DNA from: a bacterium
GTDB taxonomy: Bacteria; Myxococcota_A; Bradymonadia; UBA7976; UBA1532
DNA: 64,000 nt
Assembly: GCA_030426085.1 (NCBI GenBank)
Contig: JAUHYW010000057.1
Location: forward strand, 1-64,000
Direction of reading: 5' to 3'
Shown in pieces: positions 1 through 64,000 of this stretch. Every line of letters starts with the position of its first letter. Positions within the stretch are counted from its first letter, which is position 1. Both the position numbers and the translations under genes were made by a program. The notes under the pieces were generated by a model, which was given only the letters and a program-made list of their open reading frames with translations, did no database searches and was not told the DNA's origin.

Positions 1-2854
1 CGCGGGTGCTCGCGGGGGCCGGCCGGCGCGGGCTCGGCGTGGGCAGCGAGGTCGCCGGTCGGGCCCGCCGGCCGGGTGGGGCCGCGGGCGAAGGGCCGGG
101 CGCCGGATCGGCCACCGGCGTGACCAGCGTGGCCACCCCCGCGTCGAAGCCGGCTTCGGAGGCCACCGCCCGCCAGGCGCGGGCGCCGATCTCGGGCGTC
201 TCGGCGGCGTCGAACCGGCGCAGAGCCTCGGCTAGCCCCGGCGCGCCTTCGCTCAAGCGGCGCTCGATGCGCGCGACGATGCCGGCGATGGGCGGCCCGT
301 CGGCGGTGGTCTGGAGGCGAGGGGCGAGGCGCGCGGCCCACTGCGCCGCGGCGCGGCCGCGGTCACCGACGGGGGGCGCGACGCGGCTCGGGGCGTCGGC
401 CGCGGCTTCGGGTGCCGTCGTCCGGGCCGCGGCCGCGGTCGGCGCGGGCGCAGGAGCAGCGGCCGCCGTCGGAGGGGCCGCCGTCGGGCGCGCCGCGTCC
501 ACCAAGCCGGCAGCCGGTGAGGCGGTGGGGCCCGCCTCGGCAGCCGGTGAGGCGGTGGGGTCCGCGTCGGGAGCCGGGCTCGCGGCGTCCGGCGTCGGGC
601 CGAGGCGCGCGGCCGGGGTGTCGGCCACCGGCGAGACGAAGGTCGGCGCGGGCGGCTTGCCGAACTCGGCGATCCGGGGCGTCGCGCCGCCGAGCCCGCC
701 TGCCTCGGGGCTCAGCAGGGGCACGTCCCCCAGGGCGACGGCGAGGCGCTCGGCGAGGGCCCGCGCGGCCGCGCCGGTGGCCCCGGGCTGCGCGGGCGTC
801 GGCGAGTCGAGGGCGCTCGGCGCTGTGTCGGGCTCCAGCGCGGCCAGCAGCCACGCCCGGGAGCCGATCTGCGGCGCCGGGCGGGGCGCGGGCGACGCCG
901 GTCCGGCGCCCGGCGCGGTCACCATCGCCGCGGGCGGCAGCGCGCGCGGGGAGGCGATCGGAGAGGAGGCGCCCGGGGGTGTCACCGAGCCGATCGACGG
1001 CGCCCCTGCGCGGCGGGCGGCGGCGGGGGTGAGCGCGGGCGATGTCGGCGGGCGTCGCCCGGGGGCCGCTGCGGAGCCGGGCGAGGTGGGGGGGCTCGGG
1101 CTGGCCGACGTCGCGCGGCCGGGCCCGGCGGCCGCCGGCTCGGGGGCTGAGGCGACCGGGGCCACCAGCGCGCCAGCGGGGGCGTCGACATAGCCCACGC
1201 GGGGGTCGATGGACCGGGGCCCACCGTCGAAGTCGAGCGGCCCCATCTCTTCGGCGGCTCGGAGCCGGGCGGCGAGCCCCGGCAGCCGGTCCTCGGCCGG
1301 GGCCCCGGGCAGGGCGAGGCGCCCGTCGATCCGGGGGCGGCCGGCGCGGGTCGCGGCGGGCGGCGCGAGCAGGCCCGAGCCCATCGCGCGGGCGACGGCC
1401 TCGGCCATGCGCGCCGCGGTCGGCAGCCGCGAGGGGGCGCGGGGGCTCGCGGCGCGGATCGCCTGCGGCCGGGGGGCGCCGGGTCGGTCATCGGCCGGGC
1501 GCGTGGCCGCTCCGGGGGTCGTCGCCGGGCGCGCGTCGAGCGGGGTCTCGGCGCGCTGTTCGGGGGCGCGGCCCGGGGTCGGCGCGGCGCTCGATCCCGC
1601 CGCGGCGTCCGCTCCCGCCGCTTGGCCGTGCGCGTCGCGGGTCGGACGGCCGGGCGCGGGGCGCGGGGCGCGGGGCGCGGGGGCCGCGCCGGGTTCATCG
1701 CCGACCGGCGCGACGAAGACGCCGTCCGGGGCGGTCATCGCCAGCTCGGACGGCGGGGCGTCCACCGTCGCCGGGCCGAGGGCCATGCCGGCCTCGCGCG
1801 CGATCCGCTCGACGAGGCCGCCGATGCCGATCTCGGGCGCCGGCCCGTCGGGCGGGCTGGCGATGGGGATGAGCCACGTCGCGATCGGGGCGGCCGCGGC
1901 CGGCACCAGCCGGTCGACGAGCCCCTGCATCATGCGCTCGGCGCCCCGCGAGGCCGGGGTCAGCCCGGCGCCGTCGGGCATGAGGTCGAGGGTCGGGGGC
2001 CCGGCGACGATGGCCGGGCTCGCCCCGCCGATGCGGGCCCGGGCCTCGGGGAACCGCACGAGGCCGGCGTCGAGCGCGCCGGCCCGGCCCATGGCCGCGG
2101 GGTAGGCGCTGATCCGCTGTCCATCGACCGCCCGCCACCGCTCGCGCGCCATCGCCCGCCGGGGCGTGACGGGTCGCGGGGTGGCCGCGGTCGGGCCGGC
2201 TCGGCGGGCGGCGCGCGCGGCGCGGGTCGGGGTCGTCGCCCCGGCGTCGGCATCGGTCGGCTCGGCGATCGGCTCGACGAACGGGCCCGGCGGGGCATCG
2301 AGCGGCGCGTCGGCCGGCTGCGGCGCGCCGGGCTCGGCGAGGCGCGTGTCGGGGGCCGCGTCCACCCGCGCGGCCGCGGGACGCGGCGGGGCGGCGGGGG
2401 AGACGAGGGGGTGGCTCGGCCGGGGGGAGGCCGGCGCGGCCGCGCGGGGGGCGACCGCGCGCATGGCCGTGGGCGGCCGGCGGCGGGCGGCCCGCTGCGC
2501 GGTGCGGGCGTCGAGCGGCGCCGGCTCGGCGGGATCGACCGGCACCACGTACGGGGCGTCGAGCCCGAACTGCGCGTCGAAGTAGCCCACCCGGCCGGAC
2601 CAGTCCCGGGCCAGCTCGGCCAGGCCGTCGAGGTCGAACAGCTCGACGCCCCCGTCGAGCCGGTCGGGCAGCGTCCAGCGGGCGGTCAGGGCGTCGAGCA
2701 GCGGGCTCGCCTCGCCGGGCCCGGCGACGCCGAAGCGGTCGAATCGCTCGAAGACGCCGTCGGCGTAGGCCTCGAACCGCATCGTCATCGGTGCGCTGCG
2801 GTCGGCGACGAGCGCGCCGGCGAGCGGGTCCGGTCCGTCGAGCGTGGACGCCAT
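1..2854 (-). CDS. Large Pro/Ala-rich eCIS-associated protein, 3' end beyond window
   Basis: This minus-strand frame is open from an ATG at 2854 to the window edge, about 951 codons without a stop. The start has a GGGAGG ribosome site just upstream and lies 43 bp after tube B in the same direction, so it belongs to the injection-system operon. I do not recognise the family. Residues 1-115 look folded (RFEAYADGVFERFDRFG, LARDWSGRVGYFD). After that the protein is low-complexity Pro/Ala/Arg with spaced islands. Six islands share a short motif, hydrophobic-x-P-[VI]-x-x-x-P: YVVPVDPAEP (about residue 102), WLIPIASPP (325), FVAPVGDEP (380), LVAPVASAP (563), FVSPVADTP (738) and LVTPVADPAP (911). Two copies begin R-V-G-Y-x-D-A. 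The contractile-tail context suggests a structural, adaptor or cargo-linked role, but no function can be assigned from sequence. Confidence 0.72.
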   Translation of the reverse strand, partial: MASTLDGPDPLAGALVADRSAPMTMRFEAYADGVFERFDRFGVAGPGEASPLLDALTARWTLPDRLDGGVELFDLDGLAELARDWSGRVGYFDAQFGLDAPYVVPVDPAEPAPLDARTAQRAARRRPPTAMRAVAPRAAAPASPRPSHPLVSPAAPPRPAAARVDAAPDTRLAEPGAPQPADAPLDAPPGPFVEPIAEPTDADAGATTPTRAARAARRAGPTAATPRPVTPRRAMARERWRAVDGQRISAYPAAMGRAGALDAGLVRFPEARARIGGASPAIVAGPPTLDLMPDGAGLTPASRGAERMMQGLVDRLVPAAAAPIATWLIPIASPPDGPAPEIGIGGLVERIAREAGMALGPATVDAPPSELAMTAPDGVFVAPVGDEPGAAPAPRAPRPAPGRPTRDAHGQAAGADAAAGSSAAPTPGRAPEQRAETPLDARPATTPGAATRPADDRPGAPRPQAIRAASPRAPSRLPTAARMAEAVARAMGSGLLAPPAATRAGRPRIDGRLALPGAPAEDRLPGLAARLRAAEEMGPLDFDGGPRSIDPRVGYVDAPAGALVAPVASAPEPAAAGPGRATSASPSPPTSPGSAAAPGRRPPTSPALTPAAARRAGAPSIGSVTPPGASSPIASPRALPPAAMVTAPGAGPASPAPRPAPQIGSRAWLLAALEPDTAPSALDSPTPAQPGATGAAARALAERLAVALGDVPLLSPEAGGLGGATPRIAEFGKPPAPTFVSPVADTPAARLGPTPDAASPAPDADPTASPAAEAGPTASPAAGLVDAARPTAAPPTAAAAPAPAPTAAAARTTAPEAAADAPSRVAPPVGDRGRAAAQWAARLAPRLQTTADGPPIAGIVARIERRLSEGAPGLAEALRRFDAAETPEIGARAWRAVASEAGFDAGVATLVTPVADPAPGPSPAAPPGRRARPATSLPTPSPRRPAPASTR

Positions 2855-2897
2855 CAGGGCCTCCCGGCGCGGAGCGCGGTGTTCGGGGCCGCCGCGC

Positions 2898-3353
2898 TCA
2901 CGAGCTGATCTCGTCGTAGGCCAGCTCGAGGGTCTGCACCGCGATCTGCGACTGCGCGCCGTCGAGCTGGGGGCCCTCCCACTTGACCGGCCAGCAGCGG
3001 CTGAAGCTCCAGGTGCGCACGGTGTCGCCGGCGAGGTTGAGCAGGTTGACGGTCACCGTGCGCCGCGGCCCCCGCTTCTTGGAGAACTCCCGGTGCCAGT
3101 TCTCGAGCGCCGGCTTGAGCAGGTAGCCGGTCTTGAGCACGAGGTTGGGGTAGGAGCCCTGCCCGGGCAGCTTGTGCGTCCGGTCGTTGAGCCCGCCCTC
3201 CTGGTGGGTGGTGATCTCGAACTCGTGGCTCAGGCCGCCGACCGACTGGAAGCGGGCGACCGCGCCGTCGAAGCCTTCGATGGACACCGAGAACCGGAAC
3301 GCGCCGAGGGGGCGCGAGTCGGGGCGGGTCTCGTTCTCCTTCTCTCCGGCCAT
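2898..3353 (-). CDS. eCIS tail tube protein (tube B)
   Basis: A 151-aa protein of the phage T4 gp19-like inner tube family. Such subunits stack as rings inside the contractile sheath. The signature is the N-terminal core FRFSVSIEGFDGAVARFQSV followed by GGLSHEFEITTHQEGG. The C-terminal part contains WSFSRCWPVKWEGPQLDG and ends in a beta-strand, LELAYDEISS. The length matches the family (about 150 aa). It is paralogous to the tube protein at 5861-6310, sharing the F-x-F-x-V-x-I-x-G core and the W-P-x-K-W motif near the end. It starts 4 bp after sheath B on the same strand, so the two are probably co-translated. Minus-strand orientation and spacing place it in one eCIS transcript. The family assignment is firm; the order of the two tubes in the particle is unknown. 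Confidence 0.9.
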   Translation of the reverse strand: MAGEKENETRPDSRPLGAFRFSVSIEGFDGAVARFQSVGGLSHEFEITTHQEGGLNDRTHKLPGQGSYPNLVLKTGYLLKPALENWHREFSKKRGPRRTVTVNLLNLAGDTVRTWSFSRCWPVKWEGPQLDGAQSQIAVQTLELAYDEISS

Positions 3354-3357
3354 CGTC

Positions 3358-5109
3358 TCACTCCTCTCCCGCCGACTGGGCCTCGTTCTCGAGCCGCTGG
3401 GTCAGTCGGAACACGATGAACTCCAGCGGTCGGGTCACCGAGAGCCACACCTCTGTGATCAACATACCTGCTTCGACCACGTCGGTGGGATTGGTCTCTC
3501 GATCGCAGCGCACGATGAACGCCTCTTCGGCCGAGGCGCCGGCCAGCATGCCCCGGGCGTAGAGCTGCCCGAGGAAGGCGGCGACCTGGCGGCCGATGCG
3601 CTTCCACAGCCCCGGCGAGTTGGGCTCGAAGACCACCCACTGCATGCCGGTGTCGATGGCGGCCATGATCGCGCTGACCGTGCGCCGCACGTTGACGTAG
3701 CGCCACTCGGGCTCGCTGCTGGTGGTGCGCGCCCCCCACAGCCGCAGCCCGCGGGCCCCGAACGGGCGCATGCAGTTGATGCCGGTGTCGTTGAGCGTCG
3801 CGAGGTGGGTGTCGCGCAGCAGCACTGCGAGGTCGACGATGCCCTCGACCATCTCGTTGGCCGGCGCCTTGTGCACCCCCACCCGGCGGTCGCTGCGGGC
3901 GTAGATGCCGGCGACGTGGCCCGATGGGGGCACCGTCTGCCGCTTGCCGTCGCGCAGCACGATGACCCACGGGAAGTACAGCGCCGCCTTGTCGGAGTCG
4001 AACTGCCGCCGCCAGCGCAGGGCCTCCTCGAAGTCGCAGCCCGGCGGCATGTCGAGCAGCGCGAAGCGGTTGAGCGAGCGCTCGCACAGGCTGATCGCCG
4101 CCTCCTGGACCGCCTCGACCCCGCGCAGGGTGAACCGGGTGCTGCGCTCGAAGGCGCTCATCAGGTCGGGCATCACGACCAGGTCGATCAGATCGTACTC
4201 CACCAGGCTCATCAGCCCCCGGCGGTCGCCCGGGCCCCGGTCGTGGCCGATGAAGTCCCCCGGCCCGAGGTCGACGAGCCCGTCGGCTCCGCCCTCGAGC
4301 CGCACCGCCGCGAGGGCCATCGGCCCCGACTGCTCGAGCGGGGTGTCCGGGCGCAGGGCGGTGCATCGGATGAGCGCGCTCTGCTCGTTGAGCGTGCGCT
4401 CGACGTACTGCGGGCTCGCCCCGGCGAGGGACAGGCCGCTGAACCGCTCCTCGCGTTCGAAGTCGCGGACGTGCACGTCGAAGGCGTGGGCCACGACGTA
4501 GGTCGGCGCCGACGAGACGAAGTCCCGCTCGAGCGGCTCGGTGAGCAGCAGCCGCTTGCCGTCGACCCGGCGCACCGTCGTCCACTGGGTGTGGTTCTGG
4601 TCGTGCACCCTGATCCGGGTGCCCGGCGCCAGCCCGTGGGTGCTCTTGACGTGCACCTCGGTCTCGCCGGCGTCGGCGTCGAGGGTCAAGAAGGTGCGGT
4701 TGGGCTCGGTGGGGGTGACGGTCAGCTCGACCCGGTTGCCCCAGCTCCCCGGGTCGACCGCCTCGATGCGCAGGGTCGGCTCGCCGCCCGCGTCGAGCAC
4801 GGTGTAGTGGGCCACCCGGGCCACCGCGTCGTCCGGGCCGCCCTCGACCCGGGCGATGCGCAGCACGTAGCAGTCCTGCCCGCCGTTGTCGAAGAAGCCC
4901 CGCAGGGCCGGCCCGAGGTAGCCGTCGGGCAGGGCCTCGCCGAACAACTCGACGAAGCGGGCCTCGCCGTTGATACGGACCGGCCGATCGAGCGGCCCCC
5001 GGCGGGTGATGCCGAGGAAAACCGGCACCCCGGACTCGCCGAGGGCGAGCGGGGCGATGCGCTGCTCGCTCGGTTCGAAATAGACGCCGGGGGCGCGCAC
5101 CTCTCGCAT
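3358..5109 (-). CDS. eCIS contractile tail sheath protein, long form (sheath B)
   Basis: A 583-aa sheath subunit. It begins with the family start REVRAPGVYFEPSEQR and ends with the conserved C-terminal domain. That domain contains HKAPANE, GINCMRPFGARGLRLWGAR, SSEPEWRYVNVRR, QWVVFEPNSPGLWKR and a terminal strand near EVWLSVTRPLEFIVFRL. Sheath subunits polymerise round the tube and contract to drive it through a target membrane. Compared with the 384-aa paralogue at 6383-7537 it carries about 200 extra residues between the N-terminal arm and the core (roughly 100-290), including a beta-rich insert. That insert would face the outside of the particle in known sheaths, which is inference. It is followed after 4 bp by tube B. 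Confidence 0.93.
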   Translation of the reverse strand: MREVRAPGVYFEPSEQRIAPLALGESGVPVFLGITRRGPLDRPVRINGEARFVELFGEALPDGYLGPALRGFFDNGGQDCYVLRIARVEGGPDDAVARVAHYTVLDAGGEPTLRIEAVDPGSWGNRVELTVTPTEPNRTFLTLDADAGETEVHVKSTHGLAPGTRIRVHDQNHTQWTTVRRVDGKRLLLTEPLERDFVSSAPTYVVAHAFDVHVRDFEREERFSGLSLAGASPQYVERTLNEQSALIRCTALRPDTPLEQSGPMALAAVRLEGGADGLVDLGPGDFIGHDRGPGDRRGLMSLVEYDLIDLVVMPDLMSAFERSTRFTLRGVEAVQEAAISLCERSLNRFALLDMPPGCDFEEALRWRRQFDSDKAALYFPWVIVLRDGKRQTVPPSGHVAGIYARSDRRVGVHKAPANEMVEGIVDLAVLLRDTHLATLNDTGINCMRPFGARGLRLWGARTTSSEPEWRYVNVRRTVSAIMAAIDTGMQWVVFEPNSPGLWKRIGRQVAAFLGQLYARGMLAGASAEEAFIVRCDRETNPTDVVEAGMLITEVWLSVTRPLEFIVFRLTQRLENEAQSAGEE

Positions 5110-5169
5110 GGGCCCTCACCGCCGACCGGGGTCGGCGTCCTCCGGGCGGCGCCCCGCCGCATCGCGGGG

Positions 5170-5331
5170 CTATCGCCGGGAGTCGTTGATCTCTTTGTTG
5201 ATGGCCGAGATCTCCTTGATCCAGAGCTGCCGTTCCCGGTGCTCCATATCGAGGACATCGTTCAGCGACCAGTGGAAGTGATAGGCGATGTAGGCTACCT
5301 CCTGGAAGATGCGTTCCAGGGGGTAGCTCAC
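5170..5331 (-). CDS. Small eCIS protein, DUF6760-like
   Basis: A 53-aa protein. A longer frame could start upstream, but a GTG at 5331 overlaps the TGA of the preceding gene (GTGA). That gives the product VSYPLERIFQEVAYIAYHFH followed by a helix with DVLDMEHRERQLWIKEIS. The aromatic YHFHW stretch and the D-M-x-H-x-E-R-x-x-W helix resemble the small DUF6760 family found in extracellular contractile injection loci. It resembles the C-terminal end of a phage tail assembly or GpG/E-like chaperone. It sits between the 123-aa CxxC protein and sheath B. A role in tail assembly is inferred only from position and size. Confidence 0.75.
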   Translation of the reverse strand: MSYPLERIFQEVAYIAYHFHWSLNDVLDMEHRERQLWIKEISAINKEINDSRR

Positions 5332-5699
5332 GATTCCCCCAGCTCCACTCCCAGATCGAGCTCGTAGCGGTGTCCGCACGCCGGGCAGGCGGTCTTGAAC
5401 TTGGCCGAGCCCTCCTCGTTGATCCGGCGGTAGAACTCCTGCAGGTACGCCAGATCGGACGAGAACAGCCGCTCGATCACCGACGGGTTCACGCTGCTCA
5501 ACGAGCCCAGCTTCCGCACCACCCGGGCCAGCAGGATGATGACCAGGTAGGCCCGGTTCTGCTGGACCCGATAGTCCTGAAGCGGCGCGATCTCGTCCTT
5601 GGCCGTCGCCAGGCGCATCACCCCTTCACGGTGCAGGTTGCCGTCCTCGTCGACGAAACCCTTGGGCAGGACGAAGGGAAATTCGGTCTGGAATGCCAT
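5328..5699 (-). CDS. eCIS conserved protein with CPxCGH motif
   Basis: A 123-aa protein with an N-terminal segment FPFVLPKGFVDEDGNLHREG, a central helical part (QNRAYLVIILLARVVRKLG) and a C-terminal CPACGHRYELDLG. The N-terminal phrase 'LPKG-x-x-D-x-x-G-x-x-H' is typical of small tail-assembly proteins encoded beside sheath and tube genes. The single CxxC with a nearby His suggests half of a zinc knuckle, or a zinc site completed by a partner; no second CxxC is present. Its stop codon overlaps the GTG of the next gene, so the two small proteins are translationally coupled, as capsid or tail assembly chaperone pairs often are. The exact function is unknown. Confidence 0.78.
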   Translation of the reverse strand: MAFQTEFPFVLPKGFVDEDGNLHREGVMRLATAKDEIAPLQDYRVQQNRAYLVIILLARVVRKLGSLSSVNPSVIERLFSSDLAYLQEFYRRINEEGSAKFKTACPACGHRYELDLGVELGES

Positions 5700-5860
5700 G
5701 ACGCCTCGTCACTCCGAATGCACGTCGCCCGCTCGCGGGCGCGCACGCGGCACGCCGCGCTCGACGCGCCGCCCACCCCGAACCGCCGCCCGCACGGGCG
5801 ACGACCACGAGGCCGGGCGGCGACGCCGCAGCCGGCCGGGTTCGAACTGCGGACCGACGA

Positions 5861-6310
5861 TCAGCCGCCGGCCTGCTTGCGCTCCCAGCGCTCGACGACG
5901 AACTCGATCTCCTCGACCGCGACGTCGGTGCCCTTGCCGTCGAGGCTGAAGCCCTTCCACTTGCAGGGCCACGCCTCGAAGAAGTCGTAGCGCATGACCT
6001 CTTCGCCGTGGTCGTTGCGCAGGATGATCGACCCGTTCTGGCGGTTGACCTTGCCGTCCATCACCTCCTTGCGCCAGTCCCACAGCTCGGTGCTCGAGAT
6101 GTAGCCGCGCTTGCAGACGATGTTGCTGTACTTGGTCCGCCCCGGCCGCTTGCGCAGGATCAGGTCGTCGCCGTCCTGGTACTCGATGATCTCGGTCTCC
6201 GAGTCCAGACCCTCGACGTTGCGGAAGGCCGCCTGGGTGATGCCGTTGATCTCGACGGCGAAGTTGAACTGACCGATATGGTCGTGCTGGCGACGATTGT
6301 CGGTGGCCAT
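5861..6310 (-). CDS. eCIS tail tube protein (tube A)
   Basis: A 149-aa gp19-family tube protein with the core FNFAVEINGITQAAFRNVEG, then LDSETEIIEYQDG and a C-terminal AWPCKWKGFSLDGKGTD. It is paralogous to tube B at 2898-3353 and has the same length. The start ATG at 6310 is preceded by an AGGAGG-type site. It lies 72 bp after sheath A in the same direction, so the locus has two sheath-tube pairs in the order sheath A, tube A, two small genes, sheath B, tube B. In characterised eCIS one tube paralogue usually builds the bulk and another contacts the baseplate. Which does which here cannot be told. The stretch 5700-5860 downstream has no convincing gene. Confidence 0.92.
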   Translation of the reverse strand: MATDNRRQHDHIGQFNFAVEINGITQAAFRNVEGLDSETEIIEYQDGDDLILRKRPGRTKYSNIVCKRGYISSTELWDWRKEVMDGKVNRQNGSIILRNDHGEEVMRYDFFEAWPCKWKGFSLDGKGTDVAVEEIEFVVERWERKQAGG

Positions 6311-6382
6311 CTGGCTCCTCCTCGGTTGGCCGGCGCGACCCTCCGCGTCCGGCGCTCACGCCCTCAGGGCATGGGTGGTTGT

Positions 6383-7537
6383 TTACTCGGCGACGTCCCC
6401 GCCGGTCGGCATCTGGCCGATCCGGAAGATCACGAACTCGGCCGGCTTGACCGGGCAGATGCCGATCTCGACGACGAGCTGACCCGCGTCGATGACCTCG
6501 GGCGGGTTCGTCTCGTCGTCGCACTTCACGTAGAACGCCTGCTCGGGGGTGGCCCCGAACAGCGCACCGTCACGCCACACCCGCAGCAGGAACGCCGTGA
6601 TGTTGCGCGAGACCCGCTTCCACAGGGTCTGGTCGTTGGGCTCGAAGACCACCCACTGGGTGCCGCCCTCGATCGACTCCTCGATCATGTTGAAGAGCCG
6701 GCGCACGTTCAGGTAGCGCCACTCGGGGTCGCTCGAGATGGTGCGCGCACCCCACACCCGGATGCCCCGGTTGGGGAAGCTGCGGATGCAGTTGATGCCC
6801 TTCGGGTTGAGCAGGTCCTGCTCGCCCTTGGTGATGTTGTACTTCAGGCCGAGCGCGCCGCGCACGATCTCGTTGGCCGGGGCCTTGTGCACCCCCCGCT
6901 CGGCGTCGGTCCGGGCGTAGATGCCGGCGACGTGACCCGAGGGCGGCACGAAGATGTTGCCGTGGTTGGGGTCGTAGATCTCGATCCACGGGAAGTAGTA
7001 CGCGCCGTACTTGCTGTCCCGCGGCTTGGGCAGCTTGTCGACCCCGCCCTTCTCGATCGTCTCCGGCGCGTCGAGGATCGCCATCCGGTAGCGCATCTTC
7101 TCGCAGTGGGTCAGCACCGCGTCCTGGATGGCCGGATCGGTCTGCCCGGGGGCGACCACGATCTTGATCTCGGGCACCTCTTCGAAGGCGTGCAGGCCGG
7201 TGCGGGCCCCGGGGCCCTCGTCCTTGCCGATGTAGCGCGCCGGCAGCTTGTCCTCCGCCTCGCCCTCTTCGGGCAGGCCGACGTTGAGGACGAAGCAGCG
7301 CGCCCCGCCGTTGTTGAAGAAGCCGTACACCGCGTGGGCGAAGTGCCCCCCGTCGGCGAAGTCACCGAAGTTCTTGGTGAACGTCGTCCAGTTCGGACAG
7401 AACACCACCTCGTTGATCGGCCCCTTCTTGCTCCCGCCGATGAATCCGACGGTGCTGGTGCTGACCGCCTCGATGGGCTTGTTGCCCCCCGAGACTTCTT
7501 CCACATAGACCCCAGGCGACAAATACTCAGGCGCCAT
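6383..7537 (-). CDS. eCIS contractile tail sheath protein, short form (sheath A)
   Basis: A 384-aa sheath subunit. It starts with LSPGVYVEEVSGGNKPIEAV, the usual sheath N-terminal arm, followed by STSTVGFIGGSKKGP. The C-terminal half holds HKAPANEIVRG, GINCIRSFPNRGIRVWGAR, SSDPEWRYLNVRRLFNMIEE, GTQWVVFEPNDQTLWKRVS and a final strand VVEIGICPVKPAEFVIFRIG. These features are shared with sheath B. The length is that of a minimal eCIS sheath. The start ATG at 7537 follows a GGAGG-like site. It is preceded by the DUF4255 gene, a common order at the head of eCIS operons. As the shorter, undecorated paralogue it is a reasonable candidate for the bulk sheath. Confidence 0.94.
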   Translation of the reverse strand: MAPEYLSPGVYVEEVSGGNKPIEAVSTSTVGFIGGSKKGPINEVVFCPNWTTFTKNFGDFADGGHFAHAVYGFFNNGGARCFVLNVGLPEEGEAEDKLPARYIGKDEGPGARTGLHAFEEVPEIKIVVAPGQTDPAIQDAVLTHCEKMRYRMAILDAPETIEKGGVDKLPKPRDSKYGAYYFPWIEIYDPNHGNIFVPPSGHVAGIYARTDAERGVHKAPANEIVRGALGLKYNITKGEQDLLNPKGINCIRSFPNRGIRVWGARTISSDPEWRYLNVRRLFNMIEESIEGGTQWVVFEPNDQTLWKRVSRNITAFLLRVWRDGALFGATPEQAFYVKCDDETNPPEVIDAGQLVVEIGICPVKPAEFVIFRIGQMPTGGDVAE

Positions 7538-7588
7538 TCAGCTCCTCCTCGGCGTGCTGCCTCACACGTCCCCGTAATGCCGGATCGC

Positions 7589-8185
7589 TCACGCCAGCGC
7601 GGGCACGACCCGGATCTCCTTGTTCTCCGTGCGGCGCAGATCATCCGAACGCCGCGGCGACTCCAGCTTCAATCGACAGGTATACCCGATCGCGGGTCGG
7701 AGATGCTCCCCGAACCCCCTCCACATCGACATGAGGAACTCCGCCGACAGATCCTCGACCGGGCGCAGCGGGATGCGCTCGTCGGGATCGAAGGCGTCCC
7801 CTTCGAGCAGATCGCCCTCGAGTACGGGCGTCTGCAACAGGATGCGCATGGCCGCCCCGAGCAGCTCCTGCTGCTCGGCGTCCTCGTCAGCCCACGCGGT
7901 GATCAGGTAGTCCAGGCTCACCCGCATGGCCGGATCCTGGTAGAACTCGTGGATCGTGCCGTCGGCCTCGATGCGGGTGACGAACGTCGGCAGATCCTCC
8001 CGCCGCCGGGGGCGGACCCAGGTGCGGTAGAGGTACACCCCCAGCGCGGGGGTGCGGGTGAACTTCTCCCGCAGCGGGGGCCCGGTGACGACCAGGATCG
8101 AGCGGCCCAGGATCTCGCGCGCACCGTCCTCCAGGAGAGTCGCGATGGACTCTGAAGTCTGGCGAAAGATGCGATGCTGCGCCAC
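7589..8185 (-). CDS. DUF4255 / Pvc16-type eCIS protein
   Basis: A 198-aa protein starting at a GTG (8185) with an AGGGGGC site upstream. It has the DUF4255 (Pvc16 N-terminal) layout: an N-terminal helix (ESIATLLEDGAREIL), the segment LGVYLYRTWVRPRRREDLPT, then LDYLITAWADEDAEQQELLGAAMRIL and ending near FLMSMWRGFGEHLRPAIGYT. In known eCIS particles the Afp16/Pvc16 protein caps the tail and fixes its length; that role is family knowledge. It is the first gene of the minus-strand eCIS operon, divergent from the lipoprotein gene at 8425. The operon promoter should lie in 8186-8347, but I see no strong match to the -35/-10 pattern used elsewhere in the window. Confidence 0.88.
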   Translation of the reverse strand: MAQHRIFRQTSESIATLLEDGAREILGRSILVVTGPPLREKFTRTPALGVYLYRTWVRPRRREDLPTFVTRIEADGTIHEFYQDPAMRVSLDYLITAWADEDAEQQELLGAAMRILLQTPVLEGDLLEGDAFDPDERIPLRPVEDLSAEFLMSMWRGFGEHLRPAIGYTCRLKLESPRRSDDLRRTENKEIRVVPALA

Positions 8186-8347
8186 GCTGCCCCCTGCTTC
8201 GAGGATCGGCCAGACGCAGCATGCCAGCCCCGGGGCCCGACAGGCAACTCCCGAATTGTCTCAAAACGGATCGCGATGCGCCGGGGCCACCCGCCGTCAC
8301 GACCACCGCCCCCGAACGGGGGCGGTTCGAGGGGCGCGGGCCCCGGC

Positions 8348-8377
8348 TTGACACCTGTTTCGGGCCGGTGCTAGTCC
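8348..8377 (+). promoter_or_regulatory. Predicted sigma-70-type promoter for the lipoprotein pair
   Basis: TTGACA at 8348-8353, an 18-bp spacer, then TAGTCC at 8372-8377. The putative +1 lies about 40 bp before the ATG at 8425. The -35 has the GGCTTGAC context seen at other promoters in the window. The -10 is only a partial match. Confidence 0.5.
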
Positions 8378-8424
8378 ATTGCCTGTCGCTGATCCGCCAC
8401 AGGTCGTCACGCCATGGGAGCCCG

Positions 8425-9273
8425 ATGAGAAGCCGGATTCTGCTCGCCGTCGCGCTGGGGATGGTCGGCGCGCTCGGCGCCTGCACGACCGAAGAGGTCA
8501 AGCCCGACGGCGCGTCGGGTGAGGACGCGGAGAAGACCGGGGCGCAGGAGCTGTTCCTCGACAAGCTCACCGACGACTTCGTGCACGCCGAGGGCGGCGA
8601 TGCGACCGACTGGAAGTTCTTCAAGATCCGGGACAAGGGCATCCTGACCCTGACGGTCTACTGGGACAACAAGAACATCCGCTCGATCATCGACGTGCGC
8701 GACCGCTTCGGGGCGCTGCTCGACACCCGGCGCCACTCGTCGGAGCTCGAGAAGGACGTCATGGAGCTGCGGGTCGAGCCGGGCACCCACTTCGTGCGCC
8801 TGTTCAGCGAGAAGGGGCAGAGCGTCTACACCATCGAGGCGGTCTTCCAGCAGTTCGACCACTCGCCCACCGACGACTTCCGGCCGACCGCGGTCGGCGG
8901 CGACCTGCTCGGCGACCCGCTCGCCGGGGACGACGCCCGCCCCGAGCCGCGCCCCGCCCGCCGCTCGCGCAACCGGGGCCGCCGCCCGCGCCCCCGGCCC
9001 GATCCGAAGCCCGAGGCGAGCGGACCGACCATCGGGGCGACGATCGTGCGCATCCTGCCCAACAGCCGGGGCACGCTGCTGACCCTCAACCGGGGCACCG
9101 AGCACGGCATCTCGCTGGGGGATTCGGGTTACATCGTCGATGACGACGGCAAGCCGCTGAAGGGCGGCGAGATCCAGATCAAGAGCGCCGACGGGCGGGT
9201 CTCGACCGCGCAGACCCGGCTCGAGAAGAAGAGCATCGCCCACCATCGGCGGGTGAGGGTGAGGACCCGATGA
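8425..9273 (+). CDS. Lipoprotein with PPC-like and Arg/Pro-linker regions (paralogue 1)
   Basis: A 282-aa predicted outer-envelope lipoprotein. I chose the ATG at 8425 because it gives a short signal peptide ending in the lipobox LGAC; the frame is open further upstream. The mature part has an N-terminal domain (about residues 35-130) with DWKFFKIRDKGILTLTVYWD and THFVRLFSEKGQSVYTIE, resembling a pre-peptidase C-terminal beta-sandwich. A linker of about 35 residues is rich in Arg and Pro, and the C-terminal domain begins IGATIVRILPNSRGTLLTL. The following gene is a paralogue with the same three-part layout and overlaps it by ATGA. The function is unknown. Periplasmic anchoring is inferred from the lipobox, and the basic linker could bind peptidoglycan or LPS. 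Confidence 0.85.
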   Translation: MRSRILLAVALGMVGALGACTTEEVKPDGASGEDAEKTGAQELFLDKLTDDFVHAEGGDATDWKFFKIRDKGILTLTVYWDNKNIRSIIDVRDRFGALLDTRRHSSELEKDVMELRVEPGTHFVRLFSEKGQSVYTIEAVFQQFDHSPTDDFRPTAVGGDLLGDPLAGDDARPEPRPARRSRNRGRRPRPRPDPKPEASGPTIGATIVRILPNSRGTLLTLNRGTEHGISLGDSGYIVDDDGKPLKGGEIQIKSADGRVSTAQTRLEKKSIAHHRRVRVRTR

Positions 9274-10142
9274 CGCGTTCCGTGATGCGGATGACCCTCG
9301 CGCTGGCGATCGTCGCGATCGCCGCGTGCAGCACCCGCGAGGTCAAGCTCGACAGCAACTCGGGCGGCGACGCCGCCCGCGATCAGGCGATGGCGGTCTT
9401 CATCGACCGCACGGTCACCGACCGGCTCGATGCGCCCGGCGGGGATCACACCGACTGGAAGTACGTCGACATCCTCGACAAGGGCGGCCTGCGGGTCGAG
9501 GTCAGCGTCGACACCCCCGAGCAGCTCGGCAAGAGCTTCATCGAGCTGACCGACGCCTTCGGCAACCGCCTCGATCGGCAGCTCGTCTCGCAGGGCCAGA
9601 CCAACTACGTGTTCAGCCGCGAGGTCGAGACCACGCCCGACAAGTACTACGTGCGGGTCTTCACCGAGCAGGGCGGGTCGGTCTACACCGTCGGCGTGCG
9701 GCTGGCCTACGCCCCCGAGCCTCCCCCGCCGACGACCCCCAAGCGGGTCGTGCCCGACCCCGAGCCCGAGCCCGAGGTGAAGCCGCGCACGCGGCGCCGC
9801 ACCCGGACCCGGCGCCCCCGGCCGGTCAAGAAGGACCCCCCGCCGCCGCCGCCTCCCCCGCCGCCGCCGCCCGATCCGACGCCGGCCGCGGCGCCGATCA
9901 CGGGCACCGTCGTGCGCATCATCCCGACCAAGGACGATCAGGCCGTGACCCTGACGATCGTGGTGCCGAGCGGCTCGAAGGTCGGGGCGAGCACCCACCG
10001 GGCGGTGGCCTACAAGGGCGGCAGCGCGCTGCCGGCCTCGGTCAGCATCCTCAAGGTGAGCGGGCGCAAGATCACCGCCCGGCTCAACGAGGTGCCGGGG
10101 CAGGCCGCCGGCACCAACAAGGTCAAGTTCATCCCTCGCTGA
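9270..10142 (+). CDS. Lipoprotein with PPC-like domain and polyproline linker (paralogue 2)
   Basis: A 290-aa lipoprotein, translationally coupled to the previous gene by an ATGA overlap. The signal peptide ends in IAAC. It shares with its neighbour the S-G-x-D-A start after the lipid Cys, the TDWK motif, the KYYVRVFTEQGGSVYTVGV strand and a C-terminal domain beginning ITGTVVRIIP. The linker differs: a basic stretch (TRRRTRTRRPRPVKK) is followed by a run of twelve prolines encoded by (CCG/CCC) repeats at 9838-9872. Pair duplication is evident, and the two products may form a complex. No enzymatic motif is visible. Confidence 0.85.
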   Translation: MTRSVMRMTLALAIVAIAACSTREVKLDSNSGGDAARDQAMAVFIDRTVTDRLDAPGGDHTDWKYVDILDKGGLRVEVSVDTPEQLGKSFIELTDAFGNRLDRQLVSQGQTNYVFSREVETTPDKYYVRVFTEQGGSVYTVGVRLAYAPEPPPPTTPKRVVPDPEPEPEVKPRTRRRTRTRRPRPVKKDPPPPPPPPPPPPDPTPAAAPITGTVVRIIPTKDDQAVTLTIVVPSGSKVGASTHRAVAYKGGSALPASVSILKVSGRKITARLNEVPGQAAGTNKVKFIPR

Positions 10143-10181
10143 GCGCCTCGTCACCCCGCCACCCGCGCGCCCGGTGACCCG

Positions 10182-11132
10182 ATGAGCCGCCCCCCCCGCA
10201 CCGAGGCCGGCTGGTCGCTGGTCGTCGACCCCGGCAGCGACGGGCTGCGGCTCGACCGCTTCCTCTCGCTGCGCATCGCCCGATTGTCCCGGAGCCGGGC
10301 CGCCCGGCTGGACGTCGTCGACCTCGACGACCCCGGCCGGATCCTCAAGAAGAGCCAGCCGGTGCGGGCCGGGCAGCGGCTGTGGGCCCGGCGCCCGATG
10401 CCCGACGCCGACGCCCGCCCCCCGGTGCCGACCGAGCTGCACCGCGACCGCGACCTCATCGTGCTCGACAAGCCGGCCGGGCTGGCGGTGCACCCCACGG
10501 CGACCCGGTTCAAGGCCACCGTCACCCACTACCTCGCCGCGCTCGCCGAGTCCGACGACGGCGCGCCGCCGCCCGAGCCGGCCCATCGGCTCGATGTCGA
10601 GACCTCGGGGGTCCTGATCTGCACCCGCCACCGGCTCGCCGACCGCCGGATCAAGGCCGCCTTCGCCGAGGAGCGGGTCCACAAGACCTACCTCGCGGTC
10701 GTCGAGGGCCACCCGCCCGATCGGTGGCGGGTCGACCGGCCGCTGGGCTTCGACCCGGACAGCGCGGTGCGGCTCAAGATGGGGCCGGGGGACAAGCCGG
10801 CCCGGACCGACTTCGAGACGCTGCGCCGGGGCGCGCGGGGCGGGCGGCCGCGGGCGGTGGTCCGGGCCCGGCCGCGCACCGGGCGCCAGCATCAGATCCG
10901 GGTACACCTCGCGCTGGCGGGCCACCCCATCGTGGGGGACAAGCTCTACGGCCCCGACGAGGGGCTGTTCCTGGCCCACCTGGAGCGGCCGCTGACCCCC
11001 GCCGAGCGGGCCCGGCTCGGCGCCGATCGCCACGCCCTGCACGCGTGGCGGTTGGCGCTCGACCTCGACGGGCGCCGGCTGCGCTTCGAAGCGCCGTGGC
11101 CCGCCGAGCTGGAGGCGCTGCTGAGCGACTGA
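10182..11132 (+). CDS. RluA-family pseudouridine synthase
   Basis: A 316-aa RNA pseudouridine synthase of the RluA/RluD type. It isomerises specific uridines in rRNA or tRNA. An N-terminal S4-like RNA-binding part (LRLDRFLSLRIARLSRSRAA) precedes the catalytic domain. That domain holds the family motif HRLDVETSGVLICTR with the catalytic Asp, then KTYLAVVEG and the C-terminal RPRTGRQHQIRVHLALAGHP. The length is normal. It begins 39 bp after the second lipoprotein, so it could be read from the same transcript, but no functional link is apparent. The exact target nucleotide (RluA, RluC or RluD type) cannot be assigned. Confidence 0.92.
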   Translation: MSRPPRTEAGWSLVVDPGSDGLRLDRFLSLRIARLSRSRAARLDVVDLDDPGRILKKSQPVRAGQRLWARRPMPDADARPPVPTELHRDRDLIVLDKPAGLAVHPTATRFKATVTHYLAALAESDDGAPPPEPAHRLDVETSGVLICTRHRLADRRIKAAFAEERVHKTYLAVVEGHPPDRWRVDRPLGFDPDSAVRLKMGPGDKPARTDFETLRRGARGGRPRAVVRARPRTGRQHQIRVHLALAGHPIVGDKLYGPDEGLFLAHLERPLTPAERARLGADRHALHAWRLALDLDGRRLRFEAPWPAELEALLSD

Positions 11133-11195
11133 ACCGCCAGGGGTCTACCGCAGATGGCGCTGGTCGGCCGGCGGCGCCTGCCCTACCGTGACTCT

Positions 11196-11735
11196 ATGAC
11201 TATCTTCGTCGCCTTCCTGCGGGGCATGAACCTGGGCCGCCGCCGCATCCGCAACCCCGATCTCTGCGCCTGCTTCGAAGACATGGGGCTGACGGCGGTC
11301 TCGGCCTTCCTGGCGAGCGGCAACGTGATCTTCGACGGCGGCGATCGCGACGAGGCCGCGCTGAAGGCCCACATCGAGGAGGGGCTTGAGGCCCGGCTGG
11401 ACTACCCGGTGCCCACCTATCTGCGCAGCGCGGCCGAGGTCGCGGCCATCGCCGACAAGGCCCCGTTCACCGCCGCCGAGCGGGCCCCGACCGCGGGCAG
11501 GGTCCAGGTGGTGCTGCTCGCCGAGGCCCCGGGTGAGGCCGATCGGGCCGCGGTGCTGGGCGAGGCGCCGGCCGACGATCGGCTGCTCTTCGACGGCCGC
11601 GAGCTGTACTGGCTGCCGAAGGCCGGCCTCTCCGACTCGAGCCTGGACCTCAAGGCCATCGACCGCCGGCTGGGCGGCACGACCGTGCGCACCCACCGGA
11701 CCATCACCCGCCTGCGGGGCAAGCTGGCCCGCTGA
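11196..11735 (+). CDS. DUF1697 family protein
   Basis: A 179-aa cytoplasmic protein of the DUF1697 family. The N-terminus FVAFLRGMNLGRRRIRNPDL and the phrase AFLASGNVIFDGG are the family hallmarks, and the end T-H-R-T-I-T-R-L matches the usual 'R-N-W-x-T' region. The ATG at 11196 is preferred because it places the family start at residue 3; the frame opens 42 bp upstream but that extension is not conserved-looking. The biochemical role of DUF1697 is unknown. It ends directly against the convergent TPR gene: its TGA is at 11733-11735 and the other stop begins at 11736, leaving no intergenic space. Confidence 0.88.
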   Translation: MTIFVAFLRGMNLGRRRIRNPDLCACFEDMGLTAVSAFLASGNVIFDGGDRDEAALKAHIEEGLEARLDYPVPTYLRSAAEVAAIADKAPFTAAERAPTAGRVQVVLLAEAPGEADRAAVLGEAPADDRLLFDGRELYWLPKAGLSDSSLDLKAIDRRLGGTTVRTHRTITRLRGKLAR

Positions 11736-12929
11736 CTACAGCGCGTCGAGCGGGTCGCCCGAGCCGCCGGTCGGATCGGCCGCGCCGGCGGCGTCCTCCG
11801 CCTCGAGGTCCTGCATCATCTTGAGCATCTCGAGCTTCTTCTTGAGGTCGGCCTTGGCCGCGGCCTGCTTCTCCTCCTCGGCCTTCTTCGCCGCCTCCTC
11901 GGCCTTCTTCTTGTCGGCCGCCGCCTTGCCCGCCTTCTCGGCCTCGTCGTCGATCCAGGCCGTCTTCTCGCGCACCCCGTAGACCAGGATCACGTCGTAG
12001 GGGGTGTTCCAGTCGATGGCTCGGGTGTGGATCAGGCCGAGCTGCAGCTCGCGGCGGATGGCCTCGCCCTGCTGCTCGAAGCCGGGGCGGGAGAAGATGT
12101 AGGTGTTCTGCCTGCGGCGGGCGTCGTCGGCCACCGACGACACCGCGATCCCGGCCTCTTCGAGGCGCCCCTTGAACTCCATGACCGCCTTCTTGCCCTC
12201 GCCGCCGCCCGCGTTGAGGAGCTGCACCGCCGCCCGCCCGGTCAGGGCTTTGAACGCCGACGAGCGCTCGAGCGCGGCGAAGGCCGGATCGGTCCGGGCC
12301 CGCTCGACGAGCGCCGCCGAGACGTCGCTGTTGATGTTCTTCATGCGGGCGAGGGTCTCGATGGCCGGCTTGCCCTTGCGCAGCCGTACGTAGCACTGCG
12401 CGGCCCGGTAGAGCGGCTGGGCGTAGAGCGGGTCCGACTCGGCGCTGTCGAGGAAGAGCGCGAGCGCGGCGGGCACGTCGCCCCGCTCGAGCTGGCGCAC
12501 CCCCTGGCTGTAGAGCTTCTGGGCCCGCACCGGGTCGATCTTGCGGGGGGCGGGGGCCCGCTCGGTGGCCACCGCCGGGGCCGAGCGGTCCTCGGGGCGG
12601 GCGTCCTCCCGCAGCCCGCGGGGACGCAGGTCGAGCCGCTTGAGCGCCGAGAGGGCCATGTGGGCCTGGCGCTTGTCGCCCTCCTGGTACAGCCGGTCGA
12701 AAGCCCCGTGCACGATGGCCTTCTGGTCGGCGTCGACCGCCTTGGCGTCGCGGTGCATCTCCCAGATGATGACGCAGTCGGCCAGCCGGTCGAGGCCCGA
12801 CTGGCGCCAGCCCTGGAAGACCGACTCGCAGTCGCCCTTGTGGCGGTCCCAGCGGTCCTGGGCGGCGGCGGGTGAGGCGCAGACGGCACACAGGCCGAGC
12901 GCGAAGAGCAAGCGGAATCCGAACGACAT
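11736..12929 (-). CDS. Periplasmic TPR protein with LytR_C-like domain
   Basis: A 397-aa exported protein. The ATG at 12929 has an AGGGAGG site and gives a good signal peptide (FGFRLLFALGLCAVCASPAAAQ); a longer frame to 12989 lacks this. The order is signal peptide, a Cys/Trp-containing helical part, and a TPR segment (RAQKLYSQGVRQLERGDVP, YAQPLYRAAQCYVRLRKG, about residues 135-205). Next comes a domain starting VQLLNAGG that contains NTYIFSRPGFEQQGEAIRRE and ends in ILVYGVRE; this layout resembles the LytR cell-envelope attenuator C-terminal domain (LytR_C). A Lys/Glu/Ala coiled-coil tail rich in KKAEEAAKKAEE follows. The function is unknown; a peptidoglycan or envelope-stress role is inference from the LytR_C-like region. 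Confidence 0.8.
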   Translation of the reverse strand: MSFGFRLLFALGLCAVCASPAAAQDRWDRHKGDCESVFQGWRQSGLDRLADCVIIWEMHRDAKAVDADQKAIVHGAFDRLYQEGDKRQAHMALSALKRLDLRPRGLREDARPEDRSAPAVATERAPAPRKIDPVRAQKLYSQGVRQLERGDVPAALALFLDSAESDPLYAQPLYRAAQCYVRLRKGKPAIETLARMKNINSDVSAALVERARTDPAFAALERSSAFKALTGRAAVQLLNAGGGEGKKAVMEFKGRLEEAGIAVSSVADDARRRQNTYIFSRPGFEQQGEAIRRELQLGLIHTRAIDWNTPYDVILVYGVREKTAWIDDEAEKAGKAAADKKKAEEAAKKAEEEKQAAAKADLKKKLEMLKMMQDLEAEDAAGAADPTGGSGDPLDAL

Positions 12930-13022
12930 ATGACCTCCCTGGCGTCGACCGCCCGACGGCGGGCCCCGCGGGTTCTTCTCCGGTAGCACCGCCGGCCCGC
13001 GAGAGGCAAGCGGAGGGGTGCA

Positions 13023-15555
<2,533 letters not shown>

Positions 15556-15570
15556 CGTACCCTCCGGCCG

Positions 15571-16020
15571 ATGCCCGCGCTGCTGCTCATCGCCGCCCTG
15601 CTCGCCCCGGCCCCTGCCGCGCCGACCCCGGTGGACATCCGCGCCGCCCGGCTCGAGCTGGACCAGAAGGCGGGGCGGGCCCGCTTCGAAGGCGACGTCG
15701 AGGTGACGCAGGGCCCGCTGACGCTGCGCTGCGCGACCCTGGCGGCGCGCTACGCCGAGGGCGAGATCACCGCCCTGACCGCCGAGGGCGGGGTCACGCT
15801 CACCGGCGACGGCTGGACCGCCCGCGCCGCCCGCGCCGAGTGGGATCGGGCCGCCGGGCGGCTGGTGCTGACCGGCGACCCCCGCATCGCCCGGGGGGCC
15901 GATACGCTGCGCGGGGCCCGGGTCCTGATCTGGCCCGACGCGCAGAGGGTGGTCGTCGAGCAGGCCCGGGGCCGGTTGACGGCGCCCCCGCTGCGCGCGC
16001 CCGGTGCGGGCCGCCCTTGA
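15571..16020 (+). CDS. lptA: LPS transport periplasmic protein LptA (OstA-like)
   Basis: A 149-aa protein with an N-terminal hydrophobic signal (PALLLIAALLAPAPAAPTP) and one OstA/LptA beta-jellyroll domain. The domain contains ELDQKAGRARFEGDVEVTQG, LTAEGGVTLTGDGWTARA and RLVLTGDPRIARGADTLRG. LptA forms the periplasmic bridge carrying LPS from the inner to the outer membrane. It is short but normal for the family. It lies between the lipid A acyltransferase and lptB, and overlaps lptB by TTGA. No lptC was found in the window. Identification rests on the repeated G-D-V/G-x-V-T strands and on context. Confidence 0.85.
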   Translation: MPALLLIAALLAPAPAAPTPVDIRAARLELDQKAGRARFEGDVEVTQGPLTLRCATLAARYAEGEITALTAEGGVTLTGDGWTARAARAEWDRAAGRLVLTGDPRIARGADTLRGARVLIWPDAQRVVVEQARGRLTAPPLRAPGAGRP

Positions 16021-16799
16021 CCGACGGCCTCTCGACGGTCGCGCTGCACCGGCGGTTCGGGCGGCGCGCGGTGGTGCACGCGCTCTCGCTGACGGTCGCC
16101 CCCGGCGAGATCGTGGGCCTGCTCGGGCCCAACGGGGCCGGCAAGACCACCGCCTTCCGCATGATCGCCGGCCTGCTGCGGCCCCACCGGGGCGCGGTGC
16201 GGCTCGACGGGCGCGACCTGACCCGGTGGCCGCTGTGGCGCCGGGCCCGGGCCGGGCTGGGCTATCTGCCTCAGGAGGGCTCGATCTTCCGCCGGCTGAC
16301 GGTGGCCGAGAACGTCGCCGCCGGGCTGGGGCGCCTGCCCCGGTCCGAGCGCCGGGCCCGGGTCGAGGCGCTGCTCGATCGCTTCGGCCTCTCGGCGCTG
16401 GCCGGGGCCCGGGGGGAGACCCTCAGCGGCGGCGAGCGGCGGCGGGTGGAGCTGGTCCGGGCCCTGGCCGGCGCCCCCCGGGTGCTGCTGGTCGACGAGC
16501 CCTTCGCCGGCCTCGATCCGCTGGCCGTCGAGGCGGTCGCCGGGCACCTGCGGGCGCTCGCTGCGGACGGGCTGGGGGTCCTGCTCACAGACCACGACGT
16601 GCGTCAAGCCTTGGAGGTGTGTGCCCGCGTCTATATACTCACGGCTGGAGAGGTGCTGAGGGCGGGGAGCGCGGCGAGCATTCGGACAGACCCCGTCGTC
16701 CGGGCTCGCTACCTCGGCGCCACATTCGATTCACCCGCCGACTCCGTCGGCACTGCCCGCGCCTCGCAGCGCGTCGATCAGAGACGAGATGGGCCTTGA
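16017..16799 (+). CDS. lptB: LPS export ABC transporter ATP-binding protein LptB
   Basis: A 260-aa ABC ATPase. It has Walker A GPNGAGKTT, the Q-loop QEGSIFRRLTVAEN typical of LptB, the ABC signature LSGGERRRVE, Walker B VLLVDEPFAGLDP and the switch His in LLTDHDVRQALEV. LptB with LptFG extracts LPS from the inner membrane; LptFG are not in this window. A TTG at 16017 overlapping the lptA stop is the preferred start, giving LTDGLSTVALHRRFG. The C-terminus is about 20 residues longer than usual and overlaps rpoN by 11 bp. The lptA-lptB-rpoN order is the classical one. Confidence 0.95.
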   Translation: MTDGLSTVALHRRFGRRAVVHALSLTVAPGEIVGLLGPNGAGKTTAFRMIAGLLRPHRGAVRLDGRDLTRWPLWRRARAGLGYLPQEGSIFRRLTVAENVAAGLGRLPRSERRARVEALLDRFGLSALAGARGETLSGGERRRVELVRALAGAPRVLLVDEPFAGLDPLAVEAVAGHLRALAADGLGVLLTDHDVRQALEVCARVYILTAGEVLRAGSAASIRTDPVVRARYLGATFDSPADSVGTARASQRVDQRRDGP

Positions 16800-18243
16800 A
16801 CTGAGCCTCCAGCTGAAGATGAGCCAGCAACTGGTCATGACCCCCCAGTTGCAGCAGGCGATCAAGCTGCTTCAGCTGTCGCGCACCGATCTGATCGATG
16901 CCGTGCGCGAGGAGCTGCTCGAGAATCCGCTGCTCGACGAGCAGTCGGAGATCGCGGCGACCGAAGCCAAGGTCGAGTCGGCCGAAGAGGTCCGCAAGCG
17001 CGAGGAGAAGAAGGACCAGACCGCCGAGGCCCAGGGCGACACCGAGATCAAGGAGTCCGACCAGCAGATCGACTGGGAGGCCTACTTCGAGAACTACAGC
17101 TCGCCGATGCCGGGCACCGGCAAGCAGCGCCTGCGGGATGACGACCTGCCGGGCTACGAGGCGACGCTGACCCGGGAGGACACCCTCTTCGATCACCTGC
17201 TGTGGCAGCTCCAGGTCTCGGATTTCACCGAGCAGGAGGAGGCGGTCGCCGTCGCCCTCATCGGCAACATCAACGACGAGGGCTACCTCAAGAACTACGA
17301 CCTGCACGCCCTCGCCGAGCAGCTCGGCAACGACGTGGAGTACGTCGAAGAGGTGCTGGAGATGATCCAGCAGTTCGACCCGCTCGGCGTCGGGGCCCGC
17401 GACCTGCGGGAGTGCCTGCTGATCCAGGCCCGGTTCCACGAGCTGGGCGCGATGGTCGAAGAGGTCATCGACCAGCACCTGCCCAACCTCGAGAAGAAGA
17501 ACTACGGGGCCATCGCCCGCGACCTCGACCTCGACATGGACGAGGTCATCGAGACCGCCAAGATCATCAGCCAGCTCGAGCCGCGCCCCGGCCGCCCGTT
17601 CGCCGGCGAGGCCCCGCGCTACATCACCCCCGACATCTACATCCGCAAGGACGACGACGGGGAACTCAAAGCGGTCCTCAACGAAGACGGCATGCCCCGG
17701 CTCAAGATCTCGGCCTTCTACCGCAACGCGCTCAAGCAGGCCGACGGCTCCGAGGCGAAGAAGTACGTCACCGAGAAGCTCAACTCGGCCCACTGGCTCA
17801 TCCGCAGCATCGAGCAGCGGCAGAAGACCATCGTCAAGGTGACCGACAGCATCATCCGCCACCAGGGGGACTTCTTCGAGAAGGGGGTCGAGCACCTCAA
17901 GCCCCTCATCCTGCGGGATGTGGCCGAGGACATCGGCATGCACGAGTCGACGGTCAGCCGGGTGACGACCAACAAGTACGTGCACACGCCCCAGGGCATC
18001 TACGAGCTCAAGTTCTTCTTCAACTCCTCGATCACCACCGAGGGCGGTGATCTGGCGAGCGAGGCGGTCAAGAGCAAGATCCGCGCGCTCATCGCCAACG
18101 AGAACCCGAAGAAGCCGTACAGCGATCAGAAGCTGGTGGGGCTGCTCAAGGAGGACGGGGTCAAGATCGCCCGCCGCACCGTCGCCAAGTACCGCGAGGC
18201 GATGGGCATCCTGCCCAGTTCGAAGCGCAAGCGCCTGTTCTGA
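16789..18243 (+). CDS. rpoN: RNA polymerase sigma-54 factor
   Basis: A 484-aa sigma-54. Region I is Gln/Leu rich (ELSLQLKMSQQLVMTPQLQQ). An acidic region II is rich in Glu (about residues 50-85). The core-binding domain has FDPLGVGARDLRECLLIQ, followed by the helix-turn-helix VAEDIGMHESTVSRVTTNKY. The RpoN box ARRTVAKYRE near the C-terminus recognises the -24 element. The length is normal. It overlaps lptB and is followed after 78 bp by ptsN. The usual hpf (yhbH) gene between rpoN and ptsN is absent. Sigma-54 genes need enhancer-binding activators; none is encoded here. Confidence 0.98.
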   Translation: MGLELSLQLKMSQQLVMTPQLQQAIKLLQLSRTDLIDAVREELLENPLLDEQSEIAATEAKVESAEEVRKREEKKDQTAEAQGDTEIKESDQQIDWEAYFENYSSPMPGTGKQRLRDDDLPGYEATLTREDTLFDHLLWQLQVSDFTEQEEAVAVALIGNINDEGYLKNYDLHALAEQLGNDVEYVEEVLEMIQQFDPLGVGARDLRECLLIQARFHELGAMVEEVIDQHLPNLEKKNYGAIARDLDLDMDEVIETAKIISQLEPRPGRPFAGEAPRYITPDIYIRKDDDGELKAVLNEDGMPRLKISAFYRNALKQADGSEAKKYVTEKLNSAHWLIRSIEQRQKTIVKVTDSIIRHQGDFFEKGVEHLKPLILRDVAEDIGMHESTVSRVTTNKYVHTPQGIYELKFFFNSSITTEGGDLASEAVKSKIRALIANENPKKPYSDQKLVGLLKEDGVKIARRTVAKYREAMGILPSSKRKRLF

Positions 18244-18321
18244 AGGTCGCGCCCGCGCGACCGGGCGCCTGTTCCGAGGGCCGCGACGTCGCGGCCGCAC
18301 GATTGCGAGGATCCTGCCCGA

Positions 18322-18783
18322 ATGCTCATCTCCGATTTCCTGGAAGTCAGCGCCGTCGAGGCCGACCTCGGCGCTTCGAACAAGCCCGGCGTCCTGCGTG
18401 AGCTGGTGGGCCTCGTCCTGCGGGTGGCCCCCGACCTCGACCCCAACCAGCTCGTCGAGACCCTGCAGCGGCGCGAGAAGCTGCAGAGCACCGGCATCGG
18501 CGACGGGGTCGCCATCCCCCACGGCAAGACCCCGGGGGTCGACAAGGTCATGGCCTGCGTGGGGCGCAGCAAGGCGGGGGTCGACTTCCAGAGCCTCGAC
18601 GGCATGCCGACCCACCTCTTCTTCACCCTGCTGGTGCCCGAGTCGGAGCACGGGCTGCACCTCAAGGCCCTCGCCCGGGTGTCGCGCCTGCTCAAGGAGG
18701 CCCGGGTCCGCCAGGCGCTGCTCGACGCCGAAGACGCCGAGGCGATGTACGCCGTCTTCGTCGACGAGGACGGCAAGCTCTGA
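18322..18783 (+). CDS. ptsN: PTS IIA-Ntr-type protein
   Basis: A 153-aa PTS EIIA of the fructose/nitrogen (PtsN) class. The phosphorylatable His is in TGIGDGVAIPHGKTPGVDKV, with the substrate-pocket region LFFTLLVPESEHGLHLKALA. Such proteins accept phosphate from HPr or NPr and regulate metabolism, potassium transport and envelope processes rather than carry sugar. It lies between rpoN and hprK in the same operon, as in many proteobacteria. The start ATG at 18322 has only a weak ribosome site (GAGGAT). Confidence 0.93.
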   Translation: MLISDFLEVSAVEADLGASNKPGVLRELVGLVLRVAPDLDPNQLVETLQRREKLQSTGIGDGVAIPHGKTPGVDKVMACVGRSKAGVDFQSLDGMPTHLFFTLLVPESEHGLHLKALARVSRLLKEARVRQALLDAEDAEAMYAVFVDEDGKL

Positions 18784-18815
18784 CGGCGGCCGGCTCCGGC
18801 CCCGGAGATTCCCCC

Positions 18816-19799
18816 ATGCGCGCGGTGACCGTCGGCGAGCTGATGAGCCACCTCGGCGCCGAGGGTACGTTCCGCCTCGTCGCCGGCGGCCTGCCGGCCC
18901 TGGGGCGGGTCGTCGCCCAGCCCACGGTGCAGCGGGTGGGGGTCTCGCTGACCGGCTACACCGAGCACCTGGTGCACGACCGGTTGCAGCTCATCGGCCG
19001 CTCGGAGGGCAGCTACCTCGACGGCGCCCCCTCGGCGGTGCTCGCCGAGCGCCTCGAGGCCTTGATCGGGGCCGACTTCCCGGGGCTGGTGATGACCGCC
19101 GGCCGCACCCCGCCCCCCCGGCTGGTCGAGCTGTGCGACGCGGCGGGGGTGGCCCTCATCCTGACCGACCTGGAGTCCACCGAGGCCACCGCGCGGCTGC
19201 ACGCGGCCCTCGCCCGCTGGCTGGCGCCCCGCGATGCGCGCCACGCGGTGCTGGTCGAGGTCTTCGGGGTGGGCATGCTGCTCGTCGGCAAGAGCGGCAT
19301 CGGCAAGAGCGAACTGGGCCTCGAGCTGGTGGCCCGGGGGCACCGGCTGGTCGCCGACGATCTGGTGATCCTGCAGCAGACCGCGGCCGACGCGGTCGAC
19401 GGGCACAGCCCGGAGCTGACCCGGCACCTCATGGAGATCCGGGGCCTGGGCATCATCAACATCAAGGACCTCTTCGGCGCGGCGGCGGTGGTCGACCGGA
19501 CCCGGGTCGAGCTGGTCGTCGAGCTGGTCGACTGGCGGCCCGACGTGGCCTACGAGCGCCTGGGGCTCGACACCCGCCACATGGCGCTGGCCGAGGTGCC
19601 GGTGCAGCACATCACCCTGCCGGTGCGCCCCGGGCGGTCGCTGAGCCTGATCATCGAGGTGGCGGCGCGCAACCGGTTGTTGCAGGCTCAAGGCACGCAC
19701 TCGGCCCGCGCGTTCGCCGACCGGCTCGGCGCGCACATCGCCGAGCGCGCGGTCCGACGGACGGCGTCGCCGAAGGGGAAGGGGGACCCGGGTGAGTGA
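18816..19799 (+). CDS. hprK: HPr kinase/phosphorylase
   Basis: A 327-aa bifunctional HPr(Ser) kinase/phosphorylase. The N-terminal domain starts RAVTVGELMSHLGAEGTFR. The catalytic domain has an intact P-loop, LLVGKSGIGKSELGLELVAR, followed by HRLVADD with the catalytic Asp, then LMEIRGLGIINIKDLFGAAA, the HprK family signature. The C-terminus has LPVRPGRSLSLIIEVAARN. It phosphorylates or dephosphorylates the regulatory Ser of HPr, whose gene is in this operon (23125-23397, Ser at residue 47). It overlaps rapZ by 8 bp. Confidence 0.97.
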   Translation: MRAVTVGELMSHLGAEGTFRLVAGGLPALGRVVAQPTVQRVGVSLTGYTEHLVHDRLQLIGRSEGSYLDGAPSAVLAERLEALIGADFPGLVMTAGRTPPPRLVELCDAAGVALILTDLESTEATARLHAALARWLAPRDARHAVLVEVFGVGMLLVGKSGIGKSELGLELVARGHRLVADDLVILQQTAADAVDGHSPELTRHLMEIRGLGIINIKDLFGAAAVVDRTRVELVVELVDWRPDVAYERLGLDTRHMALAEVPVQHITLPVRPGRSLSLIIEVAARNRLLQAQGTHSARAFADRLGAHIAERAVRRTASPKGKGDPGE

Positions 19800-20688
19800 G
19801 ACGCGCGACGAGGCGCGCGGCGAGGCGCTGCGGCTGACGGTGATCACCGGCCTGTCGGGATCGGGCATCTCGACGGCGATCCACGCCCTGGAGGACCTGG
19901 GCTTCTTCTGCGTCGACAACCTGCCGCCGCCGCTGCTGCCCAAGCTGCTCGACCTCGCCCGGCAGGTGGACGGCTTCGACCGGCTGGCCATCGGCCTCGA
20001 CGCCCGCAACGTGCAGGACGTCGAGGCGACGCTGCGCCTGCTCGACGGGCTGATCGACGACGGGGTCGAGCTGTCGATCCTGTTCCTCGAGGCCAGCGAC
20101 GCGGTGCTGCTGCGGCGGTTCAGCGTCTCCCGCCGGCCGCACCCGCTCGGCCGGGACGGGCTGCCCATCCCCGACGCCATCCGCACCGAGCGGCTGGTGA
20201 TGCACCCCTTCCGCGAGCGGGCGGGGCACCTCGTCGACACGTCGGACATCAACGTGCACGAGTGCAAGCGGCTCGTGCAGTCCTTCGCCACCGGCGGCCG
20301 GCCCAAGGGGCTGGCGCTGACGGTGATGAGCTTCGGCTTCCGCCACGGGGTGCCGGCGGAGGCCGACGTCGTGTGGGACGTGCGGTTCCTGCCCAACCCG
20401 CACTTCGTCGAGGCCCTGCGCCCGTTCTCGGGCACCCACCCCGACGTGGCGGCCTACGTGCTCGGGCAGCCGGCGACGGCGGCGTTCCTCGAGCCGTTCC
20501 TGGCCTTGATCGACGGGGTCCTGCCGTCTTATGCCCACGAGGGCAAGAGCCACCTGACCATCGCGCTGGGCTGCACCGGCGGGCGACACCGCTCGGTGGC
20601 CCTCGCCGAGCGGGTCGGGGCGCATCTCGTCGCGGCCGGGCGCGCGCCCACCGTGCGCCACCGCGACGTGCACAAGGAGCGAACATGA
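19792..20688 (+). CDS. rapZ: RapZ-family protein with altered Walker A
   Basis: A 298-aa RapZ/YvcJ-family protein. In E. coli RapZ is an RNA-binding adaptor that controls GlmS via small RNAs. The family regions are clear: ALEDLGFFCVDNLPPPLL, RRPHPL, LRPFSGTHPDVAAYVL and the C-terminal LTIALGCTGGRHRSVALAER with the conserved Cys and His. The N-terminal P-loop reads ITGLSGSGISTAIHALED. The invariant Lys of G-x-S-G-S-G-K-S is Ile (residue 26, codon ATC at 19867-19869), so nucleotide binding is probably weakened or lost. HprK next door keeps its P-loop. The gene overlaps hprK upstream and the EIIA gene downstream (ATGA). Confidence 0.95.
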   Translation: MSETRDEARGEALRLTVITGLSGSGISTAIHALEDLGFFCVDNLPPPLLPKLLDLARQVDGFDRLAIGLDARNVQDVEATLRLLDGLIDDGVELSILFLEASDAVLLRRFSVSRRPHPLGRDGLPIPDAIRTERLVMHPFRERAGHLVDTSDINVHECKRLVQSFATGGRPKGLALTVMSFGFRHGVPAEADVVWDVRFLPNPHFVEALRPFSGTHPDVAAYVLGQPATAAFLEPFLALIDGVLPSYAHEGKSHLTIALGCTGGRHRSVALAERVGAHLVAAGRAPTVRHRDVHKERT

Positions 20689-21086
20689 TCGGTGTGGTCG
20701 TGTGTACCCACGGGGCCCTGGCGACCCAGCTGCTCGCCTCGGCCCGCATGATCGTCGGCGAATACCCCGCCGCCGAGGCGGTGACCGTCGAGCCGGGGGA
20801 GGGCCCCGAAGAGATCCGGGCCCGCATCTCGAAGGCGGTCGAGGCGGTCGACGCCGGCGCCGGGGTGCTGCTCCTGTGCGACATGTTCGGCGGCACGCCG
20901 TCCAACCTGTGTCTGTCGCTGCTCGCGCCCGACCGGGAGGTCGTGACCGGGGTGAACCTGCCGATGTTGCTCAAGCTGTGGACCGGCCGCGAAGGCCCGC
21001 TCGACGAGGTCGCCCGCAGCGTGGCGGCCCACACCCGGGACAACATCCTCGTGGCCGGCGATCTGCTGCGCAAGAAGGGGTCGTGA
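20685..21086 (+). CDS. PTS system mannose-family EIIA component
   Basis: A 133-aa mannose/sorbose-family EIIA. The start IGVVVCTHGALATQLLASA places the phosphorylated His at residue 9. The second part has the family phrase VLLLCDMFGGTPSNLCLSL and VVTGVNLPMLLKLWTG. It takes phosphate from HPr and passes it to EIIB, the next gene. The ATG overlaps the rapZ stop (ATGA). In this class of bacteria, a stand-alone EIIA beside rapZ and hprK is often regulatory. Here a full EIIB/C/D set follows, so transport is possible. Confidence 0.95.
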   Translation: MIGVVVCTHGALATQLLASARMIVGEYPAAEAVTVEPGEGPEEIRARISKAVEAVDAGAGVLLLCDMFGGTPSNLCLSLLAPDREVVTGVNLPMLLKLWTGREGPLDEVARSVAAHTRDNILVAGDLLRKKGS

Positions 21087-21087
21087 C

Positions 21088-21564
21088 GTGTATCCGATCT
21101 ACCGCGTCGACAACCGGCTGGTGCACGGCCAGATCATCTCGACCTGGCTGCCGAAGTACCGGTTGCAGCAGTTTCTGGTCGCCAGCGACACGGTGCCGGG
21201 CAATACGTTGCAGATGACCATGTTCAAGATGTGCGTGCCGCCCGAGGCCCGGTTCGAGGCGATGCCGGTCGAGCAGGCCGCCGAGTGGCTCAACCAGAAG
21301 CGCTACGGCAAGGCCCGCACGATGGTGCTGCTCGAGTCGGTGCAGGACGCCGCCCGGCTCTTCGCCGCGGGGCACCCGTTCCCCATGCTCAACATCGGCA
21401 ACGTGCACCACGCCCCCGGCCGCAGCCGGGTCACCAACGCGGTCTACCTCGGCGACGAGGAGCTGTCGCTGCTGTCCGACCTCGCCCGGCGGGGCATGCG
21501 GGTCGAGGTGCGCAGCCTGCCCGACGAGCCGCCGCTCGACCTCAGCGCCCGGCTCGCCCGCTGA
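21088..21564 (+). CDS. PTS system mannose/sorbose-family EIIB component
   Basis: A 158-aa EIIB of the mannose/sorbose class. The N-terminus YPIYRVDNRLVHGQIISTWL contains the phosphorylated His of the R-V-D-x-R-L-x-H-G-Q motif. Further family regions are VASDTVPGNTLQMTMFKM and LNIGNVHHAPGRSRVTNAVY. It starts at a GTG 1 bp after the EIIA stop. It receives phosphate from EIIA and phosphorylates the sugar taken up by EIIC/EIID. The substrate cannot be read from the sequence. Confidence 0.95.
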   Translation: MYPIYRVDNRLVHGQIISTWLPKYRLQQFLVASDTVPGNTLQMTMFKMCVPPEARFEAMPVEQAAEWLNQKRYGKARTMVLLESVQDAARLFAAGHPFPMLNIGNVHHAPGRSRVTNAVYLGDEELSLLSDLARRGMRVEVRSLPDEPPLDLSARLAR

Positions 21565-21565
21565 T

Positions 21566-22282
21566 ATGGAGCCGGAGACCGTCGCGCTGGATCTGGCCCT
21601 GATCGCCGCCTGTGGGGGGCTGGTGGGGCTCGATCGGCGGGGCGCCTTCCAGGTCATGATCAGCCAGCCGCTGGTCGCCGTGCCCCTGCTGGGCATGGCC
21701 CTCGGCGACCTGGAGACCGGGCTGTGGCTCGGCGCCATCCTCCAGCTCTTGTGGATGTCGTCGATGCTCTTCGGGGCCAACACCCCGCCCAACGAGACGC
21801 TGTCGTCGATGGTGGCGGGGGGCATGGTGCTGCTCTACGGGGAGCACATCGCCAAGGCCGACGTGGGGGTGTGGACCCTCGCGATCCTGCTCGCGGTGCC
21901 GCTCGGGCCGCTGGGGCGCCGGATCGACGAGCGGCTGGAGCGCATCAACCTGGGGCTCTCCCAGCGGGCGCTGGCCGCCGCCGCCGAGGGGCGGATCGAG
22001 GTGCTCGACCGGCTGCCGTGGGTCGGGCTGGCCCGGGTGTTCTCGATCCACGCCGCCCTCGCGGCGCTGGGCAGCGGGGTGGGGCTGCTGGTGATCGCCG
22101 CGCTGCACCCGGTGCTCGACGGGGCGCTGCTGGCGGCGGTGGTCACGGTGGGCACCTACGTCCTGCCGGCGCTGGGGCTGGCGGTGACCGTCTCGCTCGT
22201 GCGCCGCCGGCGCAGCATCCTGCTGGGGCTCATCACCTTCGTGGCGGTCATCGTCATGCTGGACCACGGGGGGGTCGGATGA
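21566..22282 (+). CDS. PTS system mannose-family EIIC membrane component
   Basis: A 238-aa integral membrane protein with about six to seven hydrophobic segments. The family start is LDLALIAACGGLVGLDRRGAF, then LVAVPLLGMALGDLETGLWL and LLWMSSMLFGANTPPNETLSS, which carry the usual G-D and P-P-N-E motifs of mannose-class EIIC. With EIID it forms the sugar channel. It begins immediately after the EIIB stop, and its stop overlaps the EIID ATG. The C-terminal segment after GLAVTVSLVRRRRSILLG is a last membrane helix. Confidence 0.92.
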   Translation: MEPETVALDLALIAACGGLVGLDRRGAFQVMISQPLVAVPLLGMALGDLETGLWLGAILQLLWMSSMLFGANTPPNETLSSMVAGGMVLLYGEHIAKADVGVWTLAILLAVPLGPLGRRIDERLERINLGLSQRALAAAAEGRIEVLDRLPWVGLARVFSIHAALAALGSGVGLLVIAALHPVLDGALLAAVVTVGTYVLPALGLAVTVSLVRRRRSILLGLITFVAVIVMLDHGGVG

Positions 22283-23115
22283 GCGCCGCCGCCTCGAGCC
22301 CGGCCCCCTCGAGCGCCACCCCGGCGGCCGACGGCCGCCCGGTGCGCGTGGGCGCCTTCACCCTGCTGCGGGTGCTGTGGCGCAGCTTCTTCTTCCTGGC
22401 GGCGACCAACTACGAGCGCATGCAGAACGTGGGCTTCGCCTACGCGATGCTGCCCGCGCTGCGCCGGCTCTACCGGGGGCGGGCGCTCGACGCGGCGGTG
22501 CAGCGGCATCTGGCGTTCTTCAACAGCCACCCGTACATGGCCGGGGCCCTGCTCGGGGCGGCGGTGCGCATCGAGGAGGACATCGCCGCCGGGCGCCGGG
22601 CCCCGCTGGAGGTCGAGGCCTTCAAGCGGTGCATGATGGGCCCGTTCGCCGCGGTGGGCGACAGCTTCTTCTGGGCCAGCCTGCGCCCGTTCGGGGCCGC
22701 CTGGGCCGTCGCCGGCGTGCTCAGCGGGGTGTGGTGGGCCCCGGTGGCCTTCCTCCTGCTGTACAACCTGTTCCACTTGGCGGTGCGGGGCTACGGCCTG
22801 TTCGCCGGCTACCGCAGCGCCGAGCGCATCATCGAGCGGCTCGAGCGGCTCGAGCTGGTGCGGCTCGCCGACCGGCTGCACGTCGTCGTCGGGGTGTTCA
22901 TCGGCGCGAGCGGGGCCCTGCTGGCCGATCGGGCGATGCGCTCGACCGCCCGGCTCGGCGACGGGCTCGAGCCGTTCCTGCTGCTGTCGCTGACGTTGAT
23001 CTTCGTGCTGTGCATCAAGCGCGAGATGGCCATGCCGCCGCTGCTGTATGGCTTCTCGGCGGCGTGCATCGCGCTGATGGTGGGGCTCAACGCCCTGTTT
23101 CCGCTCATGGGTTGA
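22279..23115 (+). CDS. PTS system mannose-family EIID membrane component
   Basis: A 278-aa EIID. After an Ala/Pro/Ser-rich N-terminal extension of about 25 residues, the family sequence starts LLRVLWRSFFFLAATNYERM, followed by FFNSHPYMAGALLGAAVRIE and MMGPFAAVGDSFFWASLRPF. These are diagnostic for mannose-class EIID. The C-terminal half has hydrophobic helices. The ATG at 22279 overlaps the EIIC stop (ATGA). The disordered N-terminal extension is not common in the family. Together with EIIA, B and C the set is complete. Confidence 0.94.
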   Translation: MSAAASSPAPSSATPAADGRPVRVGAFTLLRVLWRSFFFLAATNYERMQNVGFAYAMLPALRRLYRGRALDAAVQRHLAFFNSHPYMAGALLGAAVRIEEDIAAGRRAPLEVEAFKRCMMGPFAAVGDSFFWASLRPFGAAWAVAGVLSGVWWAPVAFLLLYNLFHLAVRGYGLFAGYRSAERIIERLERLELVRLADRLHVVVGVFIGASGALLADRAMRSTARLGDGLEPFLLLSLTLIFVLCIKREMAMPPLLYGFSAACIALMVGLNALFPLMG

Positions 23116-23124
23116 GGAGGCGCC

Positions 23125-23397
23125 GTGTCGATCAAGCGAGACTTCGAGATCATCAACCGGCTCGGCCTGCACGCCCGGGCCTCGGCGGTGCTGGTCAAGG
23201 TCGCCGGCCGCTACCGGTCCGAGGTCACCGTGACCAAGGACGGGCAGGCGGTCAACGGCAAGTCGATCCTGGGCATGATGACCCTGGCGGCGGCCCAGGG
23301 CAGCACGGTCACCGTCGAGTGCGCCGGGGCCGACGAGCAGGAAGCGCTCGAGGCCATCGGGGCCTGCATCGCCGACCGCTTCGGGGAGGACGAGTAG
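23125..23397 (+). CDS. ptsH: Phosphocarrier protein HPr
   Basis: A 90-aa HPr. The active-site His is at residue 16 in NRLGLHARASAVLVKVAGRY. The regulatory Ser is at residue 47 in VNGKSILGMMTLAAAQG, matching the HprK substrate site. It carries phosphate from EI to the EIIA proteins encoded upstream. A GAGGAGG-like ribosome site precedes the GTG start. Co-occurrence of an intact Ser site and hprK in one operon supports Ser regulation in this organism, as in other delta-type bacteria. Confidence 0.97.
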   Translation: MSIKRDFEIINRLGLHARASAVLVKVAGRYRSEVTVTKDGQAVNGKSILGMMTLAAAQGSTVTVECAGADEQEALEAIGACIADRFGEDE

Positions 23398-23399
23398 CG

Positions 23400-25193
23400 G
23401 TGTCCTCGCCCGGCGACGATACCGGCGGGGGCCGGGTCCTGGTCGGTCTGGGGGTGGCCCCGGGCTACGCGATCGGGCGGGCGCACCTCGTCGATCGCCG
23501 GCGGGTGCAGATCCCGAAGTACCACGTCGAGCCCGACGCCCTCGACGCCGAGGTGGCCCGCTTCGAGGCGGCCCTCGCCGCCTCCGAGACCCAGGTGCGC
23601 ACCCTGCGCAACCGGCTCGAGGCCGCCGGTGAGGAGCACTACCTCATCCTCGACGCGCACCAGCTCATGCTGCAGGACGAGATGCTCGTCGACGGGGTGC
23701 GCCAGACGATGCGGGCCCAGAGCATCAACCCCGAGTGGGCGCTCAAGAAGGTGCTGCGCAGCATCAAGCAGGTCTTCGACAACATCGACGACGAGTACTT
23801 CCGCGAGCGGCGCTCCGACGTGGACTTCGTCGGCGACCGGCTGATGCGCAACCTGCTCGGGCTCAGCCAGCCGGGGGTCGCCGAGGCGGCCCACAGCGCG
23901 GTGGTGGTGGCCCACGACCTCTCCCCGGCCGACACCCTGGTGCTCACCCGCAGCCCGGTGCTCGGCTTCGCCACCGAGGCCGGGGGGCGCACCAGCCACA
24001 CCGCGATCATCGCCCGCTCGCTGGAGCTGCCGGCGGTGGTCGCCGTCGCCGGCCTGACCGAGCACATCGGCCGGGGTGATCTCTTGATCGTCGACGGCAC
24101 CCACGGGCGGGTCATCGTCGACCCGCCGCCGGCCGAGGTGAAGCGCTATCAGGCCTTGCAGCTCGCCTATCAGGCGCAGCGGGCCCGGCTGGACGCGGTG
24201 CGCCACGACGCGGCGACCACCGGGGACGGCCACCGGATCCTGATCCGGGGCAACATCGAGCGGCCCGACGAGACCCGGGGCGTGCTGGACCACGGGGCGG
24301 CGGGCATCGGGCTGTACCGCACCGAGTACCTCTACATGAACCGGGAGACGCCGCCCGACGAGGACGAGCAGTTCGAACACTACAAGGCGGTGCTCGAGGC
24401 GGCCGGGCCCGGCGGGGCGACCATCCGGACCCTGGACATCGGGGGCGACAAGCTCGCCGCGTCGCTGCGGGTGGGGCCCGAGGCCAACCCGGTCATGGGC
24501 CTGCGCGCGATCCGGTACTGCCTGCACCGGCCCGACCTGTTCCGGGTGCAGCTCCGGGCGCTGCTGCGGGCGAGCGCGCACGGCGCGCTGCGCATCATGC
24601 TGCCGCTCATCGCCGGGCTGGAGGAGGTCCGCGAGACCCGGGCCCTGCTCGCGCGCTGCCGGCAGGAGCTGGCGGGGCGGGGCCACCCGATGGCCGAGTC
24701 GATCCCGTTCGGCATCATGATCGAGCTGCCGGCGGCGGTGACCCTCGCCGACTGGCTGGCCGAAGAGGTCGACTTCTTCTCGATCGGCACCAACGACCTG
24801 ACCCAGTACTCGCTGGCCATCGACCGGGGCAACCGCCACGTCGCCCACCTGTACAACCCGCTGCACCCGGCGATGGTGCGCATCGTGCGCCACGTCGTCG
24901 CGGCGGCCGACGCCGCCGGCATCCCGGTGAGCATGTGCGGGGAGATGGCCGGGGAGCCGCTGTCGCTGCCGGTGCTGCTCGGCCTCGGGCTGCGCACGCT
25001 GTCGATGAACCAGAACAGCGTGCCGCTCATCAAGGCGATGGTGCGCGACCTGCGCGTCGACGACTGCGAGGCCCTGTGCGCCGAGATCGCCGAGCTGCGC
25101 ACCGCCGCCGAGGTCGAGGCCCGGGTGCGCGAGGCGGCTCGGGGCATGCTGGACGGCGCGATGGCCGCCTCGATCCTCGACCCGATGCTGTGA
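23400..25193 (+). CDS. ptsI: PTS phosphoenolpyruvate-protein phosphotransferase (EI)
   Basis: A 597-aa Enzyme I. The N-terminal HPr-binding domain precedes the phosphohistidine motif EAGGRTSHTAIIARSLELPA (His near residue 200). The C-terminal PEP-binding TIM barrel has GIGLYRTEYLYMNRETPP, RTLDIGGDKLAASLRVGPE, FFSIGTNDLTQYSLAIDRGN and the catalytic Cys in SMCGEMAGEPLSLPVLLGLG. It starts the phosphorelay EI to HPr to EII. A GTG at 23400, 2 bp after the ptsH stop, is the likely start; the frame is open upstream only as an overlap with EIID. It is the last gene of the operon that begins at pyrG. Confidence 0.97.
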   Translation: MSSPGDDTGGGRVLVGLGVAPGYAIGRAHLVDRRRVQIPKYHVEPDALDAEVARFEAALAASETQVRTLRNRLEAAGEEHYLILDAHQLMLQDEMLVDGVRQTMRAQSINPEWALKKVLRSIKQVFDNIDDEYFRERRSDVDFVGDRLMRNLLGLSQPGVAEAAHSAVVVAHDLSPADTLVLTRSPVLGFATEAGGRTSHTAIIARSLELPAVVAVAGLTEHIGRGDLLIVDGTHGRVIVDPPPAEVKRYQALQLAYQAQRARLDAVRHDAATTGDGHRILIRGNIERPDETRGVLDHGAAGIGLYRTEYLYMNRETPPDEDEQFEHYKAVLEAAGPGGATIRTLDIGGDKLAASLRVGPEANPVMGLRAIRYCLHRPDLFRVQLRALLRASAHGALRIMLPLIAGLEEVRETRALLARCRQELAGRGHPMAESIPFGIMIELPAAVTLADWLAEEVDFFSIGTNDLTQYSLAIDRGNRHVAHLYNPLHPAMVRIVRHVVAAADAAGIPVSMCGEMAGEPLSLPVLLGLGLRTLSMNQNSVPLIKAMVRDLRVDDCEALCAEIAELRTAAEVEARVREAARGMLDGAMAASILDPML

Positions 25194-25225
25194 GCCCGGC
25201 GGGCGGGGATCGGGACGGGCCGGGG

Positions 25226-25540
25226 TCAGTGCAGGGTGGGGCCCTCGGCCACGATGCGGCGGTCGAGGCGGCGGAAGTACAGGTAGACCAGCAGGTCGAC
25301 CGTCGGCGAGGGCAGGCGCCGCACGAAGCGGCGCATCACGGCGAGGTCGTCCAGCTCGGCGAGGTGCCGCAGGGCGTCGTGGGCCGCCAGCAGCGCCTGC
25401 TCGCAGACCAGGCCCTCGTCGATGCGAGCGAACGCCCGCCGGATCGTGACCGGGTCGAACAGCGGGTGCTGACCCGTCAGACCACATGACAGCAGGGTGT
25501 CGGTCAGCCCGATGTTGGGCTGCGCGCTGCGCTCCTTCAC
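25226..25540 (-). CDS. Hypothetical small protein
   Basis: A 104-aa protein of unknown function. A GTG at 25540 with a GGAGGGG site is preferred over the longer frame from 25564. Visible features are an N-terminal segment with LTDTLLSCGLTGQHPLFDP, a helical middle (RRAFARIDEGLVCEQALLAAHDALRHLAE) and a C-terminal helix TVDLLVYLYFRRLDRRIV. No metal site, signal peptide or membrane helix is evident. It converges on ptsI, 32 bp away, and has its own plausible promoter. The codon pattern fits the neighbourhood, so it is probably a real gene of narrow distribution. Confidence 0.65.
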   Translation of the reverse strand: MKERSAQPNIGLTDTLLSCGLTGQHPLFDPVTIRRAFARIDEGLVCEQALLAAHDALRHLAELDDLAVMRRFVRRLPSPTVDLLVYLYFRRLDRRIVAEGPTLH

Positions 25541-25562
25541 GGCTCCCCTCCGAGACAGCCTC

Positions 25563-25592
25563 ACCCTAGCGCCGTCGGGGGGATCGGTTCAA
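25563..25592 (-). promoter_or_regulatory. Predicted promoter of the 104-aa gene
   Basis: On the minus strand, TTGAAC (25587-25592), an 18-bp spacer and TAGGGT (25563-25568), about 23 bp before the GTG at 25540. It matches the TAGxxT pattern of other promoters here. Confidence 0.45.
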
Positions 25593-25660
25593 AGCGAGCG
25601 GGGTCCGATCACCGCCCTCGACGGGGGCCGGGGGCGTCGAGCGATGGCGGCAGCCGGCGC

Positions 25661-26392
25661 TCAGCGATCGAGCATCGCGTCGACGTCGTAGAGCCCCGCC
25701 GGCCGGCCGGCGAGCCAGCGGGCGGCGCGCAGCGCGCCATGGGCGAAGACCGCCCGATCGGCCGCCCGGTGGGTCAGCTCGACCCGCTCCCCGGGGCCGA
25801 AGAAGAACACCGTGTGCTCCCCGGTGACCCCGCCCCCGCGCAGGGCGGCCAGCCCCACCTCGGCCGGGCCCCGGGGGCCGGTCGGGCCGTCGCGCAGCGC
25901 CCGGGAGCCGGGCCACGGGTGCCCCTGCCCCTCGGCCACCGCCCGCCCGAGGTGCAGCGCGGTGCCGCTCGGCGCGTCCCGCTTGTGCCGGTGGTGGATC
26001 TCGAAGACCTCGGCGTCGAAGTCGGGCAGCGCCGCCGCCGCCTGGCGCACCAGCCGGGTCAGCAGGGCCACCCCCAGGCTGAAGTTGGCCGCCACCAGCA
26101 CCGGGGCCCGCTTCGACCGGGCCTCGATCGCCGCCGTCTGGCGGGCGTCGCGCCCGGTGACGCCGGTCACCAGCGCCGCGTCGCCCAGCCGGCCGAGCAG
26201 ATCGTCGGTCGCGTCGGCCACCGCCACGTCGATCACCACGTCGCACCCGGCGAAGTCGCCCCCGTCGCCGCGCCCGACCGCGCGGGCCAGCTTCAGCGGC
26301 GGGTGGGTCTCGACCAGCGACGCGATGTGCCGCCCGAGGCGGCCCCCGGCCCCGAACAGACCCAGCGCGATCGGCTGCCGGTCGTCAGCCAT
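25661..26392 (-). CDS. dapB: 4-hydroxy-tetrahydrodipicolinate reductase
   Basis: A 243-aa DapB, the NAD(P)H-dependent step of lysine and diaminopimelate synthesis. The nucleotide motif is IALGLFGAGGRLGRHIASL. The catalytic region is EVFEIHHRHKRDAPSGTALH, which contains the His-His pair, the essential Lys and the substrate-binding SGTA. FSLGVALLTRLVRQAA and the C-terminal GGGVTGEHTVFFFGPGERVE match the family. The N-terminal region is somewhat shortened relative to E. coli DapB (273 aa). It overlaps dapA by 8 bp, so dapA-dapB is a coupled operon. Confidence 0.94.
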   Translation of the reverse strand: MADDRQPIALGLFGAGGRLGRHIASLVETHPPLKLARAVGRGDGGDFAGCDVVIDVAVADATDDLLGRLGDAALVTGVTGRDARQTAAIEARSKRAPVLVAANFSLGVALLTRLVRQAAAALPDFDAEVFEIHHRHKRDAPSGTALHLGRAVAEGQGHPWPGSRALRDGPTGPRGPAEVGLAALRGGGVTGEHTVFFFGPGERVELTHRAADRAVFAHGALRAARWLAGRPAGLYDVDAMLDR

Positions 26393-27278
26393 CGTGACCC
26401 AGCGAGATGTCGAGCTGCGCGCAGATGGCCTCCAGCTTCGCCGCGGTGCCGGCCGTCACCGGCGCCATCGGCAGCCTCAGCTCGCCGGTGCACAGGCCGG
26501 TGTGGCGGGCGACGAGGCCCTTGATCGGGGCCGGGTTGGACTCGATGAACTGCCCCAGGAACAGCGGCATCAGCGCCCCGTGCAGCGCGCGGGCCTTCTG
26601 GGCGTCGCCCCCGTCCCACGCCGCCCACAGCGCGACCATGCGATCGGGCACGAGGTTGCTGGCCACCGAGACCACCCCCCGGCCGCCGAGCGCCCACAGG
26701 GGCAGCGCGGCCCCGTCCTGACCCGAGAGCAGCGTCATGCGGTCGCCGCACAGCATCGCGACCCGGCCGGCGTACTCCATGTCGCAGGTGGCGTCCTTGA
26801 GCGCCGAGACGCCGGGCAGATCGGCCAGCCGGCTCACCGTCTCCGGGGCCAGGCTCACCGCGGTGCGGCCGGGCACGTTGTACAGCATCAGCGGCCACTC
26901 GGGCGTCGCCTCGGCGATGACCCGGACGTGATGGTACATGCCCTCCTGGGTGGGCTTGTTGTAGTAGGGCATGACCACCATGCCCCCGTCGGCGCCGGCC
27001 GCCCGCGCCTTGCGGGCGAGGGCCGCCGAGGCCCGGGTGTCGTTGCTGCCGACCCCGGCGATGACCTGGCACCGCCCGTCGACCGTCTTCACCGTCGACT
27101 CGATGACCGCCAGCTTCTCCGGCTCGGAGAGCGTGGCCGACTCCCCGGTGGTGCCGCAGGGCACCACCCCCGCGACCCCGCCGGCGACCTGCCGGTCGAC
27201 CAGCGCGGCCAGCGCGTCGTGGTCGACCGCGCCGTCCCGGAACGGGGTGATGATGGCCGTATAAACGCCGCTGAACAT
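26385..27278 (-). CDS. dapA: 4-hydroxy-tetrahydrodipicolinate synthase
   Basis: A 297-aa DapA, condensing pyruvate with aspartate semialdehyde. The class I aldolase signatures are visible: VAGVVPCGTTGESATLSEPE, the catalytic Tyr in LMLYNVPGRTAVSLAPET, and the Schiff-base Lys in VSALKDATCDM. The end has MAPVTAGTAAKLEAICAQL. The ATG at 27278 follows GGGAGG. A hairpin and a candidate promoter lie just upstream (27304-27340). Together with dapB it supplies meso-DAP for peptidoglycan and lysine. Confidence 0.97.
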   Translation of the reverse strand: MFSGVYTAIITPFRDGAVDHDALAALVDRQVAGGVAGVVPCGTTGESATLSEPEKLAVIESTVKTVDGRCQVIAGVGSNDTRASAALARKARAAGADGGMVVMPYYNKPTQEGMYHHVRVIAEATPEWPLMLYNVPGRTAVSLAPETVSRLADLPGVSALKDATCDMEYAGRVAMLCGDRMTLLSGQDGAALPLWALGGRGVVSVASNLVPDRMVALWAAWDGGDAQKARALHGALMPLFLGQFIESNPAPIKGLVARHTGLCTGELRLPMAPVTAGTAAKLEAICAQLDISLGHDG

Positions 27279-27303
27279 CGGGCCTCCCTGGTGAGATCGC
27301 GCG

Positions 27304-27340
27304 CCGGGGTTCTCTAACCCCGGACGCGGCGGGAATGCAA
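27304..27340 (-). promoter_or_regulatory. Hairpin overlapping a candidate dapA promoter
   Basis: A perfect 8-bp inverted repeat, CCGGGGTT-CTCT-AACCCCGG, covers 27304-27323. On the minus strand a -35 TTGCAT (27335-27340) and -10 TAGAGA (27311-27316), 18 bp apart, overlap the hairpin, so the -10 sits in the loop. It could be an operator for dapAB or the rho-independent-like end of the fad operon; there is no T-run. Confidence 0.4.
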
Positions 27341-27371
27341 TGCGCAGGGCGGGTGCGGCGGGCGGGGCGGG

Positions 27372-29507
27372 TCAGACCGGCTCGAACCAGGTCTCGCCCT
27401 TCTCGGCCATCGCCCGCAGGCTCGGGGGCGGGGCGTAGCGGTCGCCGTGCTGCTCGGCGAGGGCGTCGAGGGCGGCGACGACGTTCGGGATGCCCATGCG
27501 GTCCATCCAGGCCAGCGGGCCGCCGGTGTTGGGGGCGAAGCCGACCCCGAAGATGGCCCCGATCTCGGCGTCCCGGGCGTGGCGCAGCACGCCGTTCTCC
27601 ATGCAGCGGGCCGCCTCGAGCGCCTGGACCAGCATCAGCCGCTGCCCCAGCGCCTCGACCGCCTCGTGCACGTCGTCGATCTCGACCGCGCCCGTCGCCA
27701 GCCCGGCCAGCCCGTCCCACAGCCGGCGCGGCTTCGCCGAGTAGTCGTAGAAGCCGGCCCCGTCCGCCTTGCCGGTGCGGCCCAGCGCGACCATCTCCTT
27801 CACCAGCCGCATGCCGTCGTTCTCCGGCGTGTCGACGTAGCGCTGCGCCATCTCGCTGGCGTGGGCCGCCAGCGACAGGGTCACCTCGTCGAAGACCTTC
27901 AGCGGCGGGACCACCATGCCCTGGGCCTGCGCCGCCCGCTCCACCAGGACCGGGGGGTAGCCCTCGGCGACGAGCTGGGCCCCCTCGACGATGTAGGCGC
28001 TGAAGAAGCGGCTGGTGTAGAAGCCGTAGCCGTCGCCGACCACGATCGCCGTCTTCTTGATGGCCTTCGCGTAGTTCAGCGCCCGGGCCAGGGTCTCCTC
28101 GCTGGTCTGCTCGCCGGCGATGATCTCGAGCAGGGGCATCTTCTCGACCGGCGAGAAGAAGTGCAGCCCGACGAAGTTCTCCGGCCGGATCGACGCCTGC
28201 GCCAGATCGGTGATCGGCAGCGCCGAGGTGTTGCTGGCGAAGATCGCGTCCTCGCCGAGCAGGGCCTCGGTCTCCCGGATCACCCGATGCTTGAGGTCGA
28301 TGTTCTCGAACACCGCCTCGATGATCAGATCGCAGCCCTTCAGGGCGTCGGCCTCGAGGGTGCCGGTGATGCGGGCCCGCAGCGCGCCCTTGGCGTCGGC
28401 GTCGAGGTGCCGCAGCTTGCCGATCTCCTTCTCGACGTGGGCGACGCCCCGGTCGAGCGCGCCCTGGTCGATGTCCCGCAGCACCACGTCGTAGCCCCGG
28501 CGGGCCGAGACCACCGCGATGCCGGCGCCCATCATGCCCGCCCCGAGGATGCCGATGCGGCCGACGCGGGCGTCCTCGATCTGCGGCAGGTCGGCCTGCT
28601 TGTCGACGGCGTTCTTGTGGTACCAGAAGGTCCGGATCATGTCCTTGGCCTGATCGCCCACCACCAGCGCGGTGAACGCCCGGGCCTCGACCTGGAGGGC
28701 CGACTCGAAGTCGAGCAGCGTGCCCTCGTAGACCACCTCCATCACCGCCCGCGGCGCGTCGAAGACCCCAGCGGTCTTCTTGGTGAGCATCGCCGCCCCC
28801 CCGAAGAACACCTGGGCCCCCTGCGCCCCGTGGGGGTGCCCGCCCGGATAGCGGAACTTCGGCGCGTCCCACGGCTGGGTCGCCTTCGGGTTGGCCCCGA
28901 TCCAGTCCCGGGCCATCTGCATCAGCGTATCGGCGTCGGGCGCGGTGGCGTGGATGAAGCCCTTGGCCAGCGCCTTGTCCGGGCGCACGATCTGCCCCTG
29001 GGCCAGCATCTCCAGCGCCGGCTGCACGCCCACCAGCCGCGGCAGCCGCTGGGTGCCGCCGCCGCCCGGGATCACCCCCAGGTTCACCTCGGGCAGCCCG
29101 AGCTGCACCCGGGGGTCGGCCAGGGCGACGCGGTGGTGGCAGGCCAGCGCGATCTCGAAGCCGCCGCCCAGCGCCGAGCCGGTCAGCGCGGCGACGACCG
29201 GCTTGCCGCAGGTCTCCAGGCGGCGCAGCACCGCGTGCAGCTCGCCCACCTGCTCGATGAAGCCGGCCGCGTCCCGCGTGCGGTAGACGAAGTCCAGATC
29301 GGCCCCGACGCAGAAGTCCTTGTGCCCGCTCGCGACGATGATGCCGGTCAGCCCGTCGAGGGCCAGCGCCTCGTCCAGCGCGGCGACGAAGCCCTCACCG
29401 AACGCCGGGTTGACCTTGTTGACCCGGCCGTCCATGCGCATGCGCAGGGTGGCGACGCCGGACGCGCCGTCGAACTCGACGGTGAACTGCTTGCTCTGAT
29501 CGTTCAT
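27372..29507 (-). CDS. fadJ: Multifunctional 3-hydroxyacyl-CoA dehydrogenase / enoyl-CoA hydratase
   Basis: A 711-aa two-domain beta-oxidation enzyme. The N-terminal crotonase domain (about residues 1-200) contains [20 protein letters not shown] and [20 protein letters not shown], with the oxyanion-hole and catalytic Glu regions. The C-terminal NAD-dependent 3-hydroxyacyl-CoA dehydrogenase part has the Rossmann motif [20 protein letters not shown], the signature [19 protein letters not shown] and [17 protein letters not shown]. The length equals FadJ/FadB. It is 10 bp after the thiolase gene, forming an alpha/beta pair. It acts in cytoplasmic fatty-acid degradation. FadB versus FadJ identity is uncertain. 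Confidence 0.95.
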
Positions 29508-29517
29508 GGCGCCCTCC

Positions 29518-30741
<1,224 letters not shown>

Positions 30742-30786
30742 CGAATCCTCCGCGTCCGGGGGTGGGCGCCGGGTGGCGCGCGATTA

Positions 30787-30802
30787 ACTTAGCAAGCTAA
30801 GT
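30787..30802. promoter_or_regulatory. Palindromic operator between thiolase and MarR genes
   Basis: ACTTAGC-AA-GCTAAGT is a perfect inverted repeat with 7-bp arms and a 2-bp centre, 46 bp from the thiolase ATG. It is strikingly AT-rich for this GC-rich window. The size and symmetry are typical of MarR-family dimer sites. A -35-like TTGACA on the minus strand lies at 30832-30837, so binding would cover the thiolase start region. Confidence 0.75.
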
Positions 30803-30851
30803 GTATTGTTTCTGCCGCCGCCGGTTGCGCGTGTCAAGCCGATTTGCTCGT

Positions 30852-31358
30852 ATGCCGGCCATGCGCCACTTCCCGCCCGCCGACGCCGGCCCCGAGCCGC
30901 TGCCCGATCTGCCGCTGCGCCGCTGCCAGGTGCGGGCGATGCTCGACCTCGGCCGGATCCACGCCGTGATCAGCCGCCGGGCCAAGGCGCTCTTCGAGCA
31001 GGAGGGGCTCGACGACATCACCCCCGGTCAGGCCAACGTGCTGATGGTGCTGTTCCGCGAGAAGCGGCCGATGACCGCCCGGGCGCTGCACCGGGCGCTG
31101 GGCGTGAGCGAGGTCACGATCAGCCGCTTCGTATCGACGCTGGACAAGCGGGGCTGGGTCGCCCGTCACCGTGATCCGAAGGACGCCCGGGCGATGCTGG
31201 TGCAGCCGACCGCCCGGGCCCGCGAGGCGCTGCCCCGGTTCATCCGGGTGACCAACGCGCTGCTCGATACGACCTTCGCCGGCTTCGAGCGGGGCGAGCT
31301 CGAGACGCTCAACGGCGCGGTGGGGCGGATCACGGCCAACCTGGCCGACGAGGGGTGA
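30852..31358 (+). CDS. MarR-family transcriptional regulator
   Basis: A 168-aa winged helix-turn-helix protein (ATG at 30852; an ATG at 30861 is also possible). A longer GTG frame from 30801 would start inside the operator and is unlikely. The DNA-binding part is PGQANVLMVLFREKRPMTAR, ALHRALGVSEVTISRFVSTL and the wing DKRGWVARHRDPKDARAMLV, with the usual D-x-R motif. The dimerisation helices are N- and C-terminal. Divergent placement from the beta-oxidation operon with a palindrome between them suggests it is the local repressor of fatty-acid degradation and of itself. The ligand is unknown. Confidence 0.88.
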   Translation: MPAMRHFPPADAGPEPLPDLPLRRCQVRAMLDLGRIHAVISRRAKALFEQEGLDDITPGQANVLMVLFREKRPMTARALHRALGVSEVTISRFVSTLDKRGWVARHRDPKDARAMLVQPTARAREALPRFIRVTNALLDTTFAGFERGELETLNGAVGRITANLADEG

Positions 31359-31367
31359 GGCGGGCGC

Positions 31368-31970
31368 CTACCCGATCAGTCGCGTGAGCGATGCCTTCAG
31401 CCCTTGCGTGAAACGGCCGAGTTCCGGCTGCTGCTTGCCGGCTCGGTACAGATCCATCTCGGCGACGAGGTCAGGGCCGAAGTCCTCGACCACGGTCGTG
31501 AGCACATGATGTCCGGCGTTCATGACGACGTCGGTGAGATGGGTCTTGTATCGGGCCTTGTCCGCGCCCGAGGGCTCTCGCCCGGGTACGACGCCCAGGA
31601 CGCGCTTGAAGCCCGTGGGATCGGCCATCAGCCAGCGCTCGATGTAGGGGTCGGGCGTGCCGATCACCACCTCTCGAAAGTAGCTGCGATCGAGAACTCT
31701 CTCGATCTCGCTGTGTCGCCGGGCCGCGCCCACGCTGTTGGCGTCGAGGACGACGACGAGCAGGGCCGGTGAAAACCCGCCCTGCGCTCGCCACCGCTGC
31801 CAGGCCTTCAGCTCACTCACCGCTCGTCCGACGCCGCCCGCCGCCGACTGGATGCGCAGATCGACGGCTGTGCCGACGTCTCGGGCAATGCGCCTCACGA
31901 GGGCACCGACGACGACCTCGTGTCCCAGATCCTCGCAGAACAGATCCACGTCGGGCCGGGGTTCAGCCAT
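31368..31970 (-). CDS. TOPRIM-like (DUF4276/DUF4435-type) protein paired with ATPase
   Basis: A 200-aa protein. Its ATG at 31970 overlaps the end of the ATPase gene by 8 bp, so the two are coupled; a longer open frame upstream is only shadow. The N-terminus VDLFCEDLGHEVVVGALVRR has the E-x-x-x-x-E arrangement of TOPRIM-fold 'overcoming lysogenization' partners. SPALLVVVLDANSVGAARRH provides the D-x-N/D element, and PDPYIERWLMADPTGFKRVL resembles the D-P-x-x-E-x-W phrase of DUF4276 proteins. Such small partners of AAA ATPases are often nucleases or effectors in phage defence (for example AriB of PARIS or AbiL). Codon use is less G/C-biased than in neighbouring genes. Function here is inference. 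Confidence 0.68.
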   Translation of the reverse strand: MAEPRPDVDLFCEDLGHEVVVGALVRRIARDVGTAVDLRIQSAAGGVGRAVSELKAWQRWRAQGGFSPALLVVVLDANSVGAARRHSEIERVLDRSYFREVVIGTPDPYIERWLMADPTGFKRVLGVVPGREPSGADKARYKTHLTDVVMNAGHHVLTTVVEDFGPDLVAEMDLYRAGKQQPELGRFTQGLKASLTRLIG

Positions 31971-33240
31971 CCAGCCACCCCCGGCTGTACATCCGCTCGA
32001 ACAGTCGGACGTCTTGCGGATCGCTGAGCGCGGTGTCGATGTCCTCCTCTTCGAAGAGGGGGAGGTCGGGCAGGTGGTCGACGATGGTGTAGCCATCGCG
32101 CTGACGTGCGCGGAGCAGCACGATGCTCTCCCTCATCGCCGGCTGCCGCCGAAACGAGGCGATCGAGGCTGCGAACCGGGGGGAGTGGGTGGTGACGACC
32201 ACCTGTTGCCGGCCCCTGCGCGTCATGTTGACGACCAGATTGGCGATCGTGTCGATGCGGTGCGGGTGAACCCCGTTCTCCGGCTCCTCGAACGCCACGA
32301 GCGTGCTCCGCCACGGGTTGGCGGCGATGGCGCACAAAGCGAGCACCCTGAGCGTGCCCTCCGACACGACGCGAGAGGAGAATGTCCGTCCACCCTGTTG
32401 GACGATGATGTCGAGCGTACCGCGCTGCGGATCCAGGTCGACATCGAGTCCTTCGACGCCCGGGATGGTGCTGCGCAAGCCTCTCAACACCGCGCTGAAC
32501 TCGCGGGGGCGCTCGTTCTTGAGCCGGTGGAGGAAGGGCGCCAACTGCTCGCCCCGAGGCCCGATGTCCGTGACGAGCCGTGGGGGTTGAGCGCTCCTCA
32601 TCGCGACGCGGGGATCGAGGTAGTAGGTCCGCCACGCGTCGAGCTCGGCCCGCATCCGGTCGAACTCGGGATAGCGCCGCTCTCCGCTGTAGTGGAGATC
32701 TGAAATCAGAGCGTAGTGGAGCCCGATCTCTTCGTGACGGGGGTGCCCGGGTTTGCTCCGCTGTCGAACGGCGAGTTGAGGTCTGTTCTCCTCGCCCTCC
32801 GCAGGCTCCAGCCGGCTGATCCGGGGGTAGTCCTTGGGTCTGCCCGCCCGGTCCAGCCTCGCGAGGTACTCGTCGGCGACGGCGAGGGCGCCAACGCTCG
32901 GCTGGATCTCCAGCTGGATGCGGTAGCGTAGCCGATCGCGGTGCTTGTCGAGCTGCGGCGGTTCGAGATCGGCTTCGATGGTGAGCTGGGCCCGCTCCTG
33001 CTCCAACAACCCTGCGAGCCCGTTCTGGGGCATTGCGAATGCTTCGACCGGATAGCCCCGGAGGCTGGAGAAGGCTTCGTCCAGGGTTCGACTGGTGCCC
33101 ACTTTGGAAAGCAGCAACAGGGCTTCGAGGAAGTTGCTCTTACCGGCCGCGTTCGGGCCGAGCACGACGACGAGAGGCGCCAACTCGACATCGACCGAGC
33201 GAAGCGACTTGAACTCTTGGATCTGAATCCGTTCGAGCAT
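31963..33240 (-). CDS. AAA/ABC-type ATPase of the RecF/OLD-like class
   Basis: A 425-aa ATPase. Residues 1-40 read IQIQEFKSLRSVDVELAPLV then the Walker A GPNAAGKS (residues 28-35). The C-terminal half has the ABC-like signature VVSEGTLRVLALCAIAANP, Walker B STLVAFEEPENGVHPHRID and the switch His in QVVVTTHSPRFAASI. This is the AAA_21/COG4637-type arrangement seen in OLD nucleases and in two-gene abortive-infection systems. The next gene is a TOPRIM-like partner. The pair sits between marR and nagZ with a lower GC third position (frequent CGA, TCT and CTC codons), suggesting acquisition. A -35-like CTTGACC is at 33289-33294 upstream. Confidence 0.85.
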   Translation of the reverse strand: MLERIQIQEFKSLRSVDVELAPLVVVLGPNAAGKSNFLEALLLLSKVGTSRTLDEAFSSLRGYPVEAFAMPQNGLAGLLEQERAQLTIEADLEPPQLDKHRDRLRYRIQLEIQPSVGALAVADEYLARLDRAGRPKDYPRISRLEPAEGEENRPQLAVRQRSKPGHPRHEEIGLHYALISDLHYSGERRYPEFDRMRAELDAWRTYYLDPRVAMRSAQPPRLVTDIGPRGEQLAPFLHRLKNERPREFSAVLRGLRSTIPGVEGLDVDLDPQRGTLDIIVQQGGRTFSSRVVSEGTLRVLALCAIAANPWRSTLVAFEEPENGVHPHRIDTIANLVVNMTRRGRQQVVVTTHSPRFAASIASFRRQPAMRESIVLLRARQRDGYTIVDHLPDLPLFEEEDIDTALSDPQDVRLFERMYSRGWLDG

Positions 33241-33326
33241 CGAGCGTGCTCCTGATCAGCACCGTATCGTGTGCTCGGCATGGATGAGGGTCAAGCCCAC
33301 GGCCGGCTGCCCGCTTGGCGGAACGC

Positions 33327-34424
33327 CTACTTGCCGTCCTTGAGGCGGCGGGCGATGCGCAGGTGCTCCCGGTTGCCGACCAGCTCCCGGGCGTGCTGCC
33401 GGTCCACCGAGCGCAGCACCCGGAAGTGGCGGGCCTTGACGTCGCGGATGCGGCGGAAGCCGCGCTCCCAGAGGTGCTTGGGGTAGCGCCCCTGTTCGGC
33501 CTCGTCGAGCAGCGTCTCGAGCACCTTGACCTGCTCGTCGAGCGACTTGCACACCAGGAACAGGTCGACCCCGGCCGACAGCGCCCGGCGGGTGGTCTCC
33601 TCGATGCCCAGCGAGTCGGTGACCGCCTTCATCTCGAGGTCGTCGGTGACCACCAGCCCCTTGAAGCCCAGCTCGAGCCGCAGGACGTCCTGCAACAGGT
33701 AGCGGCTGACGGTGGCCAGCGGGTGGTCGGGGTCGGCGGCGGTGTAGTCGACGTGGGCCGTCATCACCATGTCGAGGTGCGGCGGGTTCTGGATCAGCTC
33801 CCGGTAGGGGGCCAGCTCCTTCTCCCGCAGGCGGTCGATGTCGAGGTCGCAGGTGGGCAGGGTCTCGTGGCTGTCGGTCGCGGTGTCGCCGTGCCCCGGG
33901 AAGTGCTTGCCGCAGGCGACGATCGAGTTGTCGTGCAGCCCGCGGATGATCGCCCGGGCCAGCGACGAGACCTTGTCCGGGTCGTCGCTGATCGCCCGCC
34001 GGCCGATGACCGGGTTGTCGGGGTTGGTGCTCAGGTCGAGCACCGGGGCGAAGTTGAGGTTGAACCCGGCGGCGGTCAGCTCCCGGCCGATCACCGCGCC
34101 CACCTCGTAGGCCACCGAGACCGAGCTGGCCTGCCCCATGTGGGCCATATCGGGGAAGACGGTGAACGGCGTCGGCAGCCGATGCACCGAGCCGCCCTCC
34201 TGGTCGATGCCGATGAACGGCGGCGTGCCCTGCCCCTTCGACCACAGCTCTTCGGTCAGGTCCATGACCTGCTCGAAGCTCTTGAGGTTGCGGTTGAAGA
34301 GGATGAAGCCGCCCAGGCCCCACTCCTCGTCGAGCCGGGCGAGCTCGGGTGGGATGCGGGTGCCTTCGAAGCCGACGATCACCCGCTGCCCGATCCGCCG
34401 CTTGAGCTGGTCGAGCTCGGCCAT
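33327..34424 (-). CDS. nagZ: Beta-N-acetylhexosaminidase, glycoside hydrolase family 3
   Basis: A 365-aa single-domain GH3 enzyme of the NagZ type. It removes N-acetylglucosamine from muropeptides during peptidoglycan recycling. The family motif is VACGKHFPGHGDTATDSHET, with the substrate-binding Lys-His and the His of the catalytic Asp-His pair. The nucleophile Asp is in KGLVVTDDLEMKAVTDSLG. The N-terminal part has GFILFNRNLKSFEQV and FIGIDQEGGSVHRLP. There is no signal peptide, in keeping with cytoplasmic NagZ. The start at 34424 has a GGGGG-rich site. It has a plausible own promoter at 34477-34505, between it and tRNA-Val. Confidence 0.94.
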   Translation of the reverse strand: MAELDQLKRRIGQRVIVGFEGTRIPPELARLDEEWGLGGFILFNRNLKSFEQVMDLTEELWSKGQGTPPFIGIDQEGGSVHRLPTPFTVFPDMAHMGQASSVSVAYEVGAVIGRELTAAGFNLNFAPVLDLSTNPDNPVIGRRAISDDPDKVSSLARAIIRGLHDNSIVACGKHFPGHGDTATDSHETLPTCDLDIDRLREKELAPYRELIQNPPHLDMVMTAHVDYTAADPDHPLATVSRYLLQDVLRLELGFKGLVVTDDLEMKAVTDSLGIEETTRRALSAGVDLFLVCKSLDEQVKVLETLLDEAEQGRYPKHLWERGFRRIRDVKARHFRVLRSVDRQHARELVGNREHLRIARRLKDGK

Positions 34425-34476
34425 ACATCACCCCCTGTGGTGTCGTGGGTCCCTGGTGTCGGAGAAAAAGCGCGTA

Positions 34477-34505
34477 TTCTTACCAGCGCCGACCCGCGGG
34501 GACAA
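34477..34505 (-). promoter_or_regulatory. Predicted nagZ promoter
   Basis: On the minus strand, TTGTCC (34500-34505), 17-bp spacer, TAAGAA (34477-34482), followed by an A/T-rich stretch. The nagZ ATG is about 53 bp downstream. Confidence 0.45.
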
Positions 34506-34546
34506 CCGGGTCGCGGGGCGAGGTGCTCCGGAGAGGCGCGCGTGAG

Positions 34547-34619
34547 TGGGCGGGACAGGGCTCGAACCTGCGACCCGCGGCATGTAAGGCCGCTGCTCTG
34601 CCAACTGAGCTACCCGCCC
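34547..34619 (-). tRNA. tRNA-Val (TAC)
   Basis: A 73-nt cloverleaf on the minus strand. The acceptor stem is GGGCGGG/CCCGCCC with discriminator A, the D-arm has AGCTCAGTTGG, and the T-arm has GGTTCGAGCC. The anticodon stem is GCGGC/GCCGC with loop CTTACAT, so the anticodon is TAC (Val). No CCA is encoded. It lies 26 bp after lon on the same strand, so it could be read with lon. Confidence 0.95.
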
Positions 34620-34645
34620 CGGCGCGCGCCCCTCCGGGCACCGCG

Positions 34646-37093
<2,448 letters not shown>

Positions 37094-37182
37094 GAGCCAT
37101 CCAAGCCACGGTCGCGCCGCAGCGGTCTGGGGTCATCGGTGCAGATGCGATTGCCCATGGTGGGGTCGCCGGGGGCGGGCGG

Positions 37183-38436
<1,254 letters not shown>

Positions 38437-38482
38437 GGGCGGCCTCCTGGATGGGGGTGGCGGGCGCGGGCGCGCCCTCGAC

Positions 38483-39115
38483 TCAGGACCCCGAGCGGGG
38501 CGGCACCCGGCTCATCACATGGTCGACGAGGCCGTACGCCTTCGCCTCGTCGGCGGTCATGAAGCGGTCCCGGTCGGTGTCGCTGGCGATCTGCTCGAGC
38601 GTCTGCCCGGTGTTGTCGGCGAGGATCTGGTTGAGCACGTCCCGCAGGCGAAGGATCTCCTTGGCCTGGATCTCGATGTCGGTCGCCTGCCCCTGCGCCC
38701 CGCCGAGCGGCTGGTGCACCATGACCCGGGCGTGGGGCAGCGCGAAGCGCCGGCCCTTCTCGCCGCTCGACAGCAGGAACGCGCCCGCGCTCGCCGCCTG
38801 ACCGAGGCAGATCGTGCTGACCGGGCTCTTGACGTGGTTCATCGTGTCGTACATCGCCAGCGCGCTGGTGATCACGCCGCCCGGCGAGTTGATGTACAGC
38901 GAGATCTCTTTGTCGGGGTCCTCGCTCTCCAGATACAGGAGCTGGGCGATCACCACGTTGGCGATGCGGTCGTCGATCGGGGTGCCGAGGAAGATGATGC
39001 GGTCCTTGAGCAGGCGGCTGAAGATGTCCCAGCCCCGCTCACCGCGGTGGGTCTGCTCGACGACCGTCGGGATCAGGGCCCGCGGTACGAATTCCATCCA
39101 GTCGGGCTTGCTCAT
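38483..39115 (-). CDS. clpP: ATP-dependent Clp protease proteolytic subunit ClpP
   Basis: A 210-aa serine peptidase. The catalytic Ser is in [20 protein letters not shown], the His in [20 protein letters not shown], and the Asp follows in the family position near the helix [18 protein letters not shown]. The N-terminus contains [20 protein letters not shown] and [19 protein letters not shown]. It forms the tetradecameric chamber used with ClpX. Its ATG overlaps the trigger factor stop (ATGA), so tig and clpP are coupled. Confidence 0.98.
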
Positions 39116-40491
39116 TCGGCGGCGTCCTCCGGCTGCGACCCGTGATCGTGCCCGTCGTGCTCGTGGTCATGATCGTGCCCATCACCGTGGTCATGGGCCG
39201 GCACGTCCTTGGGTATCGGGGTCACGTTAGCCTTGGTCAGGAGAAAATCAAGCACCTTGTCATGACGCATTTGACGCCGCAGGCCGGCCCGACGATTCGG
39301 ATCGCGGTACACCTGCCGGAATCGGTCCCCGAACTGGCCGGTCTGGCGGATGATGTGCTCGATGTAGGCGCTGACCTCGTGCTCGGGCACCTCGATGTTC
39401 TCGGCGGTCGCCACCTGATCGAGCACGATCTCGGCCCGGGCGTCGCGCAGGACCCCCTCGCGGTGCTCTTCGAGCCCGGCCTCGGCCTTCGCGCGGGCCT
39501 CGTCCTGCTCGGCCCCGCCCTGCATCGCCTCGCGCAGCAGCTCGTTGCGCTTGCCGGACATGGCGCCCTCGACGATCACCGGCGGCACGTCGAAGTCGTA
39601 GGCCTCGCCGATCTCGGCCTTGAGCGCCTCCCGGGCGCTGCCCGCCGAGCGCTCGTTGTAGTGGCCCTCGATGTCGGCCTTCACCCGGGTCTTGAGGTCG
39701 GCGAGGTCCTCGAGCCCGACCTTCTCGGCGAGCGCGTCGTTGATCGGGGGCACGACCTTGTGCCGGATGCTCTTGAGGGTGCAGTGGAACACCGCCGCCT
39801 TGCCGGCCAGCTCAGCGCTCGGGTACTGCTCGGGGAAGGTGACCTCGATGGCGAAGTCCTCGCCGACCTTCTGCCCGACGACCTGCTCCTCGAACCCGGG
39901 GATGAAGCGCCCGCTGCCCAACTCGAGGGTCGCGTCGCTCGCGGTGCCCCCGGCGAAGGGCACCTCGTCGATCTCGCCCCGGTAGTCGAGGGTCACCTGG
40001 TCGCCGTCCTCGGCGACCTCGCGGTCGGTCACGTCTTCGAACTCGGCCACCCGCTCGGCGAGGTGCTCGAGCTCGTGGTCGACCACCGCGTCCGAGGCGG
40101 TCCACTTCTCCTGCTCGACGGCGTAGCTCGACGGGTCGAGCAGCTCGACGGTCGGCGCCACCTCGAAGGTGAGCGTGGCGACGAACGGCCGGCCCTGCTT
40201 CGCCGGCTCGAGGTCGACCTCGGGCTGGCCGAGCGGCTCGAGGCCGTGCTCGTCGACGAGCGCCCGGAAGCCCTTCTCGAGCAGTTCGTTGGTGACGTCG
40301 GACGTGACCTGCCGCCCGTAGCGCTTGCGCAGGTGGCTCATCGGCACCCGGCCCTTGCGGAAACCGGGCAGGGCCGCCTTCTGGGCGATGCGGTTGTAGG
40401 CGCCGGAGAACGCCGAATCGACGCTGGGGGCGGCCACCTCGATGCGGGCGCGGCGACGGACGGAGTCGAGCTCTTCGATCTCGAGTTGCAT
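39112..40491 (-). CDS. tig: Trigger factor with His-rich C-terminal tail
   Basis: A 459-aa ribosome-associated chaperone and prolyl isomerase. The N-terminal ribosome-binding domain has [20 protein letters not shown], containing the G-F-R-x-x-x-x-P signature. The FKBP-type domain (about residues 160-245) has [20 protein letters not shown] and [18 protein letters not shown]. The C-terminal helical arms follow. It ends with about 25 residues rich in His and Asp ([19 protein letters not shown]), a likely divalent-metal-binding tail not part of the standard trigger factor. It heads the quality-control operon. A 7-bp inverted repeat, GGGCGTC-AC-GACGCCC (40508-40523), lies just before the ATG. Confidence 0.96.
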
Positions 40492-40593
40492 ATGGTTGGT
40501 CTTGCAGGGGCGTCACGACGCCCGGTCGGTGGCGGGTTGTGGCCTGCTGCCCGAGGGGCGGCGGGCCGACGACATGGCGGCACGGTCGGTCGG

Positions 40594-40677
40594 TGCGAGG
40601 AGGGGGACTCGAACCCCCACGGTCTCACGACCGCTGGAACCTAAATCCAGTGCGTCTACCAGTTCCGCCACCCTCGC
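40594..40677 (-). tRNA. tRNA-Leu (TAG)
   Basis: An 84-nt class II tRNA on the minus strand with a long variable arm. The acceptor stem is GCGAGGG paired with TCCTCGC, discriminator A. The anticodon stem is CTGGA/TCCAG with loop TTTAGGT, so the anticodon is TAG (Leu). The T-arm is GGGGGTTCGAGTCCCCC. Confidence 0.95.
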
Positions 40678-40684
40678 AGAGAAG

Positions 40685-40757
40685 TGGGCCATGAAGGAAT
40701 CGAACCTTCAACCTGCGGATTAAGAGTCCGTTGCTCTGCCAATTGAGCTAATGGCCC
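40685..40757 (-). tRNA. tRNA-Lys (CTT), copy 1
   Basis: A 73-nt cloverleaf on the minus strand. The acceptor stem is GGGCCAT/ATGGCCC, discriminator A. The anticodon loop CTCTTAA gives anticodon CTT (Lys). The sequence is identical to copy 2 at 40857-40929. No CCA is encoded. Confidence 0.95.
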
Positions 40758-40821
40758 GAACGGAGGGGAGGCCTCGCATGGATGCGGTCGACGCTGCGCC
40801 GGCAGGCGCTCATCGAGAGGT

Positions 40822-40854
40822 CCCGCCCCGATCCGCGCGGCGGATCGGGGCGGG
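40822..40854 (-). terminator. Perfect 15-bp inverted repeat between the two tRNA-Lys genes
   Basis: CCCGCCCCGATCCGC (40822-40836), 3-nt loop GCG, then its exact reverse complement (40840-40854). It begins 3 bp after the 3' end of tRNA-Lys copy 2 in the minus direction, so it could end or process the upstream tRNA transcript. No clear T-run follows, so a factor-dependent or RNA-processing role is possible. Confidence 0.6.
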
Positions 40855-40856
40855 GG

Positions 40857-40929
40857 TGGGCCATGAAGGAATCGAACCTTCAACCTGCGGATTAAGAGTC
40901 CGTTGCTCTGCCAATTGAGCTAATGGCCC
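40857..40929 (-). tRNA. tRNA-Lys (CTT), copy 2
   Basis: A 73-nt tRNA identical over its full length to copy 1, anticodon CTT. It is separated from copy 1 by 99 bp that contain a very strong hairpin. It probably arose by recent tandem duplication or gene conversion. Confidence 0.95.
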
Positions 40930-41000
40930 GCGACGCCCGAACGGGTTCGGGCGGCCTCTCGACGGTCGAGGATGGGGCGAACGCTGCGCGTCGACCCCGG

Positions 41001-41074
41001 CGCGTCCGGCAGGATTCGAACCTGCGACCTGCGGATTCGAAGTCCGACGCTCTATCCAGCTGAGCTACGGACGC
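41001..41074 (-). tRNA. tRNA-Arg (TCG)
   Basis: A 74-nt cloverleaf on the minus strand. The acceptor stem is GCGTCCG/CGGACGC, discriminator G. The anticodon stem is TCGGA/TCCGC (first pair mismatched) with loop CTTCGAA, giving anticodon TCG (Arg). The T-arm is GCAGGTTCGAATCCTGC. No CCA is encoded. Confidence 0.93.
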
Positions 41075-41107
41075 CCGACCCGGCCACCGAGAGTTCTGAG
41101 AAGCTGA

Positions 41108-41185
41108 TGGGGAGGAAGACGGGATTTGAACCCGCGACTTCCGGAACCACAATCCGGCGCTCTAACCAACTGAGCTACATCCTCC
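41108..41185 (-). tRNA. tRNA-His (GTG)
   Basis: Minus strand. The anticodon stem is CCGGA/TCCGG with loop TTGTGGT, so the anticodon is GTG (His). An extra G at the 5' end (41185) faces C73, the tRNA-His identity pair, and a 3' CCA is encoded at 41108-41110. The T-arm is GCGGGTTCAAATCCCGT. One T-T mismatch is seen in the acceptor stem. Confidence 0.92.
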
Positions 41186-41191
41186 ACACGG

Positions 41192-41264
41192 TACGCCTGG
41201 GTGGACTCGAACCACCGACCGACGGCTTAGAAGGCCGCTGCTCTATCCACTGAGCTACAGGCGC
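41192..41264 (-). tRNA. tRNA-Arg (TCT)
   Basis: A 73-nt cloverleaf on the minus strand, only 6 bp before tRNA-His. The acceptor stem is GCGCCTG with a G-T closing pair, discriminator A. The anticodon stem is GCGGC/GCCGT with loop CTTCTAA, anticodon TCT (Arg). Confidence 0.93.
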
Positions 41265-41401
41265 GCAGTTGCGCTCACCTTCGCCCGGGCCGTCGTGCGC
41301 GGGGCGCCGACCCGATGCTGGGGCGGACCCTCGGGTACGCGGCTCGATATCGCGCGGCCTCGACCGACCGACTGTCAAAGATCAACCCGAGTCCGTGGGG
41401 G

Positions 41402-41475
41402 TCGGGGTGAGAGGATTCGAACCTCCGACCACCAGTACCCAAAACTGGTGCGCTACCAGACTGCGCTACACCCCG
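41402..41475 (-). tRNA. tRNA-Pro (TGG)
   Basis: A 74-nt cloverleaf on the minus strand. The acceptor stem is CGGGGTG/CACCCCG, discriminator A, the first C-G pair being usual for tRNA-Pro. The anticodon stem is CCAGT/ACTGG with loop TTTGGGT, anticodon TGG (Pro). A strong promoter lies upstream. Between it and tRNA-Arg (TCT) are 137 bp with no gene. Confidence 0.95.
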
Positions 41476-41498
41476 TCCGGGGGACTCGGAGACGCGGA

Positions 41499-41527
41499 AG
41501 GCTATACGTGAGTCCCCGCCTCGTCAA
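41499..41527 (-). promoter_or_regulatory. Predicted promoter for tRNA-Pro, embedded in the rdgB 3' end
   Basis: On the minus strand, TTGACG (41522-41527), 17-bp spacer, TAGCCT (41499-41504). The rdgB stop codon TAG (41502-41504) is the first half of the -10 box. The tRNA 5' end follows about 24 bp downstream. Confidence 0.6.
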
Positions 41528-42161
41528 CCAAAAAAATCCGCCGCAGGACGGGGGCGATGACGCGGCTCGCTCGCCCCCGGTGGCTGACCGCGTGCTTCTC
41601 TCCCGGGGGCACCTCGGCGGCGGTCCGCCCGTCGGGCAGGGCGAAGATCGCGTCGTAGCCGAACCCCCCCTCGCCCCGGGGCCCGCGGGTCAGGCGGCCC
41701 TCGACGAGACCCACCGCCACCAGACAGTCCCCCCGGCGCTCGACGCCCGTCGGCAGGGGCCCGGCGAGCGCCCCCGCCGGCAGCCCGGCCACCGCGATGG
41801 CGCAGGTGAACCGGGCCCGGCGGTCGTCGGCGTCGGCGGTGGCGGCGAGCAGGGCCTCGAGCCGATCGCGGTCGGTGCCCGGCGCGTAGCGCGCGCTGCG
41901 CACCCCGGGAGCCCAGCCGAGCGCGGCGACCCCGATGCCGCTGTCGTCGGCCAGGGTCGGCCACCCGGTGCGGGCGGCCCCCGCCCGGGCCTTGATCAGC
42001 GCGTTGCCCACGAAGTCGGGGGCGTCCTCGACCGGCTCGGGGGCCGGGGGGAACCCGGCGAGGCCCACCAGGGGCAGGCCGGGCAGCAGCGCGCGGTACT
42101 CGTCGAGCTTGTGGGCGTTGCCGGTGGCGATCACCAGCCGGTCGGGCGCGGTCGGCCTCAC
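41502..42161 (-). CDS. rdgB: XTP/dITP diphosphatase (HAM1/RdgB)
   Basis: A 219-aa nucleotide-cleansing pyrophosphatase that hydrolyses non-canonical purine NTPs. The family motifs are LVIATGNAHKLDEYRALLPG at the N-terminus, WPTLADDSGIGVAALGWAPG with the catalytic Asp pair, GEGGFGYDAIFALPDGRTAA and EKHAVSHRGRA at the end. The start is the GTG at 42161, whose GTGA overlaps the rph stop; the longer open frame is shadow from rph. The rph-rdgB pair is a common bacterial arrangement. Its last codons also form the promoter for the following tRNA-Pro. Confidence 0.94.
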   Translation of the reverse strand: MRPTAPDRLVIATGNAHKLDEYRALLPGLPLVGLAGFPPAPEPVEDAPDFVGNALIKARAGAARTGWPTLADDSGIGVAALGWAPGVRSARYAPGTDRDRLEALLAATADADDRRARFTCAIAVAGLPAGALAGPLPTGVERRGDCLVAVGLVEGRLTRGPRGEGGFGYDAIFALPDGRTAAEVPPGEKHAVSHRGRASRVIAPVLRRIFLVDEAGTHV

Positions 42162-42892
42162 GGCTCGATGCCCGCCGCCGCCAGCGCCGCCCGCTGGATG
42201 GCGATCAGCTCGGCGGTGCCCTTCTCGGCCAGCCGCAGCATCTCGTCGAGCTCGGGCCGGGTGAACGGCCGGCCCTCGGCGGTGCCCTGGATCTCGACGA
42301 TGCCGCTCGCGGTGCCGACGAAGTTGAGGTCGACCTCGGCGTGGCGGTCCTCGGCGTAGCACAGGTCGAGCACCGGCCGCTCGCGGTGGATGCCGACGCT
42401 GACCGCGGCCAGCGGCGGGGGCCAGGCCGGCTTGACCACGTCCTTGCGCGCCAGCCGGCGGATGGCGAGGCACAGCGCGACATAGGCCCCGGTGATCGAG
42501 GCGCAGCGGGTGCCGCCGTCGGCGTCGAGCACGTCGCAGTCGACCCACAGCGTGCGGCTGCCGACCCGGTCGAGGTCGACCACCGCCCGCAGGCTGCGCC
42601 CGATCAGCCGCTGGATCTCGGCGGTGCGCCCGCCGACCTTGGTCCGGTCGCGGCGCACCCGCGCGCTGCCCGCGCCGGGCAGCATGGCGTACTCGGCGGT
42701 GAGCCAGCCCCCGCTCTGCACATGGTGCGGGGTGCGCTCGTCGACGCTGACCGCGCACAGGACCCGGGTGTGGCCCCACTCGATGATGCAGCTCCCGGCG
42801 GGGCCCCGCTGGGCGTCGGGCACGATGCGCACCGGGCGCAGGGCGTCGCAGGCGCGCCCGTCGGGGCGGTCGGCGGACTGGATGGCGGTCAT
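42158..42892 (-). CDS. rph: Ribonuclease PH
   Basis: A 244-aa phosphorolytic 3'-5' exoribonuclease that trims tRNA 3' ends. Family regions are IIEWGHTRVLCAVSVDERTP, GWLTAEYAMLPGAGSARVRR, IQRLIGRSLRAVVDLDRVG and LWVDCDVLDADGGTRCASIT, which holds the D-x-D-x-G-G phosphate/metal region. The ATG overlaps the amidase stop (ATGA), and the stop overlaps rdgB. The gene lies among tRNA genes, fitting a tRNA-processing role. Its length and motifs are complete. Confidence 0.97.
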   Translation of the reverse strand: MTAIQSADRPDGRACDALRPVRIVPDAQRGPAGSCIIEWGHTRVLCAVSVDERTPHHVQSGGWLTAEYAMLPGAGSARVRRDRTKVGGRTAEIQRLIGRSLRAVVDLDRVGSRTLWVDCDVLDADGGTRCASITGAYVALCLAIRRLARKDVVKPAWPPPLAAVSVGIHRERPVLDLCYAEDRHAEVDLNFVGTASGIVEIQGTAEGRPFTRPELDEMLRLAEKGTAELIAIQRAALAAAGIEP

Positions 42893-43737
42893 GGGCCTCC
42901 TGTGGCGTCGGCGGGGCGGGCGCGGGGGGCGACGACGAGTCGACCGTAGTCGAGGACGCCCCGGGCGATGCCCCCGGCGATGGCGGTCATGCCCGCCTCG
43001 CTGGTGATGTAGCGCCCTTCGGCGCGGTGGTTGATGAAGCCGATCTCGGTGACGACCGCCGGCATGGCGGCCCCCATCAGCACATAGAACGGCGCCTGCT
43101 TGACCCCCCGGTTCTTGAACGGGCTCTGGGGGGTCAGCCGCTGCTGGATCAGCTCGGCGAGGCGCTGCGCGTCGCGGTGGGCCCGCTCCCGGGTCAGGTC
43201 GAGCAGGATGTCGCCCACCGCGTCGTCGGGCACCGGGGCGGCGGCGTCGCCGTCCACCGAGACCGGGTCGCGGTTCTCGAACGTCGCCAGCCGCTTCGCC
43301 GCCTCGTCGGTGGCCTCGAGCGCCAGGAAGAAGGTCTCGTGCCCGGTGGGCCCCGGCACCTCGGTGGCGTTGAGGTGGATGCTGACGAAGACGTCGGCTC
43401 GCAGGCGGTTGGCGAGGCCGATGCGGGCCTTGAGCGACAGATCGCGGTCCCGCTCGCGGGTGAGCACGACGGTCACCCCGGCCGCGCGCAGCTCGGCGGC
43501 GACCTTGCGGGCGACCTTCAGGGTGAACTCCTTCTCGTAGCGCGCCGGGTGGTGCACCCGGGACGGCGCGCCGAGGTTGGTGCCCCCGTGGCCGGGGTCG
43601 ATCACCACCAGCCGCAGCCCGGGGGCGGCCTGCGCCGGCCCGCCGAGCATCAGGGTCGCGAGGAGCCCGGCCGCTGCCAGACGCACCGCGCCCCGCCGAC
43701 GTGATGTCGCGGCTCGGGGCTGTGCTGATCGTGGCAT
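42889..43737 (-). CDS. N-acetylmuramoyl-L-alanine amidase (AmiC-type)
   Basis: A 282-aa exported zinc amidase of the Amidase_3 family. It cleaves the lactyl-amide bond in peptidoglycan. The ATG at 43737 gives a basic start and signal peptide (SRRRGAVRLAAAGLLATLML then AQA); the twin-Arg could indicate Tat export but the motif is weak. The zinc ligands are visible in LRLVVIDPGHGGTNLGAP, RYEKEF and FVSIHLNATEV, and the catalytic Glu in PAVVTEIGFINH. A frame extension to 43821 runs into tRNA-Thr and is spurious. It is the first protein gene after tRNA-Thr and is coupled to rph. Confidence 0.92.
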   Translation of the reverse strand: MPRSAQPRAATSRRRGAVRLAAAGLLATLMLGGPAQAAPGLRLVVIDPGHGGTNLGAPSRVHHPARYEKEFTLKVARKVAAELRAAGVTVVLTRERDRDLSLKARIGLANRLRADVFVSIHLNATEVPGPTGHETFFLALEATDEAAKRLATFENRDPVSVDGDAAAPVPDDAVGDILLDLTRERAHRDAQRLAELIQQRLTPQSPFKNRGVKQAPFYVLMGAAMPAVVTEIGFINHRAEGRYITSEAGMTAIAGGIARGVLDYGRLVVAPRARPADATGGP

Positions 43738-43760
43738 GGAGCGGCGCGGCGGGTGGGGAA

Positions 43761-43836
43761 TGGAGCCGACAGTCGGACTTGAACCGACGACCTGCTCATT
43801 ACGAGTGAGCTGCTCTACCAACTGAGCTATGTCGGC
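43761..43836 (-). tRNA. tRNA-Thr (CGT)
   Basis: Minus strand. The acceptor stem is GCCGACA/TGTCGGC, discriminator T, and CCA is encoded (43761-43763). The anticodon stem is GCTCA/TGAGC with loop CTCGTAA, giving anticodon CGT (Thr). The T-arm is GTCGGTTCAAGTCCGAC. Confidence 0.95.
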
Positions 43837-43857
43837 ATGGCCACCCGCCGAACGCGC

Positions 43858-43886
43858 AAGCTATTCGAACGCCCCCCCGGTGTCAA
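43858..43886 (-). promoter_or_regulatory. Predicted strong promoter for tRNA-Thr and the amidase-rph-rdgB operon
   Basis: On the minus strand, a perfect TTGACA (43881-43886), 17-bp spacer, TAGCTT (43858-43863). The tRNA-Thr 5' end is 22 bp downstream. As the amidase starts 24 bp after the tRNA, all four genes may share this promoter. Confidence 0.65.
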
Positions 43887-43961
43887 GCCGTTTCGCGGGG
43901 CCCCGGGCGGCCGGATTCTGGTATGTCAACGGACGTCTCGACGGCGGGGAGAATCGGCGCG

Positions 43962-46247
43962 ATGGTCGGTGATCGCAGGGGGTCCGAGCGGGCGGCGTGG
44001 GTCTGGGCGCTGTGCGCGTCGGCGCTGGTCGGATGCGCGAGCGGCACCAGCGTGCCGGGGGGGTGCGGGTCGGACGAGGCCTGCCCCCGAGGGCAGATCT
44101 GTGTGGAGGGGCTGTGCCAGCGGGACGCGCCGCCGGTCGTGGCCACCGACGGCGGCCGGGTGGATGGGCAGGCCTTGGATGTCGCGCCGCCCGATACGCC
44201 CGACGCGGCTCCCGACGCCGGGCGTCCCGACGGCGGCGAGTGCGTGCCCAACGAGACCCGGCTGTGCGGGTCGGGCCCGAGCATCGGGCTGTGCCGCCGG
44301 GGCATGGAGACCTGCGGGCCGGACGGCGTCTTCGGTCCGTGCGCCGGCGCGGTGGGCCCGGCCGACGAGCTGTGCAACGGGGCCGACGACGACTGCGACA
44401 CCCGGGTCGACGAGGATCTGGGGCTGGGCGATCCGTGCGTCGGCGAGGGGGCCTGCGGCGAGGGGGTCGTCGAGTGCCGCAACGCCCGAGAGCTGCGCTG
44501 CTCGACCGAGCCGGGGGGCAGCGCCGACGCCTCGGGGTCCGAGGCGTGCAACCGGCTGGACGACGACTGCGACGGGATGATCGACGAGGACTTCGGGGCC
44601 GGGGCGGACTGCGAGGGCCGCTGCGGCCCCGGCCTGCGGGAGTGCGACGCGGCGGGGATCGCGGTGTGCTCGACCGATCCGACCGGCTCGGAGGCCGCCG
44701 GGCGGCCCGAGGCGTGCGACGGCTTCGACAACGACTGCGACGGCGCGGTGGACGAGGGGTTCGGGCTCGGCGAGGGCTGCCTGGGGCCCGGCGGCTGCGG
44801 CCCGGGGGTCTTCGAATGCGACGACGGGGGCGAGGCGCGGTGCAGCAGCGCCCCGGGCGGTTCACAGAGCCCGGCCTCGCCCGAGGTCTGCGACGGGGCC
44901 GACGACGACTGCGACGGCGCGATCGACGAGGGGCTGGGCGTCGGGGTGCCCTGCGTGGGCGCTCTGCCCTGCGACGGCGGGGTGACCGAGTGCGGCCCCG
45001 GCGGGCGGCTGCGGTGCTCGACCGACCCCGGGGGCAGCGCCGAGGACGGCGTCGAGCGGTGCAACGGGCTGGACGACGACTGCGACGGGGCCACCGACGA
45101 GGGGCTGGAGCTGGGCGCGCCGTGCCCCGCGCTGGGGCAGTGCCCGGCGAGCACCCTGGCCTGCGGGATCGGCGAGGTCGTCGTCTGCGCGACGTGGCCC
45201 GGGGGCCCGCTGGACGCCTCGGACCCCGAGACGTGCGACGGGCGGGACGAGGACTGCGACGGCGCGGTCGACGAGGGCCTGGGCCTGGGCGGCGGCTGCG
45301 AGGCGCTCGGGATCTGCGGGGCGGGGCTGGTGGAGTGCGCCGCCGACGGCGCCACCCGGTGCAGCTCGGCCCCGGGGGGCAGCGCCGACGCGTCGATCGC
45401 CGAGGACTGCAACCAGCTCGACGACGACTGCGACGGGCGCATCGACGAGGGCGGGGTGTGCGGGGGCGAGGCCTGCGCCGGGGGCATCGCGCTCGAGCCG
45501 GGCGTCACCGCGGCGGGCAGCACCGACGGGCTGTTCAGCGACTACGCCCGGGCCAACTGCCTGGGCATCGCCGAGGGCCCCGACCAGGTCTTCCGCTTCG
45601 ATGTGCCGGCCATGGGGCCCTACGTGGTGGGGGTGGCCCCGCTCGAGCCGGGCTACGACCCCATCTTCTGGATCGCGGGCGACTGCCCCGGCGCGGACCG
45701 GGGCCAGTGCCTGATGAACGAGGCCTTCCAGAGCGAGGAGGGCCCCGGCCGGCCCGAGGCGGCCTCGCTGAACTTCATCCGCGGGGGGCGCTTCGCGCTG
45801 ATCGTCGACAGCCGGGGCGCGGGCGGCGGCCCGTTCGTGGTCCGGGTGGGGCCGCCGTCGGCCGGGGAGAGCTGCCAGGACGCGATCCCGCTGACGCTGC
45901 CCGCGCGCCACGTCGACACCACCGCCCGGCGGCAGGCCAACGCCGCGGTCCAGGGCTGCGTGCCCCAGCCCACGGTGGGGCCCGACCTGCTGTTCCGCTT
46001 CGACCTCGAGGCCGCCGCCCGGGTGCGCATCGCCGCGACGAGCGCGGCCCGGGCCCGGCTGGCGCTGGCGGTCTCGGCCGACTGCGCCGCGCTCTCCGAC
46101 ACCTGCGCCGGCGGCGTCCTGGCCCCCGCGGCGGGCGAGCCGGTCGAGCTGGAGCTGGAGCTGACCCCCGGCCCGTGGTTCGTGCTGGTCGACCACCCGG
46201 TGCAGACCGGCGGCGCGTTTGCGCTCGACGTCGCGATCGTCGAGTAG
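43962..46247 (+). CDS. MopE-like cysteine-rich repeat lipoprotein
   Basis: A 761-aa predicted surface lipoprotein. The ATG at 43962 gives a signal peptide ending in ALVGC; an ATG at 43923 is possible. After a Cys-rich knot (GGCGSDEACPRGQICVEGLC) and a Pro/Asp linker, there are seven repeats of about 55-60 residues (44370-45460). Each contains C-[ND]-x3-D-[DNE]-D-C-D-x3-D-E, for example CNGLDDDCDGATDE, and then C-x-x-G and G-x-x-x-C-x3 motifs. This matches the putative metal-binding motif of MopE-like proteins common in myxobacteria. The C-terminal third has two similar beta domains (GPYVVGVAPLEPGYDPIFWI; LLFRFDLEAAARVRIAATSA) resembling PPC folds. Calcium or other metal binding is inferred from the DxDxD spacing. 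Confidence 0.9.
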   Translation: MVGDRRGSERAAWVWALCASALVGCASGTSVPGGCGSDEACPRGQICVEGLCQRDAPPVVATDGGRVDGQALDVAPPDTPDAAPDAGRPDGGECVPNETRLCGSGPSIGLCRRGMETCGPDGVFGPCAGAVGPADELCNGADDDCDTRVDEDLGLGDPCVGEGACGEGVVECRNARELRCSTEPGGSADASGSEACNRLDDDCDGMIDEDFGAGADCEGRCGPGLRECDAAGIAVCSTDPTGSEAAGRPEACDGFDNDCDGAVDEGFGLGEGCLGPGGCGPGVFECDDGGEARCSSAPGGSQSPASPEVCDGADDDCDGAIDEGLGVGVPCVGALPCDGGVTECGPGGRLRCSTDPGGSAEDGVERCNGLDDDCDGATDEGLELGAPCPALGQCPASTLACGIGEVVVCATWPGGPLDASDPETCDGRDEDCDGAVDEGLGLGGGCEALGICGAGLVECAADGATRCSSAPGGSADASIAEDCNQLDDDCDGRIDEGGVCGGEACAGGIALEPGVTAAGSTDGLFSDYARANCLGIAEGPDQVFRFDVPAMGPYVVGVAPLEPGYDPIFWIAGDCPGADRGQCLMNEAFQSEEGPGRPEAASLNFIRGGRFALIVDSRGAGGGPFVVRVGPPSAGESCQDAIPLTLPARHVDTTARRQANAAVQGCVPQPTVGPDLLFRFDLEAAARVRIAATSAARARLALAVSADCAALSDTCAGGVLAPAAGEPVELELELTPGPWFVLVDHPVQTGGAFALDVAIVE

Positions 46248-46250
46248 CCC

Positions 46251-47204
46251 TCAGCCGCCGTAATCTTCGCCCGGCGCCGGCCCCCGGGGCCCGCCCTTGC
46301 GCCGGTTGCGGATCAGCAGGGCCGCCGCCGCCGCCACCACGCACAGGCTGATGAACTGCGAGGTCGACAGGAAGGTCACCGAGCCCGGCGGCAGCCCCAG
46401 GAGCTGGTTGAGCGGCTCGCTGACGACCCGGAACAGGAAACCCCGCTCGGCGTCGTCGCCCCGGAACAGCTCGATGGTGCTGCGGGCGAGCGGGTAGATC
46501 AGCATCCAGGTGATGAACACCTGCCCGTGGTACCGCTTGCGCTGGCGCAGCCAGATGAGCAGGCAGAAGAGCCCCAGCCCGACGAGGCTGTCGTAGAGCT
46601 GCGTCGGATGGATCAGGTGGCTGTGCTCGGCGGTGGCCTGGATGACCCCCTCCTCGACGTGCTGCTTCCACACCATCGAGCGGGCGGGGAACTGGATGGC
46701 CCAGCTCACGTCGGTCGGCTTGCCCCAGCAGCAGCCGGCGGCGAGGCAGCCCAGCCGGCCGAAGAACTGGCCCAGCGCCAGCGAGGGGATGATCACGTCG
46801 GCCATCGGCAGGAACGAGACCTTCTCCCGCCGCAGGAACCAGATCATCGTCAGGATCGAGCCGATGACCCCCCCGTAGAACACCAGCCCGCCGTTCCAGA
46901 AGCGCAGCAGGCGGGTGCAGTCGGGCTCGGTGATCGTCTTGTCGGGGAAGAGCTGGTTGAAGTGCTCCACGTCGACGCAGGGGTAGTAGTACTGCTCCCA
47001 GTTCACCACGATGAACGCGATGCGCGAGCCGACGAGGCCGCTGACCAGGATCCACCACAGGAGGTCGAGGGTCAGGTCCTTGTGAAAGCCCACCCGCTCG
47101 CCGTAGCGGGCCGCGAGGAAGATGCCCACCACGAAGCCGGAGGCCATCATCGCGGCGTAGGTGTGCACCGGATAACCGAAGAGTTCGAACATCACCGGGT
47201 GCAT
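46251..47204 (-). CDS. lgt: Prolipoprotein diacylglyceryl transferase (second of tandem pair)
   Basis: A 317-aa inner-membrane enzyme that attaches diacylglycerol to the lipobox Cys. It starts HPVMFELFGYPVHTYAAMMA at 47204, where its ATG shares one base with the stop of the first lgt (TGATG). The Lgt signature is ALGQFFGRLGCLAAGCCWGK, the G-R-x-G-C...G-C-C-x-G form of delta-type bacteria. HPTQLYDSLVGLGLF and LIYPLARSTIELFRGDD supply other conserved residues. About seven membrane helices are visible. The C-terminal tail RNRRKGGPRGPAPGEDYGG is cytoplasmic and basic. It converges on the MopE-like gene, 3 bp away. Confidence 0.95.
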   Translation of the reverse strand: MHPVMFELFGYPVHTYAAMMASGFVVGIFLAARYGERVGFHKDLTLDLLWWILVSGLVGSRIAFIVVNWEQYYYPCVDVEHFNQLFPDKTITEPDCTRLLRFWNGGLVFYGGVIGSILTMIWFLRREKVSFLPMADVIIPSLALGQFFGRLGCLAAGCCWGKPTDVSWAIQFPARSMVWKQHVEEGVIQATAEHSHLIHPTQLYDSLVGLGLFCLLIWLRQRKRYHGQVFITWMLIYPLARSTIELFRGDDAERGFLFRVVSEPLNQLLGLPPGSVTFLSTSQFISLCVVAAAAALLIRNRRKGGPRGPAPGEDYGG

Positions 47205-48241
47205 CAGGGCACCTCCTCGTGGCGATCCCGGTTGGCCCACAGCCGCCAGAGGCCCCAGGCGAAGAGCGGGACGCCCAGCAGCTGGCTGGTCGAGAGCAGG
47301 TCGCCGAACCACAGCCCCCGGTCATCGGCCCGCAGGAACTCGATGGCGAACCGGCCCACCGGATACAGCACGCAGAACTCGTAGAACGCCTGCCCGGCGT
47401 AGCGCCGCCGGGTGCGGCGCCAGAACCAGACGTAGGCGAAGATCACGAGCGCCAGCCCGCTCTCGTAGAGCTGGGTCGCGTGCACCGGCAGGCTCAGATC
47501 GGCCCCGTACTCCAGCAGCCCGTGCTCGGCGTGGTCGAGGAACGCCGGCCGGCCGAAGGCGCACGCCTGCCCCCCGTCCACCAGCTCGATGCGCTCGTAG
47601 TTGCGGGGGCAGGTGGCGTCGGGCCCCAGCGCGGTGAGGTAGCCCGAGAACCGCACCCCGGTCGGCCCGTGGGTCACCGCGCCGTAGCAGCAGCCGCTGA
47701 GGAAGCAGCCCATCCGGCCCATCGCCAGCCCCAGCGGCACCCCGAACGCGGCGATGTCGGCCACCCGGGGGAAGCCCATCTGTCGCTTGCGGATGAACCA
47801 GATGGCCATCGGGAAGCACGCCAGCAGCCCGCCGATGAACGCCAGCCCGCCCTGCCAGAAGGCGAAGGCGGCGAAGCAGTCCCGGGCCGGGTGGCAGCGC
47901 CCGGTCTCCGGGTGGCACAGCGCGCCGGCCTCCTTGGCCACGCAGTCGGCGTCCACCGCGCACTGCACGTGGATGAACTGGGGCACGTCGACCTTCAGCG
48001 GGTCGGTGCACAGGTGCACGTAGTCCCAGAAGTAGCCGTCGGCGAAGACGTGCAGGATGCGGGAGCCGATCAGCCCCGCGAGCAGCATGTACAGGCCGAA
48101 GTCGAGGAAGTCGTCGGGGTCGATGCCCACCCGCTTCGACTCGCGCCAGCCCAGGAAGAGCGCCAGCCCGAAGCCCAGGGCCAGCATCGTGTAGTAGCTG
48201 GGGACCGCGACCCCGAAGATCTCGAAGAGCACCGGGCGCAT
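47204..48241 (-). CDS. lgt: Prolipoprotein diacylglyceryl transferase paralogue with Cys-rich loop
   Basis: A 345-aa Lgt paralogue that begins RPVLFEIFGVAVPSYYTMLA. It keeps MGRMGCFLSGCCYGAVTHGP, HATQLYESGLALVIFAYVW and LYPVGRFAIEFLRADDRGLW. Between its second and third helices there is an insert of about 40 residues with Cys at 94, 100, 109, 116 and 122 (VDADC...CHPETGRC), absent from the second copy. The spacing recalls the Cys knot at the start of the neighbouring MopE-like lipoprotein. A second insert near residues 185-225 is also present. It is between lspA and the other lgt, all on one strand, so maturation genes form a unit. Confidence 0.93.
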   Translation of the reverse strand: MRPVLFEIFGVAVPSYYTMLALGFGLALFLGWRESKRVGIDPDDFLDFGLYMLLAGLIGSRILHVFADGYFWDYVHLCTDPLKVDVPQFIHVQCAVDADCVAKEAGALCHPETGRCHPARDCFAAFAFWQGGLAFIGGLLACFPMAIWFIRKRQMGFPRVADIAAFGVPLGLAMGRMGCFLSGCCYGAVTHGPTGVRFSGYLTALGPDATCPRNYERIELVDGGQACAFGRPAFLDHAEHGLLEYGADLSLPVHATQLYESGLALVIFAYVWFWRRTRRRYAGQAFYEFCVLYPVGRFAIEFLRADDRGLWFGDLLSTSQLLGVPLFAWGLWRLWANRDRHEEVP

Positions 48242-48245
48242 TGGA

Positions 48246-48785
48246 TTACGTCTTCGCCGGGTCGGACGCGTCGGGCGGCTCGCCCCGGTTGATGACCATG
48301 TCGACGAGCAGCAGCCCGACCCCCACCGAGATGGCGATGTCGGCCACGTTGAACGTCGGCCAGTGCCAGTCGCCGTAGTACCAGTCGATGAAGTCGACCA
48401 CGTAGCCCAGCCGGACCCGATCGGCGAGGTTGCCCAGCGCGCCCCCGAGGATGAGGGTCAGCGCCACCGACAGCACCTTCTGCCCCCGGGCGCTGCGATA
48501 GAACAGCACGATGACCACCACCGCGACCGCAGCGATGGCCACGAAGAACGGCACCCGCCACGTCTCGGGCAGGTCCCGGAAGAGCCCCCACGCCGCGCCC
48601 TTGTTGCCGGCGACCCGCAGGTTGAACCAGCTCTCGGTGACCGGATACACCGCGCTCTGGATCCGGCCCGCCTCGGCCGGCAGCTCGCCGCCGCGCACCA
48701 GCGCCGACGACACCGCGATCTTGGTCCACTGATCGAGCGCGATGGTCGCCAGGGCCCCGAGCACGAAGAAGACGTAGCGGATCAT
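48246..48785 (-). CDS. lspA: Lipoprotein signal peptidase
   Basis: A 179-aa signal peptidase II, the aspartic protease that cleaves after diacylglycerol transfer. It has four membrane helices, the first being YVFFVLGALATIALDQWTKI. The catalytic Asp residues are in GGALGNLADRVRLGYVVDFI and in WPTFNVADIAISVGVGLLLV, the classical N-x-A-D and F-N-x-A-D motifs. NLRVAGNKGAAWGLFRDLPE matches the conserved 'N-x-G-A-A/F-G' region. It precedes the two lgt genes by 4 bp, so one transcript would make both lipoprotein-processing activities. Confidence 0.96.
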   Translation of the reverse strand: MIRYVFFVLGALATIALDQWTKIAVSSALVRGGELPAEAGRIQSAVYPVTESWFNLRVAGNKGAAWGLFRDLPETWRVPFFVAIAAVAVVVIVLFYRSARGQKVLSVALTLILGGALGNLADRVRLGYVVDFIDWYYGDWHWPTFNVADIAISVGVGLLLVDMVINRGEPPDASDPAKT

Positions 48786-48874
48786 GAACCTGAGCCGGGT
48801 CCGTGGAGTCGCCGCACCTTAGCCGCTCGCCGCGGGGGAGGCAACGGAGGGGCGATGCATGATCTCGAGCATTG

Positions 48875-48896
48875 AAAGGTTGGCGCCTCAACCTTT
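48875..48896. other. AT-richer hairpin in intergenic region
   Basis: AAAGGTTG-GCGCCT-CAACCTTT, perfect 8-bp arms with a 6-nt loop, inside a 234-bp gene-free stretch (48786-49019) that is clearly less GC-rich than its surroundings. It may be a small-RNA or terminator element; no protein gene is convincing here. Confidence 0.5.
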
Positions 48897-48987
48897 GATA
48901 ACGCGGTTCGCTATGAAAGAACTCTTCGATGGCGGGCGCTGCTCAGCGACAGCGCCGGTCAGGGTCGAAGAGGTGTTCGAAAAGACG

Positions 48988-49013
48988 AAACCCGCTGCCG
49001 AAGCAGCGGGTTT
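48988..49013 (-). terminator. Hairpin terminator of tRNA-Ala
   Basis: AAACCCGCTGC-CGAA-GCAGCGGGTTT, a perfect 11-bp inverted repeat with a 4-nt loop. It begins 7 bp after the tRNA-Ala 3' end in the minus direction and is followed by a T-rich segment (TTTCGTCTTTTC), as expected of an intrinsic terminator. Confidence 0.8.
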
Positions 49014-49019
49014 CCGGGG

Positions 49020-49092
<73 letters not shown>

Positions 49093-49109
49093 GAGTCAGA
49101 GCAGGCGGG

Positions 49110-49138
49110 AGTCTAGGGACCGGGGCGGGCGGCGTCAA
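49110..49138 (-). promoter_or_regulatory. Predicted tRNA-Ala promoter
   Basis: On the minus strand, TTGACG (49133-49138), 17-bp spacer, TAGACT (49110-49115). The tRNA starts 18 bp downstream. Same TTGACG/TAGxxT layout as the tRNA-Pro promoter. Confidence 0.62.
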
Positions 49139-49237
49139 GCTCTTTTGCGGAAGTCGGCCGGGTCGGTGCGGACTTCGTTGGATTCCACCCGCCGACTCTG
49201 CTACCTACGCGCACTTCGCTCGCCTGGGAGGCGCCCC

Positions 49238-50584
<1,347 letters not shown>

Positions 50585-50663
50585 CGGCGGACGGCGCCGT
50601 CGGGGGGCGGGCGGATGGGAGCGGGTGGGGGCGCGCCCGCGGTCGGGCGCCGGTCGGCCCGGC

Positions 50664-50840
50664 TCAGCGGGTCGACTGCTCGTGGTCGCACTTGTCGCAC
50701 AGCCAGAAGAACCCGCTGGGCTTCTTCTGGCGCACGAACTTGACCACGCTCATCTTCGGGTTGCCGCACTGGGGGCAGGCCTTGGTCTTGCCGGCGTCGC
50801 GGCCCCCACGGATGGCCAGCTTGGCGGGACGGGTACCCAT
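50664..50840 (-). CDS. Small zinc-ribbon protein
   Basis: A 58-aa protein. The ATG at 50840 has an AGGAGA site. It is basic at the N-terminus and has two CxxC pairs, ACPQCGNPKM and FFWLCDKCDHE, about 25 residues apart, forming a zinc ribbon like those of nucleic-acid-binding proteins. An open extension to 50921 is probably not translated. It lies alone between rimO and rarA, and about 130 bp of non-coding sequence follow it upstream. The function is unknown. Confidence 0.72.
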   Translation of the reverse strand: MGTRPAKLAIRGGRDAGKTKACPQCGNPKMSVVKFVRQKKPSGFFWLCDKCDHEQSTR

Positions 50841-50972
50841 GGTGTCTCTCCTGGAAGGTCTCTGGGGTTCGGCTCGGGCCGAAGGGCGAGTGAACCTAGT
50901 GCAAGTCGGCGGGTGTGTCAACGGTGGGCCGCGCCTCGGGCCCGGTCGGCCGGCGGCGGCGGGTCGCCCGGC

Positions 50973-52298
50973 TCAGTCGCTGCCGTCCGGGCCGTCGCTC
51001 CGGGCGTGTCCGATCGCCCGCCACCGCGCGACCCGCCGGGCCATGGCGGCCTCTTCGCCGGTCTCCCGCGGCTCGAACAGCCGCAGCCCGCTGATCGCGT
51101 CGGGCAGGTGGTTCTGCACCACGTAGTGCCCCTCGAAGTCGTGGGGGTAGCGGTAGCCCCGCCCGTGCCCCATCTGCTTCATCAGCGCGGTCGAGGCCGG
51201 CCGCAGGTGGGCCGGCACCGGCAGGTCGCCGTGGGCCGCGACCGCCTTGCGGGCCGCGGCCAGCGTCGTCAGCACGGTGTTGCTCTTGGGGGCGCAGGCC
51301 AGGTAGGTCGCCGCCTGCATCAGCGGGTACATGCCCTCGGGCAGCCCCACGAAGCGGAAGGCGTTCATCGCGTCGAGCGCCACCGTCAGCGCCCGGGGGT
51401 CGGCGTGGCCGATGTCCTCGCTGGCGAAGATCACCATCCGTCGGAACAGGAAGAGCGGGTCCTCGCCGGCCTCGACCATGCGCTGCAACCAGTAGGCGGC
51501 CGCGTCGGGGTCGCTGCCCCGCATCGCCTTGATGAACGCCGAGACCGTCTGGTGGTGCGCGTCCCCGCTCTTGTCGTGGCGCAGGATCTTCTTGTCGAGC
51601 ACCTCGGCGACGACGGCGCGGGTGATCTGGGGGTCCCGGTTCAGGGCCGACTCGAGCCCGTTGAGCGCCCGCCGGGCGTCCCCCGATGCGCTGTGGCTCA
51701 ACGCGTCGAGCGCGCCGTCGGTGATCGTCGCCGCGGGCCAGCCGGCGCGGCGGGCCGGGTGGTCGAACGCGTCCTCGAGGATGCGGCGCAGCGCGGCCGG
51801 CGGCAGCGGCTCGAGCACGATCACCTGCGTTCGGCTGAGCAGCGCGGCGTTCAGCTCGAAGCTCGGGTTCTCGGTCGTCGCCCCGATGAGGGTCAGCGTG
51901 CCGTCCTCGATGTGGGGCAGCAGCGCGTCCTGCTGGGCCTTGTTGAACCGGTGGATCTCGTCGATGAACAGGATCGTCGGTCGCCGGTGCAGGTGCCGCC
52001 GCTCGCGGGCGGCGGCGACGATGGTCCGGATCTCGCGGACCCCGCCGAGCACCGCCGAGAACGGCTCGAACCACGCCCGGGTCTTCGTGGCGACGACGCG
52101 GGCCAGGGTCGTCTTGCCGACCCCCGGCGGGCCCCACAGGATGAGGCTCGGCACCCGGTCCCGCTCGATGGCGGCCCGCAGCCGGGTGCCCTCGGCGGTC
52201 TCCCGCTGGCCGATGATCCCGTCGAGGTCGTCGGGCCGCACCCGCTCGGCGAAGGGCCGGGGCGCGGTCTGCTCGGCGGCGTGCGCGAAGAGGTCCAT
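50973..52298 (-). CDS. rarA: Replication-associated recombination protein A (RarA/MgsA)
   Basis: A 441-aa AAA+ ATPase related to clamp loaders and RuvB, acting at stalled forks. The start DLFAHAAEQTAPRPFAERVR is followed by LDGIIGQ, Walker [21 protein letters not shown], Walker B ILFIDEIHRFNKAQQDALLP, sensor 1 LIGATTENPSFELNAALLSR and the C-terminal tetramerisation region AGEDPLFLFRRMVIFASEDI. The length is standard. Its ATG shares one base with the stop of the upstream kinase-like gene (TGATG). The larger open frame to 53849 is shadow. Confidence 0.96.
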   Translation of the reverse strand: MDLFAHAAEQTAPRPFAERVRPDDLDGIIGQRETAEGTRLRAAIERDRVPSLILWGPPGVGKTTLARVVATKTRAWFEPFSAVLGGVREIRTIVAAARERRHLHRRPTILFIDEIHRFNKAQQDALLPHIEDGTLTLIGATTENPSFELNAALLSRTQVIVLEPLPPAALRRILEDAFDHPARRAGWPAATITDGALDALSHSASGDARRALNGLESALNRDPQITRAVVAEVLDKKILRHDKSGDAHHQTVSAFIKAMRGSDPDAAAYWLQRMVEAGEDPLFLFRRMVIFASEDIGHADPRALTVALDAMNAFRFVGLPEGMYPLMQAATYLACAPKSNTVLTTLAAARKAVAAHGDLPVPAHLRPASTALMKQMGHGRGYRYPHDFEGHYVVQNHLPDAISGLRLFEPRETGEEAAMARRVARWRAIGHARSDGPDGSD

Positions 52299-53983
52299 CA
52301 GCCGCCGTCGGGGTCGGGGTCGCTGTCCGGCTCGCCCGGGCTCCGCTTCGGCAGCTTCACCGCCGCGAACTCGCCCGTCGCCAGCGCCGAGGCCTCCAGG
52401 TCGAGGATGCGCGCGCTGCCCACGTAGGGCCGGGTCTCGTAGCGGGTCAGCCGGCCGATGCGGCGCACGATGCGGGCCATGCGCTCCGCCTCGCGCTGGA
52501 TGGTCGTCACCGCCTTGACCGACAGCGGGTCGTCGCCGATGCGCCGCTCGAGCAGCTCGGCGTAGCCCATCACGCTGGTCAGCGGCTGGTTGAGCTCGTG
52601 GGCCGCGGCCCCGGCGACCTCGGCGATGACCGAGAGCTTCTCCTTCTCGGCCAGCTTCCGGCGGGTCTCGTCGAGGGTGCGAGCCAGCCGGCGCTCCTCG
52701 GTGACGTCCCGGGCGGTCAGACCGATGGCGTCCTCCCCCGGCACCCGGGCGGCGGCCACGCTGACGACGCGGTCGGCCCCCGCCGGCCGCAGGTCGATGC
52801 GCTGGGAGAAGTCGCCCCGCCGGGCGTTGTCGATCAGGGCCTCGGCGGCGGGGTGGTCCGCCGGCTCGAGCAGCGCCACGAAGCGCTGCCCGCTCACCGC
52901 GTCCCGGGGGTGCCCCACCAGCCGCTCGGCCTGACGGTTCATGAACCGCAGCCGGCCCCGGCGGTCGGTCACCAGCATCGCGTCGGCCGAGTTCTCGAAG
53001 ACGTCCTCGTAGCGCTGCACCGCCGCCAGCCGCTGCTCGACGACCGCCCGGGCGTGGCTGATGCGGTCGCTCTCCGCCTCGAGCTCGCCGTACAGCCGGG
53101 CGTTGGTGATCGCGACCGCCGTCGCGTTGGCCACCGTCGAGCCGAACTGCACCGCCCGGTCGCCGAAGCCCCGCCCGGGGCGGGCCGAGCGCAGGAAGAG
53201 CGCGCCGATGCAGGTGTCGCCCTCCATCAGCGGGAACAGCGCCGCCGAGCGCACCTCGAGCCGGGCGAGGTGGTCCCGGACCGGGGCGAAGAGCGGGTCG
53301 GCGGCGATGTCGTCGGCCACCACCGGGGCCCGGGTGGTGTGCACCCGCCGGATCTCGGGGTAGTCGGCCAGGGCGATGGTCCGGTCGAAGAGCCCGGCGT
53401 CGTCCGAGGCGGCCACCACCCGCCCCTCGCGAGCGTCGGCCCCGATGAGCACGACCGAGCAGCGGTCGACGTCGAGCACCTCGGCCACCATCGCGGTGAT
53501 GTCTTGCAGGATGCCGTACACGTCGAGGTGCCGGGTGAGCCGGTGGCTGATGTCGAGCAGGATGTCGGCGTCCCGCCGCCGCCGCTCGAGCACCGCCCGG
53601 TCGTTGGCGATGCGGAGCTGGGCCTTGACCCGGGCGATGACCTCGGCGAGGTCGAACGGCTTGACCATGAAGTCGTCGGCGCCGGCTTCGAACGCCTCGT
53701 GCAGCGGGGCCCGGCCGCTGCGGGCGGTGAGCACGACCACCTGGATCGCCCGGGTCCGGGGGTCGGCCCGCAGCCGACGCAGGACCTCGAAGCCGTCGAG
53801 CGCGGGCATCATCAGGTCGAGCAGCAGCAGGTCCGGCGGCTCGGCGCACGCGTCGAGCACCGCCTGCCCGTCGCCGACCGTCTGCACCCGGTGGCCGAGC
53901 GGCTCGAGCGCCACCCGCAGCATGCGGCGGATGTCGCCGTCGTCGTCGGCGACCAGGATCCGGGCCTCGGCCGTGGGCCTCAC
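52298..53983 (-). CDS. REC-GAF-PAS-HisKA protein lacking an ATPase domain
   Basis: A 561-aa signalling protein. The GTG at 53983 overlaps the larC stop (GTGA). The domains in order are a receiver (residues 5-125: ILVADDDGDIRRMLRVALEP, the phosphorylated Asp in LLLLDLMMPALDGFEVLRR, Lys in FMVKPFDL), a GAF domain (about 145-310), a PAS domain (about 320-420: FENSADAMLVTDRRGRLRFM) and a HisKA dimerisation helix with the His in AAAHELNQPLTSVMGYAELL. It then ends near RYETRPYVGSARILDLEASA without N, G1 or G2 boxes. So no histidine-kinase catalytic core is encoded; a partner kinase may phosphorylate it, or it acts as a phosphorelay or scaffold. The frame is clean to its stop. Confidence 0.88.
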   Translation of the reverse strand: MRPTAEARILVADDDGDIRRMLRVALEPLGHRVQTVGDGQAVLDACAEPPDLLLLDLMMPALDGFEVLRRLRADPRTRAIQVVVLTARSGRAPLHEAFEAGADDFMVKPFDLAEVIARVKAQLRIANDRAVLERRRRDADILLDISHRLTRHLDVYGILQDITAMVAEVLDVDRCSVVLIGADAREGRVVAASDDAGLFDRTIALADYPEIRRVHTTRAPVVADDIAADPLFAPVRDHLARLEVRSAALFPLMEGDTCIGALFLRSARPGRGFGDRAVQFGSTVANATAVAITNARLYGELEAESDRISHARAVVEQRLAAVQRYEDVFENSADAMLVTDRRGRLRFMNRQAERLVGHPRDAVSGQRFVALLEPADHPAAEALIDNARRGDFSQRIDLRPAGADRVVSVAAARVPGEDAIGLTARDVTEERRLARTLDETRRKLAEKEKLSVIAEVAGAAAHELNQPLTSVMGYAELLERRIGDDPLSVKAVTTIQREAERMARIVRRIGRLTRYETRPYVGSARILDLEASALATGEFAAVKLPKRSPGEPDSDPDPDGG

Positions 53984-55311
53984 GGGGCCTCGCGCCCCAC
54001 GAACGCGGCGACGGCGTGCTGGTAGACCGCCTTGAGCGGCACCCCGGCCTGCCGGGCGACCCGGCGGCAGTCCTCGTACTCCGGGGCGGCGTTGATCACC
54101 CGGCCGCCGCGGTGGGCCACCTTGATCGTGACCGGGCCGTAGGGCGTCTCGACCCGCTGCTGCCGCCGGGCGAGCTTGAGCCGGGTCACCGGGAACCGGC
54201 GCAGCCCGATGGCGGTGGACTCGGCGAGCAGCGCCTCTTCGACCGCCGCCGCCCGCCCGGCGTCGGCCAGCGCGCCCACGGTGAAGCCGGGGCGGTTCTT
54301 CTTCATGTGGATCGGGGCGAACCACGCGTCCCGGGCGCCCGCTTCGAACAGGCGGTCGAGCAGGTGCCCGGCCAACTCGGGCGGGCAGTCGTCGAGGTTG
54401 CTCTCGATGACCACGCACCGGGCCGCCTCGGGCTCGCTGCGCCCGAGCACGACCCGCAGCAGGTTGGGCCGGTCGGGGAAGTCGGCGTTGCCCGCGCCCC
54501 AGCCGACGCCCTCGACGACCATCTCGGGGAACCCGCCGACCCGCTCGGCCCAGGCGGCGACGAACGCGGCCCCGGTGGGGGTCACCAGCTCCCGCTCGAG
54601 CGGGCAGGGGGCGATGGGCACGCCCTCGAGGATCTCGAGGGTGGCCGGCGCCGGCAGCGGCATCGGGCCGTGGGCGCAGCGGATGAAGCCCCGGCCCATG
54701 GGCGGGGGCGCGCTCTCGACCCGGTCGACCCCCAGGGCCCACAGGCCGAAGGCGACCCCGGCGATGTCGAGGATGCTGTCGACCGCGCCCACCTCGTGGA
54801 AGTGCACCGCCGCCCGCTCGACCCCGTGCACCCGGGCCTCGGCGTCGGCGATGGCGTCGAACGCGGCCAGCGCCCGCTCGACGACCGGCGGGGGCAGGTC
54901 ACCGCCCTTCAGGATGCGGACGATGTCGGCGTAGTGGAAGTGGTGGGCGTGGTCGTGGCCCCCAGCGTCGTGATCGTGGCCGTGGCTCGGGTCGAGGTCG
55001 TCGTGCCCGTGGCCGTGGTGGGCCGGGGCGGGGTCATGCCCGTGATGCCCGTGATCGTGATGCCCGTGCTCGTGATGCCCATGGCCGTGGGGCGTCGCCG
55101 GCCCCTCGCTGCGGCCGCCGATGTCGATGCGCAGCCCGACCCCCCGGATGCCCATCTTGTGCCGGTCTTCGGTGGTCAGGCTCCACCCGTCGACCGGCAG
55201 GGTCGAGAGGGCTGCCCGCAGCCGGTCGACGTCGAGCCCGAGGTCGATCAGGGCCCCGAGGGCCATGTCGCCGGCGAGGCCGCTGAAGCAGTCGAAGTAG
55301 GCGATGCGCAT
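53980..55311 (-). CDS. larC: Nickel pincer cofactor biosynthesis protein LarC
   Basis: A 443-aa LarC, the CTP-dependent nickel insertase that finishes the nickel-pincer nucleotide used by lactate racemase-like enzymes. The start RIAYFDCFSGLAGDMALGAL is diagnostic. A His/Asp/Gly-rich linker of about 45 residues (HGHGHHEHGHHDHGHHGHD and more) between residues 75 and 125 is expected to bind nickel and is common in the family. Other conserved parts are VHFHEVGAVDSILDIAGVAF, LVTPTGAAFVAAWAERVG and CVVIESNLDDCPPELAGHLL. It is one uninterrupted frame. It starts 2 bp after larB, so the two are coupled. LarE and LarA-type enzymes are not in the window. Confidence 0.95.
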   Translation of the reverse strand: MRIAYFDCFSGLAGDMALGALIDLGLDVDRLRAALSTLPVDGWSLTTEDRHKMGIRGVGLRIDIGGRSEGPATPHGHGHHEHGHHDHGHHGHDPAPAHHGHGHDDLDPSHGHDHDAGGHDHAHHFHYADIVRILKGGDLPPPVVERALAAFDAIADAEARVHGVERAAVHFHEVGAVDSILDIAGVAFGLWALGVDRVESAPPPMGRGFIRCAHGPMPLPAPATLEILEGVPIAPCPLERELVTPTGAAFVAAWAERVGGFPEMVVEGVGWGAGNADFPDRPNLLRVVLGRSEPEAARCVVIESNLDDCPPELAGHLLDRLFEAGARDAWFAPIHMKKNRPGFTVGALADAGRAAAVEEALLAESTAIGLRRFPVTRLKLARRQQRVETPYGPVTIKVAHRGGRVINAAPEYEDCRRVARQAGVPLKAVYQHAVAAFVGREAP

Positions 55312-55313
55312 GG

Positions 55314-56099
55314 CTATTGCTCGGGGGTCGGCGCGGGGGCGCGGTTCATGAGCGTGGCGGCGTAGGCCGCCCCGAAGCCGTTGTCGATGTTGACCACCGT
55401 CAGCCCGGCGGCGCAACTGTTGACCATCGACAGCAGCGCGGTCATGCCGCCCAGGTTGGCCCCGTAGCCCACGCTGGTCGGCACTCCGATCACCGGGCGG
55501 TCGACGAGGCCGGCGACCACGCTGGGCAGCGCGCCCTCCATACCGGCGACGACGATGATCACCGCCGCCGCCCGCAGCCGGTCGATGTGGGCCAGCAGCC
55601 GGTGCAGCCCGGCGACGCCCACGTCGTGCAGCGCCTCGACCCGGTTGCCGCACAGCGCGGCCACCTTCGCCGCCTCGGCGGCCACCGGGCGGTCGCTGGT
55701 GCCGGCGGCCACCACCAGGATGGTGCCCTGTCCGGTGATCGGCGTCGGTTCGTCCTGGATCACGAGGCAGCGGGCGTCGGCGTCGTACTCGGCGGGCAGC
55801 CCGTCGAGCTCGGCGAGCACCGGGTCGGGGTCGTCGATCCGGGTGACGAGCACCCGCTGGCCGCGCACGTAGAGCGCCCGGGCGATGCCGGCGACCTGGG
55901 CCGGCGCCTTGCCCGGCCCGAAGACCACCTCGGGGATGCCCCGGCGGCGGTGGCGGTCGATGTCGACCTTGGCGAAGTCGAGGTCGACGAAGCCCCGGCG
56001 GGCGTCGAGCGCGCCGGCGATGCGGTCGGCGGCCGCCTCGGGCGGGGTCTGGCCGGCGGCGACGGCGCGCAGCAGGGCGTGGAGGGCGTCGGGCTTCAC
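55314..56099 (-). CDS. larB: Nickel pincer cofactor biosynthesis protein LarB
   Basis: A 261-aa LarB, the carboxylase/hydrolase acting on NaAD at the first step of pincer synthesis, related to PurE. The GTG at 56099 follows GAGGAG. After an N-terminal helical region comes LDFAKVDIDRHRRRGIPEVV, and the PurE-like core has ILVVAAGTSDRPVAAEAAKV, VIIVVAGMEGALPSVVAGLV, RPVIGVPTSVGYGANLGGMT and GLTVVNIDNGFGAAYAATLM. The length is normal. It is transcribed before larC and has a plausible promoter at 56130-56159. Confidence 0.95.
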   Translation of the reverse strand: MKPDALHALLRAVAAGQTPPEAAADRIAGALDARRGFVDLDFAKVDIDRHRRRGIPEVVFGPGKAPAQVAGIARALYVRGQRVLVTRIDDPDPVLAELDGLPAEYDADARCLVIQDEPTPITGQGTILVVAAGTSDRPVAAEAAKVAALCGNRVEALHDVGVAGLHRLLAHIDRLRAAAVIIVVAGMEGALPSVVAGLVDRPVIGVPTSVGYGANLGGMTALLSMVNSCAAGLTVVNIDNGFGAAYAATLMNRAPAPTPEQ

Positions 56100-56129
56100 G
56101 GGGCTCCTCGGCGCAGGGCGGAGACCGGG

Positions 56130-56159
56130 GGTGTAGGCCGCCACCCGGGTCGGGGTCAA
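56130..56159 (-). promoter_or_regulatory. Candidate larBC promoter
   Basis: On the minus strand, CTTGACC with TTGACC at 56154-56159, an 18-bp spacer and TACACC at 56130-56135, about 31 bp before the larB GTG. It lies in the short gap after cheA. The -10 is weak. Confidence 0.4.
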
Positions 56160-56173
56160 GCGCGCCCGCGCGG

Positions 56174-58258
56174 TCACGTCGGCCCGGCGGCCGCGCCCTC
56201 GACCAGCCGGGGCACGTCGAGCACGAAGACCGCCCGCCCCTCGCCGTCGAGCGTCACCCCCGACAGCCCGCCGATGCGCTCCAGCAGCGCCCCGAGCGGC
56301 TTGAGCAGCGCGTCGAGCTGGCCCACGATGCGGTCGACGAGCACCACCCCCGGCCGCCGCCCGGCGTCGATGACCACCCCCGGCCGCCGCCCGGTTGTTC
56401 CCGGGCCCTCGCCCAGCAGCGCGCCCAGGTGCCACAGCGGCAGGGGCCCGCCCTCGCCGTCGGCGGGCACCTCGGGGCCGTCGGGCCCGTCCGTGGCGTC
56501 CGCCGGGTCGAAGAGCCCCGTCCGCCGCACCTGGTTGAGCGGCAGCCCGTAGATCTGGCCCCCCTGCTCGACGAGCAGCAGCCGGCTGATGCCCGGGGTG
56601 CGCGGCAGGTGCAGGGTCACCGTGGTGCCCTCGCCGACCGCGCTCTGCACCTCGACCCGGCCGCCGAGCCCGGTCACCGCGTCGTGCACCGCGTCCATGC
56701 CGACCCCCCGCCCGGCGAGGCGCCCGGCGGTCTCCCGGCTGGACAGCCCCGGCAGGCACACCAGCCGGCTCAGGTCGCGCTCGGCGAGGGCCATCGCCCG
56801 CGGCTCGTCGAGCAGCCCCATGCGCGCCGCCCGCCGGGCGAGGTGGCGGGCGTCGATGCCGCCCCCGTCGTCCCGCAGCTCGACGACGACCTCGTCCCGC
56901 ACCCGGCGGCACTCCAGCGTCAGCAGCCCGGCGGCGGTCTTGCCCCGCTCCCGGCGGATGTCGGGCGGCTCGACCCCGTGCTCGACGGCGTTGCGCAGCA
57001 GGTGGGTCAGGGGCGCGTCGAGGGCCTCGATGATCGCCCGATCGACCCGCTGCTCGTCGCCGTGCACCACCAGCGAGGCCTGCTTGTCGACCTGCCGGCA
57101 CAGGTCGCGCACCACCCGGGGCAGCCGCTCGGTGAGCACCGAGAGCGGGGTCATGCGCACCGACAGCGCGTCGGCGTGCAGGCCGCCGAGCAGCCGGGAC
57201 AGCTCGCCGAGCATGCGGGTCATGCGGGGGCGGGGGTCCTCCCGGTCGACGGCCCACATGCGCTGGGAGACGATGAGCAGATCGCCGATGCGGTCGAGCA
57301 GGGTGTCGAGCCAGTCGGTGCGCACCCGGATGGTGCGGGTCGGCCGGGGGCGCACGATCGCCGCCGCCGAGGGGGTCGGGGCCGGGTCTTCGGGGGCCTC
57401 GGTCGTCTCGGGGGCGTCGGTCGTCTCGGGGGCGTCGGCGGGGGCGTCGGGCGGGGGCTGGGCCTCGGGCGGCTCCGAGGCGCCGAGCAGCAGGTCGAGC
57501 TCGTCGTCGTCCTCGAAGTCGTCGTCCAGGCTCAGATCACCCGACCCGGCCGCGGCCGGCGCCCGCTTCGGGGCCTCGAAGACCGTCACCGAGACCTCGG
57601 CCCACTCCGGCGCCAGCCGGATGAAGCGCTCGATCTTCTCCGGGGCGTGCGCGCAGCGCAGGACCAGCCGCAGCGTCCCCTCCAGGCGGCCGGTGCGCAG
57701 GCTCTCCAGGGGCGGCCGGACCCCGCGGACCTGCCCCACCCCGGCCAGCTTGCGGTGCAGCGCGAAGCCCCGCATGCCCGGATCGGGGCAGTCGTCGGTC
57801 GCCCGCAGCGCGATGACCAGGTCGCCGTCCTCGGGGGCCAGCGCCGCTTCGGGCGGGGCCTCGGCCGGCGCCGGCGGCGTCGTCTGCAAGAGGACGGTGA
57901 CCTGCCGCCCCAGCCCGCCGTCGTCGGGGCTCAGCGGCCGCTCGGCCTCCACGTCGGCCACCCAGCGGACCATGCGGTCGACCCCGGCCAGCAGCACGTC
58001 GGCCAGCGACGGCGACATGCGCAGGGCCCGTCGGCGCACCCGATCCATCACCTCTTCGAGCTGATGGGCCAGCTCGAAGAGCGGGGTGTAGCCCATCGTG
58101 CCGCTCATGCCCTTGATCGAGTGGAAGAGCCGGAAGACGGTGTCGATGTGCTCCCGGTCACCGGGGGTGGACTCCAGCTCGACCAGCCGCCGGGCCAGCT
58201 CGTCGAGGTTCTCCTGGGTCTCGCTGATGTAGAGCTGGCGGTACTTCGAGAGGTCCAT
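56174..58258 (-). CDS. cheA: Chemotaxis histidine kinase CheA
   Basis: A 694-aa CheA. The N-terminal Hpt domain has the phosphorylated His in FRLFHSIKGMSGTMGYTPLF. A middle region with GDLVIALRATDDCPDPGMRG is an effector-type P2/insert. A Thr/Pro/Glu linker with short tandem repeats follows. The dimer-ATPase part starts IRVRTDWLDTLLDRIGDLLI and has the N-box LTHLLRNAVEHGVEPPDIRR, ELRDDGGGIDARHLARRAAR and GRGVGMDAVHDAVTGLGGRV. The C-terminal CheW-like domain has ISRLLLVEQGGQIYGLPLNQ. A 30-bp tandem repeat in that domain (56343-56394) gives a doubled G-R-R-P-G-V-V. It shares one base with cheW (TGATG). Confidence 0.96.
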   Translation of the reverse strand: MDLSKYRQLYISETQENLDELARRLVELESTPGDREHIDTVFRLFHSIKGMSGTMGYTPLFELAHQLEEVMDRVRRRALRMSPSLADVLLAGVDRMVRWVADVEAERPLSPDDGGLGRQVTVLLQTTPPAPAEAPPEAALAPEDGDLVIALRATDDCPDPGMRGFALHRKLAGVGQVRGVRPPLESLRTGRLEGTLRLVLRCAHAPEKIERFIRLAPEWAEVSVTVFEAPKRAPAAAGSGDLSLDDDFEDDDELDLLLGASEPPEAQPPPDAPADAPETTDAPETTEAPEDPAPTPSAAAIVRPRPTRTIRVRTDWLDTLLDRIGDLLIVSQRMWAVDREDPRPRMTRMLGELSRLLGGLHADALSVRMTPLSVLTERLPRVVRDLCRQVDKQASLVVHGDEQRVDRAIIEALDAPLTHLLRNAVEHGVEPPDIRRERGKTAAGLLTLECRRVRDEVVVELRDDGGGIDARHLARRAARMGLLDEPRAMALAERDLSRLVCLPGLSSRETAGRLAGRGVGMDAVHDAVTGLGGRVEVQSAVGEGTTVTLHLPRTPGISRLLLVEQGGQIYGLPLNQVRRTGLFDPADATDGPDGPEVPADGEGGPLPLWHLGALLGEGPGTTGRRPGVVIDAGRRPGVVLVDRIVGQLDALLKPLGALLERIGGLSGVTLDGEGRAVFVLDVPRLVEGAAAGPT

Positions 58259-58722
58259 CAGAAGCGCTCCCGCACCGCCGCCAACACCCGGTCGAGGTCG
58301 AGCCGGTGGAAGTCGAAGCGGGGGGTCAGCCGGGAGTCGAGCACGAAGCCGGGGTCCGAGAGGGCCACCCGGGGGTCCACCGAGGGCACCGTGTCCCGCT
58401 CCTCGACGACCTCGACCCCGGCCACCACCCAGGCCAGCGCCAGCTCGGGGTCGTCGAGCCGCACGCAGACCGCCGGGCGGGGGTCGGGCCCGCCCGCGCC
58501 GCCCAGTTCGAAGAAGGCCGCCAGATCGACCAGCGTCAGGAGCCGCCCCCCGCGCACGGTGGCCCCCCGCACCCAGCCCGGCGCGTGCGGCACCCGGGCG
58601 CAGGCCGGCAGCGGGAAGACCTCGGCCACCCGGTCGACCTCGAGGCCGAAGCGCACCCCGTCGAGGTCGACCACCACGAAGCGCCCCGCCGGCGCCCCCG
58701 GGGCTTCGTCCTCGGCGCTCAC
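58258..58722 (-). CDS. cheW: CheW-like adaptor protein
   Basis: A 154-aa CheW-like adaptor. The core is [20 protein letters not shown], with [20 protein letters not shown] and [19 protein letters not shown], matching the CheW fold and its receptor- and CheA-binding faces. It starts at a GTG (58722) overlapping the MCP stop (GTGA). The open frame beyond to 59820 is shadow. It links the MCP to CheA in a signalling array and completes a minimal MCP-CheW-CheA unit; CheY, CheR and CheB are not nearby. Confidence 0.9.
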
Positions 58723-60032
58723 AGCCGGAACCGGCTCGCCGCCGCGTCCAGATCGGCGGCCACCTCGGCCAGCGCCCGGGCCGAGTCGTCCAGCGCCCGG
58801 CTGCGGTCGCGCTGCCCGGCCGAGGCGGTCTCCATCTCGCGGGCCGCCTCGGCGATGTGATCGGCCCCCTGGCGCACGGTGTCGACCTCGCCGACGACCT
58901 CGTCGATGAGCCCGAGCTGCTGCCGGCTCAGCTCGGAGAACGCCTCGGCGCTCTGCACCTCGCGCTCGGCGGCCGAGGCGATGCGGTCGAGGGTGCGGGC
59001 GATGCCGTCGATCTCGCTGCGCCCCGCCGAGAGCTCCCGGTTGGACGACTGCATCGTGTCGACCACCGCCCGGGTGTGGGCATCGAGTCCCCGCACCAGC
59101 GCCTGGATGCGCTCCGCCGAGCGGGCCGCGCCGTCGGCCAGCCGGCGGATCTCTTCGGCCACCACCGCGAAGCCCCGCCCCGCCTCGCCGGCCCGGGCGG
59201 CCTCGATCGAGGCGTTGACGCTCAGCAGGTGGGTCTGCTCGGCGATGTGGCTGATGACCTCGACCACCGCGTGGATCTCGGCGGTGTTCTCCGAGAAGCG
59301 CAGCACGGCCTCCTCGGCGGCGCCCACCTGCTCGAAGGCCGAGCGCACCCGGCCCAGCGCGTTGCGGCTGGCCTCGGTGCCCCGGGTCGCCGAGACCGCC
59401 GTCTCGCGGGTGGCCCGGGCGGTCTGGTCGGCGATGTCGGCCGCCCGGCGCAGGCTCTCGGCCACCCGGCCCACCGTCTCGCCCTGCCGCCGGGCCCGGT
59501 CGGACTGCTCGCCGCTGCGCCGGGCCACGTCGGCGCTGCGCCCGGCCATCGCCGCGGCCTCCTCGCGCACCGCCCGGGTGTGCTCGACCACGTCGCCCGA
59601 GGCCCCGGTCACCGACGCCGCCGCCCGGGTCAGGTGGCTCACCAGCCGGCGCAGGTCGGCCACCATCGAGCCCAGCGCGCCGGCGAGCACGTCCACCTCG
59701 TCGGGCAGCAGCGTCGCCGGGCGGGGCGGGGCGGCGTTGGCCAGATCGCCCGCGCCCACCGTGCGGGTCGCCCGGGAGAGGGCCTCGAGGTCGCGGGTCA
59801 GCCGGCGGGCGATGAGCCACGCGCCGCCGGCCACCACCAGCAGCACCCCGAAGAGCGACTGCCAGGTGTCGTCCGGCTCGCGGAACACCAGCAGGAAGAC
59901 GATGGAGACCCCGACCACCAGCAGGTTGGCGGCGAAGATCTTGGACGCCAGCGCCAGCCGGGGCTCGGCGACCGGCGGGCGGGCGCCCTCGGGCGGCGGA
60001 TCGGAGCTGCGGCGGGGGTCGGCGGGGGTCAT
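58719..60032 (-). CDS. Methyl-accepting chemotaxis-type protein without sensory domain
   Basis: A 437-aa receptor. After a Pro-rich N-terminus there are two adjacent membrane helices ([20 protein letters not shown] and [20 protein letters not shown]) separated by only about ten residues, so there is almost no periplasmic domain. A HAMP-like segment (residues 80-130) and a long coiled coil follow. The signalling tip reads [20 protein letters not shown] and [20 protein letters not shown]. The start ATG at 60032 has TAGAAT seven bases upstream, which could be a -10 for leaderless expression. It signals through the CheW and CheA encoded next. The stimulus is probably a membrane or partner-protein state (inference). 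Confidence 0.93.
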
Positions 60033-60203
60033 CCCGGCGATTCTACCCCCGACGGGCGTCGGCCCCCAGAAAACGGGCCGCCCGCCCCGCCGGGACCCGT
60101 TGACCGGGCGCGACCGGGGCTGATACCACACCGTCTCGCGCGGCGCTGTGCGCCTCGACCCGCGGCCGCTCCGACCGGCGGCCGCCCCGATCCGGGAGCC
60201 CCG

Positions 60204-61019
60204 ATGTACCGCGGACTGCGGGTGGCGGTCGTCATCCCCGCTCACGACGAGGCCACGCTGCTGCCGACGACGCTCGCCGGCCTGCCGGACTTCGTCGACC
60301 GGGTCATCGTCGTCGACGACGCCAGCCGGGACGCCACCGGCGCCCTCGCCCGGGCGGCGGGGGCCCGGGTCGTGCGCCACCGGCGCAACCGGGGGGTCGG
60401 GGGGGCCATCGTCAGCGGCTACCGGGCGGCGCTCGCCGACCGGGCCGACGTGGCGGTGGTGGTCGGGGCCGACGCCCAGATGGACCCCGCCGAGATGCAC
60501 CGCCTGCTCGACCCCATCGCCGAGGGCCTCGCCGACTACGTCAAGGGCGACCGCCTGGGCCACCCCGACGTGCGCCGGCGCATGCCCCGGGTCCGGTACG
60601 TGGGCAACCATGTGCTCAGTCGGCTGACGAGCGCCATCATCGGCCACCGGGTGCGGGATACCCAGTGCGGCTACACCGCCATCCGCCGGACGACGCTCGA
60701 GGCGCTGCCGCTCGAGCGGCTCTACCCCCGCTACGGCTTCCCCAACGACCTGCTCGCCCGCCTCGCCGAGCAGGGGGCGCGCATCGTCGACCGGCCGGTG
60801 AGCCCGATCTACGGCGAGGAGCGCTCGGGCCTGCGCGTCCCGCGGGTGGTCGGGCCCATCGCCTGGCTGCTGCTGCGGGCGCTCGCCCGGCGGATCGCCC
60901 GGATCGCCCGCCCCCCGAACACCCGGGCCGGCACCGCTCAGCCGGCGGGGGGCAGCGCTTCGAAGCCGCTCCACAAGGCCCGGGAGATCTCGGCCACCAG
61001 CTCGATCAGCGGCCGCTGA
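60204..61019 (+). CDS. Glycosyltransferase family 2 (polyprenyl-phosphate type)
   Basis: A 271-aa GT-A fold glycosyltransferase. The N-terminus [20 protein letters not shown] and [20 protein letters not shown] give the nucleotide-sugar and D-x-D-type sites (D-D-A-S). [20 protein letters not shown] and [20 protein letters not shown] resemble dolichol/undecaprenyl-phosphate glycosyltransferases. [20 protein letters not shown] is also typical. A C-terminal hydrophobic stretch ([19 protein letters not shown]) may associate with the membrane. Upstream TTGACC (60100-60105) is a possible -35. Its 3' end overlaps the convergent lipoprotein gene by 82 bp, so one of the two ends may be longer than it needs to be. 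Confidence 0.85.
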
Positions 61020-61993
61020 AAGAGCGAGCCACCCCGGGTCATGACGCAGGCCACATAGGGCCGGCCGGGCCGGTAGACGATGCCGCAGTCGTGGAACTGC
61101 CCCACCCCCGAGCCGTCCGGGGTGCGGCTGTACCACTCGCCGAACTTGTGAGCCACGGTGACGTCGGCCGGCACCCCGGCGACGAGCCCCTCCTTCATGC
61201 GCACCCGGGACAGCAGCCGCAGGGCCAGATCGGAGGTGCCCTCGCCGAGGTAGGTCGCGTTGTACAGCGCGTAGAACATGCCGCCGATGATCCGGGGGCT
61301 GGTCGCGATCTGCTCGATGCCGTCGATCACGACGTGCCGCTCCTCCCAGCCGAGGTCGCGGTAGACCTGCTCGACCATGCGCCGATCGAGCTGCCCCTGC
61401 ACCAGGAAGGTGGCGTTGTTGTCCGACTCGACGATCATCGCCTCGGCGAGCTGACCCAGGGTCCAGGTCTGCCCCGGGCGCACCCCCGAGGCGGGGCGGA
61501 TGCCCTGGCGGTCGTTCTCCCGCAGCCACTCGGGGTAGTCGACCGGGTTGCTGAGGGTGCCGTCGACGTCCTCCTCGACCCGCAGCAGCGCCATGAGCAT
61601 CGGCACCTTGCCCACGCTGGCGGGCACGAAGAGCGAGTCGGGGTTCACCCCGAGCCACTGCCCGGTGGTCAGGTCGTGCACATAGACCCCGACGTGGCTC
61701 GCCCGGCCGTCGGCCACCGCCCGGGCGATCACCGCCTCGATCGGGGCCCGCAGCGTCTCGATCGCGCGGCCCGTGCGGGGCGCGCAGCCCATCAGCGGCC
61801 GCACCAGATCGGAGCCCGAGCGGCGCCACTCGAAGGCCCCGGTCGCGGGCTCGGCCTGCGGCGCCTCGTCGTCCGCCGGCGGCCGGTGGGCCGCGGCGGC
61901 CCGATCGACCGTCGACCGGCACGCGGCGACGTAGTGCCCCGCCGCAAAACACAACCCGCCCACCAGCGCCGCAGTCATCAGCGACCGGCTCAT
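60938..61993 (-). CDS. Class A beta-lactamase-like serine hydrolase lipoprotein
   Basis: A 351-aa exported protein. The ATG at 61993 gives a signal peptide with lipobox VAAC (Cys25), so it is probably a lipoprotein. The class A beta-lactamase/DD-peptidase motifs are S-x-x-K in [17 protein letters not shown] (about residue 126), S-D-N in [14 protein letters not shown] (about 188) and a K-T-G equivalent K-F-G in [17 protein letters not shown]. The spacing between motifs fits the family. The first-shell Glu166 is not obvious. It could be a penicillin-binding or beta-lactamase-like protein acting in the periplasm. It overlaps the glycosyltransferase tail. An extension to 62092 without a signal peptide is unlikely. 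Confidence 0.86.
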
Positions 61994-62187
61994 GGGGCCC
62001 TCCGAGAACCCATTTTGAACGCAGACTGTGCGCCGAAGGAACGGACGGGTACAAGGCCGAATCGCCTCCCCGCGCAGAATGTCGAAAACCATTTGCGTGC
62101 CGGCCTTTGAACCGGCACCGGCTCTTCGGAGATCGACCCGTGCGACCCCCCGAGAGCGCCCCTCCGGCGGCGGCCGGAGCCGGCTTG

Positions 62188-63048
62188 ATGCGGCTCGAGA
62201 TCGACGTGCCCGCAGCCCGCGCCGAGGCGGCCGCGGCGGTGGCCTGGGCGGTGGGGGCCCAGGGGGTCGCGGTGCGGGACGCGAGCACCGGTGATGCGCC
62301 CCCCGGGCGGGCGGTGATCTGCCTGTGGCTGCCCGAGGAGGACGCCGACGCCGGGCGCCACCGGGTCGCCGAACGGCTGGGCCCGCTGCTGCCCGAGGCC
62401 CGCCTGCGGCTGGTGCCCGAGCGGGCCGACTGGCGCCCGGCGGCGATCGAGCCGGTGTCCGTGGCCGGCTTCACCCTCGTGCCCCTCGACGACGGCCCGC
62501 CCGCCACCGAGCCGCCCGTCGGCCCCGGCACCCTCCGGCTCGAGCCGGGCAGCGCGTTCGGCGGGGGCACCCACCCGACGACGGTGCTCTGCGCCCGGGC
62601 GATCGAGGCCGCGTTCGAGCGTGACCCGGCGCCCCGGCGGGTGCTCGACGTGGGCACCGGGACCGGCGTCCTGGCGCTGATGGCCGCCGCCCGGGGCGCC
62701 GCGGTCGCCGCCACCGACATCGACCCGCTCGCCCGCCGCGCCGCCCGGCGCCACGCCGTCGCCAACGGCCTCGCCGACCGGGTCGAGGTCGGCGAGGCGC
62801 TGCCCCCCGGCCCGTTCGACCTGGTGGTGGCCAACCTGTACCTCGGCCCGCTGTCGGCGCTGGCCCCGGCGCTGGCCGCCCGGCTCGCCCCCCGCGGCCG
62901 GTGCGTGGTCTCGGGCATCACAGTGGAGCACCGGCCGACGATCGAGCGCGCGTTCGCCGCCGCGGCCCTGGCGGTCGCCGACTGCGCCGCGCTCGACGGC
63001 TGGATCGCGTTGACCCTGGCCCCCACCTCGACCCCGGAGCCCCCGTGA
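62188..63048 (+). CDS. prmA: Ribosomal protein L11 methyltransferase
   Basis: A 286-aa SAM-dependent methyltransferase. The ATG at 62188 starts [20 protein letters not shown], matching the PrmA substrate-recognition domain; a TTG-led extension to 62107 passes through a hairpin and is less likely. SAM motifs are [40 protein letters not shown] and the catalytic-domain [20 protein letters not shown]. PrmA trimethylates L11. Its stop overlaps the GTG of the next gene (GTGA). The upstream 194 bp hold a 7-bp hairpin (62097-62118) and AT-richer promoter-like sequence. Confidence 0.92.
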
Positions 63049-64000
63049 GAGCCCTCATCCTGCCCGAGAAGGACCAGCCGCCCCGCGTCGAAGAGCGCCC
63101 CGACCCGAAGCCCCGCGCCGGCGAGGCCCGGGTGCGGCTGACCGCCGCTGCGCTCAACCACCGCGACGTCTTCATCCGCCGGGGGCGCTACCCCGGCATC
63201 CGCTGGCCGGTGCTCGGCGGCAGCGACGGCTGCGGCGTCGTCGACGCGGTGGGCGACGAGGCCGACGCCGACTGGATCGGCCGGCGGGTGGTCATCGACC
63301 CCAGCCTGGCGTGGGGCGACGACCCCCGGGTGCAGGGGCCGGACTACTCGATCCTGGGCATGCCCCGGGACGGCACCTTCGCCGAGCTGATCGCCGTGCC
63401 CGTCGGCAACCTCCAGCCGGCGCCGGCCCACCTCACCGATCATCAGGCCGCCGCGCTGCCGCTCGCCGGGCTGACCGCGTATCGGGCGGTGATGACCCGG
63501 GCCGCCCTGCGCCCGGGGGACAAGGCGCTGGTGACCGGCATCGGCGGCGGGGTGGCCATCGCCGCGCTCCAGATCGCGCGGGCCGCCGGGGCCGAGGTGT
63601 GGGTCACCAGCAGCCGGCCGGCCAAGATCCAGAGCGCCGAGCGCCTCGGGGCCCGGGGCGGGTTCCTCTACACCGATGACGACTGGCGCGCGCAGGCCGA
63701 GGCGGCGGCCGGCGCCTTCGACGTGATCATCGACGGGGCCGGCGGCGCGGGCTTCGGCGACCTCGTGCGGCTGCTCGCCCCCGCCGGCCGGCTGGCGTTC
63801 TACGGAGGCACCGCCGGCAAGTGGCCCGCCATCCTGCCCCAGCACCTGTTCTTCAAGCAGGTCTCGATCCTGGCGAGCACCATGGGCAGCCACGCCGAGT
63901 TCGCCGCGCTGTGCCCCTTCGTCGAGACCCACGGCGTGGTGCCGGTGGTCGACCGGGTCTTCCCGCTCGCCGAGGGCGCCGCCGCGTTCGACCGGCTCGA
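63045..64000 (+). CDS. Zinc-type alcohol dehydrogenase / quinone oxidoreductase-like MDR protein, 3' truncated
   Basis: At least 318 residues of a medium-chain dehydrogenase/reductase, cut by the window end. The GTG at 63045 overlaps the prmA stop. The N-terminal GroES-like domain has [20 protein letters not shown] and [20 protein letters not shown]. The Rossmann part has [20 protein letters not shown] with G-x-G-x-x-A and [31 protein letters not shown] is typical of NADPH:quinone reductase and zinc-free MDR enzymes; the catalytic zinc Cys/His set is not seen, so it is probably a non-zinc reductase. Only about the last 20-30 residues should be missing. Confidence 0.88.

Follow-up and report, generated by a model that had tools for sequence, protein, structure and literature searches.

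In phages, tail-assembly chaperone pairs serve the tape measure (lambda G/GT, P2 E/E'), and in phage P2 the tape-measure gene T is followed by U and D. In the diffocin, the C-terminal helices of the tape measure trimerise on the spike and the N-termini lie at the collar (PMC10996793). In contractile injection systems (CIS), the spike cavity is closed off by three copies of Cis6, which assembly requires (PMC8894135), and a loop of the plug extends into the lumen (PMC8894136). Such parts have been reported missing in some systems. The haloarchaeal CIS of Halogeometricum borinquense is reported without plug and without tape measure (PMC11566945), and the Streptomyces coelicolor CIS without a tape measure, with uniform particle length (PMC12237407).

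We analysed a 64,000-nucleotide stretch of DNA (hereafter, the window), base 1 of which is base 1 of contig C140 from a 10.1-Mb genome (G000) whose relatives are Myxococcota MAGs. On its minus strand, a frame of 951 open codons runs from an ATG and leaves the window at base 1, ending with the contig and not at a stop codon; this is the stop-free frame that an earlier note, made from the sequence alone, had pointed out. The frame is real and coding, which we conclude from a G+C fraction of 0.94 at third codon positions (0.82 and 0.72 at first and second), the ribosome-binding site ahead of the start, and an excess of third-position differences from the sister genome (177, 146, and 277 differences at positions 1, 2, and 3 in aligned blocks). 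Orthologues of the encoded protein, which we call the giant, were found in eight genomes of the family. A nucleotide search of its own genome returned, beyond the locus itself, only short low-complexity matches.

The frame lies in a CIS operon (Table 1). An orthologue of the first inner-tube gene (L039:2978-3463) matches PF06841, and the GTG start of the DUF6760 gene overlaps the upstream stop (GTGA). The 123-residue chaperone was the best conserved among the operon genes compared. Divergent from the operon, two lipoprotein-like genes with proline-rich linkers occupy window positions 8221-10142 (+), and the sister genome has a similar gene beside its operon. The window's own genome contains at least two or three more CIS loci (L137, L138/L185, and L139, on contigs C14, C17, and C32): C14 carries a 551-residue slot protein (19% proline) and a chaperone, C17 has neither, and C32 is cut by the contig end.

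Table 1. Features of the giant and of the CIS operon, with positions in the window.
Feature	Position	Strand	Basis or remark
Giant slot protein, N-terminal 951 residues	2..2854	-	Cut at contig end
Shine-Dalgarno-like GGGAGG	2860..2865	-	5 nt ahead of ATG
Conserved N-terminal block, residues 1-112, ends FVVPVDPxE	2519..2854	-	Alignments; AF2 helices low-confidence
Second conserved block, residues 236-275, ERWRxxG..SPYPxxxGxAG..LLRFPEARA	2030..2149	-	Alignments
YVVPVDPAEP, residues 102-111, family-conserved position	2522..2551	-	Motif copy
FVEPIAEP, residues 192-199, additional to the earlier note's list	2258..2281	-	Motif copy
WLIPIASPP, residues 327-335, family-conserved WL position	1850..1876	-	Motif copy
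FVAPVGDEP, residues 380-388	1691..1717	-	Motif copy
LVAPVASAP, residues 563-571	1142..1168	-	Motif copy
FVSPVADTP, residues 739-747	614..640	-	Motif copy
LVTPVADPAP, residues 910-919	98..127	-	Motif copy
Second inner-tube gene (gp19 family), directly upstream of giant	2898..3353	-	PF06841 E 2e-37
Second sheath gene	3358..5109	-	Pfam PF04984/PF17482, PHROG 23
DUF6760 protein, 53 aa	5170..5331	-	PF20546 E 3e-15; P2 gpE PF06528 E 0.0017, below cut-off
Tail-assembly-chaperone-like protein, 123 aa, highly conserved	5328..5699	-	PHROG 508 'tail assembly chaperone' E 6e-6
First inner-tube gene (gp19-like)	5861..6310	-	E 9e-20 to second tube
First sheath gene	6383..7537	-	Pfam
Cis16/Pvc16 cap gene, first in operon	7589..8185	-	PF14065 E 2e-23

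The remainder of the giant was found on a second contig of the same genome. A search with the C-terminus from the sister genome located the C-terminal part at C149:1301-1489, within a frame that is open from the contig start and adds 496 residues (L049:2-1492). By alignment to genome G001, roughly 100 residues are missing between the two parts, which gives a predicted full length of about 1,550 residues; we note that the C140 and C149 halves are joined by homology, not by reads. The earlier note had raised the possibility that the frame is interrupted just outside the window, and instead C149 continues it in frame. A tube gene flanks the first half on C140 and Cis7 flanks the second on C149, where the end of the giant is followed by Cis7 (CIS_tube and LysM), a VgrG-like hub (Phage_GPD), a zinc-ribbon protein, gp25, baseplate J, a Cis12-like protein with PASTA, a Cis13-like protein, and an FHA protein. 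The PASTA domain is N-terminal in the Cis12-like protein (L049:7389-8303), and the FHA protein, which also carries a zinc ribbon, closes the operon (L049:9966-10778); these two proteins suggest regulation by phospho-signals or contact with the envelope.

Six complete orthologues, of 1,320–1,492 residues, all lie in the order tube, giant, Cis7. Conservation among them is concentrated in the first 112 residues, the ERWR block, and the last 60 residues (consensus LSPEExxxIAxEVIxxLxRExE...RxGEDEWD), and the middle of the protein can be aligned merely in patches. The window protein contains 17% proline and no hydrophobic (transmembrane) segment, and the AF2 model of its N-terminal 345 residues had a pLDDT of 44.

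A short LVxP motif recurs along this chain. All six islands listed in the earlier note are present (starting at residues 102, 327, 380, 563, 739, and 910), as is the R-V-G-Y-x-D-A sequence ahead of two of them (RVGYFDA and RVGYVDA). That list had missed the copy at residue 192 and a weaker one, LVSPAAPP, at residue 150. In its strict form, with the last proline preceded by three spacer residues, the pattern matched four times in the window protein (shuffles 0.28±0.53, maximum 4), and allowing three or four residues gave six matches (0.49±0.69, maximum 3, in 2000 shuffles). The core [LFVIMWY][VIL]xP[VTMAIL] is present in nearly all orthologues, with 70 copies in the orthologues and window protein together versus 17±4 in shuffles. 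When the core was defined from the window alone and tested on the orthologues, it had 17 matches versus 1.5±1.2 (maximum 7), and nine of the 17 were outside the two conserved N-terminal positions. Since proline is somewhat scarcer and hydrophobic residues commoner upstream of the motif, and the sequence downstream is proline-rich, each repeat seems to consist of a short ordered segment, the LVxP motif, and a linker, in this order.

In slot proteins of most other families, LVxP occurs at background level. The motif is real by these sequence comparisons, but it is confined to this family and does not define the protein. Of the modular scaffold described in the earlier note, the chain itself is supported: it is long, modular, for the most part disordered, and repeats its short motifs within a contractile-injection operon. 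The motif as the defining feature is not supported, because proteins at the same position in most other families are without it, an outcome that the note itself had named as refuting. LVxP as a signature of the slot protein was rejected on this ground, and a role in docking the chaperone lost weight, as families without the motif still conserve the chaperone.

Across Myxococcota, large proteins are encoded in this slot, downstream of the second tube gene and ahead of Cis7. Cis7 (PF19266) was found in 126 of 284 sampled genomes of the phylum, and our slot survey covers loci from about 40 of these 126. The slot holds a protein of 551–2,129 residues in 30 complete loci, the window's family included. 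It holds a DUF5908 protein of 53–62 residues in three genomes (G167, G228, and G232), and no credible slot gene was seen in G041, G046, G140, G184, or on contig C17 of G000. The large slot proteins are hardly alignable with one another, and relatives in family f4 contain just 2–3% proline. Based on the P2 gene order, this slot corresponds to the tape-measure position of that phage; Cis7 on C149 weakly matches P2 gpU. No tape-measure match was found when 31 slot proteins were compared with PHROGs, and a Pfam search of the window protein and 30 other slot proteins recognised a catalytic or effector domain in just one of the latter. In a 606-residue slot protein (L135:993-2810, minus strand), an eCIS_core (DUF4157) domain lies inside a chain that ends in a plug-like helix, possibly a fusion of cargo and plug.

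The large slot proteins end in a shared pattern, D-h-x-x-L-A-x-E-V-x-x-x-h-x-x-x-L-x-x-E-R-E-R-R-G. In leave-one-family-out profile searches, ranked over all open reading frames of a locus, the C-terminus of the slot protein itself was the best match at 32 of 36 loci, a consistent ranking in which many single E-values are weak. The count becomes 33 of 36 if the 1,718-residue frame at L047 is included, where the table entry had pointed to a short frame. A tail profile built from 20 sequences aligned in register with the DUF5908/Alg6 helix over 23 residues (hhalign probability 87%, score 28.5), whereas 150 shuffles of the columns scored no higher than 12 and the reversed profile reached 14. This similarity belongs to the multi-family profile, as the profile of family f1 alone was not significant against the plug. 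The same helix was the sole confident element in the AF2 model of the last 164 residues from the sister genome. The small slot protein of G167 matched Algo6 of PDB 7aef (1.2e-6) and Cis6 of 7b5h (2.6e-4). A PDB search with the giant's C-terminus returned no match, and no Pfam hit to DUF5908 was obtained for either the window protein or the C-terminus of the family. In sequence terms, the giant is defined by its slot, its plug-like C-terminal helix, and the upstream chaperone pair, a context that lay beyond the view of the earlier note, and not by the motif.

Two modules occur in Myxococcota CIS, a chaperone with a slot protein of 551–2,129 residues and a DUF5908 plug with CIS_TMP (PF19268), and the two are mutually exclusive per locus; as the plug and CIS_TMP cases come from two families only, there are few independent events behind this exclusion. 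CIS_TMP and DUF5908 scored above cut-offs in the same three of 50 CIS genomes (G167, G228, and G232). Across the phylum sample, CIS_TMP was above cut-off in six genomes, and the CIS_TMP contigs of G264, G269, and G094, which carry no tube or Cis7, were left out. An AAA+ gene lies next to CIS_TMP in G228 and G167, the two plug loci examined downstream. The chaperone was found in 45 of the 50 genomes, on nearly every stretch with a giant, and was absent from G228 and G232. Genome G167 has both modules at separate loci, a chaperone with a 1,809-residue giant at L184 (C126) and a DUF5908 plug with CIS_TMP, AAA+, and an eCIS_core protein at L146 (C13). Three genomes with the chaperone have no gene between tube and Cis7 (G041 at L115, G046 at L118, and G140 at L114), and a tape-measure equivalent was not found at these loci.

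Similar arrangements were seen beyond the phylum, on plasmids. Slot proteins with a similar C-terminal end accompany a chaperone on plasmids of Paenibacillus (532 residues), Nostoc (524; Nostoc sp. UHCC 0926), and Paraburkholderia (878), and likewise on those of Rhizobium (335), Embleya (255), and Rhodococcus. Systems with a small slot and no chaperone were found in Roseomonas, Cereibacter, and Streptomyces clavuligerus pB. On a Haloferax larsenii plasmid, a hypothetical gene of 177 residues before Cis7 (L181:8286-8819) ends in a plug-like helix, although plug and tape measure are reported missing in this group of systems; a 2,319-residue frame here was set aside because codon composition supports only the annotated last 177 residues. 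A 1,381-residue frame in S. clavuligerus has flat codon composition and is uncertain.

Together, these patterns lead us to interpret the giant as the tape-measure-slot protein of the CIS, probably a combined tape measure and plug that is anchored at the spike and fills the tube lumen. The C-terminal helix encoded on C149 would take the place of the Cis6/Alg6 plug in the tube-facing spike cavity, next to Cis7/Cis8, and would anchor the chain there, probably as three copies. The remaining chain of some 1,500 residues, rich in proline and alanine, would then run along the tube lumen with its short ordered segments capped by LVxP, which may contact the tube, and with the conserved N-terminal block oriented towards the cap. 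If the lumen is assumed to measure 4 x 100 nm, with a volume of about 1,250 nm3, we estimate that three copies would take up about 550 nm3 of it. The chaperone pair (5170-5699) would keep the giant soluble and hand it over first, and the tube would then polymerise around it. Tube length could be limited by the chain, which would leave first on firing. Against this reading are the lack of a match to tape-measure families, the lack of a transmembrane segment, and, in this family, a high proline content unlike that of helical tape measures, along with a helix match that spans 23 residues and is non-significant for family f1 alone, and the three chaperone genomes that have no slot gene.

Other readings of the giant make different use of the same observations. 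As the main alternative, the giant could be lumen cargo, an effector that is held by its C-terminal helix and injected, with length set otherwise, as for Tme of the Streptomyces davawensis CIS, which is large, about 70% disordered, encoded just upstream of baseplate genes, and in contact with the spike and tube initiator (PMC11126660). The slot protein at L135 fits such a role, as it combines an internal eCIS_core/DUF4157 domain with the same kind of terminal helix, and three copies of the giant would fit the assumed lumen. We nevertheless regard this as unlikely, given that effector domains are absent from the window protein and 29 of the 30 others, that the C-terminus resembles a plug and not a toxin domain, and that chaperone co-occurrence and CIS_TMP exclusion point to a structural role. 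A cargo role is also compatible with the tape-measure and plug reading, and the two are not mutually exclusive.

Building on the modular scaffold of the earlier note, a further reading would place the protein outside the tube, with LVxP motifs that dock tube, sheath, or toxins. Motifs that recur along a flexible chain are what such a scaffold would have, but the motif is missing from most slot proteins of other families, which have the slot, the terminal helix, and the highly conserved chaperone in common with the giant, and the terminal helix points toward the spike interior; together these make the reading improbable. It is more improbable still that the giant is a non-functional or untranslated frame produced by very high G+C. 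Sequence of 81–84% G+C does yield long spurious frames on both strands, but composition and substitutions at third positions and the ribosome-binding site speak for translation, and conservation argues strongly against a spurious frame, with orthologues that keep their ends at a fixed position and an in-frame continuation on C149.

If the giant is indeed a tape measure and plug in one, it may explain how length is set in machines that seem to have no tape measure, and giant-type slot proteins would be testable candidates for both jobs in uniform-length CIS reported without one. The plug-like terminal helix would connect the C-terminal end of phage tape measures with the small plug Cis6, and the combination of slot, helix, and chaperone pair offers a genomic rule for finding this component despite poor sequence conservation. 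A broader reading, to which we give slightly less than even weight, is that these proteins form an overlooked and widespread class of CIS tape measure, a plug helix with an N-terminal extension of any length, which in this family would be a disordered, sticker-bearing chain and not a rigid helix. In most Myxococcota CIS, such a class could stand in for Cis6 as well as Cis14, and it would probably do the same in certain CIS from archaea and from other phyla that are reported to have neither.

Compared with described components, the giant shares with the Cis6/Alg6/Afp6 plug (DUF5908, PF19265) the slot between tube and Cis7 and a C-terminal amphipathic helix ending in ER/R. The plug is a protein of 50–60 residues with an N-terminal beta strand, whereas the giant has about 1,550 residues, no recognisable counterpart of that strand, and no DUF5908 match. 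Plugs of the DUF5908 type occur where CIS_TMP is present and never at the locus of a giant in our sample. Cis14/Afp14 (CIS_TMP, PF19268) resembles the giant in proposed role, and the two were never at the same locus in our sample. It differs in having no sequence match to the giant and another gene position, and it is absent from all surveyed genomes that have only a giant.

Phage-type tape measures (P2 gpT, Mu gp42, and diffocin CD1366) share with the giant the position between tube or chaperone genes and gpU-like or hub genes, an upstream chaperone pair, the status of largest gene, and a C-terminal helix expected at the spike. Like them, the giant has fairly constant length and variable sequence (1,320–1,492 residues in the six orthologues). 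Phage tape measures are, however, typically helical or coiled-coil chains with one or more transmembrane segments, whereas the giant is rich in proline and alanine, predicted to be disordered, without such a segment, and without a PHROG tape-measure match.

Among CIS effectors, Tme is likewise large and partly disordered and is encoded near tube initiator and spike genes (PMC11126660), but no counterpart was found in the giant to its DUF4157 domain, its transmembrane helices, or the nuclease at its C-terminus. Sle1 of Streptomyces lividans is a tape-measure-related effector, and Tme and Sle1 are encoded near initiator or spike genes or loaded in the tube (PMC11126660, PMC13277306); unlike the giant, Sle1 forms coiled coils, and its gene precedes that of the sheath. 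By sequence, the giant falls within none of the CIS_TMP, DUF5908, phage tape-measure, or DUF4157 effector families, and by analogy it would work like a tape measure fused to a plug.
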